A stretch of 63,050 bases of DNA from an uncultured Paraprevotella sp. Its GTDB lineage: Bacteria; Bacteroidota; Bacteroidia; Bacteroidales; Bacteroidaceae. Both the position numbers and the translations under genes were made by a program. Below the pieces are notes generated by a model that saw nothing but the letters and a program-made list of their open reading frames with translations, did no database searches and had not been told where the DNA came from. This document shows positions 1-63,050 of the stretch, piece after piece. The stretch lies in assembly GCA_944320775.1 (NCBI GenBank), contig CALUIV010000016.1, positions 1-63,050 of the forward strand. Reading direction: 5' to 3'. Numbering within the stretch: the first letter of the stretch is position 1; each line of letters opens with the position of its first letter.

Positions 1-73
1 TGACTAGTGGGACTCGAACCCACGACATTCAGAACCACAATCTGACGCTCTAACCAACTGAACTATAGTCACC
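1..73 (-). tRNA. tRNA-His(GTG), 3' end cut by window edge
   Basis: Read on the minus strand this is a cloverleaf with anticodon GTG, so it charges histidine. It has the extra 5' G (G-1) that marks tRNA-His and a TTCGAGT T-loop. The last two bases of the 3' acceptor strand lie outside the window. It is identical to the copy at 122-196 over all bases present, and CCA is not encoded in that copy. Confidence 0.95.
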
Positions 74-121
74 ATTTTAAATGATGCTTATAGACTTTAA
101 ATAACATAACCCTAACTAGGG

Positions 122-196
122 GGTGACTAGTGGGACTCGAACCCACGACATTCAGAACCACAATCTGACGCTCTAACCAACTGAACTATAGTCACC
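122..196 (-). tRNA. tRNA-His(GTG)
   Basis: Complete second copy on the minus strand. The acceptor stem GTGACTA pairs with TAGTCAC, G-1 faces discriminator C73, and the anticodon is GTG. No CCA is encoded. It sits 123 bases from the first copy, so the two form a tandem pair, probably co-transcribed. It lies downstream of folD on the same strand. Confidence 0.96.
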
Positions 197-365
197 GTGT
201 TGATTTATTCAATCACTTGTTATTTCGTTCCTTAAAGCGAGTGCAAAGGTATGAGTTTTATTCTATATTTCCAAATATTTGGAGACTTTTTTCTTAAAAA
301 TATGAATATTGTTTGTTTTTGGCCGTTTTATGGGTTTTTCAGGAGTTGTATAAAGAGAAAACGGA

Positions 366-1244
366 TTATCCATAAATCTCTTTTTTACCTGCAGAAAGTG
401 TGTTTTGCATCAGCATACAAATAGTCATAGGACCTACACCACCAGGGACAGGCGTAATGTAGCTGCATTTAGGAGCTACTTCATCATATTTAACGTCACC
501 ATTTAAACGGTATCCGGACTTTTTGCTTGCGTCTGTAACTCTTGTCGTGCCGACATCTATAATTACGGCTCCTTCTTTGACCATGTCGGCCGTAACAAAA
601 TTCGGTTGTCCAATGGCAGCGATAATGATATCAGCTGTGCGGCATTCATCTTTTAATGTTTTGCTGTGGCTGTGGCAAACCGTAACGGTTGCATCACCAT
701 ATTGTTTCTGCATCATCAGCTGCGCCATAGGTTTTCCTACGATGTTACTTCTTCCTAGGATAACACATTTTTTGCCACTGGTTTCAATATGATAACGGCG
801 AAGCAGTTCCAAAATCCCTTTAGGAGTTGCTGGAATATAGCAGGGGAGACCAATTGCCATACGTCCGACATTAATCGGATGAAAACCGTCGACATCTTTT
901 CGATAATCTATTGCTTCTATGACTTTTTGTTCCGAAATATGTTGGGGTAAGGGGAGTTGGACGATAAAGCCGTCTACATCCTTGTCTTCATTAAGCTCAT
1001 GGACTTTTTTCAACAGAGTCTCCTCTGTTATATTTTCTTCAAAGCGAATCAGAGACGATGTAAAGCCACATGCTTCACAAGCTAAAACTTTGTTTTTTAC
1101 ATAGGTTTCACTGCCACCGTCATGGCCTACCAGTATTGCTGCTAAATGTGGGCGTTTGCCACCCTGTGCTACTATTCGCTCCACTTCTTCAGCTATTTCT
1201 TTTTTTATCAGTGCAGCAGTAGCTTTACCGTCAATGATTTGCAT
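366..1244 (-). CDS. folD: Bifunctional methylenetetrahydrofolate dehydrogenase/cyclohydrolase
   Basis: FolD interconverts 5,10-methylene-, methenyl- and 10-formyl-THF in the cytosol, supplying one-carbon units for purines and fMet-tRNA. The 292-aa length is standard. Visible are the YVKNK segment with the catalytic lysine near residue 52, the [11 protein letters not shown] signature near 90-100, the dinucleotide-binding GRSNIVGKP near 165-175 and the [10 protein letters not shown] signature near 265-275. It follows ffh by 31 bases, so the two are probably one operon. A clear AGGAGG lies 8 bases before the ATG, which is unusual here because most genes in the window lack a Shine-Dalgarno site. 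Confidence 0.97.
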
Positions 1245-1275
1245 AATTACCTCCTGTTTAATTAATGATTATATT

Positions 1276-2622
1276 TTATTTGATTTTGGGCATACCCGGA
1301 AGTTTGGGCATACGTCCCATCATTTTACCCATGTTGCTGCTGGTCACCATTTTCATCATTTTTCTTGTCTGATCAAATTGTTTGATCAATCGGTTAACCT
1401 CCTGCAGGCTGGTTCCTGATCCTTTGGCTATACGCTGACGTCTGCTGCCATTGAGTATTTCCGGATTTGTCCGTTCTCTAGGTGTCATACTTTGAATGAT
1501 TGCTTCAATGCCTTTAAAGGCGTTGTCGTCGATATCAATATCTTTAATGGCTTTTCCTACTCCAGGAATCATGCTGGCAAGATCTTTCAGGTTACCCATT
1601 TTTTTGATCTGCTGGATTTGATTCATGAAGTCGTTAAAGTCAAATTGGTTTTTGGCGATTTTCTTTTGCAGTCGTTTGGCTTCTTCTTCGTCATATTGTT
1701 CTTGGGCGCGTTCAACAAGTGATACGATATCTCCCATACCCAAAATACGGTCGGCCATACGTGATGGATGGAACGGGTCAATGGCTTCCATCTTTTCTCC
1801 CGTACCCACGAATTTAATCGGTTTGTTAACGACAGTACGGATAGAAAGTGCTGCACCACCTCGTGTATCGCCGTCCAGTTTGGTCAATACGACACCGTCA
1901 AAATCCAGTCTTTCATTGAATTCTTTGGCTGTATTGACAGCGTCCTGTCCGGTCATCGCATCAACAACAAAAAGCGTCTCGTCTGGGGTAATTGCATTTT
2001 TTATTGCGGCAATTTCCTGCATCATTTCTTCGTCTACGGCCAGACGACCTGCTGTATCAACGATGACCGTATCGTAACCTTTAGCTTTGGCTTCCTGAAT
2101 AGCGTGTAGAGCTATTTGTACAGGATCTTTGCTTTCTGGCTCGCTGTATACAGGAATTCCCATTTGTTCTCCTAATACTTTTAATTGTTCAACAGCGGCA
2201 GGACGATATACGTCGCATGCTGCCATTAAAGGCTTTTTGTTCTTTTTGTTTTTGAGCATTAAAGCCAGCTTTCCTGAAAAGGTCGTTTTTCCGGCACCGT
2301 TTAAACCAGCCATTAATATTACTGCCGGATGACCTTTGAGATTCATGTCAACCGTTTCACTTCCCATCAGTTTGGTTAATTCGTCATGGACGATTTTCAC
2401 CATTAACTGGCTTGGCTTTACGGCTGTAAGTACATTTTGTCCTAAGGCCTTTTCTTTTACTGTGTCGGTAAATGTTTTGGCTACCTTGTAGTTTACATCT
2501 GCATCGAGCAATGCACGGCGCACGTCCTTTAGTGTTTCGGCAACATTGATTTCAGTGATTTTACCTTCCCCTTTTAAAATTTTAAAAGACCGTTCCAGTC
2601 TTTCGCTAAGATTGTCAAACAT
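1276..2622 (-). CDS. ffh: Signal recognition particle protein Ffh (SRP54)
   Basis: Ffh binds signal peptides and 4.5S RNA and docks ribosomes to FtsY at the membrane. The 448-aa protein has the N-terminal four-helix bundle, the GTPase G domain (P-loop GLNGAGKTT near 107-116, DTAGRL near 190, TKLDGDTRGG near 247) and the methionine-rich M domain with its GSGTS-x-EVN segment near 400. The C-terminus is rich in Met and Gly, as is usual. It is the first gene of an ffh-folD pair. Confidence 0.97.
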   Translation of the reverse strand: MFDNLSERLERSFKILKGEGKITEINVAETLKDVRRALLDADVNYKVAKTFTDTVKEKALGQNVLTAVKPSQLMVKIVHDELTKLMGSETVDMNLKGHPAVILMAGLNGAGKTTFSGKLALMLKNKKNKKPLMAACDVYRPAAVEQLKVLGEQMGIPVYSEPESKDPVQIALHAIQEAKAKGYDTVIVDTAGRLAVDEEMMQEIAAIKNAITPDETLFVVDAMTGQDAVNTAKEFNERLDFDGVVLTKLDGDTRGGAALSIRTVVNKPIKFVGTGEKMEAIDPFHPSRMADRILGMGDIVSLVERAQEQYDEEEAKRLQKKIAKNQFDFNDFMNQIQQIKKMGNLKDLASMIPGVGKAIKDIDIDDNAFKGIEAIIQSMTPRERTNPEILNGSRRQRIAKGSGTSLQEVNRLIKQFDQTRKMMKMVTSSNMGKMMGRMPKLPGMPKIK

Positions 2623-2678
2623 ATCTATTAATTATTGTTTTGTCAATGAATTGCAAAGATACGAAAAAAAACAGTTTG

Positions 2679-4862
2679 TCAGTTGTTGTCTCCAAAGAAA
2701 TTGCTGTGTTTGTGTGCAATCGGCCCTACGGTGAACGACGGATTTGTATTCTTCGGATAGATTCGTACAGATTCACCTTTGCGAATAGGTATATTATAAA
2801 TGCGATCTGCAATTCTCGTTATCTTGATTTTTCTTGCTGTTTCAAAATGTGGATTGTCAAAATCAATTTCTACCGTACACAATTCTCCCAAATCATTGGT
2901 GATTTCGATAAATTTGGTTTCCCCATTGAATCGTTCTGCACTGACTAAAAAGGCTCCTTCGGTCCGAAGATGATAAAATTTGACGTTTTTCCATTTGTCG
3001 GGAAGTGCAGGGAAAATACGGATTTTACCTCCCCAGCTTTGTATTAGCATGTCTAAAATACATTGAGTACCGGCAATAGGAGAAACGATAGAATTTTCTT
3101 CTTTGCAATACAGCGTATTTTTCGTCAGACGATAGTCGGTCAGTAATTTCAAATATCTTAAAGCTTGATTTCCTTTCCTGATGGCTGAAAAAGCTGAGGA
3201 TGCTCCGGCATAAGAGTATCCCTGCAGTTCATTTCCTTGCTTCAACCAGGTGTTTAAGGAATTTTCAATGAGGCGTTCGTTTTCTTGATTCTCAATATTT
3301 ATCAGATACAGCGGATAAATGGAAATAAGATGCGCATACGAACTTATTGATGTTCTTAAGGGAGTGTTTCTACCAATGAGGATTCCATTTTTATCTGTTG
3401 AGATCGGTGCCAGATTTTTGAGGATATGTCGCCATTCTGCTACTTGAGCATCGTTGATTTGCAGTCGGTTGGAAATGGAAATTAATGTTTGGCAGCCCCA
3501 TTTTAGAAGGGCAAGATCGTAGTTGTAGTCTGATACATAGCCATAATCTGCCAAAAATACTGCAGGCAGATGATAAGTGCCTTCTTGATCTTTAATGATA
3601 TTTTGTAAGTATTTGTTTATTGTTTGTTTCAATATGGGGTATAATGATTCTAATGTCTGGTTGTCCATTTTGTACCGGTAGTGAATCCATATGTTATAGC
3701 AAATCCATACCAGGTCGCTTGTTTCCCACACGGAATTCCTTTTTTTCGTAGCATATGAATAGTCCATCGTGTTCTTGCGAAACAGATTTTCAAGGAAAAC
3801 TCGTTTGGTCCTTAATCGCGCCATATTGTCTGTTCCCTGATTTTCCGATATATATATATCTTCCAGCGAGCTTGCCAGATCAACATGGTTGGATCCGTTC
3901 AAAGCCCAATAAGGAAGGAGTACACGGGGGGGCCATACCGCTTTGGATGCAAATTCTTTTTGCCATAAACCGGATATGTTTATCATGGGACTGTTTGGAC
4001 GTGCGAGTGTTCCAAGTTTATACATTTGCAGCCAATAATAATTTTCTAATTTTGCGTCGGGGATAGCAATGAAGCTCGCCGTGTAGAAATCATGCCACCA
4101 GTTTCTATGGGCAGCTTTTACTCTGTTATACCCTTTACGTAATTGGTTCCGGAACACGTTTTTTCCTAATTCCGTGGCAACAGTGTCTTTATACGAATGA
4201 TTTAACGTAATGTAGAGCGTACGGTGATTGCTTTTCTTCTGGTCATACCACAGAATAGTAGTTTTATTCTTTTGGGCAGCCGTAAGGATACATTTACCTC
4301 CTTCAGGAGCCAAATATGTAGAAAGACTAAATTTTTTACCCTTGTTACTGGTCGGAATCCATGTCCATTTGAAACTGTCTTCTTTGCCTGTTGTCGTTGT
4401 TCGGTTAATCATAACCATTTCATCGGCATGAACAAACGAAGTCAGATTAATTGTCCCTGTCGAGGTGATGATTTTCGTTTCAGTCTCAGCGTTCCACAGA
4501 CTGAGTCTCATTGATCCCGAGATGATTTTGCCGTTCGGTTCCAGACGAAAATAGCCGGGCGAGAACAAATCTTTGTCTGTTAGCTCCAGCGAGTTCATGT
4601 TTGTCGTTCCAATATGCAAAATAAGTGCATTTGAGTCAGGATCTTTGAATAATAATAAACCAATGTTTCCATTTCCCATATAAGCTCCTTCATGCCAGTC
4701 AGTCGGGAGATTCTTCCATATCAGGTCGTACTGTTTCAGATGATTTTGCCAGTTTATGGCAAGAACAGCTTTTTCTTTTTCTACCATCATCTGTGCTGCC
4801 ACAGGTAGTTGGTAAAGCATGTTGACCAGAATAAAAAACAGCAAGAAAAGTTGTTTTCTCAT
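2679..4862 (-). CDS. Secreted six-hairpin glycosidase, GH95/GH65-like
   Basis: The 727-aa protein has a signal peptide (about residues 1-23, ending AAQ) and should work in the periplasm or at the surface. The N-terminal segment with LPTDWHEGAYMGNGNIGL is typical of the beta-sandwich domain before an (alpha/alpha)6 barrel in GH95/GH65-type enzymes. Near the C-terminus, WGGKIRIFPALPDKW plus a following 'LRTEGAFLVSAERF' stretch is the usual closing motif of GH95-like proteins. The substrate is unknown; fucosylated or plant glycans are plausible. No SusC/D genes lie beside it, so it is not in a classical polysaccharide utilisation locus here. The family is clear at fold level, but not the exact GH number. 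Confidence 0.75.
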   Translation of the reverse strand: MRKQLFLLFFILVNMLYQLPVAAQMMVEKEKAVLAINWQNHLKQYDLIWKNLPTDWHEGAYMGNGNIGLLLFKDPDSNALILHIGTTNMNSLELTDKDLFSPGYFRLEPNGKIISGSMRLSLWNAETETKIITSTGTINLTSFVHADEMVMINRTTTTGKEDSFKWTWIPTSNKGKKFSLSTYLAPEGGKCILTAAQKNKTTILWYDQKKSNHRTLYITLNHSYKDTVATELGKNVFRNQLRKGYNRVKAAHRNWWHDFYTASFIAIPDAKLENYYWLQMYKLGTLARPNSPMINISGLWQKEFASKAVWPPRVLLPYWALNGSNHVDLASSLEDIYISENQGTDNMARLRTKRVFLENLFRKNTMDYSYATKKRNSVWETSDLVWICYNIWIHYRYKMDNQTLESLYPILKQTINKYLQNIIKDQEGTYHLPAVFLADYGYVSDYNYDLALLKWGCQTLISISNRLQINDAQVAEWRHILKNLAPISTDKNGILIGRNTPLRTSISSYAHLISIYPLYLINIENQENERLIENSLNTWLKQGNELQGYSYAGASSAFSAIRKGNQALRYLKLLTDYRLTKNTLYCKEENSIVSPIAGTQCILDMLIQSWGGKIRIFPALPDKWKNVKFYHLRTEGAFLVSAERFNGETKFIEITNDLGELCTVEIDFDNPHFETARKIKITRIADRIYNIPIRKGESVRIYPKNTNPSFTVGPIAHKHSNFFGDNN

Positions 4863-5053
4863 GAGGAATGTACTTTATAGGATTGTATTTTTAATTCTAC
4901 AAAAATAAGCAAAAAGGAACTGACTGCAAAAAATATGATTCAATTATAAGTTAATCAAAAGATTCGTGTTGTTTTGTACGTTTAATTCTATTAAAGTTTG
5001 ACAATAGGTTTTTAAAAAAAGTTTTTTCGAATGTATTTTTCAAATGGATGTTC

Positions 5054-5061
5054 TATATTTG
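5054..5061 (+). promoter_or_regulatory. Candidate -7 element TATATTTG
   Basis: The sequence fits the Bacteroidetes -7 consensus TAnnTTTG. It lies 20 bases before the ATG chosen for the transglutaminase lipoprotein. No convincing -33 TTTG is seen at the right spacing, so it is tentative. It also argues against the more upstream TTG/ATG start at 5031. Confidence 0.45.
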
Positions 5062-5081
5062 AATTCACTAACTCAAAAAAT

Positions 5082-6326
5082 ATGAAAAAAACACATTTCT
5101 TTTCAGCTTTATTCGTTGTCGCGTTGATGTCGTCCTGTACGAGTCAGCTAAACGATTTGCAATTAAAAACTAGTGGTGATAAACTCGAAGTGGGAGCCTC
5201 CGAGAACAGTAATCTTTTCCCCGTAGAGGATGATGCCGTACGCCTCAGTGGAACCAAGTCAGAACAAATGTTAGCTTTATTGAGAAAGGTGGATCCCAAA
5301 AATTCACTTTCGTTGTATCGTACGCAAATTACGGAAGAACAATTTCAGGAGATCAAGAAGTTTACGGAAGACAATATAGTCATGGGAATCACTTCGGAAA
5401 AAGACAAGCATGATGCTATTTTCAGATGGATTACTCAGAATATTACATATAAACACAGCAATAATGACCCTTATGAGGTTTTCAAAAACAGAACCGCTAT
5501 TTGTCAGGGATATGCCAATCTGTTAAAGGTTATGGCCATTTCCCAAGGAATTCCGGTAGTCAGCGTCAACGGCATGCTGGTTCCTTTTGGGGGGCACGCA
5601 TGGACATATGTTTATGCTGATGGTGTTTGGTATATGAGTGATCCTACCAATGGTAAAATTAGTCTTGCTGAAAACCTGTCTGATTATGTTGCATATGAGC
5701 CTTCTTGGGCCGAGCTTGCTCTTTTTGAGAATGATGAATTTCAGTTTGAATATAATGACGCCCATTTAAACGTGACTCAAGTCAAATCTACAGATCTCAA
5801 GGTGACTGTTCCCTATAGTGCCGGTGGTTTTGTGGTTACTTCCTTCAGTCCGATTTCGGCTTTATCTGATAATATTAAAGAAATATATATCGGAAAGAAT
5901 ATCGAGACTTTGGGGGAGAATGGAGTGGTTGGATTGAAGGATTATGGAAAGTTAGTAGAAGTGGTCCATATCGATCCCGAGAACCCATATCTCGAAAGTT
6001 ATGAGGGTATTGTTTATAAAAAACAGGGAGATACGACTACACCATATTATATTCCGGCACATTTAAACCGTATTGTCTTGAAACCGAAACTGATGTATGG
6101 GAAGGGGGTTGTTGTAGGTCATGAATATGTCGAAGAAATTGTCTTCCCCGAGGGTGTCGAATATATTGGTGATTATGCAATAGAGAAATGTCCGAGACTG
6201 AAGCGTGTCTATGTACCGGAAAATGCAGAATTGTCACGCAGAGCGCTCTACAATATGTATCAAAGCATAGAGGTGATTTATGGTGACGGAGGAGGAACCG
6301 GAGTTCCGGTTGTAACTGTCGATTAA
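5082..6326 (+). CDS. Lipoprotein with transglutaminase-like protease domain and BspA-type LRR
   Basis: Starting at ATG 5082 gives 414 aa with a clean lipoprotein signal (hydrophobic core then LMSSC). An upstream in-frame start at 5031 would bury this signal, so it was rejected. A transglutaminase-like core follows with a Cys-His-Asp triad: C141 in AICQGYAN, H172 in GGHAWTY, D187 in MSDPTNG. The C-terminal third resembles the LRR_5/BspA repeats seen in Bacteroidales surface proteins (IKEIYIG, VEEIVFPEGVEYIGDYAI). Likely an outer-membrane-anchored peptidase or cross-linking enzyme of unknown substrate. The LysR gene follows after 14 bases. Confidence 0.8.
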   Translation: MKKTHFFSALFVVALMSSCTSQLNDLQLKTSGDKLEVGASENSNLFPVEDDAVRLSGTKSEQMLALLRKVDPKNSLSLYRTQITEEQFQEIKKFTEDNIVMGITSEKDKHDAIFRWITQNITYKHSNNDPYEVFKNRTAICQGYANLLKVMAISQGIPVVSVNGMLVPFGGHAWTYVYADGVWYMSDPTNGKISLAENLSDYVAYEPSWAELALFENDEFQFEYNDAHLNVTQVKSTDLKVTVPYSAGGFVVTSFSPISALSDNIKEIYIGKNIETLGENGVVGLKDYGKLVEVVHIDPENPYLESYEGIVYKKQGDTTTPYYIPAHLNRIVLKPKLMYGKGVVVGHEYVEEIVFPEGVEYIGDYAIEKCPRLKRVYVPENAELSRRALYNMYQSIEVIYGDGGGTGVPVVTVD

Positions 6327-6340
6327 GAGATTATTCGCAT

Positions 6341-7240
6341 ATGTCAGCATTTCGTTTGAAGGTTTTTCGTTCTGTGGCGCACCATTTGAACTTCACTAAG
6401 GCTGCAGAAGAACTGTATGTGTCGCAACCTGCAATAACCCGGCACATCAAAGAGCTGGAATCGGAATATGGCTTGCGACTTTTTGAACGGACTAACGGGC
6501 ACTTACTGCTTACTGAGGCAGGTAAGTGCCTTTTAGTTCATGTTGAACGGATTTTAGAGGCCCATGAAATTCTGGATTATGAAATGAGAAAAATGAGCGG
6601 GTCTGCAGGAGGAGCTTTGCGTATTGGGGCAAGTACGACGATAGCTCAATATGTTATCCCTGCAGCGCTTGCAGCGTTCTCTCAATTGCATCACGGGATG
6701 GAATTGTCTTTGCGTAGCGAGAATACGGAAGAAGTAGAAATGGCTTTGCTGGCTCAGGAAATTGATGTCGGTCTGGTCGAAGGGAGTAGCAGGCATCGAG
6801 TGCTGCATTATACTCCTTTTCTTAAGGATGAACTGGTCGCGATTGTCCGGGCACAGAGTTCTTTAGCGGCACGGGATGAGTTGCAATTATCCGATTTAAT
6901 CCGGATGCCTTTAGTCTTGCGCGAACAAGGTTCGGGCACCTTGGATGTCTTTATCGATGCTTTGCGGAAAAAAGGAGTGCGGACAGTAGATTTGAATGCT
7001 AAAATCCATTTAGGTTGTACGGAAAGCATCAAACGTTTCCTTATTCACACGGATATGGTCGGAATCGTTTCCATCAGGGCTGTTCGTGATGAATTGAGTA
7101 AGGGGATATTTAAGATTCTTGACATTCCGGAATTGCCTTTATATCGTGAACTTTCTGTTGTCCAGCGTCAAGGTCAGGAAGAAGGTCTTGCAGCAGATTT
7201 TGTTCGGTTTATATTTAAACATCAGTCGGATTTATTGTGA
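6341..7240 (+). CDS. LysR-family transcriptional regulator (YeiE/CysB-like)
   Basis: The 299-aa protein has the LysR winged helix-turn-helix at residues 1-65 (FRSVAHHLNFTKAAEELYVS, then QPAITRHIKELE) and a substrate-binding effector domain at 90-295. It sits 103 bases upstream of a YeiH-type exporter on the same strand, matching the well-known yeiE-yeiH pairing, so it probably controls that exporter. Pairing is seen here; the regulatory role is inferred from family context. The effector is unknown, with sulfite or a related sulfur compound suggested for YeiE. Confidence 0.9.
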   Translation: MSAFRLKVFRSVAHHLNFTKAAEELYVSQPAITRHIKELESEYGLRLFERTNGHLLLTEAGKCLLVHVERILEAHEILDYEMRKMSGSAGGALRIGASTTIAQYVIPAALAAFSQLHHGMELSLRSENTEEVEMALLAQEIDVGLVEGSSRHRVLHYTPFLKDELVAIVRAQSSLAARDELQLSDLIRMPLVLREQGSGTLDVFIDALRKKGVRTVDLNAKIHLGCTESIKRFLIHTDMVGIVSIRAVRDELSKGIFKILDIPELPLYRELSVVQRQGQEEGLAADFVRFIFKHQSDLL

Positions 7241-7303
7241 TCTTTATAACAAAATGTTATTATCGATAATTTTTTTTGTTATATATATGTGCGCGATTTG
7301 TTT

Positions 7304-7311
7304 TATCTTTG
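7304..7311 (+). promoter_or_regulatory. Candidate -7 element TATCTTTG before yeiH-like gene
   Basis: TATCTTTG matches the Bacteroidetes -7 consensus exactly and lies 33 bases before the exporter ATG, suggesting that the exporter has its own promoter separate from the LysR gene. A TTTG at 7275-7278 is 25 bases upstream, slightly further than ideal. Confidence 0.55.
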
Positions 7312-7343
7312 CTGCTGTAAAAACACATTAAAACGATACAGCT

Positions 7344-8399
7344 ATGTTCAAAGAAAACAGAAGTGATGTGCTCCATGGAATTCTCCTTATTGTCTTATTC
7401 TCTTTTTCTGCGTTTTATATTGCGGAATTTGATTTTGTGAAACGTTTGTCGTTCAGCCCTTTGATTGTCGGAATCATTTTAGGCATGCTTTATGCCAATA
7501 GTTTGAGAAACAAACTTCCCCAGACATGGGTTCCGGGAATCAAGTTCTGTACCAAGGAAATCCTTCGTGCCGGCATTGTCCTCTATGGGTTTAAGTTAAC
7601 GTTCCAACAGGTTATGGAAATAGGATTACCTGCGATTATTGCAGATGTGTTAATTATTGCCGGCACATTGTTTATAGGGTTACTCGTAGGAAAAATCCTC
7701 AGGATCGATCGAGAAACAGCCCTGATGACCTCAACAGGTAGTGCCATTTGTGGGGCAGCTGCTGTCTTGGGAGCAGAACCTGTTGTCAAATGTGCCCCGC
7801 ATAAAACAGCTGTAGCAGTTTCTACCGTTGTTATTTTTGGTACAATTTCCATGTTTCTTTATCCGGTCTTGTATCGCTCTGGCATTTTGGATTTGAACGA
7901 TCAGGCAATGGCTATTTACACCGGATCCACCTTGCATGAAGTAGCGCATGTTGTTGGTGCCGGCAACGCTATGGATGCGGCGGGAGGTCATGTCGCAGAT
8001 GCAGCTACAATTACGAAAATGATTCGTGTCATGATGCTGGCTCCGGTTCTTGTAATTATGAGTTTGTGTCTGGCTCGTGTGAAAAAAGGCGGAAAAGGTG
8101 GTTCTGCTGAAAAAAGCAAAATAACGATTCCTTGGTTTGCTTTCGGCTTTTTGGCCATTATTGGAGTAAACTCTGTATTACAGGCCGCGTCGTTTATTCC
8201 GGAAAGTGTGTTGGAGCCTACTATCGGATTCATTAATAATCTGGACACTTTCTTGTTGACCATGGCTATGACAGCTTTGGGAGCTGAAACGAGTTTTGAT
8301 AAGTTTAAGCAGGCTGGTGCCAAACCTTTTGTCCTGGCAGCTATTATTTATGTCTGGTTGCTTGGAGGCGGATATCTAATTGCAAAATATTTGATTTGA
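7344..8399 (+). CDS. YeiH/UPF0324 family putative sulfate exporter
   Basis: The 351-aa protein has about ten predicted hydrophobic helices and the family signature TSTGSAICGAAAVLGAEPV near residues 128-146, plus GSTLHEVAHVVGAG near 193-206. UPF0324 proteins are inner-membrane transporters annotated as sulfate or sulfur-compound exporters; transport has been little tested. The LysR gene immediately upstream supports regulated expression. A strong terminator follows at 8428. Confidence 0.85.
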   Translation: MFKENRSDVLHGILLIVLFSFSAFYIAEFDFVKRLSFSPLIVGIILGMLYANSLRNKLPQTWVPGIKFCTKEILRAGIVLYGFKLTFQQVMEIGLPAIIADVLIIAGTLFIGLLVGKILRIDRETALMTSTGSAICGAAAVLGAEPVVKCAPHKTAVAVSTVVIFGTISMFLYPVLYRSGILDLNDQAMAIYTGSTLHEVAHVVGAGNAMDAAGGHVADAATITKMIRVMMLAPVLVIMSLCLARVKKGGKGGSAEKSKITIPWFAFGFLAIIGVNSVLQAASFIPESVLEPTIGFINNLDTFLLTMAMTALGAETSFDKFKQAGAKPFVLAAIIYVWLLGGGYLIAKYLI

Positions 8400-8427
8400 T
8401 GCGGCCGATTGTAAGATTAGAAATGCA

Positions 8428-8459
8428 CACTCCGGATTGATTCCGGAGTGTTTTTTTTT
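8428..8459 (+). terminator. Rho-independent terminator after yeiH-like gene
   Basis: CACTCCGGA pairs perfectly with TCCGGAGTG across a 5-base loop and is followed by nine T. It ends the LysR/YeiH unit before the queuosine operon. Confidence 0.92.
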
Positions 8460-8501
8460 GAAAAAAGTAAGTGTGATGATGCGTATTTCATAAAAAAAGA
8501 A

Positions 8502-8509
8502 TAATTTTG
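8502..8509 (+). promoter_or_regulatory. Candidate -7 element TAATTTTG of the que operon
   Basis: TAATTTTG fits TAnnTTTG. Transcription would start about 5-8 bases later, near 8514-8517, at the foot of the 5' hairpin described next. No good -33 element is visible. Confidence 0.5.
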
Positions 8510-8513
8510 CAAC

Positions 8514-8533
8514 GCCATTCGTAAAAGAATGGC
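8514..8533 (+). promoter_or_regulatory. 5' leader hairpin of the que operon
   Basis: GCCATTC and GAATGGC form a perfect 7-bp stem around a 6-base loop (GTAAAA). It lies between the predicted start of transcription and the riboswitch, with one base between them, so it would be the 5'-terminal structure of the mRNA. It may stabilise the transcript or help the riboswitch fold. There is no T-run, so it is not a terminator. Confidence 0.6.
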
Positions 8534-8534
8534 A

Positions 8535-8565
8535 CTGAGTGCTTGGTAACCTCATTAAAAACAAG
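8535..8565 (+). promoter_or_regulatory. preQ1-I riboswitch
   Basis: The leader folds as an H-type pseudoknot. P1 is TGAG (8536-8539) with CTCA (8551-8554). P2 is CTTG (8542-8545) in the loop with CAAG (8562-8565) after an A-rich linker TTAAAAA. The GGTAACC segment holds the cytosine (8550) equivalent to the preQ1-reading C15 of the Thermoanaerobacter aptamer, and the tail is close to the known TTAACAAAACAAG pattern. P2 ends 5 bases before the ATG of the queuosine precursor transporter, so ligand binding would hide the start region: translational control. The downstream genes make and import preQ1, as expected. Confidence 0.85.
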
Positions 8566-8570
8566 AACAT

Positions 8571-9254
8571 ATGAAAGAAAAAAGTGTAAGTGTATCCTTT
8601 ATGTTGCTTGGGATACTGTTTTGTGTTTGTCTGATTTCGGCAAACTTGTTAGCAACAAAGCAGATTATGTATGGACCGCTGAATATTACAGCCGGTATTT
8701 TAGTTTTTCCAATTTCTTACATCATCAATGATTGTATTGCAGAAGTCTGGGGATTTAAAAAAGCGCGACTGATTATTTGGACAGGTTTTGTGATGAATTT
8801 TATTTTTGTGCTGTTTGGTGCTTTGGCCGACTGGATACCCGGTGCGCCATATTGGAATAACGATGAAGGTTTTCATAACCTTTTTGGTTTGGCGCCTCGG
8901 GTTGCATTTGCTTCATTCCTTGCCTTTCTTTGCGGCTCATTTCTGAATGCATATATTATGAGCGTCATGAAAATGGCTTCAGGGGGTAAACATTTTTCCT
9001 TGCGTGCAATTATGTCGACACTGGCGGGTGAATTCGCTGATTCTGTGATATTCTTTCCTTTAGCTTTAGGAGGAATAGTTCCGTTGAAGAATTTGTTGTT
9101 GATGATGTTCTGGCAGATTACTCTGAAAACATTATATGAAATTGTGATTCTTCCGGTAACAATACGTGTCGTAAATTACGTAAAACGTACGGAACAGGTT
9201 GATGTCTATGACAAACAGATTTCGTATAACATCTTAAAAGTAGGAGATTTGTAA
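8571..9254 (+). CDS. yhhQ: Queuosine precursor transporter (YhhQ/COG1738 family)
   Basis: The 227-aa integral membrane protein has six or so hydrophobic segments and the family features [11 protein letters not shown] near residues 22-32 and [19 protein letters not shown] near 48-66. YhhQ-type proteins import queuosine precursors (preQ0/preQ1 or queuine) across the inner membrane. It is the first gene of an operon with queC (1 base gap) and queF, under a preQ1-I riboswitch, so both salvage and synthesis would respond to preQ1. Confidence 0.92.
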
Positions 9255-9255
9255 G

Positions 9256-9924
9256 ATGAATAGAGATAAAGCTTTGGTTGTTTTCAGCGGTGGACAAGAT
9301 TCGACGACTTGTTTGTTTTGGGCGAAAAAACATTTCAAGAAAGTTGTAGCCTTGAGTTTTGTCTATGGGCAGAAACATGTTAAGGAAGTTGATTTGGCCC
9401 GAGAAATTGCTGCAGAGGCGGGTGTTGAATGGAAGTCTATGGACGTATCTTTTATAGCAAGTCTTGGAAAGAATTCTTTAACGGATACGACAATTGAAAT
9501 GGATGAGCAGAGACCGGAAGGCGGTTTTCCAAATACTTTTGTTCCGGGCAGAAATCTTTTTTTCCTGAGTATTGCAGCTGTTTTTGCCCGTGAGAATGGC
9601 ATCTTTGACTTGGTTACCGGGGTTTCTCAGACTGATTTTAGTGGTTATCCTGATTGTCGGGATAACTTTATTAAAAGTTTGAATGTTACTTTGAATCTCG
9701 CTTTGGATGAACAGTTCGTCATTCATACACCGTTGATGTGGATTGATAAATGTCAGACTTGGGCACTGGCTGATGAATTAGGAGTTTTGGATCTGATTCG
9801 GGAAAAAACACTGACTTGTTATCACGGTATTGTAGGAGATGGTTGTGGTCATTGTCCGGCTTGTAAATTGAGACGGGAAGGTTTGCATGCTTATCTTCAG
9901 ATAAAACAAGAGAAAGAAAAATAA
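9256..9924 (+). CDS. queC: 7-cyano-7-deazaguanine (preQ0) synthase QueC
   Basis: QueC uses ATP and ammonia to turn 7-carboxy-7-deazaguanine into preQ0. The 222-aa protein has the PP-loop SGGQDSTT near residues 11-18 and the C-terminal zinc cysteines in [17 protein letters not shown] near 196-211. Its ATG is one base after the transporter stop, and AGGAGA lies just before it. queD and queE are not in the window. Confidence 0.97.
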
Positions 9925-9944
9925 TAGGTTATAAACATAGGAAA

Positions 9945-10415
9945 ATGAATAGTGAAAGAGCAAACGAAGGTTTGAATGCCTTGGGTAAGAAAACTGTATA
10001 TTATCAGGATTATGCACCGGAAGTACTCGAAACGTTCGAGAACAAACATCCGGAGAACGACTATTGGGTTCGTTTTAATTGTCCTGAATTTACGAGTCTG
10101 TGTCCGATTACGGGACAACCGGATTTTGCTGAGATCCGGATCAGTTATCTGCCAGATCAGAAGATGGTCGAAAGCAAGAGTCTGAAATTATATTTGTTTA
10201 GTTTTAGAAATCATGGTGACTTTCATGAAGATTGTGTCAACAAGATTATGAAAGATCTGATCCGGTTAATGGATCCTAAATATATTGAAGTGACAGGGAT
10301 CTTTACACCGCGTGGCGGTATCTCGATTTATCCCTATACAAATTATGGACGGAAGGGGACTAAATATGAACAGATGGCTGAATACCGGTTGTTAAATCAT
10401 GATTTAAACCGATAA
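9945..10415 (+). CDS. queF: NADPH-dependent preQ0 reductase QueF
   Basis: QueF reduces the nitrile of preQ0 to preQ1, the last step before insertion into tRNA by Tgt. The 156-aa protein is the short unimodular type. The catalytic Cys53 ([13 protein letters not shown]) and Asp60 match the B. subtilis Cys55/Asp62 pair, and the QueF motif [20 protein letters not shown] near 155-175 codons from the operon start is intact. It follows queC by 20 bases and closes the operon. Confidence 0.97.
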
Positions 10416-10427
10416 GTTCAACCATCA

Positions 10428-12284
10428 TTAAGTTAATTCTAATCCGAATGCTTCTTTTAATTTAAGAAGGTTCGGATTTTTTTTGGCCATCGCAACAAAC
10501 AGTTCCGGTTTACTGTAAATACGTGTTTTTTCATTATTTTCGGCAACTCGTACTTCCATAGTGATTTTGCGGTTGTGCAATTGTTTCCGCATATGGCTTT
10601 GGATCCGTGGAGCTATTTGTTGCATGTATGCTTTTACCTGGTCGTTGTCAACAACCACTTCGAAGGTTTCATCATGCAATAATCTGGGTTGGATGATTTT
10701 CATACGTTTTGCCATTGCCGTTTCTTCCTGTGGCAAAAGATTGGCAAATTCATGCCAGTAGAAACAGATGTCTTTTTCAGTAACCAAATAATCCTCATCA
10801 TCGAAATCTGTTCTTTTTTCAAAGGCTGTATTCTTATCGGAAGTTGTCTGACCAATTGTGTTTTTAGTTGCCATGCTTTGCTCTGGCTCCGTGAAGGATC
10901 TTTTTATGCTTGGTCCGAATGTTCCTTTTTTGATGGTTGGAATTTTTGTTATTTCTGTTTCTTGACTTGGCAACGGATTTCTAAGTTTGGTTGTAGCATC
11001 GGCAGGTTGGTGAGCATATGCCTGTTGTTTGTTTTCCGTTGGTACAGACGTATTTGTATTTTGTTGTGTTGGATGTTTGTCACTTTGATTTTGGGTGACA
11101 CGTTGTGTAACAGCCGGTGACTGAGTTCCGGCTGTTTGAAATATCGGTTTTAATGTCAGCTCAGGGCTACGCCCCGAACTGACATCATCATCTTCAGTGA
11201 GTTGGGCTAACTGAATGAGTGTGATTTCTACCAAAAGACGTCTGTTTTTACTGATTCTGTAGTTTAAATCACAGTCATTACATAATTTTATAGCTTTATA
11301 GAGGAATTTTTCATTACATTTTTTAGCCTGTTCCTGATAACGGTTACGCACATTACCGTTTACTTCTAATAATGAAAGGGTTGACGGGTCTTTGCAAATC
11401 ATTAAATCGCGAAAGTGTGAGGCTAGTCCGGCAATAAAATGGCTTCCTTCAAATCCATGTTCAAGAATTTCGTTAAAAAGCAACATGCACGGAGCGACTT
11501 CATTTTTCAGAAAGTGGTCCGTTAGTTTGAAATAATATTCATAATCCAGTACATTCAGGTTTTCAATAGTTTTTTCATACGTAATGTTTCCCTGAGTGTA
11601 ACTGGCTACCTGGTCGAATATGGACAAAGCGTCCCGCATGCCTCCGTCTGCTTTTTGGGCTATGATATTCAAGGCTTCTGTTTCATATCGGATTCCTTCC
11701 TTTTCTGCTACAGATTTCAGATGTTCTACTGTATTTTGAGGGGACATCCGGTTGAAATCATATATTTGGCACCGACTTAGGATGGTCGGAAGAAGTTTAT
11801 GTTTTTCTGTCGTAGCCAGTATAAAGATGACATGGGCAGGCGGTTCCTCCAAGGTTTTTAAGAAAGCGTTGAAAGCAGCTGTAGAAAGCATATGTACTTC
11901 ATCAATGATAAATACTTTATACTTTCCTACTTGAGGAGGAATATGTACTTGTTCGATTAATTGTCGGATATCGTCTACCGAATTGTTCGATGCTGCATCC
12001 AGTTCGTGAATGTTCAGAGACCGTTGTTCGTTGAAGGCCATGCATGATTCACACTGGTTGCAAGCTTCATGATTGGGAAGCGGATGCAGACAATTGATTG
12101 TTTTTGCAAAAATTCGGGCACAAGTGGTTTTACCGACTCCCCGGGGGCCGCAAAATAAGTATGCGTGCGCCAGTTTTCCAGACGCAATGGCATTTTTCAG
12201 GGTTGTCGTGAGTGCGTTTTGGCCAACTACCGCGTCAAAAGACGTCGGACGATATTTTCTGGCCGAAACAATATATTCTTCCAT
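10428..12284 (-). CDS. dnaX: DNA polymerase III subunit gamma/tau
   Basis: DnaX is the clamp-loader ATPase of the replisome. In the 618-aa protein the Walker A GPRGVGKTT is near residues 45-53, followed by the four-Cys zinc module (CLHPL..CNQCESC) near 67-81, Walker B VFIIDEVHML near 124-133 and sensor SRCQIYDF near 170. Residues 380-490 are a low-complexity Gln/Thr/Pro linker, then a tau-like C-terminal domain. It converges on queF with a 12-base gap. Its last codons double as the que operon terminator (10441-10484). Confidence 0.96.
   Translation of the reverse strand: MEEYIVSARKYRPTSFDAVVGQNALTTTLKNAIASGKLAHAYLFCGPRGVGKTTCARIFAKTINCLHPLPNHEACNQCESCMAFNEQRSLNIHELDAASNNSVDDIRQLIEQVHIPPQVGKYKVFIIDEVHMLSTAAFNAFLKTLEEPPAHVIFILATTEKHKLLPTILSRCQIYDFNRMSPQNTVEHLKSVAEKEGIRYETEALNIIAQKADGGMRDALSIFDQVASYTQGNITYEKTIENLNVLDYEYYFKLTDHFLKNEVAPCMLLFNEILEHGFEGSHFIAGLASHFRDLMICKDPSTLSLLEVNGNVRNRYQEQAKKCNEKFLYKAIKLCNDCDLNYRISKNRRLLVEITLIQLAQLTEDDDVSSGRSPELTLKPIFQTAGTQSPAVTQRVTQNQSDKHPTQQNTNTSVPTENKQQAYAHQPADATTKLRNPLPSQETEITKIPTIKKGTFGPSIKRSFTEPEQSMATKNTIGQTTSDKNTAFEKRTDFDDEDYLVTEKDICFYWHEFANLLPQEETAMAKRMKIIQPRLLHDETFEVVVDNDQVKAYMQQIAPRIQSHMRKQLHNRKITMEVRVAENNEKTRIYSKPELFVAMAKKNPNLLKLKEAFGLELT
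10441..10484 (+). terminator. que operon terminator embedded in the 3' end of dnaX
   Basis: AATCCGAA pairs with TTCGGATT and CTTCTT with AAGAAG around a 7-base loop, followed by eight T at 10477-10484. It reads out correctly on the plus strand, 26 bases after the queF stop, but lies wholly within dnaX coding sequence on the other strand. Confidence 0.85.
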
Positions 12285-12413
12285 TTTTGTAAACTTAATC
12301 TAGAGTTTGTGTGATTTTGTTTTACGTTGTTCTGCAAAGTTAGAAAAAAATGGCGATTTATTCTACGTTCGTTCATTTATTGCCGTAAATTTTTCGTTTT
12401 CGCCAAATATCCG

Positions 12414-12421
12414 TATCTTTG
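12414..12421 (+). promoter_or_regulatory. Candidate -7 element TATCTTTG
   Basis: Exact TAnnTTTG match 24 bases before the ATG of the DivIC/FtsB-like gene, in the region divergent from dnaX. No clear -33 TTTG is seen. Confidence 0.55.
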
Positions 12422-12444
12422 CTCAGTAATATATTTGATAGAAG

Positions 12445-12765
12445 ATGAGCAGCAAAATAAGTCGGATATGGAACTGGATTCGTCGTTATAAATATTTATT
12501 TGTGACGGGTATTTTTATTTTGGTTATCGGGCTGTTTGATGAGAATAGTTTCTGGAACCGTTACGATACCAAAAAGCAGATCAGCGAAATCAGACAGGAA
12601 ATCAGGTATTATACAGAAATGTATGAACACGATACCGAGCGTTTGATGGATTTGAACCGGAATCCTGAAACGATCACCCGGATTGCCCGGGAACGTTACC
12701 TGATGAAGAAGGAGAATGAAGATGTTTTTGTTTTTATGAAAGATGAAAATGAGGAAGCTGAATAA
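12445..12765 (+). CDS. FtsB/DivIC-like septum formation initiator protein
   Basis: The 106-aa bitopic membrane protein has a short basic cytoplasmic N-terminus, one transmembrane helix near residues 17-34, then a periplasmic coiled coil near 45-75 and the conserved closing segment NPETITRIARERYLMKKENED near 71-91. This is the DivIC/FtsB family, which bridges FtsL and FtsQ in the divisome. The next gene overlaps its 3' end by 23 bases, so the two are translationally coupled. Confidence 0.9.
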   Translation: MSSKISRIWNWIRRYKYLFVTGIFILVIGLFDENSFWNRYDTKKQISEIRQEIRYYTEMYEHDTERLMDLNRNPETITRIARERYLMKKENEDVFVFMKDENEEAE

Positions 12766-13123
12766 ACTGCAGAATTTTGTTTTTGTAACCGGTGCTTTAT
12801 TACTTTTATTTGGTGCTGCAACTTTCCCTGTTTTTGGAAAAGTTTCCTTTTATATTTATACGGTTGGTGCCTTCTGTTTTGGTGCTATGCAGTTGTATGC
12901 GGGGTATGATGGGCCGAATTGGATTATTCGCAGGTTACGGCGACAACAGATTTTGGGTGCATTGTGTCTGATGCTTGCTTCTGTAGCAATGGCGATGAAT
13001 GCTTTTCATTTTGGGTTTGCACAACGGAATGAATGGTTAGTCTTTCTGACTATAGGTTGTGTTTTCGAAGTGTATACGGCATTCCGGATTCCGTCTGAGC
13101 TGGAGAAAGATAAGAAGGGGTAA
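12743..13123 (+). CDS. Small four-helix membrane protein of unknown function
   Basis: The 126-aa protein has four hydrophobic stretches (about residues 9-28, 32-50, 68-86 and 95-112) joined by short basic loops, with a charged tail. I do not recognise the family by function; proteins like this follow the DivIC gene in Bacteroidales. It overlaps the previous gene by 23 bases (start 12743; 12749 is a second possible ATG). A role in envelope or division is suggested by position only. Confidence 0.75.
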   Translation: MKMRKLNKLQNFVFVTGALLLLFGAATFPVFGKVSFYIYTVGAFCFGAMQLYAGYDGPNWIIRRLRRQQILGALCLMLASVAMAMNAFHFGFAQRNEWLVFLTIGCVFEVYTAFRIPSELEKDKKG

Positions 13124-13176
13124 TTCTTCTGTTGTACTTTATTTATGTTTTACAAGTTTATTTGTTACAATAAATT

Positions 13177-13206
13177 TTTGTGCAACCCTGATTCGCAGTA
13201 TCTTTG
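13177..13206 (+). promoter_or_regulatory. Promoter TTTG-N18-TATCTTTG
   Basis: TTTG at 13177-13180 and TATCTTTG at 13199-13206 form a near-ideal Bacteroidetes promoter. It ends 28 bases before the lipoprotein start at 13235. Confidence 0.75.
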
Positions 13207-13234
13207 TATCTGAAAACTAATGATGGTTATATTC

Positions 13235-13945
13235 ATGAACAAGTTCTTTTATTCATTGTTTGCGGTTATAGTTTTGGTCGCATCTTCATGTACGAAACAA
13301 TATCAGATTCAAGGTAATTCTACGGTTAAGGATCTTGATGGTCGCATGTTGTTTTTGAAGGTAGTCAAGGATGGAGCTCTGGTCAGCATAGATTCTTGCG
13401 AGGTGGTGCATGGGAAATTTAAGTTCTCGGGTAAACTTGATTCGGTCATGATGGCCAATCTGTTCATGGATGAAACGAGTGTCATGCCGCTGGTTGTGGA
13501 GTCGGGCAAGATTTCCATACAGATAGACCAGGCTGCACAGAGTGTCAGCGGAGGTCATTTAAATGAATGTCTTTATGATTTTATTCATCAGAAAAGTCTT
13601 TATGATAATCTGTTGGCTGAATTGCCCCACCGGGAAAGCCAAATGATTATGGACGGACTGGATCATGATGTGATTTTGGCTGAATTGAACCGTGAGGCTG
13701 AGGCTTTAAGTAAATCTTCGGATTCTCTTGTTGTAGATTTTATTTCCCGCAATTTTGATAATGTTCTCGGTCCAGGAGTGTTTATGATTCTGACCAGTGC
13801 TTTTCCGTATCCTATCATCACACCGCAGATCGACAGTTTGATGGAGATGGCATCGGATTATTTCAAAAATGATGCATATGTATCCGAATATATGAATGTG
13901 GCGCGTGAGAATATGGAAATGATGTTAAGCAAACAAAAGCAATAA
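13235..13945 (+). CDS. DUF4369-domain lipoprotein
   Basis: From ATG 13235 the protein is 236 aa with a lipoprotein signal ending VASSC. The earlier ATGs at 13220 and 13223 only add a short tail before the signal. The domain with GRMLFLKVVKDGALVSIDSC near residues 35-55 is typical of DUF4369, which in Bacteroidetes usually precedes a thioredoxin domain. Here no thioredoxin CxxC follows, so it is the short form. Envelope-anchored, function unknown. Confidence 0.8.
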   Translation: MNKFFYSLFAVIVLVASSCTKQYQIQGNSTVKDLDGRMLFLKVVKDGALVSIDSCEVVHGKFKFSGKLDSVMMANLFMDETSVMPLVVESGKISIQIDQAAQSVSGGHLNECLYDFIHQKSLYDNLLAELPHRESQMIMDGLDHDVILAELNREAEALSKSSDSLVVDFISRNFDNVLGPGVFMILTSAFPYPIITPQIDSLMEMASDYFKNDAYVSEYMNVARENMEMMLSKQKQ

Positions 13946-13999
13946 TACTCGCCTCTGTATCAGTAGATATGCTGATACTGACCGGAAAAAATAGATAAT

Positions 14000-14045
14000 A
14001 AAATGAGATGGGCAACTGATTGAAATCAGTTGCCCATCTCATTTT
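14000..14045. terminator. Bidirectional terminator, 21-bp perfect inverted repeat
   Basis: AAAATGAGATGGGCAACTGAT at 14000-14020 is the exact reverse complement of 14025-14045, with a 4-base loop (TGAA). The A and T ends make it work on both strands, between the convergent lipoprotein and ACT-domain genes. Part of the arm, GTTGCCCATCTC, occurs a third time at 14051-14062. Confidence 0.85.
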
Positions 14046-14082
14046 ATGGAGTTGCCCATCTCGGAATCTTCTTTATAGACAT

Positions 14083-14514
14083 TTAGACTAATGCCAAAAG
14101 TTTGTCACTGTCTAATGGGATCAAGTTGTTTTCTTGTATTACTTGATTAGTCTTTTCGGCGTTGTCTGTACGGAAGATCAGAATACCTTTACCTGAAAGC
14201 ATAAAAGAATATAAATAGGAGATACCAATTCCTGCATTACTGATTAAACGTATAGCATCAGCTGCACGGCCGGGAACATTGTCCAATGTTATCGCAAAAA
14301 CTTCTGATACATTTGCCGAAATTCCGGCCGTTTTCAGAACTTCAAGAGCACGTTGAGGTTCGGTGCAGATAATCCGGTAGATACCATATTCTACCGTGTC
14401 AGATATTGTAGAAGCCACTAATTGAATTTTTGCTTCTTTGAATAATTCGAGTACGTGGAGTAAGGTCCCCGATTTGTTTTCTACAAAAATGGAGAGTTGT
14501 TGTACAGTAGTCAT
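14083..14514 (-). CDS. Tandem ACT-domain protein
   Basis: The 143-aa protein consists of two ACT domains (about residues 4-68 and 72-140), small ligand-binding folds that sense amino acids. It follows the phenylacetate-CoA ligase gene by 13 bases on the same strand, a pairing common in anaerobes where aryl-CoA ligase and ACT genes go with indolepyruvate:ferredoxin oxidoreductase. That oxidoreductase is not in the window. The likely role is aromatic amino acid sensing for the ligase. Confidence 0.85.
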   Translation of the reverse strand: MTTVQQLSIFVENKSGTLLHVLELFKEAKIQLVASTISDTVEYGIYRIICTEPQRALEVLKTAGISANVSEVFAITLDNVPGRAADAIRLISNAGIGISYLYSFMLSGKGILIFRTDNAEKTNQVIQENNLIPLDSDKLLALV

Positions 14515-14527
14515 TGTCTTTGGTTTT

Positions 14528-15826
14528 TTAAATTAAGGTTTTCCGCAAATCTTTTACGCGTACAGCCTTACCTTCTTGTTGAGGCAAGGTGCCTTTCGGT
14601 ACAAGGCGTACGATAGGTGTGATGAGAATTTCATCTTTAAGCTGACGTACGATTTCTTTTGTCAGGGCTTGCAGATGTGGATAATCGTCGCTGAATTCTT
14701 TTAATTCGACTTCGACGGTCATCAGATCGTTGGCTTCCTCGTTCGTCAATGTAATCAGATAATTGTTTCCCAGCTCTGCAAATTGCATGAGAATGGTTTC
14801 TATCTGTATTGGGAAGATATTGACACCTTTGAGAATCATCATGTCATCGCTTCTGCCTTTCATACGGTCGAGCCGGATATGATGGCGTCCGCAGGGACAT
14901 GTTCCCGGAAGTATGCGGGTCAGGTCGCGCGTGCGATAGCGCAGTAAGGGCATTGCTTCCCGGTTGATAGTGGTCAGCACGAGTTCGCCGACTTCGCCTT
15001 CCGGAACAGGCTCCAGAGTATCCGGATCGACTATTTCCACAATATAATAGTCCTCCCAAATATGAAGACCGTTTTGTTCCTTACATTCAAAGGCAACACC
15101 TGGTCCGCACATTTCGGACATACCGAATGAGTTGTATGCTTTAACGCCTAACATGTTTTCTATACGTTTCCGCTGTTCTTCTGAATGGGGTTCTGCTCCA
15201 ATAATCAGCGTATGCAGATTGGTATCTCTGCGTGGGTCGATACCCATTTCTACCATGACTTCGTAGAGACGTCCGGCATAGCTGGGGATTGCATGGAGTG
15301 CCGTTGTTCCAAAATCGGTAATAAATTTGATTTGTCGTTTGGTATTTCCCGCTGCAGCTGGTACGGTTAGCATGCCCAACCGTTCCGCTCCATATTGAAA
15401 ACCGAGTCCGCCCGTAAACATTCCATAACCTGAGGAGTTCTGGAATATGTCTCCCGGACGCAGTCCGACCATGTAAAGACAACGGGCTACGGCATTTGCC
15501 CATTCGTCAAGATCGCGCTGGGTATGGAGAATTACGGTTGGTGTACCGGTGGTTCCGCTTGATGAATGAAGCCGGACTACTTCTTCCATTGGTACTGCTG
15601 CCAAACCGAAAGGGTAATTGTCGCGCAGATCCTGTTTCGTGGTGAAAGGAATCTTTCTCAGGTCGTCCAGATTTTTGATTTCTTCCGGACGGATATGGCT
15701 TTCCTCAAAACGTTTTCTGTAAAAAGGTGAGTTCATGCACTGTTTTATCGTTGCACGTAAACGCTCAGTCTGTAGTACTTCAAGTTCAGATCGTGTCAGT
15801 GTTTCAAATTCAGGATGTAAATACAT
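14528..15826 (-). CDS. paaK: Phenylacetate-CoA ligase
   Basis: This ANL-superfamily enzyme adenylates phenylacetate (or another arylacetate) and transfers it to CoA in the cytosol. The 432-aa length fits PaaK. The P-loop-like SSSGTTGTPTV is near residues 92-102, the YNSFGMSEMCGPGVAFEC motif near 231-248 and the C-terminal hinge RYRTRDLTRILPG near 302-314, with CPCGRHHIRLDR following. It is cotranscribed with an ACT protein. In gut Bacteroidales it probably works in aryl-acid formation or recovery from aromatic amino acids. Confidence 0.93.
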   Translation of the reverse strand: MYLHPEFETLTRSELEVLQTERLRATIKQCMNSPFYRKRFEESHIRPEEIKNLDDLRKIPFTTKQDLRDNYPFGLAAVPMEEVVRLHSSSGTTGTPTVILHTQRDLDEWANAVARCLYMVGLRPGDIFQNSSGYGMFTGGLGFQYGAERLGMLTVPAAAGNTKRQIKFITDFGTTALHAIPSYAGRLYEVMVEMGIDPRRDTNLHTLIIGAEPHSEEQRKRIENMLGVKAYNSFGMSEMCGPGVAFECKEQNGLHIWEDYYIVEIVDPDTLEPVPEGEVGELVLTTINREAMPLLRYRTRDLTRILPGTCPCGRHHIRLDRMKGRSDDMMILKGVNIFPIQIETILMQFAELGNNYLITLTNEEANDLMTVEVELKEFSDDYPHLQALTKEIVRQLKDEILITPIVRLVPKGTLPQQEGKAVRVKDLRKTLI

Positions 15827-15974
15827 GGTACGATTAAAAGTTTAATTGTTATTATATTATGCGAAGATATAAAAATTGGTTATAATATGCTCTCTTTTCG
15901 AAGAATTATTTTTCAATTTGCTTGTAATCTGATTCTGAAAGATTGCATTTTTACACTGCACTCCTAAAATAAAG

Positions 15975-16012
15975 AAGCACGAACACACCGTCGTAACCGT
16001 GTATCCGTGCTT
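15975..16012 (-). terminator. Terminator of the RND efflux operon
   Basis: On the minus strand an AAGCACG...CGTGCTT hairpin with an imperfect inner stem (about 14 of 16 positions pair) lies 40 bases after the outer-membrane factor gene and is followed by CTTTATTTT. The T-run is short, so strength is uncertain. Confidence 0.65.
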
Positions 16013-16052
16013 TAAAAAGAGATAAAATCTCTTTGACGAAAAGTAGAACAGT

Positions 16053-17420
16053 TTATTTTATTCCTCCGCCCAGGGCTTGATATAATTCAATAGTTCCTTG
16101 AATTCCAGCAAATTGTGTGCTCACAAGGTTCAATTGTGCAGAAAGCAAGGTCTGTTGAGCTGTCAAGACCTGTAAATAATTGGTTTGACTGTTTTGCATC
16201 AACAGTTCAGTACTTTTTACTGCACGTTCCAGTGAAACGATCTGTTGTTTGTTCAGTTGCTCTTTTTCTGCATTATCCTGGATTTTTGCCATAGCAGTAT
16301 TTACTTCAGCTCCTGCATCCAGCAGTGTTTGCTGAAAGGCCAGTTTGGCTTCTTCCTGCTGAGCTTTTGATATTTTCAGATTAGCTCTCAATTTACCGTT
16401 TTGGAAAATCGGTTGGGTAAGACTACCTAAAGCATTCCAGATCCATTCACCAGGGTTGACAATCATATTACCCAAGTTATTTGTCCATGCGATTGAACCG
16501 CTTAGGTTCAATGCAGGATAAAATGCGGAACGGGCTGCATTTGTGGTATAAAATGCTGTAGCCAATGCCAATTCAGCGTTTTTTACGTCCGGACGATTAG
16601 CTAAGGTTGCAGCCGGAATTCCAGTTGTGATTTCAGCAGGTGCTTTCCAGTCATAAATACTTCCTCTGTTTATTTTTCCAGGGACATTTCCCAGCAGAGT
16701 TGAAAAACTGTTTTCAAGTGTTCTGATTTGGTTTTTCAGATCAACGATTTGAGAACATACGTTGAAATAATTTCCTTCTGCTTGTGAAACGGCGGCGTCA
16801 TTTGCATCACCGACTTCTTGAAGAGCTTTGTTGATTTCAACATTTCTCTTCCAGTTTTTTGCTGTTTTTTCGCTGATTTCCAACTGGGCATCCAACATAG
16901 CCAATGTATAATAATAGTTTGCTATAGAGGCTATAAGTTGGGTTTGCACAGCTTGTTTGTATGCTTTGCTTTGGGCTAATGCAACTTCACTTTTTTTCTT
17001 TTCATTACGCAGACTTCCAAAGAGATCTACTTGCCAGGATGCAGAGAGTGGCAGTGTGTAGGTTTTACTTCCAGATTTCCAGTCTACACCCGACAGATTT
17101 CCTTGAGGAGCAAAAGCCAGGTTCGGAAGGAAGGATAATTTGGCAGCTAGCAAGGCAGCTTCCGATTCTTCGATGCGTAATTCAGCAGAACGCATATCCG
17201 TATTTTGTTCCAATCCTGTTTCAATAAGTGTTTGTAGGGCAGGGTCTGTAAACAAAGAGCGCCAGGGTAGGGCGGCCAGTCCGAGGGAGTCGGAAGTCTC
17301 TTCGATTCCTTGTCCATAGAGTCCGTCAGTCTTGATATCTTCCGGACGCTCATAGCTTTTGTAAATGCCGCAACTGCTCATCAGAGCAGCTGCAGTCAGA
17401 GTCATGATTATATTTTTCAT
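16053..17420 (-). CDS. Outer-membrane efflux lipoprotein, NodT/OprM type (TolC family)
   Basis: The 455-aa protein has a lipoprotein signal (LMSSC) and two OEP repeats rich in coiled coil (about residues 55-240 and 260-450). It would form the trimeric outer-membrane duct of the RND pump. Its ATG overlaps the end of the RND gene by 4 bases (ATGA type), and it is the last gene of the adaptor-pump-duct operon. Confidence 0.94.
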   Translation of the reverse strand: MKNIIMTLTAAALMSSCGIYKSYERPEDIKTDGLYGQGIEETSDSLGLAALPWRSLFTDPALQTLIETGLEQNTDMRSAELRIEESEAALLAAKLSFLPNLAFAPQGNLSGVDWKSGSKTYTLPLSASWQVDLFGSLRNEKKKSEVALAQSKAYKQAVQTQLIASIANYYYTLAMLDAQLEISEKTAKNWKRNVEINKALQEVGDANDAAVSQAEGNYFNVCSQIVDLKNQIRTLENSFSTLLGNVPGKINRGSIYDWKAPAEITTGIPAATLANRPDVKNAELALATAFYTTNAARSAFYPALNLSGSIAWTNNLGNMIVNPGEWIWNALGSLTQPIFQNGKLRANLKISKAQQEEAKLAFQQTLLDAGAEVNTAMAKIQDNAEKEQLNKQQIVSLERAVKSTELLMQNSQTNYLQVLTAQQTLLSAQLNLVSTQFAGIQGTIELYQALGGGIK

Positions 17421-20400
17421 TGTTTATCGTCGTTATTTGAATTTAAAGAACTGCGTTCCAGCAAACTACGTTCGCGTTCGGCTGCAACCTGTTGGTTTGC
17501 CTCTTCGTGCAATGCAGGTCTGATCTTTTCCTGAAGATACTCGAATGTGATAAACAGTACGGGTACCATGAACAACAATGCCAATGTACCGATAAGCATA
17601 CCACCTACAACACCAGTACCCAGAGAACTGTTTCCGTTAGCACCGGCACCGCTGGCAAACATCAATGGAAGCATACCGAAAATCATGGTCAATACGGTCA
17701 TCAGGATCGGACGCAGACGTGCCTGGGCTGCGGAGTAGGCAGACTCGATGATGCCCATACCTTGGCGGCGGCGTTCCAATGCATACTCGGTGATCAAGAT
17801 TGCGGTTTTGGCAAGAAGACCAATCTGCATGATCACACCGGTTTGCAGATAAATGTTATTTTCAAGACCGAACAGACGGGCGAACAGGAAACTACCCATC
17901 AAACCGCATGGAACAGCGAGGATAACAGCCATAGGAACCAGGAAGCTCTCATAAAGACAAGACAGAATCAGGAAGATGAACACAATACAGATTGCATAGA
18001 TGAATACCGTGTTGTTAGAACCTGCATTCTCTGCTTCCTCACGCGACATACCGCCATATTCATATGTGTATCGGCTCGGCAAAACTTGAGCGGCAACTTC
18101 GGCAATGGCCTGCTGGGCCTGTCCGGTTGAATATCCGTCTGCAACGTTGATATTACAAGGTATTGCATCGAACAAGTTGAATCGGTTGGCCACTTCCGGT
18201 CCCATAGTTTTCTTGATGCTTACAAACTGGCTTACCGGAGCCATGCTTGAACCATTGCGCACATAAATATTGTCCAGTGAGTTTTCATCCAGGCGGTATT
18301 TTGGATCGGCCTGCATCATGACGCGGTACACTTTAGAGAACTGGTTGAAGTTTGAGATGTAGGCACCACCGCAGTAACTTCCCAACTCGCTCAGAATCGT
18401 AGCAGGTGAAATTCCTGCACGTTTACATTTTGCGGCATCGATTTCCACTGAATATTGCGGGAAGTTGATGTTATAAGAGGTGTAGGCCAGTGATATTTCC
18501 GGACGCTGGTTCAATGCTCCGAGGAACTGAACGGCAGTTTGGTAGAAACCGGTTATGTCACCACCAATGCGGTCTTGAAGATTCAAGTCGATAGAGTTAC
18601 CCATACCATATCCGGGAATCATACCGGGTTGGAAAGCAAATACCTGAGCTTCCTTGACATTTTGAAGCATCATATTGAGTTTTCCGAGAACGGCATTGGA
18701 AGACTGGCTTGCTTCTGTTCGTTCTTCCCATGGCTTCAAACGGATGATGAAGGAACCGTACGATGTTCCCTGACCGGCGATGAAACCAAAACCGGAAATC
18801 TTTGAATAATGTTCAACTTCTGGAATCTGTTTGACCACGGCTTCTACTTTGGCCATTGTCTTTTCAGTCTGTTCCAATGTGCTACCCGGAGATACGCTCA
18901 CGTTGACCATGACAGTACCCATATCTTCCTGAGGTACAAGTCCGGTTTTGGTTGTGTTCATGAAATATACCAGCAAAACGATGGCTGCTGCCAGACTGGC
19001 CCAAATCATCCAACTGTGATGAATGAAATACATCACTCCTTTTTTATATTTGCCCATCAATGCATTGAAAGAGGCATTGTAGGCGGCACGTACGCGGCCG
19101 TTGATACTTTTACTGCTTTTTGTTCCATCGGAAGGACGGAGCCACATGGCGCAAAGTGCAGGACAAAGCGTCAAGGCATTGATACATGAAATACCTACGG
19201 ATGTTGCCATAGTCACACCAAATTGGGTGTAGAAGATACCGGAAGTACCGCCCATGAATGTTACCGGTACGAACACGGCCATGAACACCAATGTACAGGT
19301 AAATACGGCCATGGTTACATCAGAAAGGGCATCTTTTGTGGCCAAGTAAGGAGAGGTGTAGCCGACATCAAATTTAGCCTGTACTGCTTCAACAACGACA
19401 ATCGCGTCGTCAACAACGGTTCCGATTGCCAACACCAATGCGAACAGGGTCAAAATGTTGATACTGAATCCTGCAATTTGCAGACAGGCAAAAGTTCCGA
19501 CCAATGAAACGATAATCGAAATAGATGGAATAAGGGTACTCTTGAAGTCCTGCAGGAAGAAATAAACCACCAGGACAACAAGGATGATTGCGATGATCAA
19601 TGTCTCAACAACTTCGTGGATAGATGCGAACAGGAAATCGTTTGAGCTCATCATCGTCATGAAGTCAGTTCCGGCGGGGAGATCCTTCTTAATGTCGTTC
19701 AACAGATTCGTAATTCGTTCGTTTACTTCAGTTGCATTTGAACCTGCTACCTGATAAACCATGAAGGTACAGGATGGGTGTCCGTCCATCGTACCATCGA
19801 AGCTATAGGACAATGAACCAAGTTCTACGCGAGCTACATCTTTCAGTCTAAGTACGTTTCCATCTGGAAGAGCCTTGATGACAATGTTCTCGAATTCTTC
19901 AACGCTCGTGAAACGTCCCCGATATTTCATGGTGAACTGGAATGTGTTTTGTGAATTCTCACCCAGTGCGCCAACCGGTGCCTCCAAGTTCTGTTCGTTG
20001 AGAACAGCTGTGATATCGGACGGATTCAGGCTATACTGTGCCATAACATCCGGTTTTAACCAGATACGCATACTATAGGTATCACCCATAGCCATTACGT
20101 CGCCGACACCCTCTACACGTTTGATCTGTGGAACAACGTTAATGTCCAGGTAGTTGGACAGGAATGTCTTGTCGTAACGGTCGTCTGTACTGTATAATGC
20201 ACCGATCTGCAAGAAGCTTGTCTGACGTTTAGATGTGGTCACACCGATTTTTGTTACTTCGGCTGGCAACAAACCTTGTGCTTTGGAAACACGGTTCTGC
20301 ACGTTGACCGCTGCCATATCCGGGTCTGTTCCTTGCTTGAAGTAGACTTCAATACTTGCAGAACCTGAGTTTGTAGCAGTGGACTGGATGTAAGTCATGT

Positions 20401-20623
20401 TTTCCACACCATTGATACTCTCTTCCAAAGGCTGGATAACGGCTTTCATTACAGCATCCGCACTTGCTCCGGTATAGGTTGCTGATACGCGTACTGTAGG
20501 TGGCGCAATATCCGGATATTGCTCAATAGGCAAGGTTGCCAAAGAAATAAAGCCCACAATCAGGATCAGAATGGAGATGGACATAGCCATCACCGGGCGT
20601 TTAATAAATATATTTCCTTTCAT
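17417..20623 (-). CDS. RND multidrug efflux pump, HAE1/AcrB family
   Basis: This is the proton-driven inner-membrane pump of a tripartite exporter. The 1068-aa protein has the first helix at 10-28, large periplasmic loops with the docking/porter domains, and the proton-relay aspartates in GTVVDDAIVVVE near 402-413. The family motif GTSGIFYTQFGVT follows near 460. It starts 59 bases after the adaptor gene. The cytoplasmic tail of about 30 charged residues is slightly long for the family. Confidence 0.96.
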   Translation of the reverse strand: MKGNIFIKRPVMAMSISILILIVGFISLATLPIEQYPDIAPPTVRVSATYTGASADAVMKAVIQPLEESINGVENMTYIQSTATNSGSASIEVYFKQGTDPDMAAVNVQNRVSKAQGLLPAEVTKIGVTTSKRQTSFLQIGALYSTDDRYDKTFLSNYLDINVVPQIKRVEGVGDVMAMGDTYSMRIWLKPDVMAQYSLNPSDITAVLNEQNLEAPVGALGENSQNTFQFTMKYRGRFTSVEEFENIVIKALPDGNVLRLKDVARVELGSLSYSFDGTMDGHPSCTFMVYQVAGSNATEVNERITNLLNDIKKDLPAGTDFMTMMSSNDFLFASIHEVVETLIIAIILVVLVVYFFLQDFKSTLIPSISIIVSLVGTFACLQIAGFSINILTLFALVLAIGTVVDDAIVVVEAVQAKFDVGYTSPYLATKDALSDVTMAVFTCTLVFMAVFVPVTFMGGTSGIFYTQFGVTMATSVGISCINALTLCPALCAMWLRPSDGTKSSKSINGRVRAAYNASFNALMGKYKKGVMYFIHHSWMIWASLAAAIVLLVYFMNTTKTGLVPQEDMGTVMVNVSVSPGSTLEQTEKTMAKVEAVVKQIPEVEHYSKISGFGFIAGQGTSYGSFIIRLKPWEERTEASQSSNAVLGKLNMMLQNVKEAQVFAFQPGMIPGYGMGNSIDLNLQDRIGGDITGFYQTAVQFLGALNQRPEISLAYTSYNINFPQYSVEIDAAKCKRAGISPATILSELGSYCGGAYISNFNQFSKVYRVMMQADPKYRLDENSLDNIYVRNGSSMAPVSQFVSIKKTMGPEVANRFNLFDAIPCNINVADGYSTGQAQQAIAEVAAQVLPSRYTYEYGGMSREEAENAGSNNTVFIYAICIVFIFLILSCLYESFLVPMAVILAVPCGLMGSFLFARLFGLENNIYLQTGVIMQIGLLAKTAILITEYALERRRQGMGIIESAYSAAQARLRPILMTVLTMIFGMLPLMFASGAGANGNSSLGTGVVGGMLIGTLALLFMVPVLFITFEYLQEKIRPALHEEANQQVAAERERSLLERSSLNSNNDDKQ

Positions 20624-20682
20624 TTGTTTTTATTTCCTTATAAAGTCGCTAAATAATAAAAGAGATTTTCTTTTATTTTCTT

Positions 20683-21813
20683 TTATTTCTGCTTGTCTTT
20701 TGTGTCGGTAGAAGCCTGTCCGACGGGTGTACCCTCACGAACAAGACCTGCACCTTCTGCAATAATCGTTTCGCCTTGTTTCAGACCGTCGAGTACGATA
20801 TATTCACGTCCGTCATTGATTGGAGCTACCGTGATTTGAGTACTTTGAGCTTTTCCGTCAACTACTTTGTAAACAAGAACTTTATCTTGCAGTTCAACAG
20901 TTGCTTCCTGTGGAATGACAATGCAATTGTTATAATAAGTAGGAATAATTACATTGCCTGAAGATCCGGCATGCAACAGATGATTCTTGTTCGGGAATGC
21001 AGCACGCAATGTTACAGAACCGGTAGTACGGTCAATAACACCACTGATGCTTTCTACGCGTCCACTATCGGGCAAGATAGAACCGTCGCTAAGTTGCAAT
21101 TGGATAGACGGCATTTTTTTGATGGCTTCTTCCGGTGAACCATATTCACGAATCATTTCGAGAAGTGAAGTTTCGTTCATGGAGAAGTAGACATACATTT
21201 CATCATTATCGGAAACGGTGGTCAATGGTTGAGTCATGGCACTGCCAACTAATGCTCCCTGACGGTAGGGCAGAGTGCCGACAACTCCGTCTGAAGGGCT
21301 CATCACTGTGGTGTATGACAGATTGTTTGCAGCATTGATCCGTTGAGCTTTTGCCTGTTCTAATGCAGCTTTGGCACTTAAAAGATCATTTTCTGCTTTG
21401 CGGAGATCAAAATCAGATACAACTTGCTGGTCATACAGACGTTTACGGCTGTCAAAATTCAACTGAGCCGTTGCCAATGCAGCTTCTGCAGCTTTGACAT
21501 TCGCTTCTGCAGTTGTCAAGGCAGCCTTGTATGGCACTTGATCAATAATAAACAGAATTTGTCCTTTTTTTACGCGTTGGCCTTCTGTGACGCAAAGTTT
21601 TTGTAATGTTCCGCCAACTTGTGGATAAATTTCAATGTCTTGTCGTCCGCGAATTGTTGCTGAATAATTTGTCGTTAATTCGCGAGATTGTGTTTCAACC
21701 GTCATGGTTTTGTGTGGAGTAGCTACCATTTGCGATTGTTGTTTTTTACAACTGGTCATGGAAACCAGGCCAATCAGTACTGCCAATGATGCAGTCATCA
21801 TTCTTTTTTTCAT
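20683..21813 (-). CDS. RND efflux periplasmic adaptor (AcrA/MexA type) lipoprotein
   Basis: This membrane-fusion protein links pump and outer-membrane duct. The 376-aa sequence has a lipoprotein signal (SMTSC), a split biotinyl-lipoyl domain (EIYPQVGGTLQKL near 60-73; TVMSPSDGVVGTLPYRQGALV near 170-190), a helical hairpin near 95-165 and the beta-barrel and membrane-proximal domains. It is the first gene of the operon, divergent from an AraC regulator with a 181-base gap. Confidence 0.95.
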   Translation of the reverse strand: MKKRMMTASLAVLIGLVSMTSCKKQQSQMVATPHKTMTVETQSRELTTNYSATIRGRQDIEIYPQVGGTLQKLCVTEGQRVKKGQILFIIDQVPYKAALTTAEANVKAAEAALATAQLNFDSRKRLYDQQVVSDFDLRKAENDLLSAKAALEQAKAQRINAANNLSYTTVMSPSDGVVGTLPYRQGALVGSAMTQPLTTVSDNDEMYVYFSMNETSLLEMIREYGSPEEAIKKMPSIQLQLSDGSILPDSGRVESISGVIDRTTGSVTLRAAFPNKNHLLHAGSSGNVIIPTYYNNCIVIPQEATVELQDKVLVYKVVDGKAQSTQITVAPINDGREYIVLDGLKQGETIIAEGAGLVREGTPVGQASTDTKDKQK

Positions 21814-21857
21814 AAGTCAATTTTGTTTTTTAAACTATTCTACTCTTTTAGCCGGTG

Positions 21858-21889
21858 CAAAACTACAAAGAATAAATCGGAGCCAACAA
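21858..21889 (-). promoter_or_regulatory. Promoter of the RND operon, TTG-N21-TAGTTTTG
   Basis: On the minus strand TAGTTTTG (21858-21865) fits the -7 consensus and TTG at 21887-21889 lies 21 bases upstream. The start of transcription would be close to 21850, giving a leader of about 35-40 bases. The divergent AraC gene shares this region, so its operators are likely here. Confidence 0.6.
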
Positions 21890-21994
21890 CAAAAAAGGAA
21901 CATTAATTGTACATTTACGGAACAATGTTTTGAAATGAACAAATTTGTTCCTAATTTTACAAGCAGAATATTTTAATGAATGTTATAATATGTA

Positions 21995-22879
21995 ATGAAT
22001 GAGGTAGTTAGCACACAAATGTATGCTTGTGGCAATACAAATTTAGAGTCGTTAAAAGAACATCCATTTACTTCGGATAAACATTTAGTCCTTTTAATTG
22101 AAGAAGGTTCTGCAAAAGTCCTGATTGATGATGATCAAGTGTTAGCGACCAAAAATACGATGATTTTTATCAGACCACAAACGGAGCTGCGTTTACTGGA
22201 ACGTAGTAATGACTTCCGTTCTTTTTATGCTGTTTTTTTGTTAAGTTTGGTGCATGAAGCAACTCAACGGATTGAACCGGCATTTTTTGCTATTGTGTTT
22301 CAGAAAAAGATTTGGCCTGTTGTTCCCGAGATCAGAGCTTGTGTAGAAGCGTTTAAAACGATGTTCCGGTATTCATGTTCAGATTTTGATAATCCTTTTC
22401 GACATGACATGATCGTTTCATTGATTTCTATTTTTATTCGGGGCTTTTATGGCTTATTGCAAAAACAGTATCCCAGTTTACAATCCAGTCAATCCATTCG
22501 TACAAATGCCCTTTTTAGAAAGTTTCTGCATTTGCTCGAAGAATATTATATGATAGAACATAGTGTACAGTTTTATGCGGAACAGATGTATATTTCTTCG
22601 AAGTATTTGACACAGATAACACGTAAGGTCACTCAGAAAACTCCTAAAGCATTAATCGATTTCAGGTTGATTTCCGAATCAATCAGATTATTGGAAAAAA
22701 CAGATTTAAGTATTCAGGAAATTAGCAATAAACTTGGGTTTCCCGATCAGTCGTACTTTGGACGTTTTTTTCGGCGATATTTGCATGTGTCACCTGCAAT
22801 ATATCGGGTTAATCCCGGAAAGGTGCGAATACCGCAATTTGTGGAATTTAAAAACAAATCACTGTCTGAGAAAATCTAA
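21995..22879 (+). CDS. AraC-family transcriptional regulator
   Basis: The 294-aa protein has an AraC-type cupin-like N-terminal half and a C-terminal double helix-turn-helix at about residues 190-275 (MYISSKYLTQITRKVTQKTP; IQEISNKLGFPDQSYFGRFF). It is divergent from the RND operon and is its probable regulator. The N-terminal region contains GSAKVLIDDDQVLATKNTMIF, the usual sensory barrel. The inducer is unknown. Confidence 0.92.
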   Translation: MNEVVSTQMYACGNTNLESLKEHPFTSDKHLVLLIEEGSAKVLIDDDQVLATKNTMIFIRPQTELRLLERSNDFRSFYAVFLLSLVHEATQRIEPAFFAIVFQKKIWPVVPEIRACVEAFKTMFRYSCSDFDNPFRHDMIVSLISIFIRGFYGLLQKQYPSLQSSQSIRTNALFRKFLHLLEEYYMIEHSVQFYAEQMYISSKYLTQITRKVTQKTPKALIDFRLISESIRLLEKTDLSIQEISNKLGFPDQSYFGRFFRRYLHVSPAIYRVNPGKVRIPQFVEFKNKSLSEKI

Positions 22880-22906
22880 CAAATATTTTATTCCTCTTAG
22901 ACAGTG
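22860..22906. terminator. Possible bidirectional hairpin at araC-type/MFS convergence
   Basis: CACTGTCTgAG pairs with CTtAGACAGTG (10 of 11 positions) around a 25-base AT-rich loop that contains the regulator stop codon. There is no strong T-run on either side, so termination is only suggested by the convergent position. Confidence 0.4.
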
Positions 22907-22917
22907 ATAAATGGTGT

Positions 22918-24090
22918 TTATTTTATATCTTTCCGACAGTTCTTCAAGAACCATTGGTGGGTGTAGCGCAGATAGGCCACGGCTGAAAATATGATTGAGC
23001 ATAGCCCTAAATAATCAGCTATTTTGTGATATTTCAATACAAGTGTGCTGCATGCCATTACTCCTAAATAGATGCCGCATTCCCAACCTAACATGTAAGT
23101 GCTTTGACCGGTTCCACGTTCACAGTGTTCGGCAACTCTGATAAAATACAGCAAATATCTGCTTGTGATGAGACTTATTCCGGCACCGGCCAGAATACCG
23201 CTCAGCATGTGGTCGATACTGAACGCTTCAGTAAGATTACCACAGAAAACGATTGCCAGAAGGGTTGATCCCAATAAAACTTCAGTCAAGGAGTCTTTTC
23301 CTTTAAAGAACAATTCATGTAAGAGCAATGCAATCAACATTCCGGTCATCATCATCGTAAAAAATGTGATTGACAGGTTCATAAACAGAAGAAGTCCCAT
23401 GGCAAAGGTTGTGGGCAGCATGGTGAAGAATAATGGTTTTGCCTTTTTCATCCAAAAACGATCCGTTGAGAATTTTTTGGGGTCTAATGGCGTACGGAAA
23501 GGAACCTTTAGTTGTAATACTAACAGAAATGCTATGAATGAGCAGAGAGCAGAAAACCATATAACATATCGAGTTTCGTAAAACAGACTCAGGTACAATG
23601 CTGATGCAGGTCCTAATGATAGGGCAAATCTGGAAAACCAATAATAAACATGGGCTGCACGTGTTCGAAGTGAAGTCTGGGTAAGATCTATTAATAATGT
23701 ACTACCCATGGCAATCTGGAAAAGACCAAATGCAGAACCCTGGCAAAAACGTGCTACGATATAGATCCATTCCGGTAAGTCGAACAGGGTACATAAAGTA
23801 AACAGGAGCATAAATAACAATGCCCGAAGACAGATGGATTTCCTGCTTCTGTGATCTAACCAATAGTTAGCCATGGGCCCCCATGTAAATATACCTATAC
23901 CGAAGATGGAAACTACAGTGCCTGAAATAGCCAGGTTTTCATGAAAATGCTTGCCGATGATGATGGGCTCTATCGGCAAGAGCATGTACATGGCCATGCT
24001 GGCAAAAAGATTCGCCAATAAAAGGGACCAGAATACTGGTCTCCATAATTCTTTTTGGTTTAGCTGCAAATTAATACTGTTCGTTTGCAT
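22918..24090 (-). CDS. MFS transporter
   Basis: The 390-aa protein has about twelve hydrophobic segments and an MFS loop motif ([16 protein letters not shown] near 80-95) with [21 protein letters not shown] near 115-135. The substrate is unknown. Its ATG lies inside the 3' end of panB (20-base overlap), so translation is coupled to panB. That linkage is seen; whether the transporter handles pantothenate pathway compounds is not known. Confidence 0.88.
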
Positions 24091-24892
24091 TGGGGAATTC
24101 TACATTTTTGACGTCAGTGATGTATTGTCCTATGGCATCGGTCATCATTGTATGCAGATCCGCATAGCGTCTGAGAAATTTTGGTGAGAATCCTTTATTC
24201 ATACCCAACATATCATTGACCACTAAAACCTGTCCGTCAACACCATTACCGGCGCCGATACCGATTACAGGTATGGTCAGTTCTGAAGCAACACGTTTGG
24301 CTAATTCAGCTGGGATCTTTTCTAAGACAAGCCCGAAACATCCTGCTTCCTCAAGAGCATGTGCATCTTCAATAAGCTTCTTTGCTTCTGCTTCTTCTTT
24401 AGCTCTTACTGCGTAGGTTCCGAATTTATTTATACTTTGTGGTGTCAGGCCTAAATGTCCCATAATTGGAATACCTGCTGCAAGAATCGCTTTGACAGTG
24501 TCTAAAATTTCCGTTCCACCTTCCAACTTTAAGGCATCACAGCCACTCTCTTTCATGATTCGGACTGCATTTTTCACTCCTTCTGTCGGGTTTACCTGGT
24601 ATGTTCCGAATGGCATATCACAAATGACGAGTGCTCTTTTTGCGCCCCGCATAACGGAAGTAGCGTGGTAAATCATTTGATCTAAAGTGATTGGCAGTGT
24701 CGTTGTGTTGCCCGCCATTACATTTGAGGCAGAATCACCTACAAGAATAACATCAATACCGGCTCCGTCTACAATTTGTGCCATAGTATAGTCGTAAGCG
24801 GTAAGCATTGCTATTTTCTTGCCTTGTTGTTTCATTTCAATGAGTCTGTGGGTAGTGACTTTTCGAGTGTCATCAACTAAATATCCAGCCAT
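24071..24892 (-). CDS. panB: 3-methyl-2-oxobutanoate hydroxymethyltransferase (ketopantoate synthase)
   Basis: PanB transfers a hydroxymethyl group from methylene-THF to alpha-ketoisovalerate, the first committed step to pantothenate and CoA. The 273-aa length is standard. Metal and substrate residues are in [19 protein letters not shown] (near 29-47), [11 protein letters not shown] (51-61) and the catalytic Glu in LEKIPAELA near 184. The [20 protein letters not shown] signature near 211-230 is intact. Confidence 0.96.
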
Positions 24893-25066
24893 AATTTTAT
24901 GTGTTTTATAAATTTTGGCGCAAAATTACTGTTTTTTTTAGAATGTGCACAGCAGTAGGGCATTTTTTGCAAGATTCAGATCGTCTAATGACGCGGTTAG
25001 AGTAACTTCTGAAAATTCTAAAACAGAAAATTTAATAGTTTCTTATGAAACAATCCAATTTTTATC

Positions 25067-25074
25067 TATTTTTG
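25067..25074 (+). promoter_or_regulatory. Candidate -7 element TATTTTTG
   Basis: Exact TAnnTTTG match 29 bases before the acyl-CoA ligase ATG. The upstream region is AT-rich and shows no clean TTTG at ideal spacing. Confidence 0.5.
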
Positions 25075-25102
25075 CATAAAAAATAATTTTTAGGTAATCC
25101 AA

Positions 25103-26764
25103 ATGACAACAGGACTTTTAGAGTTGATAGAAAAAAGTGTCAGAGATAATTGGGATAACAATGCGTTTACTGATTTTCAGGGGACAACTTTGCGTTATAA
25201 AGATGTTGCCAGAAAAATCGAAAAGATGCATTTGCTGATGTCTTATTCTGGCATTCAAAAAGGAGATAAAATTGCTGTTTGCGGTCGTAATAGTGGACAT
25301 TGGTGTGTCGCTTTTCTGGCAGTTATTACCTATGGTGCCGTAGTGGTTCCAATTTTACATGAGTTTAAAGCAGACAATATTCATAATATCGTAAATCATT
25401 CAGAAGCTCGTTTATTGTTTGTTGGCGATTATGTTTGGGAAAATTTGAATGATGAAGAAATGCCGAATTTGGAGGGTGTCGTTTGTTTGAATGATTTTCG
25501 TCTCCTGACTTCACGTTCTGAACAGTTGGTTTATGCTCGTGAGCATTTGAATGCGTTGTTCGGAGCAAAATATCCCACAAATTTTCGTGCGCAACATATT
25601 TCGTATCATCGTGAACTATCTTCAGAAGATCTGGTGATTATAAATTATACTTCCGGGACAACTGGATTCTCGAAAGGAGTAATGTTGCCCTGTCGCAGCA
25701 TTCTTTCGAATATCTTATTTTGTCAGGATAAAATTGGTCTACAACCAGGCGATCGTATAGTTTCTATGTTGCCTTTAGGGCATGTCTATGGGCTTGTATT
25801 TGATTTCTTATATGGTGTATGTGCTGGAGCGCATTTGCATTTTTTGACACGAATGCCGTCTCCTAAGATTATCAAAACGACAGTAGCTGAAATCCGTCCG
25901 AGAGTCATATCATGTGTACCATTGGTTGTGGAGAAACTTTTTAAACAGGAAGTTTTACCGAAATTAGACAATACTTTGGGTAAACTGCTGCTACGCGTAC
26001 CTTATATTTGTGAACGTCTGAAAGATTCAGCTCGTAAGGAAGGTTTACGGTTGTTTGGAGACAATTTGATCGAAATTATTATTGGCGGTGCTCCATTGAA
26101 TGCTGAAATGGAAGACTTTTTGCGAAGTATCCGTTTCCCATATTCTATTGCTTATGGAATGACAGAGTGTGGTCCGATCATAGCTCATAGTCCATGGAAT
26201 GAATTGGCTTGTCATTCTTGTGGAAAAGTTGCCGATCGTATGTCTGTACGAATTTTAAGTAATGATCCTCAACGTGTTCCTGGAGAATTGTTGTGTCGTG
26301 GGGCGAATACGATGTTAGGCTATTATAAGAATCAGGAGGCGACAGCACAGGTGATTGATCAAGACGGATGGCTTCATACAGGAGATATGGCTGTTCTTAG
26401 CGTTTCAGGAGATCTTTATATAAAAGGACGTTGTAAGAATATGCTTTTAAGTGCCAATGGGCAGAATATTTATCCCGAAGAATTGGAAGCTAAATGGAAT
26501 AATATGCCGTTTGTTTGTGAGTCACTTATTGTGATGCACGAACATAAACTGGTGGCTTTGGTGTATCCGGATATGGGAGAGGCTGCACGTAATGGACTTA
26601 ATGAGAAACAATTGATGGAGCGCTTGGAGACCAATCGAATGGAAATCAATAAGGAATTAGCTGCTTATGAACAGATAACCAGAGTGGTTTTAAGAAACGA
26701 GGAATTCGAAAAAACAGCTAAGAAAAGTATTAAACGGTATTTGTATCAGAATCTGGATTTTTAG
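25103..26764 (+). CDS. AMP-forming long-chain acyl-CoA synthetase-like ligase
   Basis: The 553-aa ANL-superfamily enzyme has the ATP-binding INYTSGTTGFSKGV near residues 178-191, SIAYGMTECGPIIAHSP near 349-365, and the core hinge DGWLHTGDMAVLSVSGDLYIKGR near 423-445 followed by the catalytic lysine region KKSIKRYL near 541-548. It likely activates fatty acids to acyl-CoA. It is shorter than classical FadD-type proteins of about 600 aa. It is transcribed alone, 338 bases upstream of ileS. Confidence 0.9.
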   Translation: MTTGLLELIEKSVRDNWDNNAFTDFQGTTLRYKDVARKIEKMHLLMSYSGIQKGDKIAVCGRNSGHWCVAFLAVITYGAVVVPILHEFKADNIHNIVNHSEARLLFVGDYVWENLNDEEMPNLEGVVCLNDFRLLTSRSEQLVYAREHLNALFGAKYPTNFRAQHISYHRELSSEDLVIINYTSGTTGFSKGVMLPCRSILSNILFCQDKIGLQPGDRIVSMLPLGHVYGLVFDFLYGVCAGAHLHFLTRMPSPKIIKTTVAEIRPRVISCVPLVVEKLFKQEVLPKLDNTLGKLLLRVPYICERLKDSARKEGLRLFGDNLIEIIIGGAPLNAEMEDFLRSIRFPYSIAYGMTECGPIIAHSPWNELACHSCGKVADRMSVRILSNDPQRVPGELLCRGANTMLGYYKNQEATAQVIDQDGWLHTGDMAVLSVSGDLYIKGRCKNMLLSANGQNIYPEELEAKWNNMPFVCESLIVMHEHKLVALVYPDMGEAARNGLNEKQLMERLETNRMEINKELAAYEQITRVVLRNEEFEKTAKKSIKRYLYQNLDF

Positions 26765-26805
26765 ATTTTTGATCGGATTTCTTTTTTCCTTCTCGATAAA
26801 ATTGC

Positions 26806-26813
26806 TATTTTTG
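26806..26813 (+). promoter_or_regulatory. Candidate -7 element TATTTTTG before ileS
   Basis: TAnnTTTG match 70 bases before the ileS ATG. The leader that follows is short and AT-rich and shows no T-box or other structured element. Confidence 0.5.
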
Positions 26814-26883
26814 CGAAACTTTTGAGTATAGGCTATTTAAAAGTTGGAAAAACATACAAAAATGTTAGATAATTAAAATAAAT

Positions 26884-29800
26884 ATGGCAAAGAATTTCGC
26901 TGAACGTACTCGTTTGAACCTTTCTGAGGTCAACAAGGAAGTTTTGGAGCAATGGGACGCTGCAGATGTGTTCCATAAAAGTATGACAGAACGACAAGGT
27001 TGTCCTTCGTTTATATTTTTTGAAGGTCCACCGTCTGCAAATGGTCATCCGGGAATCCATCATGTGTTGGCTCGTTCGATCAAAGATACTTTTTGTCGAT
27101 ATAAGACCATGAAAGGTTTTCAGGTAAAACGTAAGGCCGGATGGGATACGCATGGATTGCCTGTTGAATTGGGCGTAGAAAAGGAATTAGGAATTACGAA
27201 AGAAGATATCGGTAAATCTATTTCTATTGAAGATTATAACCGGAAATGCCGTAAGAATGTTATGATGTATACCCAAGAATGGACAGATTTAAGTCACAAA
27301 ATGGGATACTGGGTAGATATGGAGCATCCATATATAACATACGACAATAAATATATTGAAACCTTATGGTGGTTGTTGAAGCAGTTGTATAATAAGGGGT
27401 TACTTTATAAAGGATATACGATTCAACCCTATTCACCTGCAGCTGGAACAGGATTGAGTTCACATGAATTAAACCAGCCCGGGTGTTATCGCGATGTAAA
27501 AGATACAACCGTTACGGCTCAGTTCCGTATGCTTGATCCGAAACCGGAAATGGCAGCTTGGGGAACTCCTTATTTTATAGCATGGACAACAACGCCTTGG
27601 ACTTTACCGTCAAATACGGCTCTTTGCGTCGGACCAAAAATAGACTATGTTGCTGTTCGTACATATAATGTATATACAGCAGAGCCGATTACGGTCGTAA
27701 TGGCTAAAGCTCGTGTTTCGGCTTATTTTAATGCTCAAGGCGAAAATATGCCTCTGGAAAATTATAAAGCTGGTGATAAGATTGTTCCTTATCAAATTGT
27801 TGGTGAATATGTAGGAACTGACTTGGTCGGTATGCATTATGAGCAATTGCTTCCATGGGTGAATCCGGGAGAAGGAGCTTTCCGTGTCATTCCCGGCGAT
27901 TATGTAACGACAGAAGATGGTACTGGTATTGTGCATATTGCACCGACGTTTGGTGCAGATGATGCTCAGGTTGCAAAAGCAGCGGGAATTCCTCCTTTGC
28001 AGTTGGTAAATAAGAAAGGAGAGCTCAGACCAATGGTAGATCTGACCGGTAAATTTTATCTGTTGGATGAACTTGATGAGAATTTTGTTTCTGCTTCTGT
28101 TGATGTTCCTGCATATGCCGCTTGGGCAGGAAAATTTGTCAAGAATGCATATGATCCGGCAAAATCAGAAAAGGATGAAACTTTGGATGTTGAGATCTGT
28201 ATGGATCTGAAACTAAATAACAAGGCATTCAAGATAGAAAAACATGTCCATAATTATCCTCATTGCTGGAGAACTGACAAACCTGTGTTATATTATCCTC
28301 TTGACAGCTGGTTTATCCGGAGTACAGCTGCTAAGGAACGTATGATGGAATTGAACAAAACAATTCTTTGGAAGCCAGAATCGACAGGTACAGGACGTTT
28401 TGGTAAGTGGCTGGAAAATCTGAATGATTGGAACTTAAGCCGTAGCCGTTATTGGGGTACTCCATTGCCAATATGGCGTTCTGAAGACGGTGAAGAATTG
28501 TGTATCGGTTCTGTAGAAGAATTATATGCAGAAACGGAAAAGGCTGTCGCTGCTGGAGTTATGCAGAACAATCCTTTAAAGGAGAAAGGATTTGTACCTG
28601 GTGATTACAGTCAGGAAAATTATGACAAGATAGATTTGCATCGTCCGTTTGTTGATGATATTCTTTTGGTTAGCCCAACAGGAAAAGTCATGAAACGGGA
28701 GTTAGATCTGATAGATGTCTGGTTTGATTCTGGAGCTATGCCTTATGCTCAAATTCATTATCCTTTTGAGAATAAAGATCAGTTAGACAGTCATGAAGTA
28801 TTTCCGGCAGATTTTATAGCTGAAGGTGTCGATCAAACGCGTGGTTGGTTCTTTACATTGCATGCAATAGCAACGATGGTGTTTGATACGGTCGCTTATA
28901 AAGCAGTTATTTCAAATGGGCTGGTTTTGGATAAAAATGGAAATAAAATGTCCAAACGTTTAGGTAACGCAGTGGATCCGTTTGAGAAGATTGAGCAATA
29001 TGGTGCCGATGCTGTACGTTGGTATATGATAACTAATTCGTCTCCATGGGATAATTTGAAATTCGATGAGGCTGGAGTGCAGGAAGTAAGTCGGACGTTT
29101 TTTGGTAAACTCTTCCAAACTTATTCATTCTTGACTATGTATGCCAATGTGGATGGCTGGAATTATAATGAGGAAGATGTTCCTTTGAAAGATCGTCCGG
29201 AAATTGATCGTTGGATTCTGTCTGAACTGAACACTTTGGTGAAGAATGTTGATACTTGCTATCAGGAATATGAACCGACCAAGGCAGGACGTTTAATCCA
29301 GGATTTTGTGATTGACAATGTCAGCAACTGGTTTGTTCGTTTGAGTCGTAAACGTTTCTGGGGTAGTGCAATGAGTACGGATAAGGTTTCTGCTTATCAG
29401 ACTCTTTATACTTGTTTGGAAACAGTTGCCAAACTGATGGCTCCTATTGCTCCATATTATGCAGACCGTCTGTACAAGGACTTGACCAATGCTACAGGAC
29501 GGAATGAGGCAGAAAGTGTACATCTTGCATTTTTCCCTCAATACAATGAGTCATATGTGGACAAAGATCTAGAGTATCGTATGGAATTGGCACAACAAAT
29601 CAGTTCGATGGTTTTGTCGTTGCGTAAAAAAGAACATATTAATGTACGTCAGCCACTTCAGTGTATTTCAATTCCTATAACTGATGCTGTACAACAAAAA
29701 CGTATAGAGGCAGTTAAGCAGTTGATTCTGGATGAAGTGAATGTCAAAGAATTACTTTTTGTAGAAGGAAACGGTGTTTTAGTTAGAAAAGTAAAATGCA

Positions 29801-30306
29801 ATTTCCGTACAATGGGTAAAAAATTTGGCAAGTTGATGAAGAGTGTGGCTACAGCGATGGATGCATTGTCACAAGAGCAAATTTCAGAACTGGAAAATTC
29901 CGGTACATTGAATATTCTCCTTTCTGGAGGTGAGCAAGTGACAGTTGATGTTGCGGATGTTGAGATTTATAGTGAGGATATTCCGGGATGGACTGTTGCC
30001 AATGAAGGAAGTCTTACGGTTGCTTTGGACATAACGGTGACAGATGCTTTGAAGAATGAAGGTATAGCGCGTGAGATCATCAAGCGAATTCAGAATTTAC
30101 GCAAAGAAAGTGGATTTGAGATTACTGACCGCATACGCATCCGACTAGCTTCAAATGAACATACAGATCGGGCGGTTCAAGAATTCGCGGACTATATTTG
30201 TGGTCAGGTACTTGCAAATGAAATTCTCATTGAAAAGGAGAGCTTTGAAGGAACAGAACTTGATTTTGAGGATTATCAAGTAAAGGTGCAGATAGACAAA
30301 GAATAA
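26884..30306 (+). CDS. ileS: Isoleucyl-tRNA synthetase
   Basis: This class I synthetase charges tRNA-Ile. The 1140-aa length, the HPGIHH form of the HIGH motif (near residue 54) and the KMSKR form of KMSKS (near 687) resemble the longer IleS2-type enzymes rather than E. coli IleS. The CP1 editing domain lies near 200-400. IleS2-type enzymes are often less sensitive to mupirocin; that is family knowledge, not tested here. A terminator follows directly. Confidence 0.97.
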   Translation: MAKNFAERTRLNLSEVNKEVLEQWDAADVFHKSMTERQGCPSFIFFEGPPSANGHPGIHHVLARSIKDTFCRYKTMKGFQVKRKAGWDTHGLPVELGVEKELGITKEDIGKSISIEDYNRKCRKNVMMYTQEWTDLSHKMGYWVDMEHPYITYDNKYIETLWWLLKQLYNKGLLYKGYTIQPYSPAAGTGLSSHELNQPGCYRDVKDTTVTAQFRMLDPKPEMAAWGTPYFIAWTTTPWTLPSNTALCVGPKIDYVAVRTYNVYTAEPITVVMAKARVSAYFNAQGENMPLENYKAGDKIVPYQIVGEYVGTDLVGMHYEQLLPWVNPGEGAFRVIPGDYVTTEDGTGIVHIAPTFGADDAQVAKAAGIPPLQLVNKKGELRPMVDLTGKFYLLDELDENFVSASVDVPAYAAWAGKFVKNAYDPAKSEKDETLDVEICMDLKLNNKAFKIEKHVHNYPHCWRTDKPVLYYPLDSWFIRSTAAKERMMELNKTILWKPESTGTGRFGKWLENLNDWNLSRSRYWGTPLPIWRSEDGEELCIGSVEELYAETEKAVAAGVMQNNPLKEKGFVPGDYSQENYDKIDLHRPFVDDILLVSPTGKVMKRELDLIDVWFDSGAMPYAQIHYPFENKDQLDSHEVFPADFIAEGVDQTRGWFFTLHAIATMVFDTVAYKAVISNGLVLDKNGNKMSKRLGNAVDPFEKIEQYGADAVRWYMITNSSPWDNLKFDEAGVQEVSRTFFGKLFQTYSFLTMYANVDGWNYNEEDVPLKDRPEIDRWILSELNTLVKNVDTCYQEYEPTKAGRLIQDFVIDNVSNWFVRLSRKRFWGSAMSTDKVSAYQTLYTCLETVAKLMAPIAPYYADRLYKDLTNATGRNEAESVHLAFFPQYNESYVDKDLEYRMELAQQISSMVLSLRKKEHINVRQPLQCISIPITDAVQQKRIEAVKQLILDEVNVKELLFVEGNGVLVRKVKCNFRTMGKKFGKLMKSVATAMDALSQEQISELENSGTLNILLSGGEQVTVDVADVEIYSEDIPGWTVANEGSLTVALDITVTDALKNEGIAREIIKRIQNLRKESGFEITDRIRIRLASNEHTDRAVQEFADYICGQVLANEILIEKESFEGTELDFEDYQVKVQIDKE

Positions 30307-30310
30307 TTGT

Positions 30311-30345
30311 AAAATCCGCAGCATCTTCATGTTGTTGCGGATTTT
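30311..30345 (+). terminator. ileS terminator
   Basis: AAAATCCGCA pairs with TGCGGATTTT around a 15-base loop, 5 bases after the ileS stop. The T-run is short and merges into TATCTTTG at 30345-30352. Confidence 0.75.
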
Positions 30346-30352
30346 ATCTTTG
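30345..30352 (+). promoter_or_regulatory. Candidate -7 element TATCTTTG for the dksA-like/lspA genes
   Basis: Exact -7 consensus overlapping the last base of the ileS terminator, 32 bases before the DksA-like ATG. The -33 position falls inside the terminator stem and has no clear TTTG, so it is tentative. Confidence 0.45.
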
Positions 30353-30383
30353 AAATATTTATTAACCCTATAAATTAAATCTT

Positions 30384-30770
30384 ATGGCAGAGAAAACACG
30401 TTACAGTGATGAAGAATTGGAGGAGTTCAAGGAATTGATCCAAGAAAAGCTTGATGTGGCCAAACGCGATTATGATGCAATGATGGCGTCATTAATGAAT
30501 CGTGATAATAATGGTGTCGATGATACATCGCCAACTTATAAGGCCATGGAAGAAGGGGCAAATACGCAGTCGAAGGAAGAACTGATGACTTTAGCTGCTC
30601 GGCAGCAAAAATTTATTCAGGGATTACAAGCCGCTTTGGTACGGATAGAGAATAAAACTTATGGTATTTGTCGTGAAACCGGTAAATTGATACCTAAAGA
30701 AAGACTCAGAGCTGTGCCTCATGCAACGTTGTGCATTGAAGCAAAAAATGTGAAAAATAGAAAGGATTAA
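30384..30770 (+). CDS. TraR/DksA-family protein with degenerate zinc finger
   Basis: The 128-aa protein has a DksA-like coiled coil (about residues 8-90) and a C-terminal globular segment. The four zinc cysteines are reduced to two: CRET replaces the first CxxC near residue 98 and LCIEAK replaces the second near 119. DksA proteins enter the RNA polymerase secondary channel and work with ppGpp. It follows ileS and precedes lspA by 3 bases, an arrangement common in Bacteroidales. The non-zinc form is a known theme in the family. Confidence 0.88.
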   Translation: MAEKTRYSDEELEEFKELIQEKLDVAKRDYDAMMASLMNRDNNGVDDTSPTYKAMEEGANTQSKEELMTLAARQQKFIQGLQAALVRIENKTYGICRETGKLIPKERLRAVPHATLCIEAKNVKNRKD

Positions 30771-30773
30771 GTT

Positions 30774-31391
30774 GTGAAAAAGGTAAGAAAGACATCCAGA
30801 ACATACGGCGGTTTGATTATCGCCATTATTGCAGTTATTTTGGTTATCGACCAGGTAATAAAAATTGCAGTTAAAACAAATATGTATATGCACGAAAGTA
30901 TTCGTGTAACAGATTGGTTTTATATTTTCTTTACGGAGAATCCGGGCATGGCATTCGGTTGGGAGTTCATGGATAAGATCTTTCTTACCTTATTTCGTAT
31001 AATAGCAGTGGGTGTTATTGGATTTTTCCTATATCGTTTTGTTCGTAAGAAAGCACCATTCGGTTATCTGCTTTGTTGGGCTTTAATTTTGGCCGGTGCA
31101 GCAGGTAATATTATAGATTGTGTATTTTACGGTTTGATTTTCAATAATCCTCCTGCACCATTAGTGGCAGAATTTGTTCCCTTTGGATCAGGTTATGAGT
31201 CAGTTTTTCACGGTAAGGTTGTTGATATGTTTTATTTTCCGATAATTGATACGAACTGGCCGGAATGGATGCCATTTGTAGGTGGTGATCATTTTATTTT
31301 TTTCAGTCCTATATTTAATTTTGCTGATGCGGCGATTAGTTGTGGTATTATAGCATTGCTTTTGTTCTATCACAAACGGTTGAGTCATTGA
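30774..31391 (+). CDS. lspA: Lipoprotein signal peptidase (signal peptidase II)
   Basis: LspA removes the signal peptide of prolipoproteins at the lipid-modified Cys, and this window alone encodes many such substrates. The start is GTG 30774, three bases after the previous stop. The 205-aa protein has four membrane helices and the two catalytic aspartates in AAGNIIDCVFYG near residue 113 and FNFADAAIS near 184. It is longer than the usual 160-170 aa because of a periplasmic insert near 120-170, a feature of Bacteroidetes LspA. Confidence 0.95.
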   Translation: MKKVRKTSRTYGGLIIAIIAVILVIDQVIKIAVKTNMYMHESIRVTDWFYIFFTENPGMAFGWEFMDKIFLTLFRIIAVGVIGFFLYRFVRKKAPFGYLLCWALILAGAAGNIIDCVFYGLIFNNPPAPLVAEFVPFGSGYESVFHGKVVDMFYFPIIDTNWPEWMPFVGGDHFIFFSPIFNFADAAISCGIIALLLFYHKRLSH

Positions 31392-31421
31392 TTATTGTTA
31401 CCTCTTTTCAGTAGTAAACAT

Positions 31422-32393
31422 ATGTATAGAGCGCGTCTGAATTTTCTTGCCAGTTTCTTTTGTGCTTCGGTTGCATTGACCGTAGTTGCCTGTCGGTCAG
31501 AAAAGAAACCGTCTGGAGTGATTCCGTTTGATAAGATGGAGGCTGTCTTGTATGATTATCATTGTGCCCAGTCTATGGCAGAAGTGGATGGGGATAGTAC
31601 GGAGTATAGACGTTATCTGTATATACATTCTGTGTTTCAGAAACATCATATTACGGAAGCTCAGTTTGATTCTTCCATGATTTGGTATTCTGCAGATGCC
31701 GCTCAGTTGGAACTGATGTATCAGCATATCAATGAGCGAATGGAGAAAGAAATGGGGCTTTATGCTGTTTTATTGGATAACAGTGGAGCTGATTATTACG
31801 GTACATTGTCTCAAACAGGAGATACGGCAAATATTTGGCGCGGTCGGGACTTTTATTTTTTACGTGCTGGAACATTAGAGAATCGTATGACTTTTACCCT
31901 GCCTGCAGATTCTTCTTTTCAAATAGGTGATTCTATTTTATGGCAGTTTGAACCGATGTTCGTTGTGCAGAATAATGGTGGACGTAATGTCTATTCCGGG
32001 ATGTCTGTTCAGTATGAAGATACTATCGTATCGGTTCAGAGCCGTATTACGTCTGATGGTCGAGTTGATTTATTTATAAAACCAGTACCGAATAAAAATA
32101 TTCAAAAAATTAATGGCTTTGTATATTATGCAACACAACAACAGTCTGATGAAGAAAAGTTTAGAGCTGTTGTATTAAGGAACATACATTTAGTACGTTT
32201 TCACCGTCAACTGTCTGATTCATTAAGTGCCGATACTCTTGCATTGCCTGATAGCCTGATCAATGACTCTTTAAAACAGACAATGCCTGTTGATTCGATT
32301 TTGCTTCAGGATTCAGTAAAAAGTATGGATTTGCCAGCTGGTGGGCGACATCAAGGAAGTCCGATTGATTATAAAAGGAAAAGAAAACGTTAA
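31422..32393 (+). CDS. DUF4296-domain lipoprotein
   Basis: From ATG 31422 the protein is 323 aa with a lipoprotein signal ending VVAC; the TTG start at 31395 only adds a short tail. The N-terminal domain with FDKMEAVLYDYHCAQSMAE near residues 37-55 is DUF4296. The middle is a beta-rich domain, and the C-terminus (about 265-323) is a Ser/Asp/Leu-rich tail ending in a basic RKRKR patch. It follows lspA by 30 bases in the usual Bacteroidales order. Function unknown, envelope-anchored. Confidence 0.82.
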   Translation: MYRARLNFLASFFCASVALTVVACRSEKKPSGVIPFDKMEAVLYDYHCAQSMAEVDGDSTEYRRYLYIHSVFQKHHITEAQFDSSMIWYSADAAQLELMYQHINERMEKEMGLYAVLLDNSGADYYGTLSQTGDTANIWRGRDFYFLRAGTLENRMTFTLPADSSFQIGDSILWQFEPMFVVQNNGGRNVYSGMSVQYEDTIVSVQSRITSDGRVDLFIKPVPNKNIQKINGFVYYATQQQSDEEKFRAVVLRNIHLVRFHRQLSDSLSADTLALPDSLINDSLKQTMPVDSILLQDSVKSMDLPAGGRHQGSPIDYKRKRKR

Positions 32394-32404
32394 TTCAAAT
32401 TCTG

Positions 32405-32749
32405 ATGGTTCCGCAGAAACAGTATGCATGTAATCGGTTTTATTTGTCTGCAAATGATGTAATAAACCAAAATACAGTAGTTATTTTAAATCAGGAAGGT
32501 TTTTATTTGGAGCATTCTCCCTTATCGGGAGAACGTCCGTACGTAGAATGGCTTGGTGGCATTTTTTTTCTCCTTCCACAACAAATTCTTACTCCTTGTG
32601 GACACGAAGAGGATTTTTTTCAATGGTATCCTACAGTGTGTCCTGCTTGGGTAAAGGAAATAAAATATCGATTATGGTCTATTCATATTGTATCCCGAAA
32701 CCATGCAAATAAGTCAGACCGGATTGTTTTTCGTTGTTTGGGTAAATAG
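32405..32749 (+). CDS. Hypothetical protein, 114 aa
   Basis: I do not recognise the family. It starts 11 bases after the lipoprotein gene on the same strand, so it is probably the last gene of the lspA operon. There is no signal peptide or clear membrane helix. Features are a NQEGFYLEHSPLSGERPYVEWLGGIFFLLP segment (described by residues near 28-57) rich in aromatics, and a Trp-rich C-terminal half. It converges on a TrmH-type methyltransferase gene with a 6-base gap. Confidence 0.65.
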   Translation: MVPQKQYACNRFYLSANDVINQNTVVILNQEGFYLEHSPLSGERPYVEWLGGIFFLLPQQILTPCGHEEDFFQWYPTVCPAWVKEIKYRLWSIHIVSRNHANKSDRIVFRCLGK

Positions 32750-32755
32750 TGTAAT

Positions 32756-33526
32756 TCAAACTCTTCTTCTGAATTCTGCGCAAACAATAGCAGTAGCAAT
32801 GGCTACATTCAAACTTTCACTTGTTATTCGTTGTGACGGATAGTTTGGTATATATAATTTGTTTGTTAATGTTGTTCTTATTTCTTCGCTGATTCCTTTA
32901 CCTTCATTACCCATTACTATAATCCCTCCTTTAGAAAGTTCTTGTTGATATATATCGTCACCATCTAGGGAAGTTCCGTATATAGGAATATTCATTTGTC
33001 GCTTTAGGAAATCTGCTAAGTCTACATAATGTACATTGACTCTCGCTAAAGCACCCATCGTAGCTTGTATGGTTTTAGGATTGTATATATCAGCCGAACT
33101 ATAAGTACAGAATATGTCTTCAATACCAAACCAATCGGCCAAACGTACAATTGTACCCAAATTACCAGGATCTTGTACATCGTCAAGAGCCAGATAGAGT
33201 TTTTGATCATTCAGAGTTTTCGGTATGATATTGTTTTTGCATTCAAAGATTCCGATAACTTCTTGAGGGTTTTTCTGTAAACTAATTCGTTTTAATTCGT
33301 CAACAGTTATAGGATAGACAGAAATTCCATTTTGTTCTAAGTTATGGATTTGGTGTTTGTTTCTGCTTAGCCATTCCTCTGTTGCAGCTAGAAAACGGCA
33401 TTTAAAGAAGGGGAGGATATCGCCTACGAGTTTGGGGCCTTCTGCAACAAATGCATTTTCTTGTTTTCTGTATTTTTTCTGCTCTAATGCTCGTATTAAT
33501 TTAATTAGGTTTTTACTGATCATCAT
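32756..33526 (-). CDS. TrmH/SpoU-family RNA 2'-O-methyltransferase
   Basis: The 256-aa SAM-dependent enzyme has an N-terminal substrate-binding domain (to about residue 90) and the knotted SpoU domain with motif 1 DDVQDPGNLGTIVRLADWFG near 116-135, motif 2 IIVMGNEGKGISEEIR near 203-218 and motif 3 ITSESLNVAIATAIVC near 232-247. The target is 23S rRNA or tRNA; the exact site cannot be told from sequence. Confidence 0.9.
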   Translation of the reverse strand: MMISKNLIKLIRALEQKKYRKQENAFVAEGPKLVGDILPFFKCRFLAATEEWLSRNKHQIHNLEQNGISVYPITVDELKRISLQKNPQEVIGIFECKNNIIPKTLNDQKLYLALDDVQDPGNLGTIVRLADWFGIEDIFCTYSSADIYNPKTIQATMGALARVNVHYVDLADFLKRQMNIPIYGTSLDGDDIYQQELSKGGIIVMGNEGKGISEEIRTTLTNKLYIPNYPSQRITSESLNVAIATAIVCAEFRRRV

Positions 33527-33660
33527 TGTAAGGAGCTTTTTGCTGCAAATTTACGCTAATTTTTGGTTTTTGAAAGGTCTGGGGTAGGCATAATTATACT
33601 CAATTCATTAATTTCATCATTTAAGTTTACCTGTTAAACGTTTTTGTTTTGAATAATGTT

Positions 33661-33668
33661 TATCTTTG
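33661..33668 (+). promoter_or_regulatory. Candidate -7 element TATCTTTG
   Basis: Exact consensus 52 bases before the chosen ATG of the Omp85-type gene. It overlaps the alternative upstream TTG frame, which supports the later start at 33721. Confidence 0.55.
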
Positions 33669-33720
33669 TAGTATAAATCTTTTGCAAGCAGATTTTTCAA
33701 ACAGCGATATAACGATTCAG

Positions 33721-36021
33721 ATGAACAGGTTTCAATTTGGAAAACTTCTAATATATATATATATACTGGGTATGTTGACTGCATGTTCAGCTACTAAGTT
33801 TATTCCAGATGGTTCTTATATGCTTGATAAGGTTTCTGTAAAAACCGACAGCAAGTCTTTGCGTGCATCTGATTTTCATCCCTATATTAAACAATATCCT
33901 AATTCCAGATGGTTCAGTTTGGTTAAAGTACCGATGGGACCATATGCTTTGTCGGGAAAGGATAGTACAAAAGTGATTAATCGTTTCTTGCAGAAGATCG
34001 GTGAGGCCCCGGTTGTTTACGATTCGCTTTTGATGGAAGATACACGACGTGATATGCAGGCGGCTGTTGCCAATATGGGATATTTAAATGCAGAAGTCAG
34101 CACTTGGGAAATTCGGAAAAAGAAAAAGATAGAGTTAGTTTATAATGTACATTCCCGTCAGCGTTACTATGTACGCCGAGTGGCATATGAATTTTCAGAC
34201 AGCTTGCTGTGGCAACTGTTTGCACAGCAGCAGAAAAATTCATTATTACGTTCAGGGATGCCGTTTGATGTTAACCGACTAGACGCTGAAAGAAATCGTT
34301 TGAGTAACTTATTCTTAGAAAATGGTTATTATAAGTTCAACAAAGAGTTGATTCGTTTTGATGCGGATACAACTGTAGGTGAACATCTTGTAGATCTTAC
34401 AATGTATGTATTACCAATGCAGACAGACAGTATAGGGTCCGGTCACAGACAATATCGTATCCGCAATATACGTGTATATTCAGATGTTGAGAGTCCTGAG
34501 CAGAAGGATTTGAATGTGCTTGAAAAAGAAGGATGTCAGATTTATTATAAAGATCATCTGAATTTTCGTCCTAGTTTCCTTGCTGACAAGATTACGTTTG
34601 CCTCAGGGGATATTTATAATGACCGCACTGTACAGTATACATATCGAAATTTTGGACGATTGCAGGCGTTGTCGTCGGCTGCTGTTCGTATGGAAGAAGT
34701 AGAAGATTCGGCATTGTTGGATTGTAACGTATTGATAACAAGTAACAAAACTCACTCTTTTGAAACGGAGCTTGAAGGCACAAATTCAGCTGGTGATTTG
34801 GGAGCAGCTTTAGCGTTAACTTATCAGAACAGAAATCTTTTTAAAGGATCGGAATTGTTTTCTATAAAATTACGTGGTGCTTTTGAAGCCATTACTGGTC
34901 TGGAAGGATATACAGACCAGAATTATTTGGAATATAGTATAGAAACAGGATTGACTTTTCCTGATTTTAAATTTCCGTTTTTAACAAAACGTTATCGTTC
35001 TTTGATTCAGACCACATCAGAAATTGCTTTAATGTATGATTTACAGAATAGGCCAGAGTTTCATAGAAGGGTCGTTACCGGTGCTTTGCGTTATCGTTGG
35101 AGTAACCGGAAATATCAATTGCAACATCGTGTTGATCTCATAGATTTGAACTATGTGTTTATGCCATGGATTTCCGAGACTTTTAAGAATGATTATTTAG
35201 ATGATGAAGATAATCGAAATTCTATTCTGCGTTATAATTATGAGAATTTATTTATCATGAAGCTCGGATATAGTCTGTCCTATAATTCTCAAGGGGATGG
35301 CGGTCCCAATTCCAGTTATGGGAAAAATGCAACAGGTATTCGATTCAATGTGGAGTCAGCGGGTAATTTATTGTATGGTTTTTCAAACCTGTTAAAAGCT
35401 CAACGCGGAAGTGAAGGGCAATACACTTTATTTAATATAGCATATGCCCAATATGTTAAGGCTGACATCGATTTAAGTCGGAGTATTCGTTTTGATAATC
35501 GTAATTCTTTGGCTTTGCATTTGGGACTTGGGGTTGCTTATCCTTATGGAAATTCTAAAATACTGCCTTTTGAAAAGCGGTATTTCAGCGGTGGAGCCAA
35601 TAGTGTCCGAGGATGGTCTGTCCGTGAATTAGGTCCAGGACGTTATTCCGGAACAGATGGACGTATTGATTTTATAAATGCAACAGGCGATATAAAGTTG
35701 GATATGAATATTGAATATCGTACGTTTCTGTTTTGGAAACTTCATGGGGCTATTTTTGTAGATGCCGGGAATATCTGGACCATTCGTGAGTATACTGACC
35801 AACCTGGCGGGCAGTTCCTTTTTAATCAGTTCTACAAGCAGATTGCGGTATCTTATGGTATTGGATTACGATTAAATTTTGATTTTTTTATTTTGCGTTT
35901 AGATGGCGGAATGAAGGCCGTCAATCCTGCATATACTACTAGAAAAGAACATTTTCCATTATTTTCTCCTAATTTCGGACGGGATTTTGCATTGCATTTT
36001 GCCGTAGGCTTGCCATTCTGA
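33721..36021 (+). CDS. BamA/TamA-family (Omp85) outer-membrane lipoprotein
   Basis: From ATG 33721 the 766-aa protein has a lipoprotein signal ending MLTAC; the TTG start at 33649 was rejected because it puts 24 residues before the signal. POTRA-like segments cover about residues 60-370, followed by a 16-strand-type barrel with the Omp85 motif YFSGGANSVRGWSVRELGPG near 621-640. It ends in Phe, as barrel proteins do. The lipoprotein Omp85 type is common in Bacteroidetes and may insert or export surface proteins. Confidence 0.9.
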   Translation: MNRFQFGKLLIYIYILGMLTACSATKFIPDGSYMLDKVSVKTDSKSLRASDFHPYIKQYPNSRWFSLVKVPMGPYALSGKDSTKVINRFLQKIGEAPVVYDSLLMEDTRRDMQAAVANMGYLNAEVSTWEIRKKKKIELVYNVHSRQRYYVRRVAYEFSDSLLWQLFAQQQKNSLLRSGMPFDVNRLDAERNRLSNLFLENGYYKFNKELIRFDADTTVGEHLVDLTMYVLPMQTDSIGSGHRQYRIRNIRVYSDVESPEQKDLNVLEKEGCQIYYKDHLNFRPSFLADKITFASGDIYNDRTVQYTYRNFGRLQALSSAAVRMEEVEDSALLDCNVLITSNKTHSFETELEGTNSAGDLGAALALTYQNRNLFKGSELFSIKLRGAFEAITGLEGYTDQNYLEYSIETGLTFPDFKFPFLTKRYRSLIQTTSEIALMYDLQNRPEFHRRVVTGALRYRWSNRKYQLQHRVDLIDLNYVFMPWISETFKNDYLDDEDNRNSILRYNYENLFIMKLGYSLSYNSQGDGGPNSSYGKNATGIRFNVESAGNLLYGFSNLLKAQRGSEGQYTLFNIAYAQYVKADIDLSRSIRFDNRNSLALHLGLGVAYPYGNSKILPFEKRYFSGGANSVRGWSVRELGPGRYSGTDGRIDFINATGDIKLDMNIEYRTFLFWKLHGAIFVDAGNIWTIREYTDQPGGQFLFNQFYKQIAVSYGIGLRLNFDFFILRLDGGMKAVNPAYTTRKEHFPLFSPNFGRDFALHFAVGLPF

Positions 36022-36068
36022 TTGTATACCAGACGATGTCGTATGGCCCGTTAAAGAGCTGAAAAATA

Positions 36069-36100
36069 TTTGTCTTTTCATTGTCAAATTCTTATTTTTG
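36069..36100 (+). promoter_or_regulatory. Promoter TTTG-N20-TATTTTTG
   Basis: TTTG at 36069-36072 and TATTTTTG at 36093-36100 have ideal spacing. The element ends 16 bases before the MBL-hydrolase start. Confidence 0.75.
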
Positions 36101-36116
36101 CATAAACAAATGAACT

Positions 36117-36920
36117 ATGCTAAGATTTTTTAGTTTGGGAAGCGGAAGTAGCGGAAACAGTTATTTCCTGTTTTCAGACCATTTTGGAATACTTATTGAC
36201 GCAGGAATAGGGATAAGAAACATTAAAAAACATTTTAGGTCAAGAGGATTGACTCTTGATCGGATTAAGGCTGTTATTGTGACGCATGATCATGCCGATC
36301 ATATTAAGGCTTTGGGGCATTTATCTAATGATTATCATATTCCTGTTTATACAACTGCTGCTGTTCATGAAGGAATCAATAGAAATTATTGTATGACCAC
36401 GAAGATCTCAAGTGATTATGTTCGTGTTGTTGAGAAGGATAAGTCTTTTTGTTTGGATGAATTTTGTATAACGCCTTTTGAAGTTCCACATGACAGTACA
36501 GATAATGTCGGATATTTTATTTCCTATGATATGGTGCGTTTTTGTTTAATAACAGATGCTGGACACGCCACAGATAAGATGGCCGAATATATTCGACAGT
36601 CCAATTATTTGGTTTTAGAGGCAAATCATGATTTGAATATGTTGATGATGGGGCCATACCCAGCATATCTTAAAGGGAGGGTTTCTGGTCCCAAAGGGCA
36701 TATGAATAATCTTGAAGCTGCTGAACTTTTGGCTCAGAATGTAACAGAACAAATGCGTCATGTCTGGTTATGTCATATCAGTGAAGAAAATAATCATCCG
36801 GAGCTGGTTAAGAAAACAATGGATTCAGTACTCCGGTCGTACGGTATTATTATGGGAAAGGACTTTGAACTGGATGTATTGCGAAGAATAGTCCCGTCAG
36901 ACTTGTTTTTATTGGAGTGA
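36117..36920 (+). CDS. MBL-fold metallohydrolase, YycJ/WalJ-like
   Basis: The 267-aa protein opens with the YycJ/WalJ signature FFSLGSGSSGNSYFL and has the metal motif THDHADHIKAL near residues 56-66 (HxHxDH), with further ligands in VPHDSTDN near 122-129, ITDAGHAT near 143-150 and a closing HISEENNHPE near 219-228. WalJ is a metal-dependent exonuclease-like protein linked to DNA replication and cell-wall signalling in Firmicutes; the role here is inferred from the family. Confidence 0.88.
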   Translation: MLRFFSLGSGSSGNSYFLFSDHFGILIDAGIGIRNIKKHFRSRGLTLDRIKAVIVTHDHADHIKALGHLSNDYHIPVYTTAAVHEGINRNYCMTTKISSDYVRVVEKDKSFCLDEFCITPFEVPHDSTDNVGYFISYDMVRFCLITDAGHATDKMAEYIRQSNYLVLEANHDLNMLMMGPYPAYLKGRVSGPKGHMNNLEAAELLAQNVTEQMRHVWLCHISEENNHPELVKKTMDSVLRSYGIIMGKDFELDVLRRIVPSDLFLLE

Positions 36921-36943
36921 TCGTTAAAAATACGAGGAAAAAG

Positions 36944-36974
36944 TTGCCAGTTTCATTAAAAAGAACTACCTTTG
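36944..36974 (+). promoter_or_regulatory. Promoter of the tRNA-Lys array, TTG-N20-TACCTTTG
   Basis: TTG at 36944-36946 and TACCTTTG at 36967-36974 match the Bacteroidetes promoter with 20-base spacing. It lies 22 bases before the first tRNA-Lys and is the only promoter seen for the four genes. Confidence 0.75.
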
Positions 36975-36996
36975 CACTCGCAAAACAAAAGCAAAT

Positions 36997-37069
36997 GCGT
37001 CCTTAGCTCAGTTGGTAGAGCAATTGACTCTTAATCAATGGGTCCAGGGTTCGAATCCCTGAGGGCGTA
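36997..37069 (+). tRNA. tRNA-Lys(CTT), copy 1
   Basis: Cloverleaf of 73 bases with anticodon CTT in loop CTCTTAA, D-arm GCTC, T-loop TTCGAAT and discriminator A73. CCA is not encoded. The acceptor stem ends in a G1-U72 wobble. Confidence 0.96.
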
Positions 37070-37099
37070 CAAAGAGATGAATCTTTTTAAAAAGTTGAT

Positions 37100-37172
37100 G
37101 CGTCCTTAGCTCAGTTGGTAGAGCAATTGACTCTTAATCAATGGGTCCAGGGTTCGAATCCCTGAGGGCGTA
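37100..37172 (+). tRNA. tRNA-Lys(CTT), copy 2
   Basis: Identical in sequence to copy 1 and offset by 103 bases. The 30-base spacer before it is repeated exactly before copies 3 and 4. Confidence 0.96.
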
Positions 37173-37202
37173 CAAAGAGATGAATCTTTTTAAAAAGTTG
37201 AT

Positions 37203-37275
37203 GCGTCCTTAGCTCAGTTGGTAGAGCAATTGACTCTTAATCAATGGGTCCAGGGTTCGAATCCCTGAGGGCGTA
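37203..37275 (+). tRNA. tRNA-Lys(CTT), copy 3
   Basis: Identical to copies 1 and 2, again at a 103-base offset. Confidence 0.96.
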
Positions 37276-37305
37276 CAAAGAGATGAATCTTTTTAAAAAG
37301 TTGAT

Positions 37306-37378
37306 GCGTCCTTAGCTCAGTTGGTAGAGCAATTGACTCTTAATCAATGGGTCCAGGGTTCGAATCCCTGAGGGCGTA
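37306..37378 (+). tRNA. tRNA-Lys(CTT), copy 4
   Basis: Identical to the other copies. The sequence after it departs from the repeat and runs into the array terminator. Confidence 0.96.
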
Positions 37379-37380
37379 CA

Positions 37381-37413
37381 AAAAAGTCTAGTGATTTATC
37401 ACTAGACTTTTTT
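37381..37413 (+). terminator. Terminator of the tRNA-Lys array
   Basis: AAAAAGTCTAGTGAT pairs with ATCACTAGACTTTTT around a very short loop, followed by T. It also reads as a terminator on the minus strand for the fucosidase gene, whose stop is just beyond at 37419. Confidence 0.9.
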
Positions 37414-37418
37414 GTTGC

Positions 37419-38738
37419 TTATTTACCAGATCTCTCTAATTCTAATTCGATAATTTTATCAGTCTCAGTTGGTATTTCATCAAGTAACAATGTTATTCCA
37501 CCAGGAACTCGTTTGAAATTTAATGTCTTTTTATCTTCAAATGTAAAGGCTCGTTTTACTTTGCTTTCTTCTAAAGGCAGAAATAATGCTTTATCTTGTA
37601 GATTTAAAATATGCACAAATAAACGATTGTCTTTTTGAGTCGTTACCCCCCAATCGTGTGGCGCAATACAGCCTCCACGCGTGCCATAAATTGTTTCACC
37701 GTTCTTTTTGAGCCACAAACCTATTTCTTTTAAACGTTTTATTGCAACCTCAGGAAGGCAACCATCGGGTTGTGGTCCAATATTCATAAGTAGGTTCGCA
37801 TCTTTTCCTGCTGCTTTAACAAGATAATGTATTAATGTCTTTGTAGATTTATAATTTTGGTCTGTGATTTTGTACCCCCACATGCCGTTCATGGTTTCGC
37901 ATGTTTCTAGTGGTAATTTGCTGATATCTTGTCCTGATAATCCTGCTTTGTTTTCTCCCGGAAGATCCCGTTCAAATATTTGTATATCTTCTCCTTCAAA
38001 AGGTTCACTATGGTGGTTGTTGCCGATAAGGCAAGCTGGTTGTAATTTGTGTATTAAAGCGTATTGTTCCGGTAATTGCCAGTCAAAGTTTGGGTTTTGA
38101 TCTTGATCCCACCAGCCGTCAAACCAAATTGCTCCAATCGGACCGTAATTTGTCAGTAATTCGGTGAGTTGATTATTCATAAATTGATAATAGTTGTTCC
38201 AGTTTCCTTTTTCATTAGAGCGTCCTGTGCCTCTTCCGGTACGTCCCCAGGGATAATCTTCTCGGTACCAGTCTAGATGAGAATAGTATAAATGTAGTCG
38301 AATTCCTTGTTTTTGGCATTCTTCTGCTAATTCTTTTAGAACATCCCGTTTAAAAGGTGTGGCGTCTACAATATTGTATTCGGAATATTGGGAATGGAAC
38401 ATAGAAAAGCCTTCATGGTGTCGGGTAGTGAAACAGATGTATTTGGCTCCTGATGCTTTAATTGCAGAAACCCATTCTGCAGCATTGAATTTCGATGGAT
38501 AAAAGCCACCGGCAAGTTTGGCGTATTCCTTATAATTTAAATCATTGTTTGTCATTGTCCATTCTCCAGTTGCTAACATGGAGTAAAGTCCCCAATGCAA
38601 GAAAATACCAAAACGGGCATCGCGAAATTCTTGACGTGATTTTATATTCTCTTCTGATGGAGTATAATTCTGTGATCGTGCCGGTAACGTCAGGCTGCTT
38701 ATTAGTAATAATGAAGCTAATAAATGATGTTTTTTCAT
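37419..38738 (-). CDS. Alpha-L-fucosidase, GH29
   Basis: The secreted 439-aa enzyme (signal peptide about 1-22) removes alpha-L-fucose from glycans, probably in the periplasm. The GH29 core is clear: FGIFLHWGLYS near 43-53, FTTRHHEGFSMFHS near 102-115 and GAIWFDGWWDQ near 202-212 with the nucleophile Asp207. It is shorter at the C-terminus than two-domain fucosidases, having only a small beta-sandwich. No carbohydrate locus surrounds it. Confidence 0.93.
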   Translation of the reverse strand: MKKHHLLASLLLISSLTLPARSQNYTPSEENIKSRQEFRDARFGIFLHWGLYSMLATGEWTMTNNDLNYKEYAKLAGGFYPSKFNAAEWVSAIKASGAKYICFTTRHHEGFSMFHSQYSEYNIVDATPFKRDVLKELAEECQKQGIRLHLYYSHLDWYREDYPWGRTGRGTGRSNEKGNWNNYYQFMNNQLTELLTNYGPIGAIWFDGWWDQDQNPNFDWQLPEQYALIHKLQPACLIGNNHHSEPFEGEDIQIFERDLPGENKAGLSGQDISKLPLETCETMNGMWGYKITDQNYKSTKTLIHYLVKAAGKDANLLMNIGPQPDGCLPEVAIKRLKEIGLWLKKNGETIYGTRGGCIAPHDWGVTTQKDNRLFVHILNLQDKALFLPLEESKVKRAFTFEDKKTLNFKRVPGGITLLLDEIPTETDKIIELELERSGK

Positions 38739-38808
38739 AAATTGATGTGTTTGTTTCTTTATTACGTAGGTATAAGATTTAATTAAATTTACTTGTTATT
38801 CCTGGATT

Positions 38809-39177
38809 TTATAATTTACTGAGAAATTTCTCTTTGTCTACGATGTATCTAATGTGTTCGCCTTCTCCGATCAGGCCACCTTCATCCGATGCTGTTACTT
38901 TGAAAACTAATTTTCTGTTTTCGCAAGCTGTTAATACCGCTGTTGCTGTTACTTCTTTTCCGAGAGCTGTCGGTTTGATATGTGATGAACAAATACGACT
39001 ACCTACGGTTGTACTTCCGTTGGGTAGATATGGGGCAACAGCTTTCATGGCAGCATTTTCCATCAAAGCGAGCATTGCCGGTGTGCCCAATACAGGTAAA
39101 TCTCCACTGCCAATATTTATAGCCAAGTGTTCTTCTGATACTGTTATTTTGCTTGTAAAAGTTAGTCCTATTTCCAT
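38809..39177 (-). CDS. Hot-dog fold thioesterase (FlK-like)
   Basis: The 122-aa protein fits the small thioesterase family that includes fluoroacetyl-CoA thioesterase FlK. Key parts are LGTPAMLALMENAAM near residues 30-44, with the acid/Asn-type helix, TTVGSRICSSHIKPTALGKEV near 56-76 and VTASDEGGLIGEGEHIRYIV near 94-113. It likely cleaves a short acyl-CoA; the substrate is unknown. It is transcribed alone. Confidence 0.85.
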   Translation of the reverse strand: MEIGLTFTSKITVSEEHLAINIGSGDLPVLGTPAMLALMENAAMKAVAPYLPNGSTTVGSRICSSHIKPTALGKEVTATAVLTACENRKLVFKVTASDEGGLIGEGEHIRYIVDKEKFLSKL

Positions 39178-39225
39178 TATTGTTTAGTTTTTAATTGATA
39201 GTTCGTTGCTACGAAAAAGAGGAGC

Positions 39226-39381
39226 TTATAGCTCCTCTGCAGAAAGTTCCACCACTTGCCCATTGCGGGCTACAACTAAAGTGAGGTTGTCATGTTTGGC
39301 CCGTTTGATTAATCGTTCTTGAGCCAACAGAATACCTTCGTCGATTTTACGCTGCATTTCAGCTACTTCAAGTTCATTCAT
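39226..39381 (-). CDS. Small protein paired with zeta-like kinase, possible antitoxin
   Basis: The charged 51-aa protein (MNELEVAEMQRKIDEG start) is mostly helical, then ends with LTLVVARNGQVVELSAEEL. I do not recognise a named family. It overlaps the 3' end of the zeta-toxin-like gene by 8 bases. Earlier in-frame ATGs at 39387 and 39408 are also possible. Tight coupling with the kinase suggests a partner or antitoxin, although classical epsilon antitoxins precede their toxin. Confidence 0.6.
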   Translation of the reverse strand: MNELEVAEMQRKIDEGILLAQERLIKRAKHDNLTLVVARNGQVVELSAEEL

Positions 39382-39979
39382 TATCATCGGGTCTTTCGTT
39401 ATATTCATTTTTAAATTTATTGAAAATCTCAGGTACCAAGACTGTTATTTTATTATCTTTCCAGCCATATGCTACTTTGTTTGTTGGGCATACGCTGTTA
39501 TCATATAGCGCCCAATAATCACAAATTGGCATATATAATTTGAATAGGTTTGACAGACCGTTGTTGTATCTGCGGTAAATAACATCTGTCGGAATATTGT
39601 GTCCCCCCAAGCTTACTCGTTTGGCAACTCGTTTTACTGCCTGTTCAGGGCTAGCCAGTGAGAAAAACAATAGAGTGACAAAATATCCTCTTTTTTGGGC
39701 CTGTTTGATTAGCTTGACATAAGAACGCGTAGCCAAGGTCGTTTCAAATGCAAACGTTTCCCCTTCTTTTAATAGATGAATAATCCGATCGATCATCAGT
39801 CGTCCAGCCTGAATGGCAACACCTTCAGGGTTGAAGGGAGACAGACCGGCTGCGATTTCATCGGCATTCACAAATTCCCGACAATCCAGCATTTCTGGCA
39901 GTACCGTGAAACTGGCTGTCGTTTTACCTGCACCATTACATCCGGCAATGATGTAGAGATTGTGTTTTTGCTCTGTCAT
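39374..39979 (-). CDS. Zeta-toxin-like P-loop kinase
   Basis: The 201-aa protein has Walker A AGCNGAGKTTAS near residues 13-24, NADEIAAGLSPFNPE near 38-52 (substrate-site Asp/Glu), FAFETTLATRSY near 77-88 and a basic lid VKRVAKRVSLGGHNIP near 114-129. This is the layout of zeta toxins/UDP-GlcNAc kinases. Stand-alone chromosomal forms in Bacteroidetes are often called zeta toxin family; toxicity is not shown by sequence. It is followed by an overlapping small gene. Confidence 0.82.
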   Translation of the reverse strand: MTEQKHNLYIIAGCNGAGKTTASFTVLPEMLDCREFVNADEIAAGLSPFNPEGVAIQAGRLMIDRIIHLLKEGETFAFETTLATRSYVKLIKQAQKRGYFVTLLFFSLASPEQAVKRVAKRVSLGGHNIPTDVIYRRYNNGLSNLFKLYMPICDYWALYDNSVCPTNKVAYGWKDNKITVLVPEIFNKFKNEYNERPDDNE

Positions 39980-40199
39980 AGGCCTGAGATATTAAGATTT
40001 CATATACAAAAGTAATAATTAGGAACGACTGATGCAATATTCTTACTGATTTTTTGTTTTATATAGATTTTGATTGTGCACATAAAGAATTGATGTGCAA
40101 GTCGGGGTATGTTACAACTTAGAGACTCTTGGCCTTATTACTTAGGATTAGTTGTCTTATTTTTAATTGCTTGGTATTGAAAAATATCATTCCAGGTTT

Positions 40200-40880
40200 T
40201 TATTTTTTCTCTAACAAGTCCGGACGTAGTGCCTTGGTTCGTTCAAATGATTGTTGTAATTCCCATTCTTTGATTTTAGCTTCATGTCCTGAGAGTAAAA
40301 TTTCTGGAACTTTCCAACCTTTGTAGTCTGCAGGGCGAGTGTAAACAGGTGCAGCAAGTAAATTGTCCTGAAAAGAATCTGATAAAGCACTTTGTTCGTC
40401 TCCAATAACCCCGGGAATAATTCGTACAATGGCATCTGTCATGACTGCAGCTGCGAGTTCTCCACCGGTAAGAACAAAGTCGCCAATACTTATCTCTTTA
40501 GTAATCAAATGTTCTCGGATTCTGTAATCTATTCCTTTGTAATGTCCGCAAAGAATAATCAGATTCTTACAGAGAGAAAGGGTATTGGCCATCGGTTGAT
40601 CAAATTTTTCTCCATCAGGAGAAGTAAAGATGATTTCATCATAATCACGTTCTGCCTTAAGTGCTGATATGCAACGGTCTATAGGTTCACACTGCATAAC
40701 CATGCCTGCGAAACCACCATAAGGATAATCGTCAACCCTGCGAAATTTGTCGGTTGAGTAGTCGCGCAGATTATGCAAATGGATTTCTACCAATCCTTTT
40801 TTCTGGGCACGACCTAAAATGGATTCGTTTAAGAATCCTTCTATCAATTCTGGCAATACACTGATAATGTCAATTCTCAT
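40200..40880 (-). CDS. trmD: tRNA (guanine37-N1)-methyltransferase
   Basis: TrmD methylates G37 of tRNAs next to the anticodon and prevents +1 frameshifting. The 226-aa knotted methyltransferase has [20 protein letters not shown] at its start, [17 protein letters not shown] near 51-67 and [22 protein letters not shown] near 133-154, all family signatures. It lies downstream of tRNA-Gly on the same strand. Confidence 0.97.
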
Positions 40881-40936
40881 ATAAGTTCAATATAAAAAAT
40901 AAAAACCACTTGCGGTGATACAAGCGGTTTTGGTGT

Positions 40937-41012
40937 TGGAGCGATAAACGGGACTCGAACCCGCGACCCTCGGCTTGGGAAGCCAATGCTCTACCAACTG
41001 AGCTATTATCGC
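40937..41012 (-). tRNA. tRNA-Gly(CCC)
   Basis: On the minus strand the acceptor stem GCGATAA pairs with TTATCGC, the discriminator is T and CCA is encoded. The anticodon loop TTCCCAA gives anticodon CCC for glycine. Of the tRNA genes in this window it is the only one that carries CCA. Confidence 0.94.
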
Positions 41013-41198
41013 ATGTTTCTCTAGTTTGATGCAAAAGTAGAAAAAATACACTAACCAAACAAGGAATATTCTGAAAAAATGGTATTGAATGTTGTTTAGG
41101 GTCTTGGCTTGCGTTGGGAAAATATTTTCTTTCTACTTATAATTATTATATAGCTTGTTTTTTGTGCTTGAAAATTCGGAAAAAATAAAAAAAAAGAG

Positions 41199-41206
41199 TA
41201 TTTTTG
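41199..41206 (+). promoter_or_regulatory. Candidate -7 element TATTTTTG right at the HU/SPOR gene start
   Basis: This consensus match ends only 4 bases before the GTG start codon. If used, the mRNA would be leaderless or nearly so. Confidence 0.45.
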
Positions 41207-41210
41207 CAAT

Positions 41211-42299
41211 GTGAAGAATTTGGCGAAACATATAGAGTTATTACTGTTGGATAATGAATGTGTCATTATTCCGCAGTTTGGTGGCTTTGTCACTCAATAT
41301 AAGGATATCGAGTATTTGGATGAGGATGCTATCTTTATGCCTCCGTCCAGAACAGTTGGTTTTAATGAGAAACTGCAAGGAAATGACGGTTTGCTTGTAG
41401 CTTCTTTTATGGAAACGTATTGTGTGGCTGAGAGTGAAGCAAAACGTATGATTCATGCAGAAGTGCTTGAAATGAGACAGCAATTGCTGGAAAATGGCAC
41501 TTACGATTTTGGTTCATTAGGTTTATTGAATCAGAATGAAGACGGTGAAGTTTCTTTTTCTCCGTGTGCTGCAGGTGTTTCAACGCCAGATTTTTATGGA
41601 TTAGATGTTTTGGAATTTCCAAGATTGCAATTAGATGCTGGATCTGCAAGTCGACAATATATCCAAGATTATAAGCCTTTGTTGAGTAAGGATGAGCGTG
41701 GATTTACGATAAACATTAGTCATAAAGCTGTTCATCAGCTTGCTACTATGGCAGCAGCAATTTTGCTATTCTTTTTCTTTGCAACGCCAATAAGAAATGT
41801 GAATGTAAGTCATAGCGAGGATGTTGTCGGGAAGAGTGTTATGTTGGCTTCGTCTTTTTTGGTTCCTCAGATGTCCGTGGAAGATTTCTGTGTAAAAGCG
41901 TCGGAATATGATCCTTTAGTTGTTTCGGATACGGTAGTTTTGACGACTGATACAACAAAGGTAAAAGTAACTGTTTCAGATGCCAATGTTGTAGAACCTG
42001 TTCCTACTGCATCAACAAAAACATCTTCAGCGGTATTAACTTCAAAAGAGTTTTCTGAAACGGTTGAAGAGTATGCAGTTGTTGTAGCTAGTTCTATTCC
42101 GGAGTCAAATGCATCTCTTTTGATTGAACAATTACAAGATAAAGGATTTCCTGGCGCAACAATATTCCGGAAAGGAAAGATGGTACGCGTCGTTTTCAGG
42201 GGATTTAAAACCGAACAAGAAGCTCAGATAAAGAAAAACAGACTTCGCGATGCTGGAACTGATTTTAAAGGAGTCTGGATTTTAAAACTGAATGAATAA
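41211..42299 (+). CDS. HU-domain protein with C-terminal SPOR domain
   Basis: The start is GTG 41211, which gives the conserved opening NLAKHIELLLLDNECVIIPQ of the family. The 362-aa protein has an HU/CCDC81-type DNA-binding-like domain (about 1-110), a single membrane helix near 178-195 and a C-terminal SPOR domain near 285-362 that binds denuded peptidoglycan at the septum. It would span the inner membrane with the HU part inside. The link between nucleoid and division site is an inference from the domains. Confidence 0.88.
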   Translation: MKNLAKHIELLLLDNECVIIPQFGGFVTQYKDIEYLDEDAIFMPPSRTVGFNEKLQGNDGLLVASFMETYCVAESEAKRMIHAEVLEMRQQLLENGTYDFGSLGLLNQNEDGEVSFSPCAAGVSTPDFYGLDVLEFPRLQLDAGSASRQYIQDYKPLLSKDERGFTINISHKAVHQLATMAAAILLFFFFATPIRNVNVSHSEDVVGKSVMLASSFLVPQMSVEDFCVKASEYDPLVVSDTVVLTTDTTKVKVTVSDANVVEPVPTASTKTSSAVLTSKEFSETVEEYAVVVASSIPESNASLLIEQLQDKGFPGATIFRKGKMVRVVFRGFKTEQEAQIKKNRLRDAGTDFKGVWILKLNE

Positions 42300-42308
42300 A
42301 AGTCATTG

Positions 42309-42346
42309 AGGCGGATCATCTTAGGTTGTCCGCCTTTCATTTTTTA
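42309..42346 (+). terminator. Terminator after the HU/SPOR gene
   Basis: AGGCGGA pairs with TCCGCCT around a 13-base loop, followed by TTCATTTTTT. It starts 9 bases after the stop codon. Confidence 0.8.
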
Positions 42347-42418
42347 TATTCTTTCCAATAAAAGAAAAATATTTCAATTTAGTTTGTAAAGTAAATAATC
42401 ATAGATTTATAGATTATT

Positions 42419-42955
42419 ATGAAAAGAGTACGCTGTCCTAAGTGTGATCATTATATTACGTTTGATGAGACCCAGTATGAAGACGGTCAATCGCTTGTTT
42501 TTGAGTGTGAAATGTGTCATAAACAATTTGGTATCCGTATAGGGAAGTCAAAGTTACAGGCAACACGTAAGGAAGAAGTGTTGGATGAACAAGAACATTC
42601 AGACGCATATGGCAGTATTGTTGTTGTTGAGAATGTGTTTCATTTTAAACAGGTGCTTCCTTTAAAGATGGGAGATAACGTTATTGGGCGATACGTGAAA
42701 GGGTCAAAGATTTCTACTCCGATAGAAACCGTTGATCCTAGTATTGATACGACTCACTGTATTATTAATGTAAAAAGGAACAAACAGGGAAAATTGATAT
42801 ATACCTTGCGTGATGCTCCAAGTAATACCGGGACATTTTATATGAATGAGATTCTTAAGGATAACGATCGTATCCGGCTTGAAGATGGTGCAATAGTGAC
42901 TATAGGTGCGACGACAATGATTCTACGTGCGGCATCAGATAACACGGATAAATAG
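42419..42955 (+). CDS. Zinc-ribbon and FHA-domain protein
   Basis: The 178-aa cytosolic protein has an N-terminal CPKC...CEMC zinc ribbon (residues 5-8 and 34-37, similar to MJ0042-type fingers) and a C-terminal FHA domain near 80-170, which binds phosphothreonine peptides. The FHA core shows GDNVIGRYVKGSKIS and THCIINVKRN. No kinase gene lies nearby. It precedes tex by 17 bases and may share its transcript. Confidence 0.85.
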   Translation: MKRVRCPKCDHYITFDETQYEDGQSLVFECEMCHKQFGIRIGKSKLQATRKEEVLDEQEHSDAYGSIVVVENVFHFKQVLPLKMGDNVIGRYVKGSKISTPIETVDPSIDTTHCIINVKRNKQGKLIYTLRDAPSNTGTFYMNEILKDNDRIRLEDGAIVTIGATTMILRAASDNTDK

Positions 42956-42972
42956 AATTAATAGAAAAACTT

Positions 42973-45099
42973 ATGGAAAAAAAGTTTGGTGACATAATTT
43001 CCAAAATGCTTTCAATCCCGGAAAAACAGGTGGTTAATACAATACAGTTGTTGGAAGAAGGTGCTACTATTCCTTTTATAAGTCGTTATCGTAAGGAAAT
43101 GACCGGAAGTTTGGATGAAGTGCAAGTCGGTGCTATAAAAGAACGTTATGATCAGTTGCAGGAGTTGGAAAAACGTAAATCAACAATACTGTCGACGATA
43201 GAAGGATTGGGTAAACTTACTGATACGCTTCGTGAGCGAATTGTTTCGTGTTGGGATGCAACTGCATTGGAAGATATTTATTTGCCATATAAACCCAAAC
43301 GTCGTACGCGAGCAGAAATTGCCCGCCAAAAAGGTTTGGAGCCTTTGGCTACATTGATATTGTTTCAAAAAGAACATGATATACAACAGCGAGCAGCGAA
43401 GTTTATAACGTCTGAAGTTAAAAATACTGATGAAGCAATAGCCGGCGCAAAAGATATCATAGCAGAGCAGGTTAGTGAAGATGAACGGAGTAGAAATCAA
43501 ATTCGTCGACAATTTGATCGTACGGCAATTATATCGGCAAAGGTGGTCAAAGGTAAAGAAGAGGAAGGATGTAAGTATCGTGATTATTTTGATTTTTCAG
43601 AACCGCTCCGACGTTGTTCTTCTCACCGGTTATTGGCATTGCGTAGGGGAGAAGCCGAGGGAATCTTACGTGTGACAATTGCTCCTGCCAGCGATGACGA
43701 ATGTGTTGAACGTTTGGAACGTATTTATGTAAAGGGTTCTGGTAATTGTTCTGTTTTGGTGGCAGAATCTGTGGCTGATGCCTATAAACGTTTGCTTAAA
43801 CCGTCTATTGAAAATGAATTTGCTGCGCTCAGTAAACAAAATGCTGATGACGAGGCTATCCGTGTTTTTGCGGAGAATTTGAAACAGTTGTTGCTTGCTG
43901 CTCCTTTGGGACAAAAACGTGTATTAGGAGTAGATCCGGGGTTTCGCACAGGTTGTAAATTGGTTTGTCTGGATGAACAAGGAGCTTTGTTGCATCATGA
44001 GGCTGTATATCCACATCCTCCTAAAAATGAATATATTCAGGCGCAAAACAGAGTCCGGCAGTTGGTTGAGAAATTTCAAATTGAAGCTATAGCTATCGGA
44101 AATGGAACTGCAAGCCGAGAAACTGAAGATTTTGTCCGTAAAATATCTTTTACGCGTGAGGTACAAACTTTTGTGGTCAGTGAAGATGGTGCTTCCATCT
44201 ACTCGGCTTCAAAGATTGCGCGTGATGAATTTCCTGATCATGATGTAACGGTGCGTGGTGCTGTTTCCATAGGCCGGAGACTGATGGATCCATTGGCAGA
44301 ATTAGTAAAAATAGATCCAAAATCTATTGGAGTAGGACAATACCAACATGATGTTGATCAAAATAAATTAAAGAAAAGTTTGGATCAAGTTGTTGAGCAT
44401 TGTGTGAATTCTGTTGGTGTCAATTTAAATACTGCCAGTCAGCCTTTATTGACTTATATTTCTGGATTAGGACCTCAGTTAGCAAAAAATATTGTAGATT
44501 ACAGAAATTCCAACGGTGCTTTTTCTTGCCGCAAGGATTTGATGAAAGTTCCGCGAATGGGGGCCAAGGCCTTTGAGCAATGTGCCGGTTTTTTGCGGAT
44601 ACCTATGGGAGAGAATCCGTTGGACAATACTGCTGTACACCCAGAACGTTATGAATTGGTGAAACGTATGGCAAGGGATTTGGGAACAACTGTAGAGCGG
44701 TTGATTGCAGAAAAAGCTTTGCGTGAACAAATTGATTTGAACCGATATGTGACTCCAGATTGCGGTTTACCGACGCTAACCGATATTCTAAAGGAATTAG
44801 ATAAACCGGGACGTGATCCCCGTGAACAGATTCAAGTATTTGAATTTTCTGCCGACGTTCATACTATTGATGATCTGAAAGAAGGAATGGTGCTTCCCGG
44901 AATTGTATCGAATATAACTAATTTTGGCTGTTTTGTGGATATAGGTGTTCATGATAAAGGTTTGGTACACATTTCGGAAATGGCAGATCGGTATGTTGCA
45001 GATCCTACAACAATTGTATCTTTACACCAACAGGTAAAGGTTAAAGTACTTCATGTTGATAAGCAACGTAATCGGATAGCGTTATCCATGAAGCTGTAA
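42973..45099 (+). CDS. tex: Tex family RNA-binding transcription accessory protein
   Basis: The 708-aa protein has the Tex order: N-terminal helical domain (SIPEKQVVNTIQLLEEGATIPFISRYRKE near 14-42 described by position), YqgF/RNase H-like fold near 315-440 (LGVDPGFRTGCKLV), helix-hairpin-helix pairs near 490-560 and a C-terminal S1 domain near 640-705 (GIVSNITNFGCFVDIGVHD). Tex binds nucleic acids and is linked to transcription elongation. It follows the FHA gene closely. Confidence 0.95.
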   Translation: MEKKFGDIISKMLSIPEKQVVNTIQLLEEGATIPFISRYRKEMTGSLDEVQVGAIKERYDQLQELEKRKSTILSTIEGLGKLTDTLRERIVSCWDATALEDIYLPYKPKRRTRAEIARQKGLEPLATLILFQKEHDIQQRAAKFITSEVKNTDEAIAGAKDIIAEQVSEDERSRNQIRRQFDRTAIISAKVVKGKEEEGCKYRDYFDFSEPLRRCSSHRLLALRRGEAEGILRVTIAPASDDECVERLERIYVKGSGNCSVLVAESVADAYKRLLKPSIENEFAALSKQNADDEAIRVFAENLKQLLLAAPLGQKRVLGVDPGFRTGCKLVCLDEQGALLHHEAVYPHPPKNEYIQAQNRVRQLVEKFQIEAIAIGNGTASRETEDFVRKISFTREVQTFVVSEDGASIYSASKIARDEFPDHDVTVRGAVSIGRRLMDPLAELVKIDPKSIGVGQYQHDVDQNKLKKSLDQVVEHCVNSVGVNLNTASQPLLTYISGLGPQLAKNIVDYRNSNGAFSCRKDLMKVPRMGAKAFEQCAGFLRIPMGENPLDNTAVHPERYELVKRMARDLGTTVERLIAEKALREQIDLNRYVTPDCGLPTLTDILKELDKPGRDPREQIQVFEFSADVHTIDDLKEGMVLPGIVSNITNFGCFVDIGVHDKGLVHISEMADRYVADPTTIVSLHQQVKVKVLHVDKQRNRIALSMKL

Positions 45100-45131
45100 T
45101 TCAATTTATATACCTTAAGATTGTTATTTTT

Positions 45132-45941
45132 ATGGCATCCTATAAATTATTAGTCCTTGATTTAGACGGTACATTAACCAATTCGAAAAAAGAAATTACA
45201 CCACATACGAAGGATATTTTGATTCAGGCTCAGCAGCAAGGAGTAAAAATTGTGTTGGCTTCCGGACGTCCTACATATGGTATCATGCCTTTGGCCGAAG
45301 AGTTAAAATTAGATCGGTTTGAAGGTTATATTTTGGCTTATAACGGGGGACAGATTATTGATTGTAAAACGATGGAAATACAGTTCGAACAAGTCTTGGA
45401 TCCGGCTGTTTATCCTTATTTTCAACAATGTGCTCGTGAACATGATTTTGTCTTGCTGAGCTATAAAGATGAATATATCGTTTCTGAGGACGCAGATAAT
45501 GAGTATGTTCAGCATGAGGCATTTTTAAATAAAATGCCAAGTATGACAGTTGATGATTTCTTAAAAGTCTTTGATTTTCCTGTTCCGAAATGTTTGATTG
45601 TGGGAGATGCATCTCGGCTTGAACAATTGGAAATGAAGATGAAAAAAGATTTGGAAGGCCGGATTAATGTTTTTCGTTCAGAACCTTTCTTTTTGGAATT
45701 GGTTCCGCCTGGAATTGATAAAGCCAGAAGCCTGGCTGTTTTATTAGGAAAACTTGGAATGACGTCTGCTGATATGATGGCTTTTGGAGATGGTTATAAT
45801 GATTTATCCATGATAGAATTTGCCGGATTTGGAGTGGCAATGGCTAATGCACAAGAAGTTGTCCGAAAATCAGCTCAATACATAACCCGTTCAAATGATG
45901 AAGAGGGTGTCGCTTATGCTGTAGAACGTTTCCTGCTTTAG
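45132..45941 (+). CDS. Cof-type HAD hydrolase
   Basis: The 269-aa protein has HAD motif I DLDGTLTNS near residues 9-17, motif II ASGRPT near 43-48 and motif IV FGDGYNDLSM near 216-225, with a C2B-type cap between. Such enzymes are sugar-phosphate or cofactor phosphatases of broad range. It lies 32 bases after tex. Confidence 0.93.
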   Translation: MASYKLLVLDLDGTLTNSKKEITPHTKDILIQAQQQGVKIVLASGRPTYGIMPLAEELKLDRFEGYILAYNGGQIIDCKTMEIQFEQVLDPAVYPYFQQCAREHDFVLLSYKDEYIVSEDADNEYVQHEAFLNKMPSMTVDDFLKVFDFPVPKCLIVGDASRLEQLEMKMKKDLEGRINVFRSEPFFLELVPPGIDKARSLAVLLGKLGMTSADMMAFGDGYNDLSMIEFAGFGVAMANAQEVVRKSAQYITRSNDEEGVAYAVERFLL

Positions 45942-45955
45942 GTATTTTTAATAAA

Positions 45956-47170
45956 ATGGGTTTTAAAAAAGTGTTTTATAGCTTTTCATTTTGCTTTTTC
46001 TTGTTTGGTTTCTCGGAAACTAACATTTATGCATTGAGTAGAATTGAGGCTAATACGAATCCAACAAAGAAGATTGAGCATGGATTTAGTTTGAATTTTC
46101 GTCCTGTGTTTTTGATCCCGACTAATTCTTTTTTTCGGGGTACAAATATTATGGAACATCCTATGCGTACGAGTATATCTGGGCATGTCCAATATGCATT
46201 CCGTTTTACTCAAGCAACAGATCTTGGCCAACTTTATCCAGATGCTTATCAAGGTATAGGACTTTCGTATCATACTTTTTACAACAGATCAGAGTTGGGA
46301 AATCCATTAACTTTGTATGTATTTCAAGGAGCACCTATATATAAATTCCATTCTAAATTTTCTATAAATTACGAATGGAACTTTGGTGCTTCATTTGGAT
46401 GGCATCCTTATCATGAAACAGATAATCCGAATAATACCGTTGTAGGTTCACGAATAAATGCTTATCTTAATGTAGGGATTTTGTTTAACTGGCAATTGAA
46501 TTCTTCCTGTCATATTGGTGCAGGTTTAGATCTTACACATTTTTCAAATGGGAATACACATGATCCCAATGTTGGTGTAAATACAATTGGTATGCGGATG
46601 GGACTTATTTATTTTTGGGGAAATCATTCCGTTCGACCATTATTTCGAACTCAGTTGACAGAGGTTGCAGAAGCGCAACGCCATCTCAGTTATGACTTGA
46701 TGTGTTATGCAGCACCACGAGCCAAAGCATTTTTATATGAGGGAAATCCATATTTAGTTCCAGGGTATTTTTGTGTGCTTGGCTTACAATTTGCTCCAAT
46801 GTACCGATGGAATCAGAATTGGAAGACTGGGGTATCTTTGGATTTGCAATATGATGAGAGTGCTAATGTGCAAAATTATGTAGGGGAGAAAGACGAATCG
46901 GGAATTCTAAAATTTTATCGACCACCGTTTACAGAACAGTTTGCTGTAGGACTTTCCGTTCGGGGTGAGTTGACGATGCCTGTTTTTTCAATTAATGCTG
47001 GTTTCGGTTGGAATGTTTTTCATCGGTCTGATGATATGAGCGGATTCTATCAGGTGTTGGCTTTGAAGACTTCGATTACCCGAAACTTTTATTTGCATAT
47101 AGGTTACCAGCTTAGTCGTTTTTCCAGGCCAGATCATTTAATGCTTGGTGTTGGTTTCCGCTTTTTATAA
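45956..47170 (+). CDS. PagL-like lipid A deacylase/acyloxyacyl hydrolase
   Basis: The 404-aa protein has a signal peptide (about 1-26) and beta-barrel-like alternating sequence. The motif LDLTHFSNGNTHDPN near residues 188-202 contains the His-x-Ser pair of PagL, the outer-membrane 3-O-deacylase. It is about twice the length of PagL and has an extra C-terminal barrel-like half, as Bacteroidetes members do. It may remodel lipid A; the activity is inferred. Confidence 0.78.
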   Translation: MGFKKVFYSFSFCFFLFGFSETNIYALSRIEANTNPTKKIEHGFSLNFRPVFLIPTNSFFRGTNIMEHPMRTSISGHVQYAFRFTQATDLGQLYPDAYQGIGLSYHTFYNRSELGNPLTLYVFQGAPIYKFHSKFSINYEWNFGASFGWHPYHETDNPNNTVVGSRINAYLNVGILFNWQLNSSCHIGAGLDLTHFSNGNTHDPNVGVNTIGMRMGLIYFWGNHSVRPLFRTQLTEVAEAQRHLSYDLMCYAAPRAKAFLYEGNPYLVPGYFCVLGLQFAPMYRWNQNWKTGVSLDLQYDESANVQNYVGEKDESGILKFYRPPFTEQFAVGLSVRGELTMPVFSINAGFGWNVFHRSDDMSGFYQVLALKTSITRNFYLHIGYQLSRFSRPDHLMLGVGFRFL

Positions 47171-47217
47171 TATAAAAGCAGATATTTGAAAATTTGTATC
47201 TTTAGTAGAATAACAAC

Positions 47218-47262
47218 AAGAACCAGATCTTTCTTATATTTTTTTAATCAGATCTGGTTCTT
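47218..47262. terminator. Bidirectional terminator between pagL-like gene and rlmD
   Basis: AAGAACCAGATCT and AGATCTGGTTCTT form a perfect 13-bp stem with a 19-base AT-rich loop, between the two convergent genes. Confidence 0.75.
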
Positions 47263-47293
47263 ATTCCTGTAATAGATTTTGCGATGTAAAGTT

Positions 47294-48712
47294 TTACCGT
47301 TTTTCCAGCATGACAACATTTTCTACGTGTTGCGTGTGTGGGAACATATCAACCGGACGTACAGCGCAAACTTTATATTTTTCGTCAAGAGCAGCCAAAT
47401 CCCGTGCTTGAGTTGCCGGGTTACAGCTTACGTAAACAATACGTTTAGGTTCGGCAAAGAGAATTGTGTTAATGACGTCCTGATGCATACCTGCACGTGG
47501 AGGATCAGTGATAATAATATCTGGCCTACCATATTCTTCGATAAAATCCTTATTTAGGATATCTTTCATGTCGCCAGCAAAGAACAACGTGTTTGTAATT
47601 CCGTTGATCTCAGAATTTACTCGTGCATCTTCAATAGCTTCAGGTACATATTCTATACCAATAACTTGTTTCGCTTTGCGTGAAACGAAATTGGCAATAG
47701 TTCCAGTTCCGGTATAGAGATCATATACAAGTTCATTTCCAGTCAATCCTGCAAAATCGCGTGCTACTTTGTATAATTCATAAGCTTGGTCCGTATTAGT
47801 CTGGTAAAAACTCTTTGGTCCGACTTTAAATTTCAATCCTTCCATTTCAAGGAAGATGTGGTCATTGCCTTTGAACGTTATCACGTCTAAATCACCTATT
47901 GTATCATTGTATTTTAGATTGTTTACATAAAGTAAAGACGTGATTTCTGGAAAGGTGTCACCGAGGTACTGCATTAATTCTAATGCTTGCGTTTGTTCGG
48001 TTGGGTTCGTAATACAGAACTGCATTAAAACCATCAGTTCGCCTGTATTCGAGTTTCGGATCATCATATTACGAAGCAGTCCGGCATGTTCACGTTGGTC
48101 ATGAAAAGACAATCCTTTCTTATATCCATAGTCCCGAATGGCATTTCGAATTTTATTGTTTATGTCGTCCATTAACCAGCATTTCTCGATTGGTAGAATT
48201 TTATCGAAGGAACCAGACGTATGAAAACCAACCGCGTTCATGTTTTCAAATTGTGTTCCATTTTTAATTTCTTCCGGGGTGATCCAACGTTTATTTGAGA
48301 AACCAAATTCCAACTTGTTTCGATAAGCTTCAGTTTTAACAGAACCAAGAATTGGAAGCATCTCGGGCAATGATACTTTTCCTATTCTTGTCAGGTTATC
48401 GTAAACCTGTTTCTGTTTATACTTTATCTGTTCTTCATAGGGTAGGCATTGCCATTTGCATCCACCACATACGCCGAAATGTTGGCAGAATGGCGTGGCG
48501 CGTTTTTCAGAATACTGGTGAAAGCGTATCACTTCTGCTTCACAATAGTGGTGTTTCTTTTTCTTCACTTGTAAGTCGACGACATCGCCTGGTACTGCAT
48601 AAGGGACAAATACAACCAAATCTTCTATTCTGGCTAGTGCTTTACCTTCTGCTGCAACATCTGTGATAGTAATATTCTCTAAAATAGGGAGTTCTTTTCT
48701 CTTGCGAGCCAT
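47294..48712 (-). CDS. rlmD: 23S rRNA (uracil1939-C5)-methyltransferase RlmD-like
   Basis: From ATG 48712 the protein is 472 aa; ATG 48739 adds nine residues with no domain. A TRAM domain covers about 10-65, then the Fe-S cysteines CQHFGVCGGCKWQC near 72-85, and a SAM-dependent domain with VYDLYTGTGTIANFVSRKA near 310-328, DPPRAGMH near 400-407 and the nucleophile in VSCNPATQARDL near 431-442. This family makes m5U in rRNA or tRNA; the exact uracil is inferred. Confidence 0.88.
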   Translation of the reverse strand: MARKRKELPILENITITDVAAEGKALARIEDLVVFVPYAVPGDVVDLQVKKKKHHYCEAEVIRFHQYSEKRATPFCQHFGVCGGCKWQCLPYEEQIKYKQKQVYDNLTRIGKVSLPEMLPILGSVKTEAYRNKLEFGFSNKRWITPEEIKNGTQFENMNAVGFHTSGSFDKILPIEKCWLMDDINNKIRNAIRDYGYKKGLSFHDQREHAGLLRNMMIRNSNTGELMVLMQFCITNPTEQTQALELMQYLGDTFPEITSLLYVNNLKYNDTIGDLDVITFKGNDHIFLEMEGLKFKVGPKSFYQTNTDQAYELYKVARDFAGLTGNELVYDLYTGTGTIANFVSRKAKQVIGIEYVPEAIEDARVNSEINGITNTLFFAGDMKDILNKDFIEEYGRPDIIITDPPRAGMHQDVINTILFAEPKRIVYVSCNPATQARDLAALDEKYKVCAVRPVDMFPHTQHVENVVMLEKR

Positions 48713-48792
48713 TTCTTTAAATTGTCTATTATTGTACATTAATATTATGACGACAAAAGTAATAAAAAAAACTCTTTTTTTCTCTAAACTCT

Positions 48793-48822
48793 TTTGAGTT
48801 ATGTATTTTTTGTTTAAGTTTG
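48793..48822 (+). promoter_or_regulatory. Promoter of ppdK, TTTG-N18-TAAGTTTG
   Basis: TTTG at 48793-48796 and TAAGTTTG at 48815-48822 fit the Bacteroidetes consensus with 18-base spacing, 40 bases before the ppdK ATG. Confidence 0.65.
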
Positions 48823-48862
48823 CATAAAGGTATTTTGTTAACTAACAAAAACATTGTGAAAA

Positions 48863-51586
48863 ATGAGTGAAAAAAGAGTTTATACCTTCGGTAATGGTAA
48901 AGCTGAAGGTAAAGCAGACATGAGAAATCTTCTCGGTGGTAAAGGTGCCAATCTGGCAGAAATGAATTTAATCGGAGTGCCTGTGCCTCCTGGTTTTACA
49001 ATTACGACAGATGTTTGTAATGAATATTATGCAGTCGGTAAAGATAAAGTCGTAGAACTATTAAAAACCGATGTAGAGGCATCTGTAAAGCATATTGAAA
49101 GCTTGATGAACTGTACATTCGGAGATCCTAAGAATCCTTTGTTGGTTTCTGTGCGTTCTGGTGCTCGGGCTTCTATGCCGGGTATGATGGATACGATTTT
49201 GAATCTCGGTTTGAACGATGAGGTTGTAGAAGGTTTGGCTGCAAAAAGTGGTAATCCAAAGTTCGCTTATGATTCTTATCGTCGTTTTGTACAGATGTAT
49301 GGTGATGTTGTATTGGGTATGAAACCAGTCAACAAAGATGATATTGATCCATTTGAAGCTATAATTGAGCAGGTTAAGGAGAAACGTGGTGTTGTTCTGG
49401 ATAAAGATTTGAATCTGGACGAATTGAAGGAATTGGTAAAACTCTTTAAAGAAAGCATCAAGAAACAGACTGGTAAGGACTTCCCGAATGATCCAATGGA
49501 ACAACTTTGGGGTGCTATTTGTGCTGTATTTGATTCTTGGATGAATGAACGTGCAATTCTTTATCGTAAGATGGAAGGAATTCCTGCAGAATGGGGTACA
49601 GCCGTTAACGTACAGGCCATGGTATTCGGTAACTTAGGTGAAACTTCTGCAACAGGTGTATGTTTCAGCCGTGATGCTGCAACCGGTGAGAATCTGTTCA
49701 ATGGAGAATGGTTGGTTAATGCACAAGGTGAAGATGTTGTTGCCGGTATTCGTACTCCACAGCAGATTACGAAGATCGGTTCACAGCGTTGGGCTGCTCT
49801 TCAGGGTATTTCTGAGGAAGAGCGTGCTTCTAAATATCCTTCTATGGAAGAGGCTATGCCGGCAATTTATAAAGAATTGGATGAGTTGCAGACCAAGTTG
49901 GAGAATCACTATCGCGATATGCAGGATATGGAGTTTACTGTTCAGGATGGCAAACTTTGGTTCTTGCAGACACGTAACGGAAAGCGTACTGGTACGGCAA
50001 TGGTGAAGATTGCTATGGATTTGGTTCGTGAAGGAATGATCGACGAGAAGACAGCGTTGAAGCGTTGCGAGCCGAACAAACTTGATGAGTTGTTGCATCC
50101 GATTTTTGATAAGGAAGCGTTGAAGAAAGCCAAAGTTCTTACTCGTGGTTTGCCTGCTTCTCCGGGTGCTGCTTGTGGTCAGATTGTATTTTTTGCAGAT
50201 GATGCTGCTAAGTGGCATGATGATGGTCACCGTGTAATTATGGTGCGTATTGAGACATCTCCAGAAGATTTGGCTGGTATGACTGCTGCAGAGGGTATCC
50301 TGACCGCTCGTGGTGGTATGACTTCTCATGCTGCTGTGGTTGCTCGTGGTATGGGTAAGTGCTGTGTATCTGGTGCTGGTGCCATTAATGTAGATTACAA
50401 GAATAAGACCGTTGAAATCGAAGGTAAGGTATTTAAAGAAGGTGATTATATTTCTTTGAATGGTTCTACCGGTGAAGTTTATGCAGGGGAAGTTCCGACT
50501 AAGGCTGCTGAATTGAGTGGTGACTTTAAGGAATTGATGGATCTTTGTGATAAATATACCAAGTTGCAGGTTCGTACGAATGCGGATACACCACATGATG
50601 CTCAAATGGCACGTAGCTTTGGAGCGAAGGGTATTGGTTTGACCCGTACAGAGCATATGTTCTTTGATGGACAGAAGATTATCGCTATGCGCGAAATGAT
50701 TCTAAGCGATACGGTAGAAGGACGTGAAAAAGCTTTGGCTAAATTATTGCCATATCAGAAAGCTGATTTCAAGGGTATTCTTGAAGCTATGGATGGTTGT
50801 CCTGTGAATATTCGTCTGCTCGATCCTCCTTTGCACGAGTTCGTGCCTCATGATTTGAAGGGCCAGGAAACTATGGCTAAGGAAATGGGTATCAGCGTAG
50901 CTGAAATTCAGCGTCGTGTAGAAAGTCTTTGTGAGCACAACCCAATGTTGGGTCATCGTGGTTGCCGTTTGGGTATCACATTCCCTGAGATTACTGCTAT
51001 GCAGACTCGTGCTATTTTGAGTGCAGCTTGTGAATTGAAGAAAGAAGGTAAGAACCCGATGCCGGAAATCATGGTTCCGTTGATTGGTATCCTTTATGAG
51101 TTCAAGCAGCAGAAAGAAGTTATCATGAAGACTGCAGAGGAAGTATTTGCTGAGGAAGGTGTACGTATCGACTTTGAGGTTGGTACCATGATTGAGATTC
51201 CACGTGCAGCGTTGACAGCAGATAAGATTGCTTCAGAGGCTGAATACTTCTCATTTGGTACGAATGACTTAACTCAGATGACTTTTGGATACTCTCGAGA
51301 TGATATTGCTAGCTTCTTGCCTGCATATCTCGACAAGAAGATCTTAAAGGTAGACCCGTTCCAGGTATTGGATGAGAATGGAGTTGGTCAGTTGATCAAG
51401 ATGGCAGTAGAAAAAGGTCATGCCGTTCGCCCAGGTATGCGTACAGGTATTTGTGGCGAACATGGAGGTGAACCAAATTCAGTTAAGTTCTGCCATAAAG
51501 TAGGTATGAATTATGTGTCTTGTTCACCATTCCGTGTACCTATTGCACGTTTGGCTGCGGCGCAGGCTGCCGTTGAGGAAGCATAA
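48863..51586 (+). CDS. ppdK: Pyruvate, phosphate dikinase
   Basis: PPDK interconverts pyruvate, ATP and phosphate with PEP, AMP and PPi; in anaerobes it can save ATP in glycolysis. The 907-aa protein has the N-terminal ATP-grasp domain (VSVRSGARASMPGMMDTILN near 95-114), the swivelling His domain with GMTSHAAVVARGMGKCCV near 485-502, and the C-terminal TIM barrel with GLTRTEHMF near 592-600 and SFGTNDLTQMTFGYSRDD near 798-815. Codon use looks highly biased, as for an abundant enzyme. A terminator follows. Confidence 0.97.
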   Translation: MSEKRVYTFGNGKAEGKADMRNLLGGKGANLAEMNLIGVPVPPGFTITTDVCNEYYAVGKDKVVELLKTDVEASVKHIESLMNCTFGDPKNPLLVSVRSGARASMPGMMDTILNLGLNDEVVEGLAAKSGNPKFAYDSYRRFVQMYGDVVLGMKPVNKDDIDPFEAIIEQVKEKRGVVLDKDLNLDELKELVKLFKESIKKQTGKDFPNDPMEQLWGAICAVFDSWMNERAILYRKMEGIPAEWGTAVNVQAMVFGNLGETSATGVCFSRDAATGENLFNGEWLVNAQGEDVVAGIRTPQQITKIGSQRWAALQGISEEERASKYPSMEEAMPAIYKELDELQTKLENHYRDMQDMEFTVQDGKLWFLQTRNGKRTGTAMVKIAMDLVREGMIDEKTALKRCEPNKLDELLHPIFDKEALKKAKVLTRGLPASPGAACGQIVFFADDAAKWHDDGHRVIMVRIETSPEDLAGMTAAEGILTARGGMTSHAAVVARGMGKCCVSGAGAINVDYKNKTVEIEGKVFKEGDYISLNGSTGEVYAGEVPTKAAELSGDFKELMDLCDKYTKLQVRTNADTPHDAQMARSFGAKGIGLTRTEHMFFDGQKIIAMREMILSDTVEGREKALAKLLPYQKADFKGILEAMDGCPVNIRLLDPPLHEFVPHDLKGQETMAKEMGISVAEIQRRVESLCEHNPMLGHRGCRLGITFPEITAMQTRAILSAACELKKEGKNPMPEIMVPLIGILYEFKQQKEVIMKTAEEVFAEEGVRIDFEVGTMIEIPRAALTADKIASEAEYFSFGTNDLTQMTFGYSRDDIASFLPAYLDKKILKVDPFQVLDENGVGQLIKMAVEKGHAVRPGMRTGICGEHGGEPNSVKFCHKVGMNYVSCSPFRVPIARLAAAQAAVEEA

Positions 51587-51608
51587 ATAGTATAAGATAA
51601 TCATTAAT

Positions 51609-51657
51609 TTAGGCTGTAATGGACTGTTTTTCAGACATTACGGCCTAAGTTGTTTTT
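51609..51657 (+). terminator. ppdK terminator
   Basis: TTAGGCTGTAATG pairs with CATTACGGCCTAA (12 Watson-Crick pairs and one T/G wobble) around a 14-base loop, then GTTGTTTTT. It marks the end of core sequence before the island. Confidence 0.85.
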
Positions 51658-51707
51658 AGGCGGTTCGTGCATTTGTCCGCAAAAAATGAGCCAAATAAAC
51701 AGTACTT

Positions 51708-51760
51708 GCATACACCACGCATACACTCTTAAACAGTGGCGCATACACCAACGCATACAT
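51708..51760 (+). repeat. Four GCATACA motifs upstream of the integrase remnant
   Basis: GCATACA occurs at 51708, 51719, 51741 and 51753, in two copies of a GCATACACCA-(A)CGCATACA unit. Such direct repeats just upstream of a tyrosine recombinase gene are typical of arm-type recombinase binding sites. Their role is inferred from position. Confidence 0.7.
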
Positions 51761-51787
51761 TATTAGTAGGTTGTAAATCAATTTTAT

Positions 51788-53102
51788 ATGGCAGTATTTA
51801 AAGTAGTCGTAAGAAAAAAACTGACGGATTTTATCCAGTGTACATTCGTATTGTCCACCGTTCTAGAATGGGTAATATTAAAACCGATAAGCTCATTATG
51901 AACAAACAAATCATTAAGAATGGCGAAATCAAGGATATTGTGGCCAACGAATATTGTTCACGAGAGATCCTACGTTATAGTGATATGATAAACCGTAAGG
52001 GTATCTCAAATTATTCTGTTGCTGAATTAATTGAATTTCTTATCCGTTCAGATGAAAAAATATGCTTTAGTGACTATGCAACAAAGTTCATTAACCGTAT
52101 GTCCTCTGAAGGACATGAACGTAATGCTAAGAATTATCGCCTGGCTGTAAACTACCTCGAAAGATATTTGGGAACAACCTGAGTTATGTTTACTCACCTG
52201 TCATCTTCTGTTTTGACAAGATGGATTAATAGCCTTTCGTTGACGAACAGGGCGAAAGAAATGTACCCGACCTGTTTAAGACAGATATTCAAAAGGGCAC
52301 TTATAGAGCTGAACGATGAAGAACGTGGTATCGTGCGAATCAAATACAATCCTTGGTTAAAGGTATCCATTCCTAAATCTGACAGTACGGTTCAAAGAGC
52401 CATCTGTGCAGAGGCATGTAGGGAGTTTTTCAATCGTCCCTTATCGGAAACCAAAATGATTTCCTCTCTTCCGGAGCAGGGCAGAGACGTAGCACTTCTA
52501 TCCTTGTGTCTGGGCGGAATAAGCACCGTAGATATATTTGAACTTAAAAAAGAAAACTATAAGGATGGTATTATCGGATAAGAGCTAAGACAAAGCACAT
52601 CCGAAAAGATGAAACCTATATTGAGATGCGTGTTGAACCGTTTATTCAGCCTACATTTGACAAGTATCTTTCAGACGAGAATGATGAATATCTTTTCAAA
52701 TTCCATAAGCGTTACAGCAATCCGGACAGTTTCAATGCCAACGTAAATATTGGAATCAGAAAGATATGTGCCGATATGGGAATGAAGAAGGAGGATTACT
52801 ACTGTTATGATACTTTTCGTCATACATGGGCTACAATTGCCCAAAATGACTGTGATGCCAATCTGTATGAAGTTGCTTTTGGCATGAATCACAGTCATGG
52901 ACTGAATATAACAGGAGGCTATGTCAAGATAGACTTCACTCCTGCTTGGGAACTAAATGCCAAAGTGATTGACTTCATTTTCTTCAGCAGCAAGAAGAGC
53001 AAGCAAGGTAGGGCACGTGACTTCGAGACACCGGCAGACAAGATGTTCCGCATCAGTATAAGTTTCCTTTATAGAGAGAAGGGCGTCCACCATAATGACT
53101 GA
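51788..53102 (+). pseudogene. Tyrosine recombinase/integrase, broken by two frameshifts and a stop
   Basis: Joined across frames this is a Bacteroides-type phage integrase (N-terminal core-binding domain, then catalytic domain). ATG 51788 starts MAVFKVVVRKK; one base is missing in an A7 run at 51814-51820 (A8 would give RKKTDGFYPVYIR). An in-frame TGA at 52180-52182 cuts the core-binding domain. One base is missing near 52579, shifting GIIGY to the frame that holds RAKTKHIRKD. The catalytic FRHTWAT and final GGYVKIDF with Tyr are present. The C-terminus runs into the tail of the next gene and lacks the usual end, so the element lost sequence here. Confidence 0.9.
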
Positions 53103-54792
53103 TACATAATAAGTTTACCTCTCCGTCCCAGTCCGATTCTGTACTGAAGAATCCAAAAGAATCCGGTTCTGATATTACTGTAGCATAATTTATATGCTGA
53201 CCTATATAAGGTACTTGAGAAACAGACGGTTGTATTTGTATTTCAATACTACAATCATACTTCTCTTCCAGAAGTTCTTTATTTCTTTTTCCCGTTTTTC
53301 CGTCAATATCATCAACCTTACCCATCAATAAATCTTCAATCGTATCATATATTCCCATATTATTCCTAAACCATTCCTTTATCTCCTCATGAAAGCAAAG
53401 CTTAAGATTATCAAATGATACGACCTTCAATTTATATTTTGCTTTAGGAATATTAAGCATCATATCAGAAGGAACTTCACCCATGATATTACACTCGTCA
53501 ATGATGGATTTTAGAATATCTATTGTTGAAATCTCAAGTGTATCAACCAGTTTCAGAACTTCATTTTTCATTGATATATCACGAAGGTTATCATCTATCA
53601 CATCATTTATTGCACGAGTTGTCAAATTGGTAAACTCTTTGATATAACGTATTCTTCCGGGTCTGCCCAAAAGATTCTCATCTACAGACAATCTGTTTGT
53701 TGTAAGAATGTATAACTTACGCTTGCTATTATATACCCCATCTATCATTTTTAACAGAATCTCCCTGTCTTCATTGAAAGTCTTTTCGGCTTCGTCTATA
53801 AATATTACACACTCAAAATTAAGGGATTGTATAAATTCCAATATACCTTCCTGAGATTTGGAAATGATAACAACGGGCAAACCTATACGGTTGCTCAGAA
53901 TCTTTGCAGCTATAGTTTTCCCAGTTCCTTTCAATCCATTGAATATAACTCCAAGATTTTTGTTGCTTTCCTTAAAAATATCGGAAGTCCATGTCTTTAT
54001 AATTCGATTCATTATTTCATCACAATCCAAATCATAGATTTTGAAATCAAATACAAAAGAATCATCTATCTTTTCCAATCCCAATCTCTTAAAACGTGAA
54101 TCTTCATAAATTCTGAAAATACCTTCACCGGGGCTGGAATATAATGTTGCTGAACCAGGAATAGGATAATATATTCCACCCTCATTAATCCATTTTTGCT
54201 TCTCTGCCATAATAATAGAATCCAAATTGTTGTTTGAATTGTTTTCACTGAAGAAATCGTTCCTGTGTATAATATAAACTTCTAAGTCAGCAATCTCTCC
54301 ATAACCAGTAATACCACGCTGTCTTTCGATACCTTTATAAGTAAAACCATTCTTGATAGCTACTCTACGGGAAGAATCATTGCGAGGAAAAACTGTGATA
54401 ATCAAAGAGGAAGCTTGTTCTTTTTTAAACAGATATTCCTTCATAGCATAAACTGCTTCTGTCATATAACCTCTTCCACGGAATTCCTCATTCATAAAAT
54501 AACACAGTTCATAATCATTATCCACAAGTGAAGAAGAAACTCTAGTTATTATACTGTACTCTATCATACCTATAACATTAGATGGCGTTTCCTTAAGTGC
54601 AATAACAAACATATTACAATTTTCAATGCCTCTACGAATTTTACCTTCTGCCTCACTAGGATTGCTCATCGGACGAAAACCTGTATTTATTGCTGTGTGT
54701 TTATCACTCATCATAAGAAAGATATCATTTATATCTTCTTTCTCGGGTATTCTTACGATCAATCTTTCTGTCAATATTCTGCTTTTTTCCAT
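53053..54792 (-). CDS. GNAT acetyltransferase fused to AAA+ ATPase
   Basis: From ATG 54792 the protein is 579 aa; the further ATG at 54846 lies inside a hairpin and was rejected. Residues 1-185 are a RimJ/RimL-type GNAT domain with the acetyl-CoA motif RGRGYM at 105-110. Residues 196-579 are an AAA+ module: GLKGTGKT with Lys292, Walker B VIFIDEAEK with Asp333-Glu334, sensor LTTNR and GRPGRIRY as arginine-finger region. An internal Met near 196 (MAEKQKW) looks like the old start of a free AAA gene. The AAA part recalls phage-type AAA proteins. Function unknown; it lies in a recombinase-linked island beside a nuclease fusion. Confidence 0.85.
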   Translation of the reverse strand: MEKSRILTERLIVRIPEKEDINDIFLMMSDKHTAINTGFRPMSNPSEAEGKIRRGIENCNMFVIALKETPSNVIGMIEYSIITRVSSSLVDNDYELCYFMNEEFRGRGYMTEAVYAMKEYLFKKEQASSLIITVFPRNDSSRRVAIKNGFTYKGIERQRGITGYGEIADLEVYIIHRNDFFSENNSNNNLDSIIMAEKQKWINEGGIYYPIPGSATLYSSPGEGIFRIYEDSRFKRLGLEKIDDSFVFDFKIYDLDCDEIMNRIIKTWTSDIFKESNKNLGVIFNGLKGTGKTIAAKILSNRIGLPVVIISKSQEGILEFIQSLNFECVIFIDEAEKTFNEDREILLKMIDGVYNSKRKLYILTTNRLSVDENLLGRPGRIRYIKEFTNLTTRAINDVIDDNLRDISMKNEVLKLVDTLEISTIDILKSIIDECNIMGEVPSDMMLNIPKAKYKLKVVSFDNLKLCFHEEIKEWFRNNMGIYDTIEDLLMGKVDDIDGKTGKRNKELLEEKYDCSIEIQIQPSVSQVPYIGQHINYATVISEPDSFGFFSTESDWDGEVNLLCISHYGGRPSLYKGNLY

Positions 54793-54824
54793 AATACAAT
54801 TATTTATACGTAAATTTACAATAA

Positions 54825-54851
54825 AGGCTATGCCGATATAGAGCATAGCCT
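54825..54851 (-). terminator. Hairpin between the two island genes
   Basis: AGGCTATGC and GCATAGCCT form a perfect 9-bp stem around a 9-base loop. On the minus strand it is followed by TTATTGT, so it may end or weaken transcription from the nuclease-fusion gene before the GNAT-AAA gene. Confidence 0.6.
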
Positions 54852-54942
54852 GAAGAGAAATATTTTTCTATATAAGAAATTATACCATATATAAATATTG
54901 AAACTTGATTTTTTACATAAAAAACATAATATTTTAATACCA

Positions 54943-57366
54943 CTAAATATTTCTGAATGAATTTACAATCAACCCTAATTCTTTCTTTATTGCATTCAAT
55001 ACTTCGGAAACAAGCGCTTCTTCTTTGATTTGCTTGGATTGGTACAAGAATCTGTCTCCGTATTTATTAAAGTTCCGTATTTCATCTTTCCTTCTCCTAG
55101 CTATAATAGGTTCTTCTATATCTTTACATATATTGGGGAAATGAGCAGGTTTATCTATTGTAAACTGGAAAAAAGATATATTGTTTATACCTTCTTCTTC
55201 TTTTGTCATCTCCCATAACTGATTATAATTCCATTTGCCTTTTTTAATCCATTCTATCCCATGACAGTATCTGTTTCCTTGAATTTGGATTAATAGTACA
55301 TATTCTTTGTTGATTTTTATCTTGGCTTCAAGTAATCCTTGTCCGTGGGTAAATCCACAGTTTGTGAACACCTCGCACAAACATTTACTTTCATCTCTTC
55401 CTATGTCCTCTATATTCATTCCTGATATGATGTTATCCCATCTGTTATCTTCTTTCAAACAGGAATTCAATCGTTCCAGCAATTGAGAGTACCAGACTTT
55501 GTCCTGCAAGTCAGCTATACGTAAATCCTTGAATGCCTTTTTATCATTTTCAGGAATCAGAAAGCGGCTAGTGTTTTCTACTTTCCAACTCTTTGACAAT
55601 TCATGCAAAGTGGCAATGAATAAACAATAATCTTCTATCAGGTCATTTTCATAGAGATTGTGTATAAAATTATGCTTATTCTTCACAATGGCTTGCCATA
55701 AGTCCTCGTAACTTCTGATTTGCCATTTCATAGCATTTTCAATAGCCTGTTTATCAGGAAAGAGAGTGGATAAAGACAACAGAACCAAGTCTCTATTTTC
55801 ATTATCTTGTTTCTCTTTTTTGTTCAACTTGCCAACATATTCATCCAGCTGTAATTTAGACGGAATACTTTTTACCTTATTCTCAAGGACTAAGACTATA
55901 TTTCCATCTGCTTCAATACACAGATCGAAATTCATATACTCCCTCTTTACACTCCAATGAGTATTGGACCATCCTACTTTACATCCTAAATTCTTACATA
56001 TTTCAACAAAGAAATCTGGATATTGCTGTGCCATCCAACTTAGGAAATTGCTATGAAACAATTCTTTAGATGATAATGACAAATTAAATAATGGGGATGA
56101 TTGGAGTGCATTTTTCCTAATCAAAGGTATAACTACAGTTTTTATGATTTTTTCATCCAACCGATGTTCTCCTTCAAACCATTCTGCATTCTCATAAACA
56201 GATTTATATTCATTATACCCATGTACTAATGTATCTTTTGTACCAAACAAGCCATATGTATTTTTTCTATCAAAATCCAAAATACCATCAAACTGACAGG
56301 ATTCCAATTGTTGATAAGTATCGCATAGTTCTGAAGTTATTTCAAAATGAGTTTCTCCATCTCGGCGTGGATTTAGAAACTCCTGTCGTCCAATTATAGT
56401 ACGCATAAACTCAGAAACATGAAAAGCAGGATTTACCAATATCTTTTTATATCCTTTTAGTAATTGAGCAAACATTCCCCCCATGGAGGTTCCGACAATA
56501 AGTTCTGGATTTTTCTGTTTACATATGTCTTTCAACATCTCGTATGCTTCCTGTGGATTCACAGGTAGGTCTGGAGAGAGTATCTCATATTCCGGTAAAA
56601 GTCTACGTAATGTATATGCTGTTTCAGACATGCCAGAAGATGATAATCCATGTATGTATAAAAGTATCTTCCTAGGTAAATACATTGATATTTCAATTGT
56701 CTCATGGTTTAATATCAGGTTCGTAATATCGTATCCAGTCTCTTGAAAAGACACATATTTTATTAAACCTTCTATTCGTTCACCCTTACAATCATATTCA
56801 TATTGCTTAGAATACTCACCACGATGAATACACGCTAGTTTAACATCATACAAAACAGTCTTAGAGAGTTCCCTAAAGCTGTTAGTACTCAAATAATAGT
56901 TCTCTTCTGTTCGTAATCCTCTATTAAGTTGACTCAAGACTATTACTGAAATATCCAAATCTTTTGCCATTTTTTTCAAGCCATTCAAGATAGAGTGCAT
57001 TTCTCCATATCGGTCAGTCATAGAATCTTCTCCTCTTATCAACTGAATATAGTCCACAATAACATAATCAGGGAAAATACCTTCAATCTGCTTGCGTATA
57101 TGGCTCAAATTAATAATTTCTGCATTATCTATGAAAATTTTGTGTTTTACTTCATTATATCCGCTTTTACCTATTTGGAGTTTTATTCTTCTTACGAGTT
57201 GCTCTTCATCCATTTCACAAGAGAAATAAAAGCATTTATTGTTTTGTCTGGCAAGACTTATTGCCAAAGAGATAGCAAAAGTGGTTTTTCCCACAGCTGG
57301 ACAACCACCTACTAATGTAAGTTTTCCTTTTGAATAATTCTTCTTGATAAAATTTTCTGTAAACAT
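54943..57366 (-). CDS. DnaB-like ATPase / YqiA-like hydrolase / PD-(D/E)XK nuclease fusion
   Basis: The 807-aa protein has three whole modules. Residues 1-228 are a DnaB/RadA-type RecA-fold domain: Walker A GGCPAVGKTT (20-29), Glu51, Walker B YVIVDYIQLI (101-110) and VIVLSQLNRG (141-150). Residues 232-418 are a YqiA/UPF0227-like alpha/beta hydrolase with HG at 239-240, nucleophile Ser294 in GTSMGG, Asp378 and His401. Residues 430-807 are a PD-(D/E)XK nuclease (PDDEXK_4-like): Glu435, Asp481, Glu495-Asn-Lys497, Gln506 and Tyr510. All visible catalytic residues are kept. No signal peptide, so cytosolic. First gene of the island pair, 150 bases before the GNAT-AAA gene. Function unknown; defence is a hypothesis. 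Confidence 0.87.
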   Translation of the reverse strand: MFTENFIKKNYSKGKLTLVGGCPAVGKTTFAISLAISLARQNNKCFYFSCEMDEEQLVRRIKLQIGKSGYNEVKHKIFIDNAEIINLSHIRKQIEGIFPDYVIVDYIQLIRGEDSMTDRYGEMHSILNGLKKMAKDLDISVIVLSQLNRGLRTEENYYLSTNSFRELSKTVLYDVKLACIHRGEYSKQYEYDCKGERIEGLIKYVSFQETGYDITNLILNHETIEISMYLPRKILLYIHGLSSSGMSETAYTLRRLLPEYEILSPDLPVNPQEAYEMLKDICKQKNPELIVGTSMGGMFAQLLKGYKKILVNPAFHVSEFMRTIIGRQEFLNPRRDGETHFEITSELCDTYQQLESCQFDGILDFDRKNTYGLFGTKDTLVHGYNEYKSVYENAEWFEGEHRLDEKIIKTVVIPLIRKNALQSSPLFNLSLSSKELFHSNFLSWMAQQYPDFFVEICKNLGCKVGWSNTHWSVKREYMNFDLCIEADGNIVLVLENKVKSIPSKLQLDEYVGKLNKKEKQDNENRDLVLLSLSTLFPDKQAIENAMKWQIRSYEDLWQAIVKNKHNFIHNLYENDLIEDYCLFIATLHELSKSWKVENTSRFLIPENDKKAFKDLRIADLQDKVWYSQLLERLNSCLKEDNRWDNIISGMNIEDIGRDESKCLCEVFTNCGFTHGQGLLEAKIKINKEYVLLIQIQGNRYCHGIEWIKKGKWNYNQLWEMTKEEEGINNISFFQFTIDKPAHFPNICKDIEEPIIARRRKDEIRNFNKYGDRFLYQSKQIKEEALVSEVLNAIKKELGLIVNSFRNI

Positions 57367-57419
57367 AATCTATTTATTTTAATGTTTTAACCAATTATAC
57401 TCATTATAGTCGATAAATT

Positions 57420-57599
57420 TCATTTTTCTGAAACTTTTTTCAAATATTCATTGTTATTTGATTTATCTTTAAGTATTATGTGTATTTCATTAATAATATC
57501 CTCAGCAATGCTTTCTATCGTCTTATCCATTTTATTTAAACAGCATGCACTGTTATGGTCGTTCAGATCTCTAAGATTGACATATGGCTCTGTATATTT
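57420..57599 (-). other. Open frame, likely 3' remnant of a lost gene
   Basis: In the 363-base gap before the CoA-disulfide reductase gene, the minus strand keeps an open frame of 59 codons ending at 57420 but has no start codon until ATG 57530 (36 aa, MDKTIESIAEDIINEIH). The residues before that Met (EPYVNLRDLNDHNSACCLNK) look protein-like, so it may be the tail of a decayed gene upstream in the same island. It could also be a real 36-aa peptide. The rest of the gap is AT-rich with nothing recognised. Confidence 0.4.
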
Positions 57600-57729
57600 C
57601 TAAAATAACCAATTAAATCAATATATAGTTAAAAGCTATTAATGCATATGGACTATTAAAAATAAAATGTTTTATTTGCAAAAGTTTTCCTGTGGAAAAT
57701 ATTTATAGATTGAAATAAAAATCTTATTT

Positions 57730-60189
57730 ATGAAATATTTAATTGTAGGTGGAGTGGCTGGAGGAGCCACAGCTGCGGCAAGGATACGCAGAAATACAGA
57801 AAGTGCTGAAATTATTTTATTAGAGAAAGGGGCGTATATTTCGTATGCTAATTGTGGTTTACCATATTATATTGGTGGGGTAATTGATGATAGAAATAAA
57901 CTTTTCGTTCAAACTCCTGAAGCGTTTGGTAGAAGATTTCGTATTGATGTTCGAACAAATTCAGAGGTTATTTCGGTGGATACGAGAAATAAAACCGTGA
58001 CTGTGCGGACTACAGATAGTCGGACTTATTCAGAAACTTATGATAAATTATTGTTATCTCCTGGAGCCTCACCAGTTGTTCCGCCTTTACCAGGAATAAT
58101 GAGTAAAGGTATTTTTACTTTACGGAATGTTCAGGATACAGACCGGATAAAGCAATATATCCATAATCATGTGGTAAAACGCGCAGTAGTTGTCGGTGGT
58201 GGTTTTATTGGATTGGAAATGGCCGAGAATCTGAAACATGCGGGAATTGATGTTGCTGTAGTGGAAATGGCTGATCAGGTAATGGGGCCGATAGATTACT
58301 CAATGGCTGCACTTGTTCACGAGCATTTACGGCAACAAGGGATACGTCTTTATTTAAAACAAGCCGTATCATCCTTTCAAGAAGATGGAGCTACGTTAAA
58401 TATTAGTTTCCAGTCAGGAATCTCGCTTACTGCTGATTTGGTAATTTTATCTATTGGTGTGCGTGCAGAAACTAAACTGGCAGTAGAGGCAGGGTTAAAA
58501 TTGGGGGAAATGAAAGGTATATATGTTGATGAATATCTTCAGACGTCAGACCCTCATGTTTATGCTGTGGGCGATGCAATTGAATTTCCTCATCCGCTTA
58601 CAGGCAAACCTTGGCTAAATTTTTTGGCAGGACCGGCAAATCGTCAGGCACGTATTGTAGCCGATAATATGGTGTTTGGTAATCGGCTCAAATATGAAGG
58701 TTCTGTTGGTACGGCTATTGCCAAAGTTTTTGATATGACTGTTGCATCAACCGGACTTCCTGCTAAACGTCTGAAACAGCTGGGAATGCCTTATCTGTCA
58801 GCTACGATACATTCAGGAGCTCATGCCGGTTATTATCCAGGTGCATTGCAAATGGATATCAAGATTACATTTTCTCCTCAGGATGGACGTTTGTATGGTG
58901 CGCAGATTGTAGGATATGACGGTGTGGACAAGCGGATTGACGAATATGCTTTAATCTTGAAAAATGGTGGTACGGTTTATGATCTGACACGTTTGGAACA
59001 TGCTTATGCTCCACCTTTTTCTTCGGCTAAGGATCCTGTTGCTGTATCTGGTTATGTGGCAGGAAATATTTTGTCGGGAAAAATGACCCCATTGTATTGG
59101 CGTGAACTCCGGGATGCCGATCTTAGCCAAGTTACTTTGGTTGATGTCCGTACTTCCGATGAGTATGCTTTGGGACATTTATCCGGTTCCATAAATATTC
59201 CACTGGATGATATGCGTGACCGTTTACAGGAAATTCCATCAGATAAACCTGTATACGTCTATTGTGGTATTGGATTGAGAGGATATTTGGCTTCTAATAT
59301 TTTAAAAGAAAATGGCTTTCGGGAGGTTCGGAATTTAATTGGGGGCTTGAAAACATATAAAGCAGCTGTTGCAAAAGTTTGTATTCCTGATGAGGATGCA
59401 GATACATGTTTACGTGAAACGAGTCAGGCTTGTTCGTGCACTGCTGATGCAGATAAGATTAAGACGGTTAAGTTGGATGCTTGTGGTATGCAGTGTCCTG
59501 GGCCGATATTGAAATTAAAAAGTGCGATAGAAGAACTTAAACCGGGTGAACGGCTGGAAATATCCGCTACGGATGCCGGTTTCCCGAGAGATGCAGAGGC
59601 TTGGTGTCGGACTACTGGCAACCGTTTTGTTTCATCTGCATCTTCGGCAGGGATCCATCGTGTACTTGTTGAGAAAGCAACTTTATGTGCAGCCGAATCT
59701 GTTAAGCCGCAATCGGATGGTGATGGAAAATCATTTATTTTGTTTAGCGATGATTTGGATAAGGCTTTAGCTACATTTGTATTGGCCAACGGAGCTGCAG
59801 CAACTGGAAAAAAAGTTACTATATTCTTTACTTTCTGGGGATTGAATGCTATTAAAAAGGAACGGAAACCACGTGTCGAGAAAGATCTTTTTGGTAAAAT
59901 GTTTGGTATGATGTTGCCATCAAGTTCTCAGCATCTTAAACTTTCAAAAATGAATATGGGAGGAATCGGTTCCAAAATGATGAGATTTATCATGAAAAAT
60001 AAAGGTATAGAATCTTTGGAAACACTCAGACAGCAAGCAATTGATAATGGAGTAGAATTTATTGCATGTCAAATGTCTATGGATGTGATGGGGGTGAAGA
60101 AAGAAGAATTGCTCGATAATGTAACGATAGGCGGAGTAGCTACATACATGGATCGGGCAGAGCATGCTAATGTGAATTTGTTTATCTGA
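57730..60189 (+). CDS. CoA-disulfide reductase-rhodanese-TusA-DsrE multidomain protein
   Basis: The 819-aa protein joins four sulfur-handling modules. Residues 1-445 are an FAD/NAD-dependent CoA-disulfide/polysulfide reductase (FAD site GGVAGGATAAARIRR; active Cys43 in ISYANCGLPYY; NAD site VVVGGGFIGLEMAE near 153-166). Residues 453-550 are a rhodanese with Cys in VYCGIGLRG near 511. Residues 575-645 are TusA/SirA-like with CGMQCPGP near 581, and 665-819 are DsrE/DsrF-like. Together they suggest reduction and relay of persulfide sulfur. The MarR gene follows after 2 bases and is probably its regulator. Confidence 0.92.
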   Translation: MKYLIVGGVAGGATAAARIRRNTESAEIILLEKGAYISYANCGLPYYIGGVIDDRNKLFVQTPEAFGRRFRIDVRTNSEVISVDTRNKTVTVRTTDSRTYSETYDKLLLSPGASPVVPPLPGIMSKGIFTLRNVQDTDRIKQYIHNHVVKRAVVVGGGFIGLEMAENLKHAGIDVAVVEMADQVMGPIDYSMAALVHEHLRQQGIRLYLKQAVSSFQEDGATLNISFQSGISLTADLVILSIGVRAETKLAVEAGLKLGEMKGIYVDEYLQTSDPHVYAVGDAIEFPHPLTGKPWLNFLAGPANRQARIVADNMVFGNRLKYEGSVGTAIAKVFDMTVASTGLPAKRLKQLGMPYLSATIHSGAHAGYYPGALQMDIKITFSPQDGRLYGAQIVGYDGVDKRIDEYALILKNGGTVYDLTRLEHAYAPPFSSAKDPVAVSGYVAGNILSGKMTPLYWRELRDADLSQVTLVDVRTSDEYALGHLSGSINIPLDDMRDRLQEIPSDKPVYVYCGIGLRGYLASNILKENGFREVRNLIGGLKTYKAAVAKVCIPDEDADTCLRETSQACSCTADADKIKTVKLDACGMQCPGPILKLKSAIEELKPGERLEISATDAGFPRDAEAWCRTTGNRFVSSASSAGIHRVLVEKATLCAAESVKPQSDGDGKSFILFSDDLDKALATFVLANGAAATGKKVTIFFTFWGLNAIKKERKPRVEKDLFGKMFGMMLPSSSQHLKLSKMNMGGIGSKMMRFIMKNKGIESLETLRQQAIDNGVEFIACQMSMDVMGVKKEELLDNVTIGGVATYMDRAEHANVNLFI

Positions 60190-60191
60190 TT

Positions 60192-60554
60192 ATGGAAAAG
60201 ATACCTTGTATCTGTATGATGAGTGATTTGTGTAGAGCCATGGCCGAATTGGAAAACAATCTCACAATCATATATGATATTTCCCTGAATGAGGCTATGG
60301 TGTTATGTTGTATTGGAGGAGATCGGGTGGCAGCAGGTGAGATTGCGCAAACAACAAGGCTGAAGGCCTCCCATCTTTCAAAAGTGCTTAGATTATTGGA
60401 AGATAAAGGTTTCCTTCAACGAGATCTTGGTGAACGGGATAAACGTCAAATGTATTTTTCACTTACTAATGAAGGAACTCTTTGTCTGACCCGCTTAAAA
60501 CAAGAGGGTTTGCCGATTCCTGAATTTCTTGGAAAATTATTTGAGGGTAGTTAG
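60192..60554 (+). CDS. MarR-family regulator
   Basis: The 120-aa winged-helix protein has the MarR recognition helix region TTRLKASHLSKVLRLLEDKG near residues 54-73 and the wing DLGERDKRQMYFSLTNEG near 79-96. It is short for the family. It is co-transcribed with the persulfide-handling gene. The visible Cys (CICMMSDLC, CCIGG) could sense sulfur or redox state, but this is only a suggestion. Confidence 0.88.
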   Translation: MEKIPCICMMSDLCRAMAELENNLTIIYDISLNEAMVLCCIGGDRVAAGEIAQTTRLKASHLSKVLRLLEDKGFLQRDLGERDKRQMYFSLTNEGTLCLTRLKQEGLPIPEFLGKLFEGS

Positions 60555-60604
60555 ACAGGCATTAATGACTATTCTGAAAAGTTACAGATTGTCATATAAT
60601 ACCT

Positions 60605-60651
60605 AAAGGGATCGTATCATTAATACAATATTTGATACGATCCCTTTTATC
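60605..60651 (+). terminator. Terminator after the MarR gene
   Basis: AAAGGGATCGTATCA pairs perfectly with TGATACGATCCCTTT over 15 bases with a 13-base loop, followed by TATCTTTT. The rest of the 309-base gap (60555-60863) is AT-rich with a candidate promoter at 60767. Confidence 0.88.
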
Positions 60652-60766
60652 TTTTAGGGTGTCTTGGTTTTAAATTATTGGCTGGTTTCTTAAAAATGTT
60701 TTTTTGCTTGCTTTATTTTTTCGTAAATAAACATCTTATATTTTAAAAGTGGCGATAAAAATATTG

Positions 60767-60774
60767 TATCTTTG
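60767..60774 (+). promoter_or_regulatory. Candidate -7 element TATCTTTG
   Basis: Exact consensus, about 90 bases before the nucleotidyltransferase ATG. The -33 position has no clear TTTG. Confidence 0.5.
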
Positions 60775-60863
60775 AAAAGGAATATATGTATATACGAGAT
60801 CTGAGGTGAAATGATTAAATAATGTTTGTCTCAGAATATTTGTACATCAATAACTAGAGTAGA

Positions 60864-61535
60864 ATGAGCAGTAAGATGGATATTAAAGAATGGTTGGCAC
60901 AGTTTCAGGAGAAATTGAAATGCAGTTTTGGCGACCGTTTGCGTTTTTTCGGTTTACAGGGCAGTTTCGGACGGGGTGAGCCGACGGATACGAGCGACAT
61001 CGATGTCGTTGTTATTCTGGATCAGGTGTCCTTTGTTGACTTGCAACGTTATCGGGAAATGTTGGATCGGTTGGAGTTTCGCGAGCGTATTTGCGGTTTC
61101 GTTTCCGGAGAAGGTGAACTGGTTCATTGGGAAAAATCTGATCTGATCCAGCTTTTTCTGGACACAAAACCAATTATCGGTTCATTAAAACATCTTCATT
61201 CGTTGTTTTCTGATGAAGACATCCGTCGGGCTGTATTAACTGGTGCCGGCAATCTTTATCATGCCTGTTCTCACAACTTTCTTCATAAACAAGATTGGGA
61301 TGTGCTTGTCGGGCTTTACAAAGCAGCCCGTTTTACGGTTCGGATGAAGTATTTGTGGGAAACTGGTTCTTACGTTTCTACCATGCAGCTTCTTAAAGAG
61401 AAAATGTCCGGACCAGATCGTCAGATACTGGAATTGGCGGCTGTTATTGCAGAAGAGTCATCAGACGTGGAGTTCAATTATTACAGTCAGAAATTGCTGG
61501 AGTGGTCCAGTCATACGATTCAAGACTTGGAGTAA
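60864..61535 (+). CDS. Nucleotidyltransferase-domain protein
   Basis: The 223-aa protein has the pol-beta-type motif GSFGRGEPTDTSDIDVVV near residues 33-50 (GSxGRG then DxD) and a helical C-terminal domain near 120-215. It resembles Bacteroidales proteins annotated as nucleotidyltransferase or aminoglycoside-type adenylyltransferase, but the substrate is unknown. The C-terminal part may be HEPN-like; that would need a profile search. It is 31 bases upstream of the esterase start. Confidence 0.75.
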   Translation: MSSKMDIKEWLAQFQEKLKCSFGDRLRFFGLQGSFGRGEPTDTSDIDVVVILDQVSFVDLQRYREMLDRLEFRERICGFVSGEGELVHWEKSDLIQLFLDTKPIIGSLKHLHSLFSDEDIRRAVLTGAGNLYHACSHNFLHKQDWDVLVGLYKAARFTVRMKYLWETGSYVSTMQLLKEKMSGPDRQILELAAVIAEESSDVEFNYYSQKLLEWSSHTIQDLE

Positions 61536-61566
61536 TGCTTTTGTATATCAATTCTATGTTGTTGAG

Positions 61567-62784
61567 ATGATGATACATCGGTTCTGGTCTTTTTTATTTG
61601 TATTCTTACTTTCTTGCTCAGTCTGGGCAGCAAGGGAAGATACGCTGTATACACTTACTTTGTGCGGTAAAATCCGAGGCTATGTGCTTTATGTTCCCGA
61701 TAGTCTCGAGCGTCCGGCTTTGGTCTTCTCCTTGCACGGTGCTGCCGGCCATGCTACTGACCGGTCTCCCTTTCGTACAACAGTGGCTGATGAGCAGGGA
61801 TGTATTGTGGTGTATCCGCAAGGCGATGAGCAGTTCTTTCCTGTTTTCGGCGGACGCGTTCCCGGTTGGAATGCTTCTGGAGAACCAAATGCAGATCTGG
61901 AATTCTTCAAGGCGATTATTGAGGAAGTTGCTTTGCGTTATCCTATAGACCGTTCGCGCATCTATTGTTGTGGCTTTTCCAACGGAGGTATGATGACCTA
62001 TTCCAATGCCGGTACTGCGGCCGATATCTTTGCCGCTTTTGCTTCCATCAGTGGTTTTCCGTTGAATGAATTCCACCACCGTCCGATGGGCGTTCGTCCT
62101 GTTCCGTTTTTGCATATTCATGGAAAGAACGACGGTTTTGTAAAGTATGCCTGTATGCCGGTTATCTGTGATAATATGGTAGCGCGAAACGGATGTTTTC
62201 CTGTGCCGGAAATAAAGGTTGAGTCGGGCAAGTACCGTCGTCAGATCTATAAGGCCGGTCCGGGTGGTTTTCCTTTCGTCTATTATGAAATAGACGGGAT
62301 GGGCCATAGCGATTTCACTGACCGTACCCCTGAAGGCAATTCGGCTTTAACCATGTGGAACTTCATGAGCCGGTATGCATTGACCGATTCTTGCGACAGC
62401 ACTTTGAAATGGCGGCTTAATGTTGATACCAAAGGATTCAGACCGGAAAAACACGGCTGGACCGTAAGTTCGGATTCGATACGTTTTTCTTATGGAATCT
62501 CCTCACAAGAGCCTCTCGCAGACAATAATGTTTATCCTGCCCTGACATTGGAAAAAGGAGACTATATGCTTTGTTTTGAGGCTACAGGAGATAAAGAACA
62601 TAATATACATGTCTGTATGGAAACGCTCGACGGGCATTCGGTCTTGTTTTATAAATCCGCTCCTGTTGGGCAGAAGGTCATGATACCTTTTTCTGTATTC
62701 GACTATACGGAATGCCGGCTGACGATCGTAAAAACTTCGGCTTCAGATAAATTCCTTGATTTTTCAGTACATGCTGTAATTTGA
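61567..62784 (+). CDS. Secreted PHB-depolymerase-type esterase
   Basis: From ATG 61567 (or 61570) the protein is about 405 aa with a signal peptide ending near WAA. The first 40 residues of the longer frame from 61447 lie inside the previous gene and were rejected. The alpha/beta hydrolase core has VFSLHGAAGHATD near 49-61, nucleophile Ser in CCGFSNGGMMTYS near 137-149, IHGKNDGFVK near 196-205 and GMGHSD near 247-252. It matches the LpqC/PHB depolymerase family, often feruloyl or acetyl-xylan-type esterases. The C-terminal part is a separate beta-rich domain. Confidence 0.83.
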   Translation: MMIHRFWSFLFVFLLSCSVWAAREDTLYTLTLCGKIRGYVLYVPDSLERPALVFSLHGAAGHATDRSPFRTTVADEQGCIVVYPQGDEQFFPVFGGRVPGWNASGEPNADLEFFKAIIEEVALRYPIDRSRIYCCGFSNGGMMTYSNAGTAADIFAAFASISGFPLNEFHHRPMGVRPVPFLHIHGKNDGFVKYACMPVICDNMVARNGCFPVPEIKVESGKYRRQIYKAGPGGFPFVYYEIDGMGHSDFTDRTPEGNSALTMWNFMSRYALTDSCDSTLKWRLNVDTKGFRPEKHGWTVSSDSIRFSYGISSQEPLADNNVYPALTLEKGDYMLCFEATGDKEHNIHVCMETLDGHSVLFYKSAPVGQKVMIPFSVFDYTECRLTIVKTSASDKFLDFSVHAVI

Positions 62785-62808
62785 GGTTATAATACGACTT
62801 GATTCGAT

Positions 62809-63050
62809 ATGGTACAATTTATGAATATTGAGATTAACCGATGGGAACTTGTTTTGGATGAACGGTTTTCCAAACATCAGATATTACAGTTGGCAGAGAC
62901 TCTGCATCACGATGAGGCCGGTATATCCGACGTGTGCCGCACGATGCTTTATGCCACTCGTGTCCGTTCTTCTTATAATGCGGCCTGGATTCTGCATCAT
63001 CTTGCTACCGCCGACAAAAAGATTTATCTCAAGGATTGGTTTCCTGTGAT
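62809..63050 (+). CDS. Hypothetical protein, 3' end beyond window
   Basis: The frame from ATG 62809 (or ATG 62821) stays open to the window end, giving 80 residues (MVQFMNIEINRWELVLDERF start). The content, with helical NAAWILHHLATADKK near residues 62-76, suggests alpha-helical repeats of HEAT type. I do not recognise a named family. The overlapping frame at 62828 has improbable composition and was not chosen. The esterase ends 24 bases before it. Confidence 0.55.
   Translation, partial: MVQFMNIEINRWELVLDERFSKHQILQLAETLHHDEAGISDVCRTMLYATRVRSSYNAAWILHHLATADKKIYLKDWFPV

Follow-up and report, generated by a model that had tools for sequence, protein, structure and literature searches.

Fusion of DnaB-like ATPase, YqiA-like esterase and PD-(D/E)XK nuclease modules in a Paraprevotella gene that belongs to a patchily distributed, modular set of Bacteroidales genes

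The stretch of uncultured Paraprevotella DNA analyzed here (63,050 nucleotides; the window) encodes a protein in which a DnaB-like ATPase, a UPF0227/YqiA-like esterase and a PDDEXK_4 nuclease are joined in a single chain. The next gene downstream, which has the same orientation, encodes a protein with GNAT acetyltransferase and AAA+ ATPase parts (GNAT-AAA; Table 1). The fusion and GNAT-AAA belong to a modular set of Bacteroidales genes with a patchy distribution, and the fusion is not an artifact of assembly. That the parts fused in the window are neighbors in related bacteria suggests that they work together and, judging from the sequences compared, they probably do so in defense or in a stress response.

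Table 1. Positions of the fusion gene, its partner and the adjacent recombinase remains in the window
Feature	Position	Strand	Basis
Triple-fusion gene, 807 amino acids (DnaB-like RecA core, UPF0227/YqiA-like esterase, PDDEXK_4 nuclease)	54943..57366	-	Open frame, translation, Pfam
Module 1, residues 1-232, DnaB_C-like RecA core	56671..57366	-	Pfam, alignment with DnaB
Module 2, residues 233-421, UPF0227/YqiA-like alpha/beta hydrolase, triad S294/D378/H401	56104..56670	-	Pfam, alignment
Module 3, residues 422-807, PD-(D/E)XK nuclease, PF14281, PADLOC-DB label PDC-S26	54946..56103	-	Pfam, PADLOC-DB, alignment
GNAT-AAA gene, downstream partner of the fusion	53053..54792 (frame readable from 54846)	-	Pfam, alignment
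GNAT acetyltransferase domain of GNAT-AAA	about 54208-54792	-	Pfam
AAA+ ATPase part of GNAT-AAA	about 53053-54207	-	Pfam
Probable tyrosine recombinase remains, broken by stops and frame changes	51790..53104	+	Open pieces at 51838, 52186 and 52626

A species-genome collection scanned with an alignment of GNAT-AAA yielded 41 loci, of which 17 include the GNAT part and 24 have the AAA part alone (L120, L123 and L088 are in genomes G069, G154 and G651, respectively; L097 is the same locus as L123, and L109 the same as L120). At L128, in a Phocaeicola MAG, the DnaB-like module runs in frame into the esterase within a single gene (416 amino acids). A PDDEXK_4 nuclease gene of another subtype starts inside the stop codon of this fusion (ATGA, a 4-base overlap), and GNAT-AAA comes next. 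At L088, the esterase at the start of the gene runs in frame, at the join seen in the window, into a nuclease of the window subtype, the remainder of which is in another frame. The order at L120 is esterase, nuclease (again with an ATGA overlap), GNAT-AAA and a DprA-like gene, with the nuclease and DprA-like genes interrupted; at L123 it is a metallophosphoesterase-like gene, GNAT-AAA, a DprA-like gene, an esterase relative without the catalytic triad and a separate DnaB-like gene. GNAT-AAA is found beside DnaB-like, esterase and/or nuclease genes at L128, L120, L123 and L124. Because the parts are fused in some genomes and adjacent in others, a shared function is indicated, and we regard this as the main evidence for one; a coupling of the parts had been proposed in an earlier note on this DNA, made from the sequence alone, and is supported by their adjacency in other genomes. 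That note's view that the modules meet at natural boundaries is likewise supported. The presence of both joins elsewhere (L128 and L088) rules out an assembly join or frameshift artifact. The note had also raised the prospect of a fusion confined to one strain, which so far holds for the complete triple fusion but not for its two joins.

The fusion gene is a single frame of 807 codons with an ATG start and no internal stop; at the gene's own GC content (33%), the chance of such a frame is ~1e-27. The coordinates given for it earlier were correct, and its strand, which had not been given, is minus. The three proposed modules were borne out by Pfam (DnaB_C, 9e-27; UPF0227, 1.4e-10; PDDEXK_4, 2.1e-10), with each match above its curated cut-off, and the catalytic residues named for all three are present in the translation at the expected positions. 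The modules look constrained, since each of the four comparisons with relatives showed the most variation at third codon positions and the least at second ones; L128 served for the DnaB-like and esterase modules, and L088 for the esterase and for 191 codons at the start of the nuclease.

The DnaB-like module matches the DnaB_C, RadA and RadB profiles and resembles the replicative helicase in keeping the order of the RecA core and both Walker motifs (Walker A, residues 20-29, GGCPAVGKTT; Walker B, residues 101-110, with D105). It differs from DnaB in having neither the N-terminal domain nor the RNG motif; both are absent from all three DnaB-like members (window, L128 and L097), whereas the RNG motif is present in all five DnaB sequences compared. 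In DnaB, this motif is the arginine finger of the hexamer. Ahead of the Walker B half, the DnaB-like members also lack ~20 residues that the five DnaB sequences have, and the DLRESG motif is altered. Since the RNG motif and these ~20 residues are missing, translocation is unlikely, contrary to the earlier suggestion of a translocase. From its sequence, the module appears to be a degraded helicase that is more likely to act as an ATP switch than as a translocase.

The esterase module matches PF05728 (41.8 bits; gathering score, 21) and has an intact triad, as do YqiA/YcfP proteins, but it falls well below the cut-off of the YqiA equivalog NF008291 (49.8 bits; cut-off, 252) and is part of a multi-enzyme protein. 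Solved relatives are 4fle and 9bi7, and esterase activity of a Pseudomonas enzyme of the YqiA/YcfP family is reported in the accessible part of one account (PMC13230378). The Ser-Asp-His triad is kept in five of six aligned esterases, those of the window and of its nearest relatives at L128, L120, L088 and L051 (61-67% identical to the window); the L097 relative is the sixth and has lost it. As the L097 sequence is itself a row of the esterase alignment, comparing that alignment with L097 is circular; independent support comes from tblastn, by which the window esterase reaches the L097-type relative at L123 (8.9e-5) and L129 (1.7e-5). In the esterase tree, the window, L128, L088 and G069 sequences group with a free esterase of G013 at 87/89, which is weak, being below the starred support level. 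Although YqiA-like esterases had been described as an unusual fusion partner, this is contradicted within the bacterial family, where the domain exists as a free protein and in fusions with NT5C-like or gp30.3/NADAR-like domains.

The nuclease module matches PF14281 (41.3 bits; gathering score, 22.3) and contains D481, E495-x-K497 and Q506, the full D...ExK + Q set. In the alignment of six relatives, one of them partial, D63, E77, N78, K79 and Q88 of the nuclease segment (D481, E495, N496, K497 and Q506 of the fusion) are invariant, and five of the six members match PF14281 at E 0.01. The C-terminal part of the module gave no Pfam match. The PADLOC-DB candidate PDC-S26 (PF14281) matches the window nuclease at 8.8e-10 over only 95-204 of 397 profile positions, and the L128 nuclease at 6.1e-112 over 11-410 of 413, most of its length. 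Two nuclease subtypes, that of the window and the L128/L109 type, occupy the same place, both of them PF14281 and PDC-S26 nucleases; hhalign relates the two at E 3.1e-5 (probability 72.9). The window subtype is also found alone, for example on a Paenibacillus plasmid. As for the PD-(D/E)XK fold expected from structure prediction, the helix-strand-strand-strand-helix-strand order was seen, but the model is too poor to serve as proof: mean pLDDT was 45.9 for the AlphaFold model of the nuclease (two-row alignment) and 43.0 for that of the fusion (three-row alignment). The top fold matches of the nuclease model include several known nucleases, among them EndoMS, MspJI, HindIII and LmuA, all weak and mixed with unrelated proteins. 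The fold search returned nothing below E 0.001 (best, 0.039), and a PDB profile search with the nuclease alignment gave no match up to E 1.

How widespread are the fusion and its modules? A whole-protein search at 1e-10, in which the best four (or two) candidates per genome were scored and matches ordered by E-value, found matches in 220 of 251 family and 70 of 395 phylum genomes, the window's own genome being counted in both. Among the matches listed, the best after the window itself (E 0) were single-module proteins (2.3e-81 and 2.5e-79); family matches were mostly to the esterase and phylum matches mostly to DnaB. No other complete triple fusion was present among the matches listed for family and phylum genomes, and a pattern scan of genome contigs with the fusion identified no relative. 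Within 301 family genomes, own genome included, the nuclease module was found in eight (at 1e-3) and the DnaB-like module in four (at 1e-16). GNAT-AAA was found in 10 of the 301 at 1e-15, six with both parts (counting G126, which is interrupted and cut by a contig end), three with the AAA part and one with the GNAT part. A three-row model of the DnaB-like module matched 161 of 399 genomes at 1e-25; members of the subfamily (E < 1e-100) were confined to two of the 399, the window's and G154. G686 followed at 1.5e-35, and the further matches listed look mostly like ordinary DnaB by frame length and score.

We also considered a phage or plasmid origin, which we rejected. In a tblastn search with the fusion, 510 phage and 926 plasmid records gave matches, but no record covered 80% of the protein; the first-ranked plasmid match is a lone Paenibacillus nuclease (30.1% over 47% of the query). 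Scans of IMG/VR found nothing with the whole fusion, four loci with GNAT-AAA (one a clear relative, of the AAA part), one distant relative of the nuclease and at least four distant relatives of the DnaB-like module; there was no copy of the gene set among the matches listed for these four queries.

Genes were examined in positions 50000-63050 of the window and tRNA genes in the remainder. The fusion and GNAT-AAA (GC content, 30-35%) look like a small acquired island on a chromosomal-looking contig; GC content is 37-39% in the adjacent recombinase pieces and about 36-47% further out. The three open pieces are probably a broken tyrosine recombinase. The first is the sole piece with a family match (Phage_int_SAM_5, E 0.0045, below the cut-off), and the other two were assigned by reading only. 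No convincing repeats were found around the two-gene island. In four regions from the same genus, the match with the window ends at about the end of ppdK (at 51570-51580 in three; at 51696 in L182, close to where that contig stops), and an empty site is therefore not definable. G069 also belongs to the genus of the window host.

Neighbors of the 41 loci were sought by tblastn at 1e-4 in fetched flanks of up to 8 kb, several of them cut by contig ends, using queries from the window, from L097 and from L109, as well as two esterase-fusion domains (L034 and L037). The counts that follow include several loci that are close relatives, and the rows for L123 and L120, sources of the L097 and L109 queries, are partly counted by construction. 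Near the 17 GNAT-AAA loci, we found a metallophosphoesterase-like gene at seven, the esterase by the window query at seven (two weak, one partial and two on the opposite strand), the L109-type PDDEXK_4 nuclease at three, the L097-type esterase relative at three and a DnaB-like gene at two, with none of these near the 24 AAA-only loci. A gene for a WYL protein lies near 5 of 17 (3 of 24 AAA-only) and a DprA-like, ShosA-like gene near 5 of 17 (1 of 24), while the window-type nuclease was matched in the fetched flanks of none of the 17. At 8 of the 17 loci, no query matched in the fetched DNA, in which some flanks are short and L116 starts at a contig end; because of these loci, GNAT-AAA may work alone.

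Several of these neighbors are of defense type. The metallophosphoesterase-like protein of L097 matches PDC-S10 (8.3e-79), its match to NCBIfam YfcE being below the cut-off, and a putative DUF262-like protein of the same locus matches the Orf5, HEC-06 and SspE models of PADLOC-DB. The WYL protein of L124 matches the PADLOC-DB WYL model (1.1e-28); WYL proteins have been linked to defense loci, according to the available part of PMC4012209. The defense context that had been proposed is partly supported: such neighbors are seen in relatives, but the window at 50000-63050 has only the probable broken recombinase as a sign of mobility.

Comparison with described systems places known enzyme families and a candidate defense nuclease in what appears, from sequence, to be an architecture for which we found no account in the openly available literature; subscription papers and most preprints lay outside that scope. 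The likeness to PDC-S26 lies in the shared nuclease match, partial in the window and near full in L128, whereas here the nuclease is fused to, or encoded by a gene overlapping that of, an esterase and is accompanied by the DnaB-like module and GNAT-AAA. The likeness to ShosTA/PsyrTA is in the DprA-like protein alone (that of L097 matches ShosA at 5.6e-60 and PsyrA at 4.5e-29), but no DprA-like gene was seen beside the pair in the window. Polyvalent proteins of phages and conjugative elements also carry many enzyme domains per chain, including a RecA-type SMS/RadA in Bacteroidetes (PMC5512222, accessible part); the terms "UPF0227", "YqiA" and "hydrolase" are absent from that part of the account. 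Unlike polyvalent proteins, the triple fusion is on a chromosomal-looking contig and has its own partner gene.

What might the set do? We tentatively favor, at a little under an even chance, a reading in which the fusion is an accessory effector in genome conflict and its ATPase modules gate the nuclease. Genome conflict (anti-phage or anti-plasmid) or a damage response would be the most likely role of the set. The PD-(D/E)XK module would be the effector that cuts nucleic acid, and the degraded DnaB-like module would bind ATP as a switch or docking part and not as a helicase. GNAT-AAA would be a second ATPase that senses or remodels, and the esterase could have a regulatory task, binding or removing a small group of acyl type, with a relative (in one case lacking the triad) taking its place at some loci. 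We infer a single complex of the proteins, with the nuclease as its effector, a target for it, a trigger supplied by phage or another invader, and a defensive purpose. Recurrence of both joins, adjacency of the separate genes, swapped nucleases, neighbors of GNAT-AAA that are rarer or missing at the AAA-only loci, patchy distribution and the low GC content of the pair favor this accessory-effector reading. Restriction of the triple fusion to one genome, the eight GNAT-AAA loci at which no query matched, the lack of the window nuclease subtype in the fetched flanks of all 17 loci and the commonness of the esterase in the family count against it, as do the weak, partial or opposite-strand esterase hits, the rows counted by construction, the absence of the set from the IMG/VR matches listed and the status of PDC-S26 and PDC-S10 as labels of candidate systems. 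As a conflict system, should it prove to be one, the set would bring together an esterase, a swappable PD-(D/E)XK nuclease, a GNAT-AAA partner and an ATP switch with its origin in a replicative helicase, all in gut-type Bacteroidales. With two genes and most parts on one chain, it is suited to probing UPF0227 esterases and PDC-S26 nucleases.

RtcB-like and PrfH neighbors make a response to translation or RNA damage, in place of phage defense, the strongest rival; in this reading, the GNAT and esterase would act on acyl or aminoacyl groups, such as those of charged tRNA, and the set would belong with ribosome repair of the RtcB-PrfH type. We consider this unlikely. RtcB-like and PrfH-like genes lie near four and three of the 17 GNAT-AAA loci, respectively, and at L126, the only locus whose copies were scored, PrfH passes its cut-off (175 versus 166.65 bits), but the RtcB-like protein is below all NCBIfam cut-offs. 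The solved relatives of the GNAT part include ribosomal-protein-S5-alanine acetyltransferase and MccE, and in E. coli, RtcB2-PrfH gives protection against colicin E3 (PMC9223846); as described in the accessible part of that paper, the pair includes no nuclease or esterase. The likeness to RtcB2-PrfH consists of these genes near some GNAT-AAA loci, but the recurring RtcB/PrfH clusters are not at L120, L123 or L128, and none was read among the window ORFs at 50000-63050. A role in RNA repair would also leave the PD-(D/E)XK nuclease unexplained.

It is also conceivable, if quite unlikely, that the parts form an accessory set for DNA repair or recombination, with a DnaB/RadA-like ATPase, a DprA-like protein and a nuclease that process DNA ends or incoming DNA. 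The DnaB, RadA and RadB profile matches, the DprA-like gene at 5 of 17 loci and the PD-(D/E)XK nuclease would fit such a set, but the RecA core lacks the RNG motif together with a stretch of the DnaB chain, and patchiness and swapped nucleases are more in keeping with conflict than with core repair. Alternatively, an insertion near a decayed recombinase may have joined three ordinary genes by chance, with no shared function, which would account for a triple fusion seen only here, for the probable broken recombinase next to it and for an esterase that is common in the family. We think this very unlikely, as each join recurs once in another genus, the separate forms are adjacent, with a 4-base overlap at two loci, and there are signs of constraint in each of the three modules. 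A more speculative possibility, and in our view an improbable one, is a writer-eraser pair in which the GNAT adds and the esterase removes an acyl mark on the nuclease, an aminoacyl-tRNA or a nucleotide. Read through the two ATPase modules, this mark would keep the nuclease inactive until disturbed by an invader or by damage to ribosomes, and at loci with the triad-less esterase relative, that protein would serve purely as a reader.

RtcB-like ligase genes were found repeatedly near Bacteroidales genes for GNAT-AAA, the acetyltransferase-ATPase fusion (4 loci), as were PrfH-like genes (3 loci). In profile scores, the RtcB-like protein of one of these loci, L126, does not reach NCBIfam cut-offs, and it may represent a divergent group. 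At 4 of the 17 GNAT-AAA loci, a recurring protein of ~309 amino acids is encoded between GNAT-AAA and the metallophosphoesterase-like gene; an NCBIfam search with the L126 copy gave no match.

Relatives of the esterase adjoin DprA-like genes at three loci. The catalytic triad is gone from the L097 relative, the copy of the three that was aligned, and it is possible that this protein is a pseudoenzyme within the same operon. The unfused DnaB-like protein of L097 differs in its C-terminal part (~128 amino acids), which we take to be reminiscent of the FtsZ C-terminal domain; the protein's Pfam matches are to DnaB/RecA-type families only. Elsewhere in genomes of the family, the UPF0227 esterase is joined to a gp30.3/NADAR-like or NT5C-like domain, as assigned by Pfam in some loci and by tblastn in the others.

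In the window itself, an 819-amino-acid protein resembles, on reading its sequence, a single chain made up of CoA-disulfide reductase, rhodanese, TusA-like and DsrE-like segments, and four consecutive tRNA-Lys (CTT) genes are regularly spaced (103 bases).

Features of the window and of relatives' loci
Feature	Locus	Position	Strand
RtcB-like/PrfH-like genes near GNAT-AAA	L126	4564-6416	+
RtcB-like/PrfH-like genes near GNAT-AAA	L129	10429 and 11649	+
RtcB-like/PrfH-like genes near GNAT-AAA	L130	11422 and 12627	+
RtcB-like/PrfH-like gene near GNAT-AAA	L132	4314	-
~309-aa protein gene	L126	868-1797	
~309-aa protein gene	L129	6772	
~309-aa protein gene	L130	6932	
~309-aa protein gene	L132	6939	
Esterase relative adjoining DprA-like gene	L097	8620-9099	
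Esterase relative adjoining DprA-like gene	L126	4131	
Esterase relative adjoining DprA-like gene	L129	9942	
C-terminal part, DnaB-like protein	L097	9776-10172	
UPF0227 esterase + gp30.3/NADAR-like domain	L033, L034, L038		
UPF0227 esterase + NT5C-like domain	L036, L037, L039-L045		
819-aa protein gene	window	57730-60189	+
Four tRNA-Lys (CTT) genes	window	36997-37379	+
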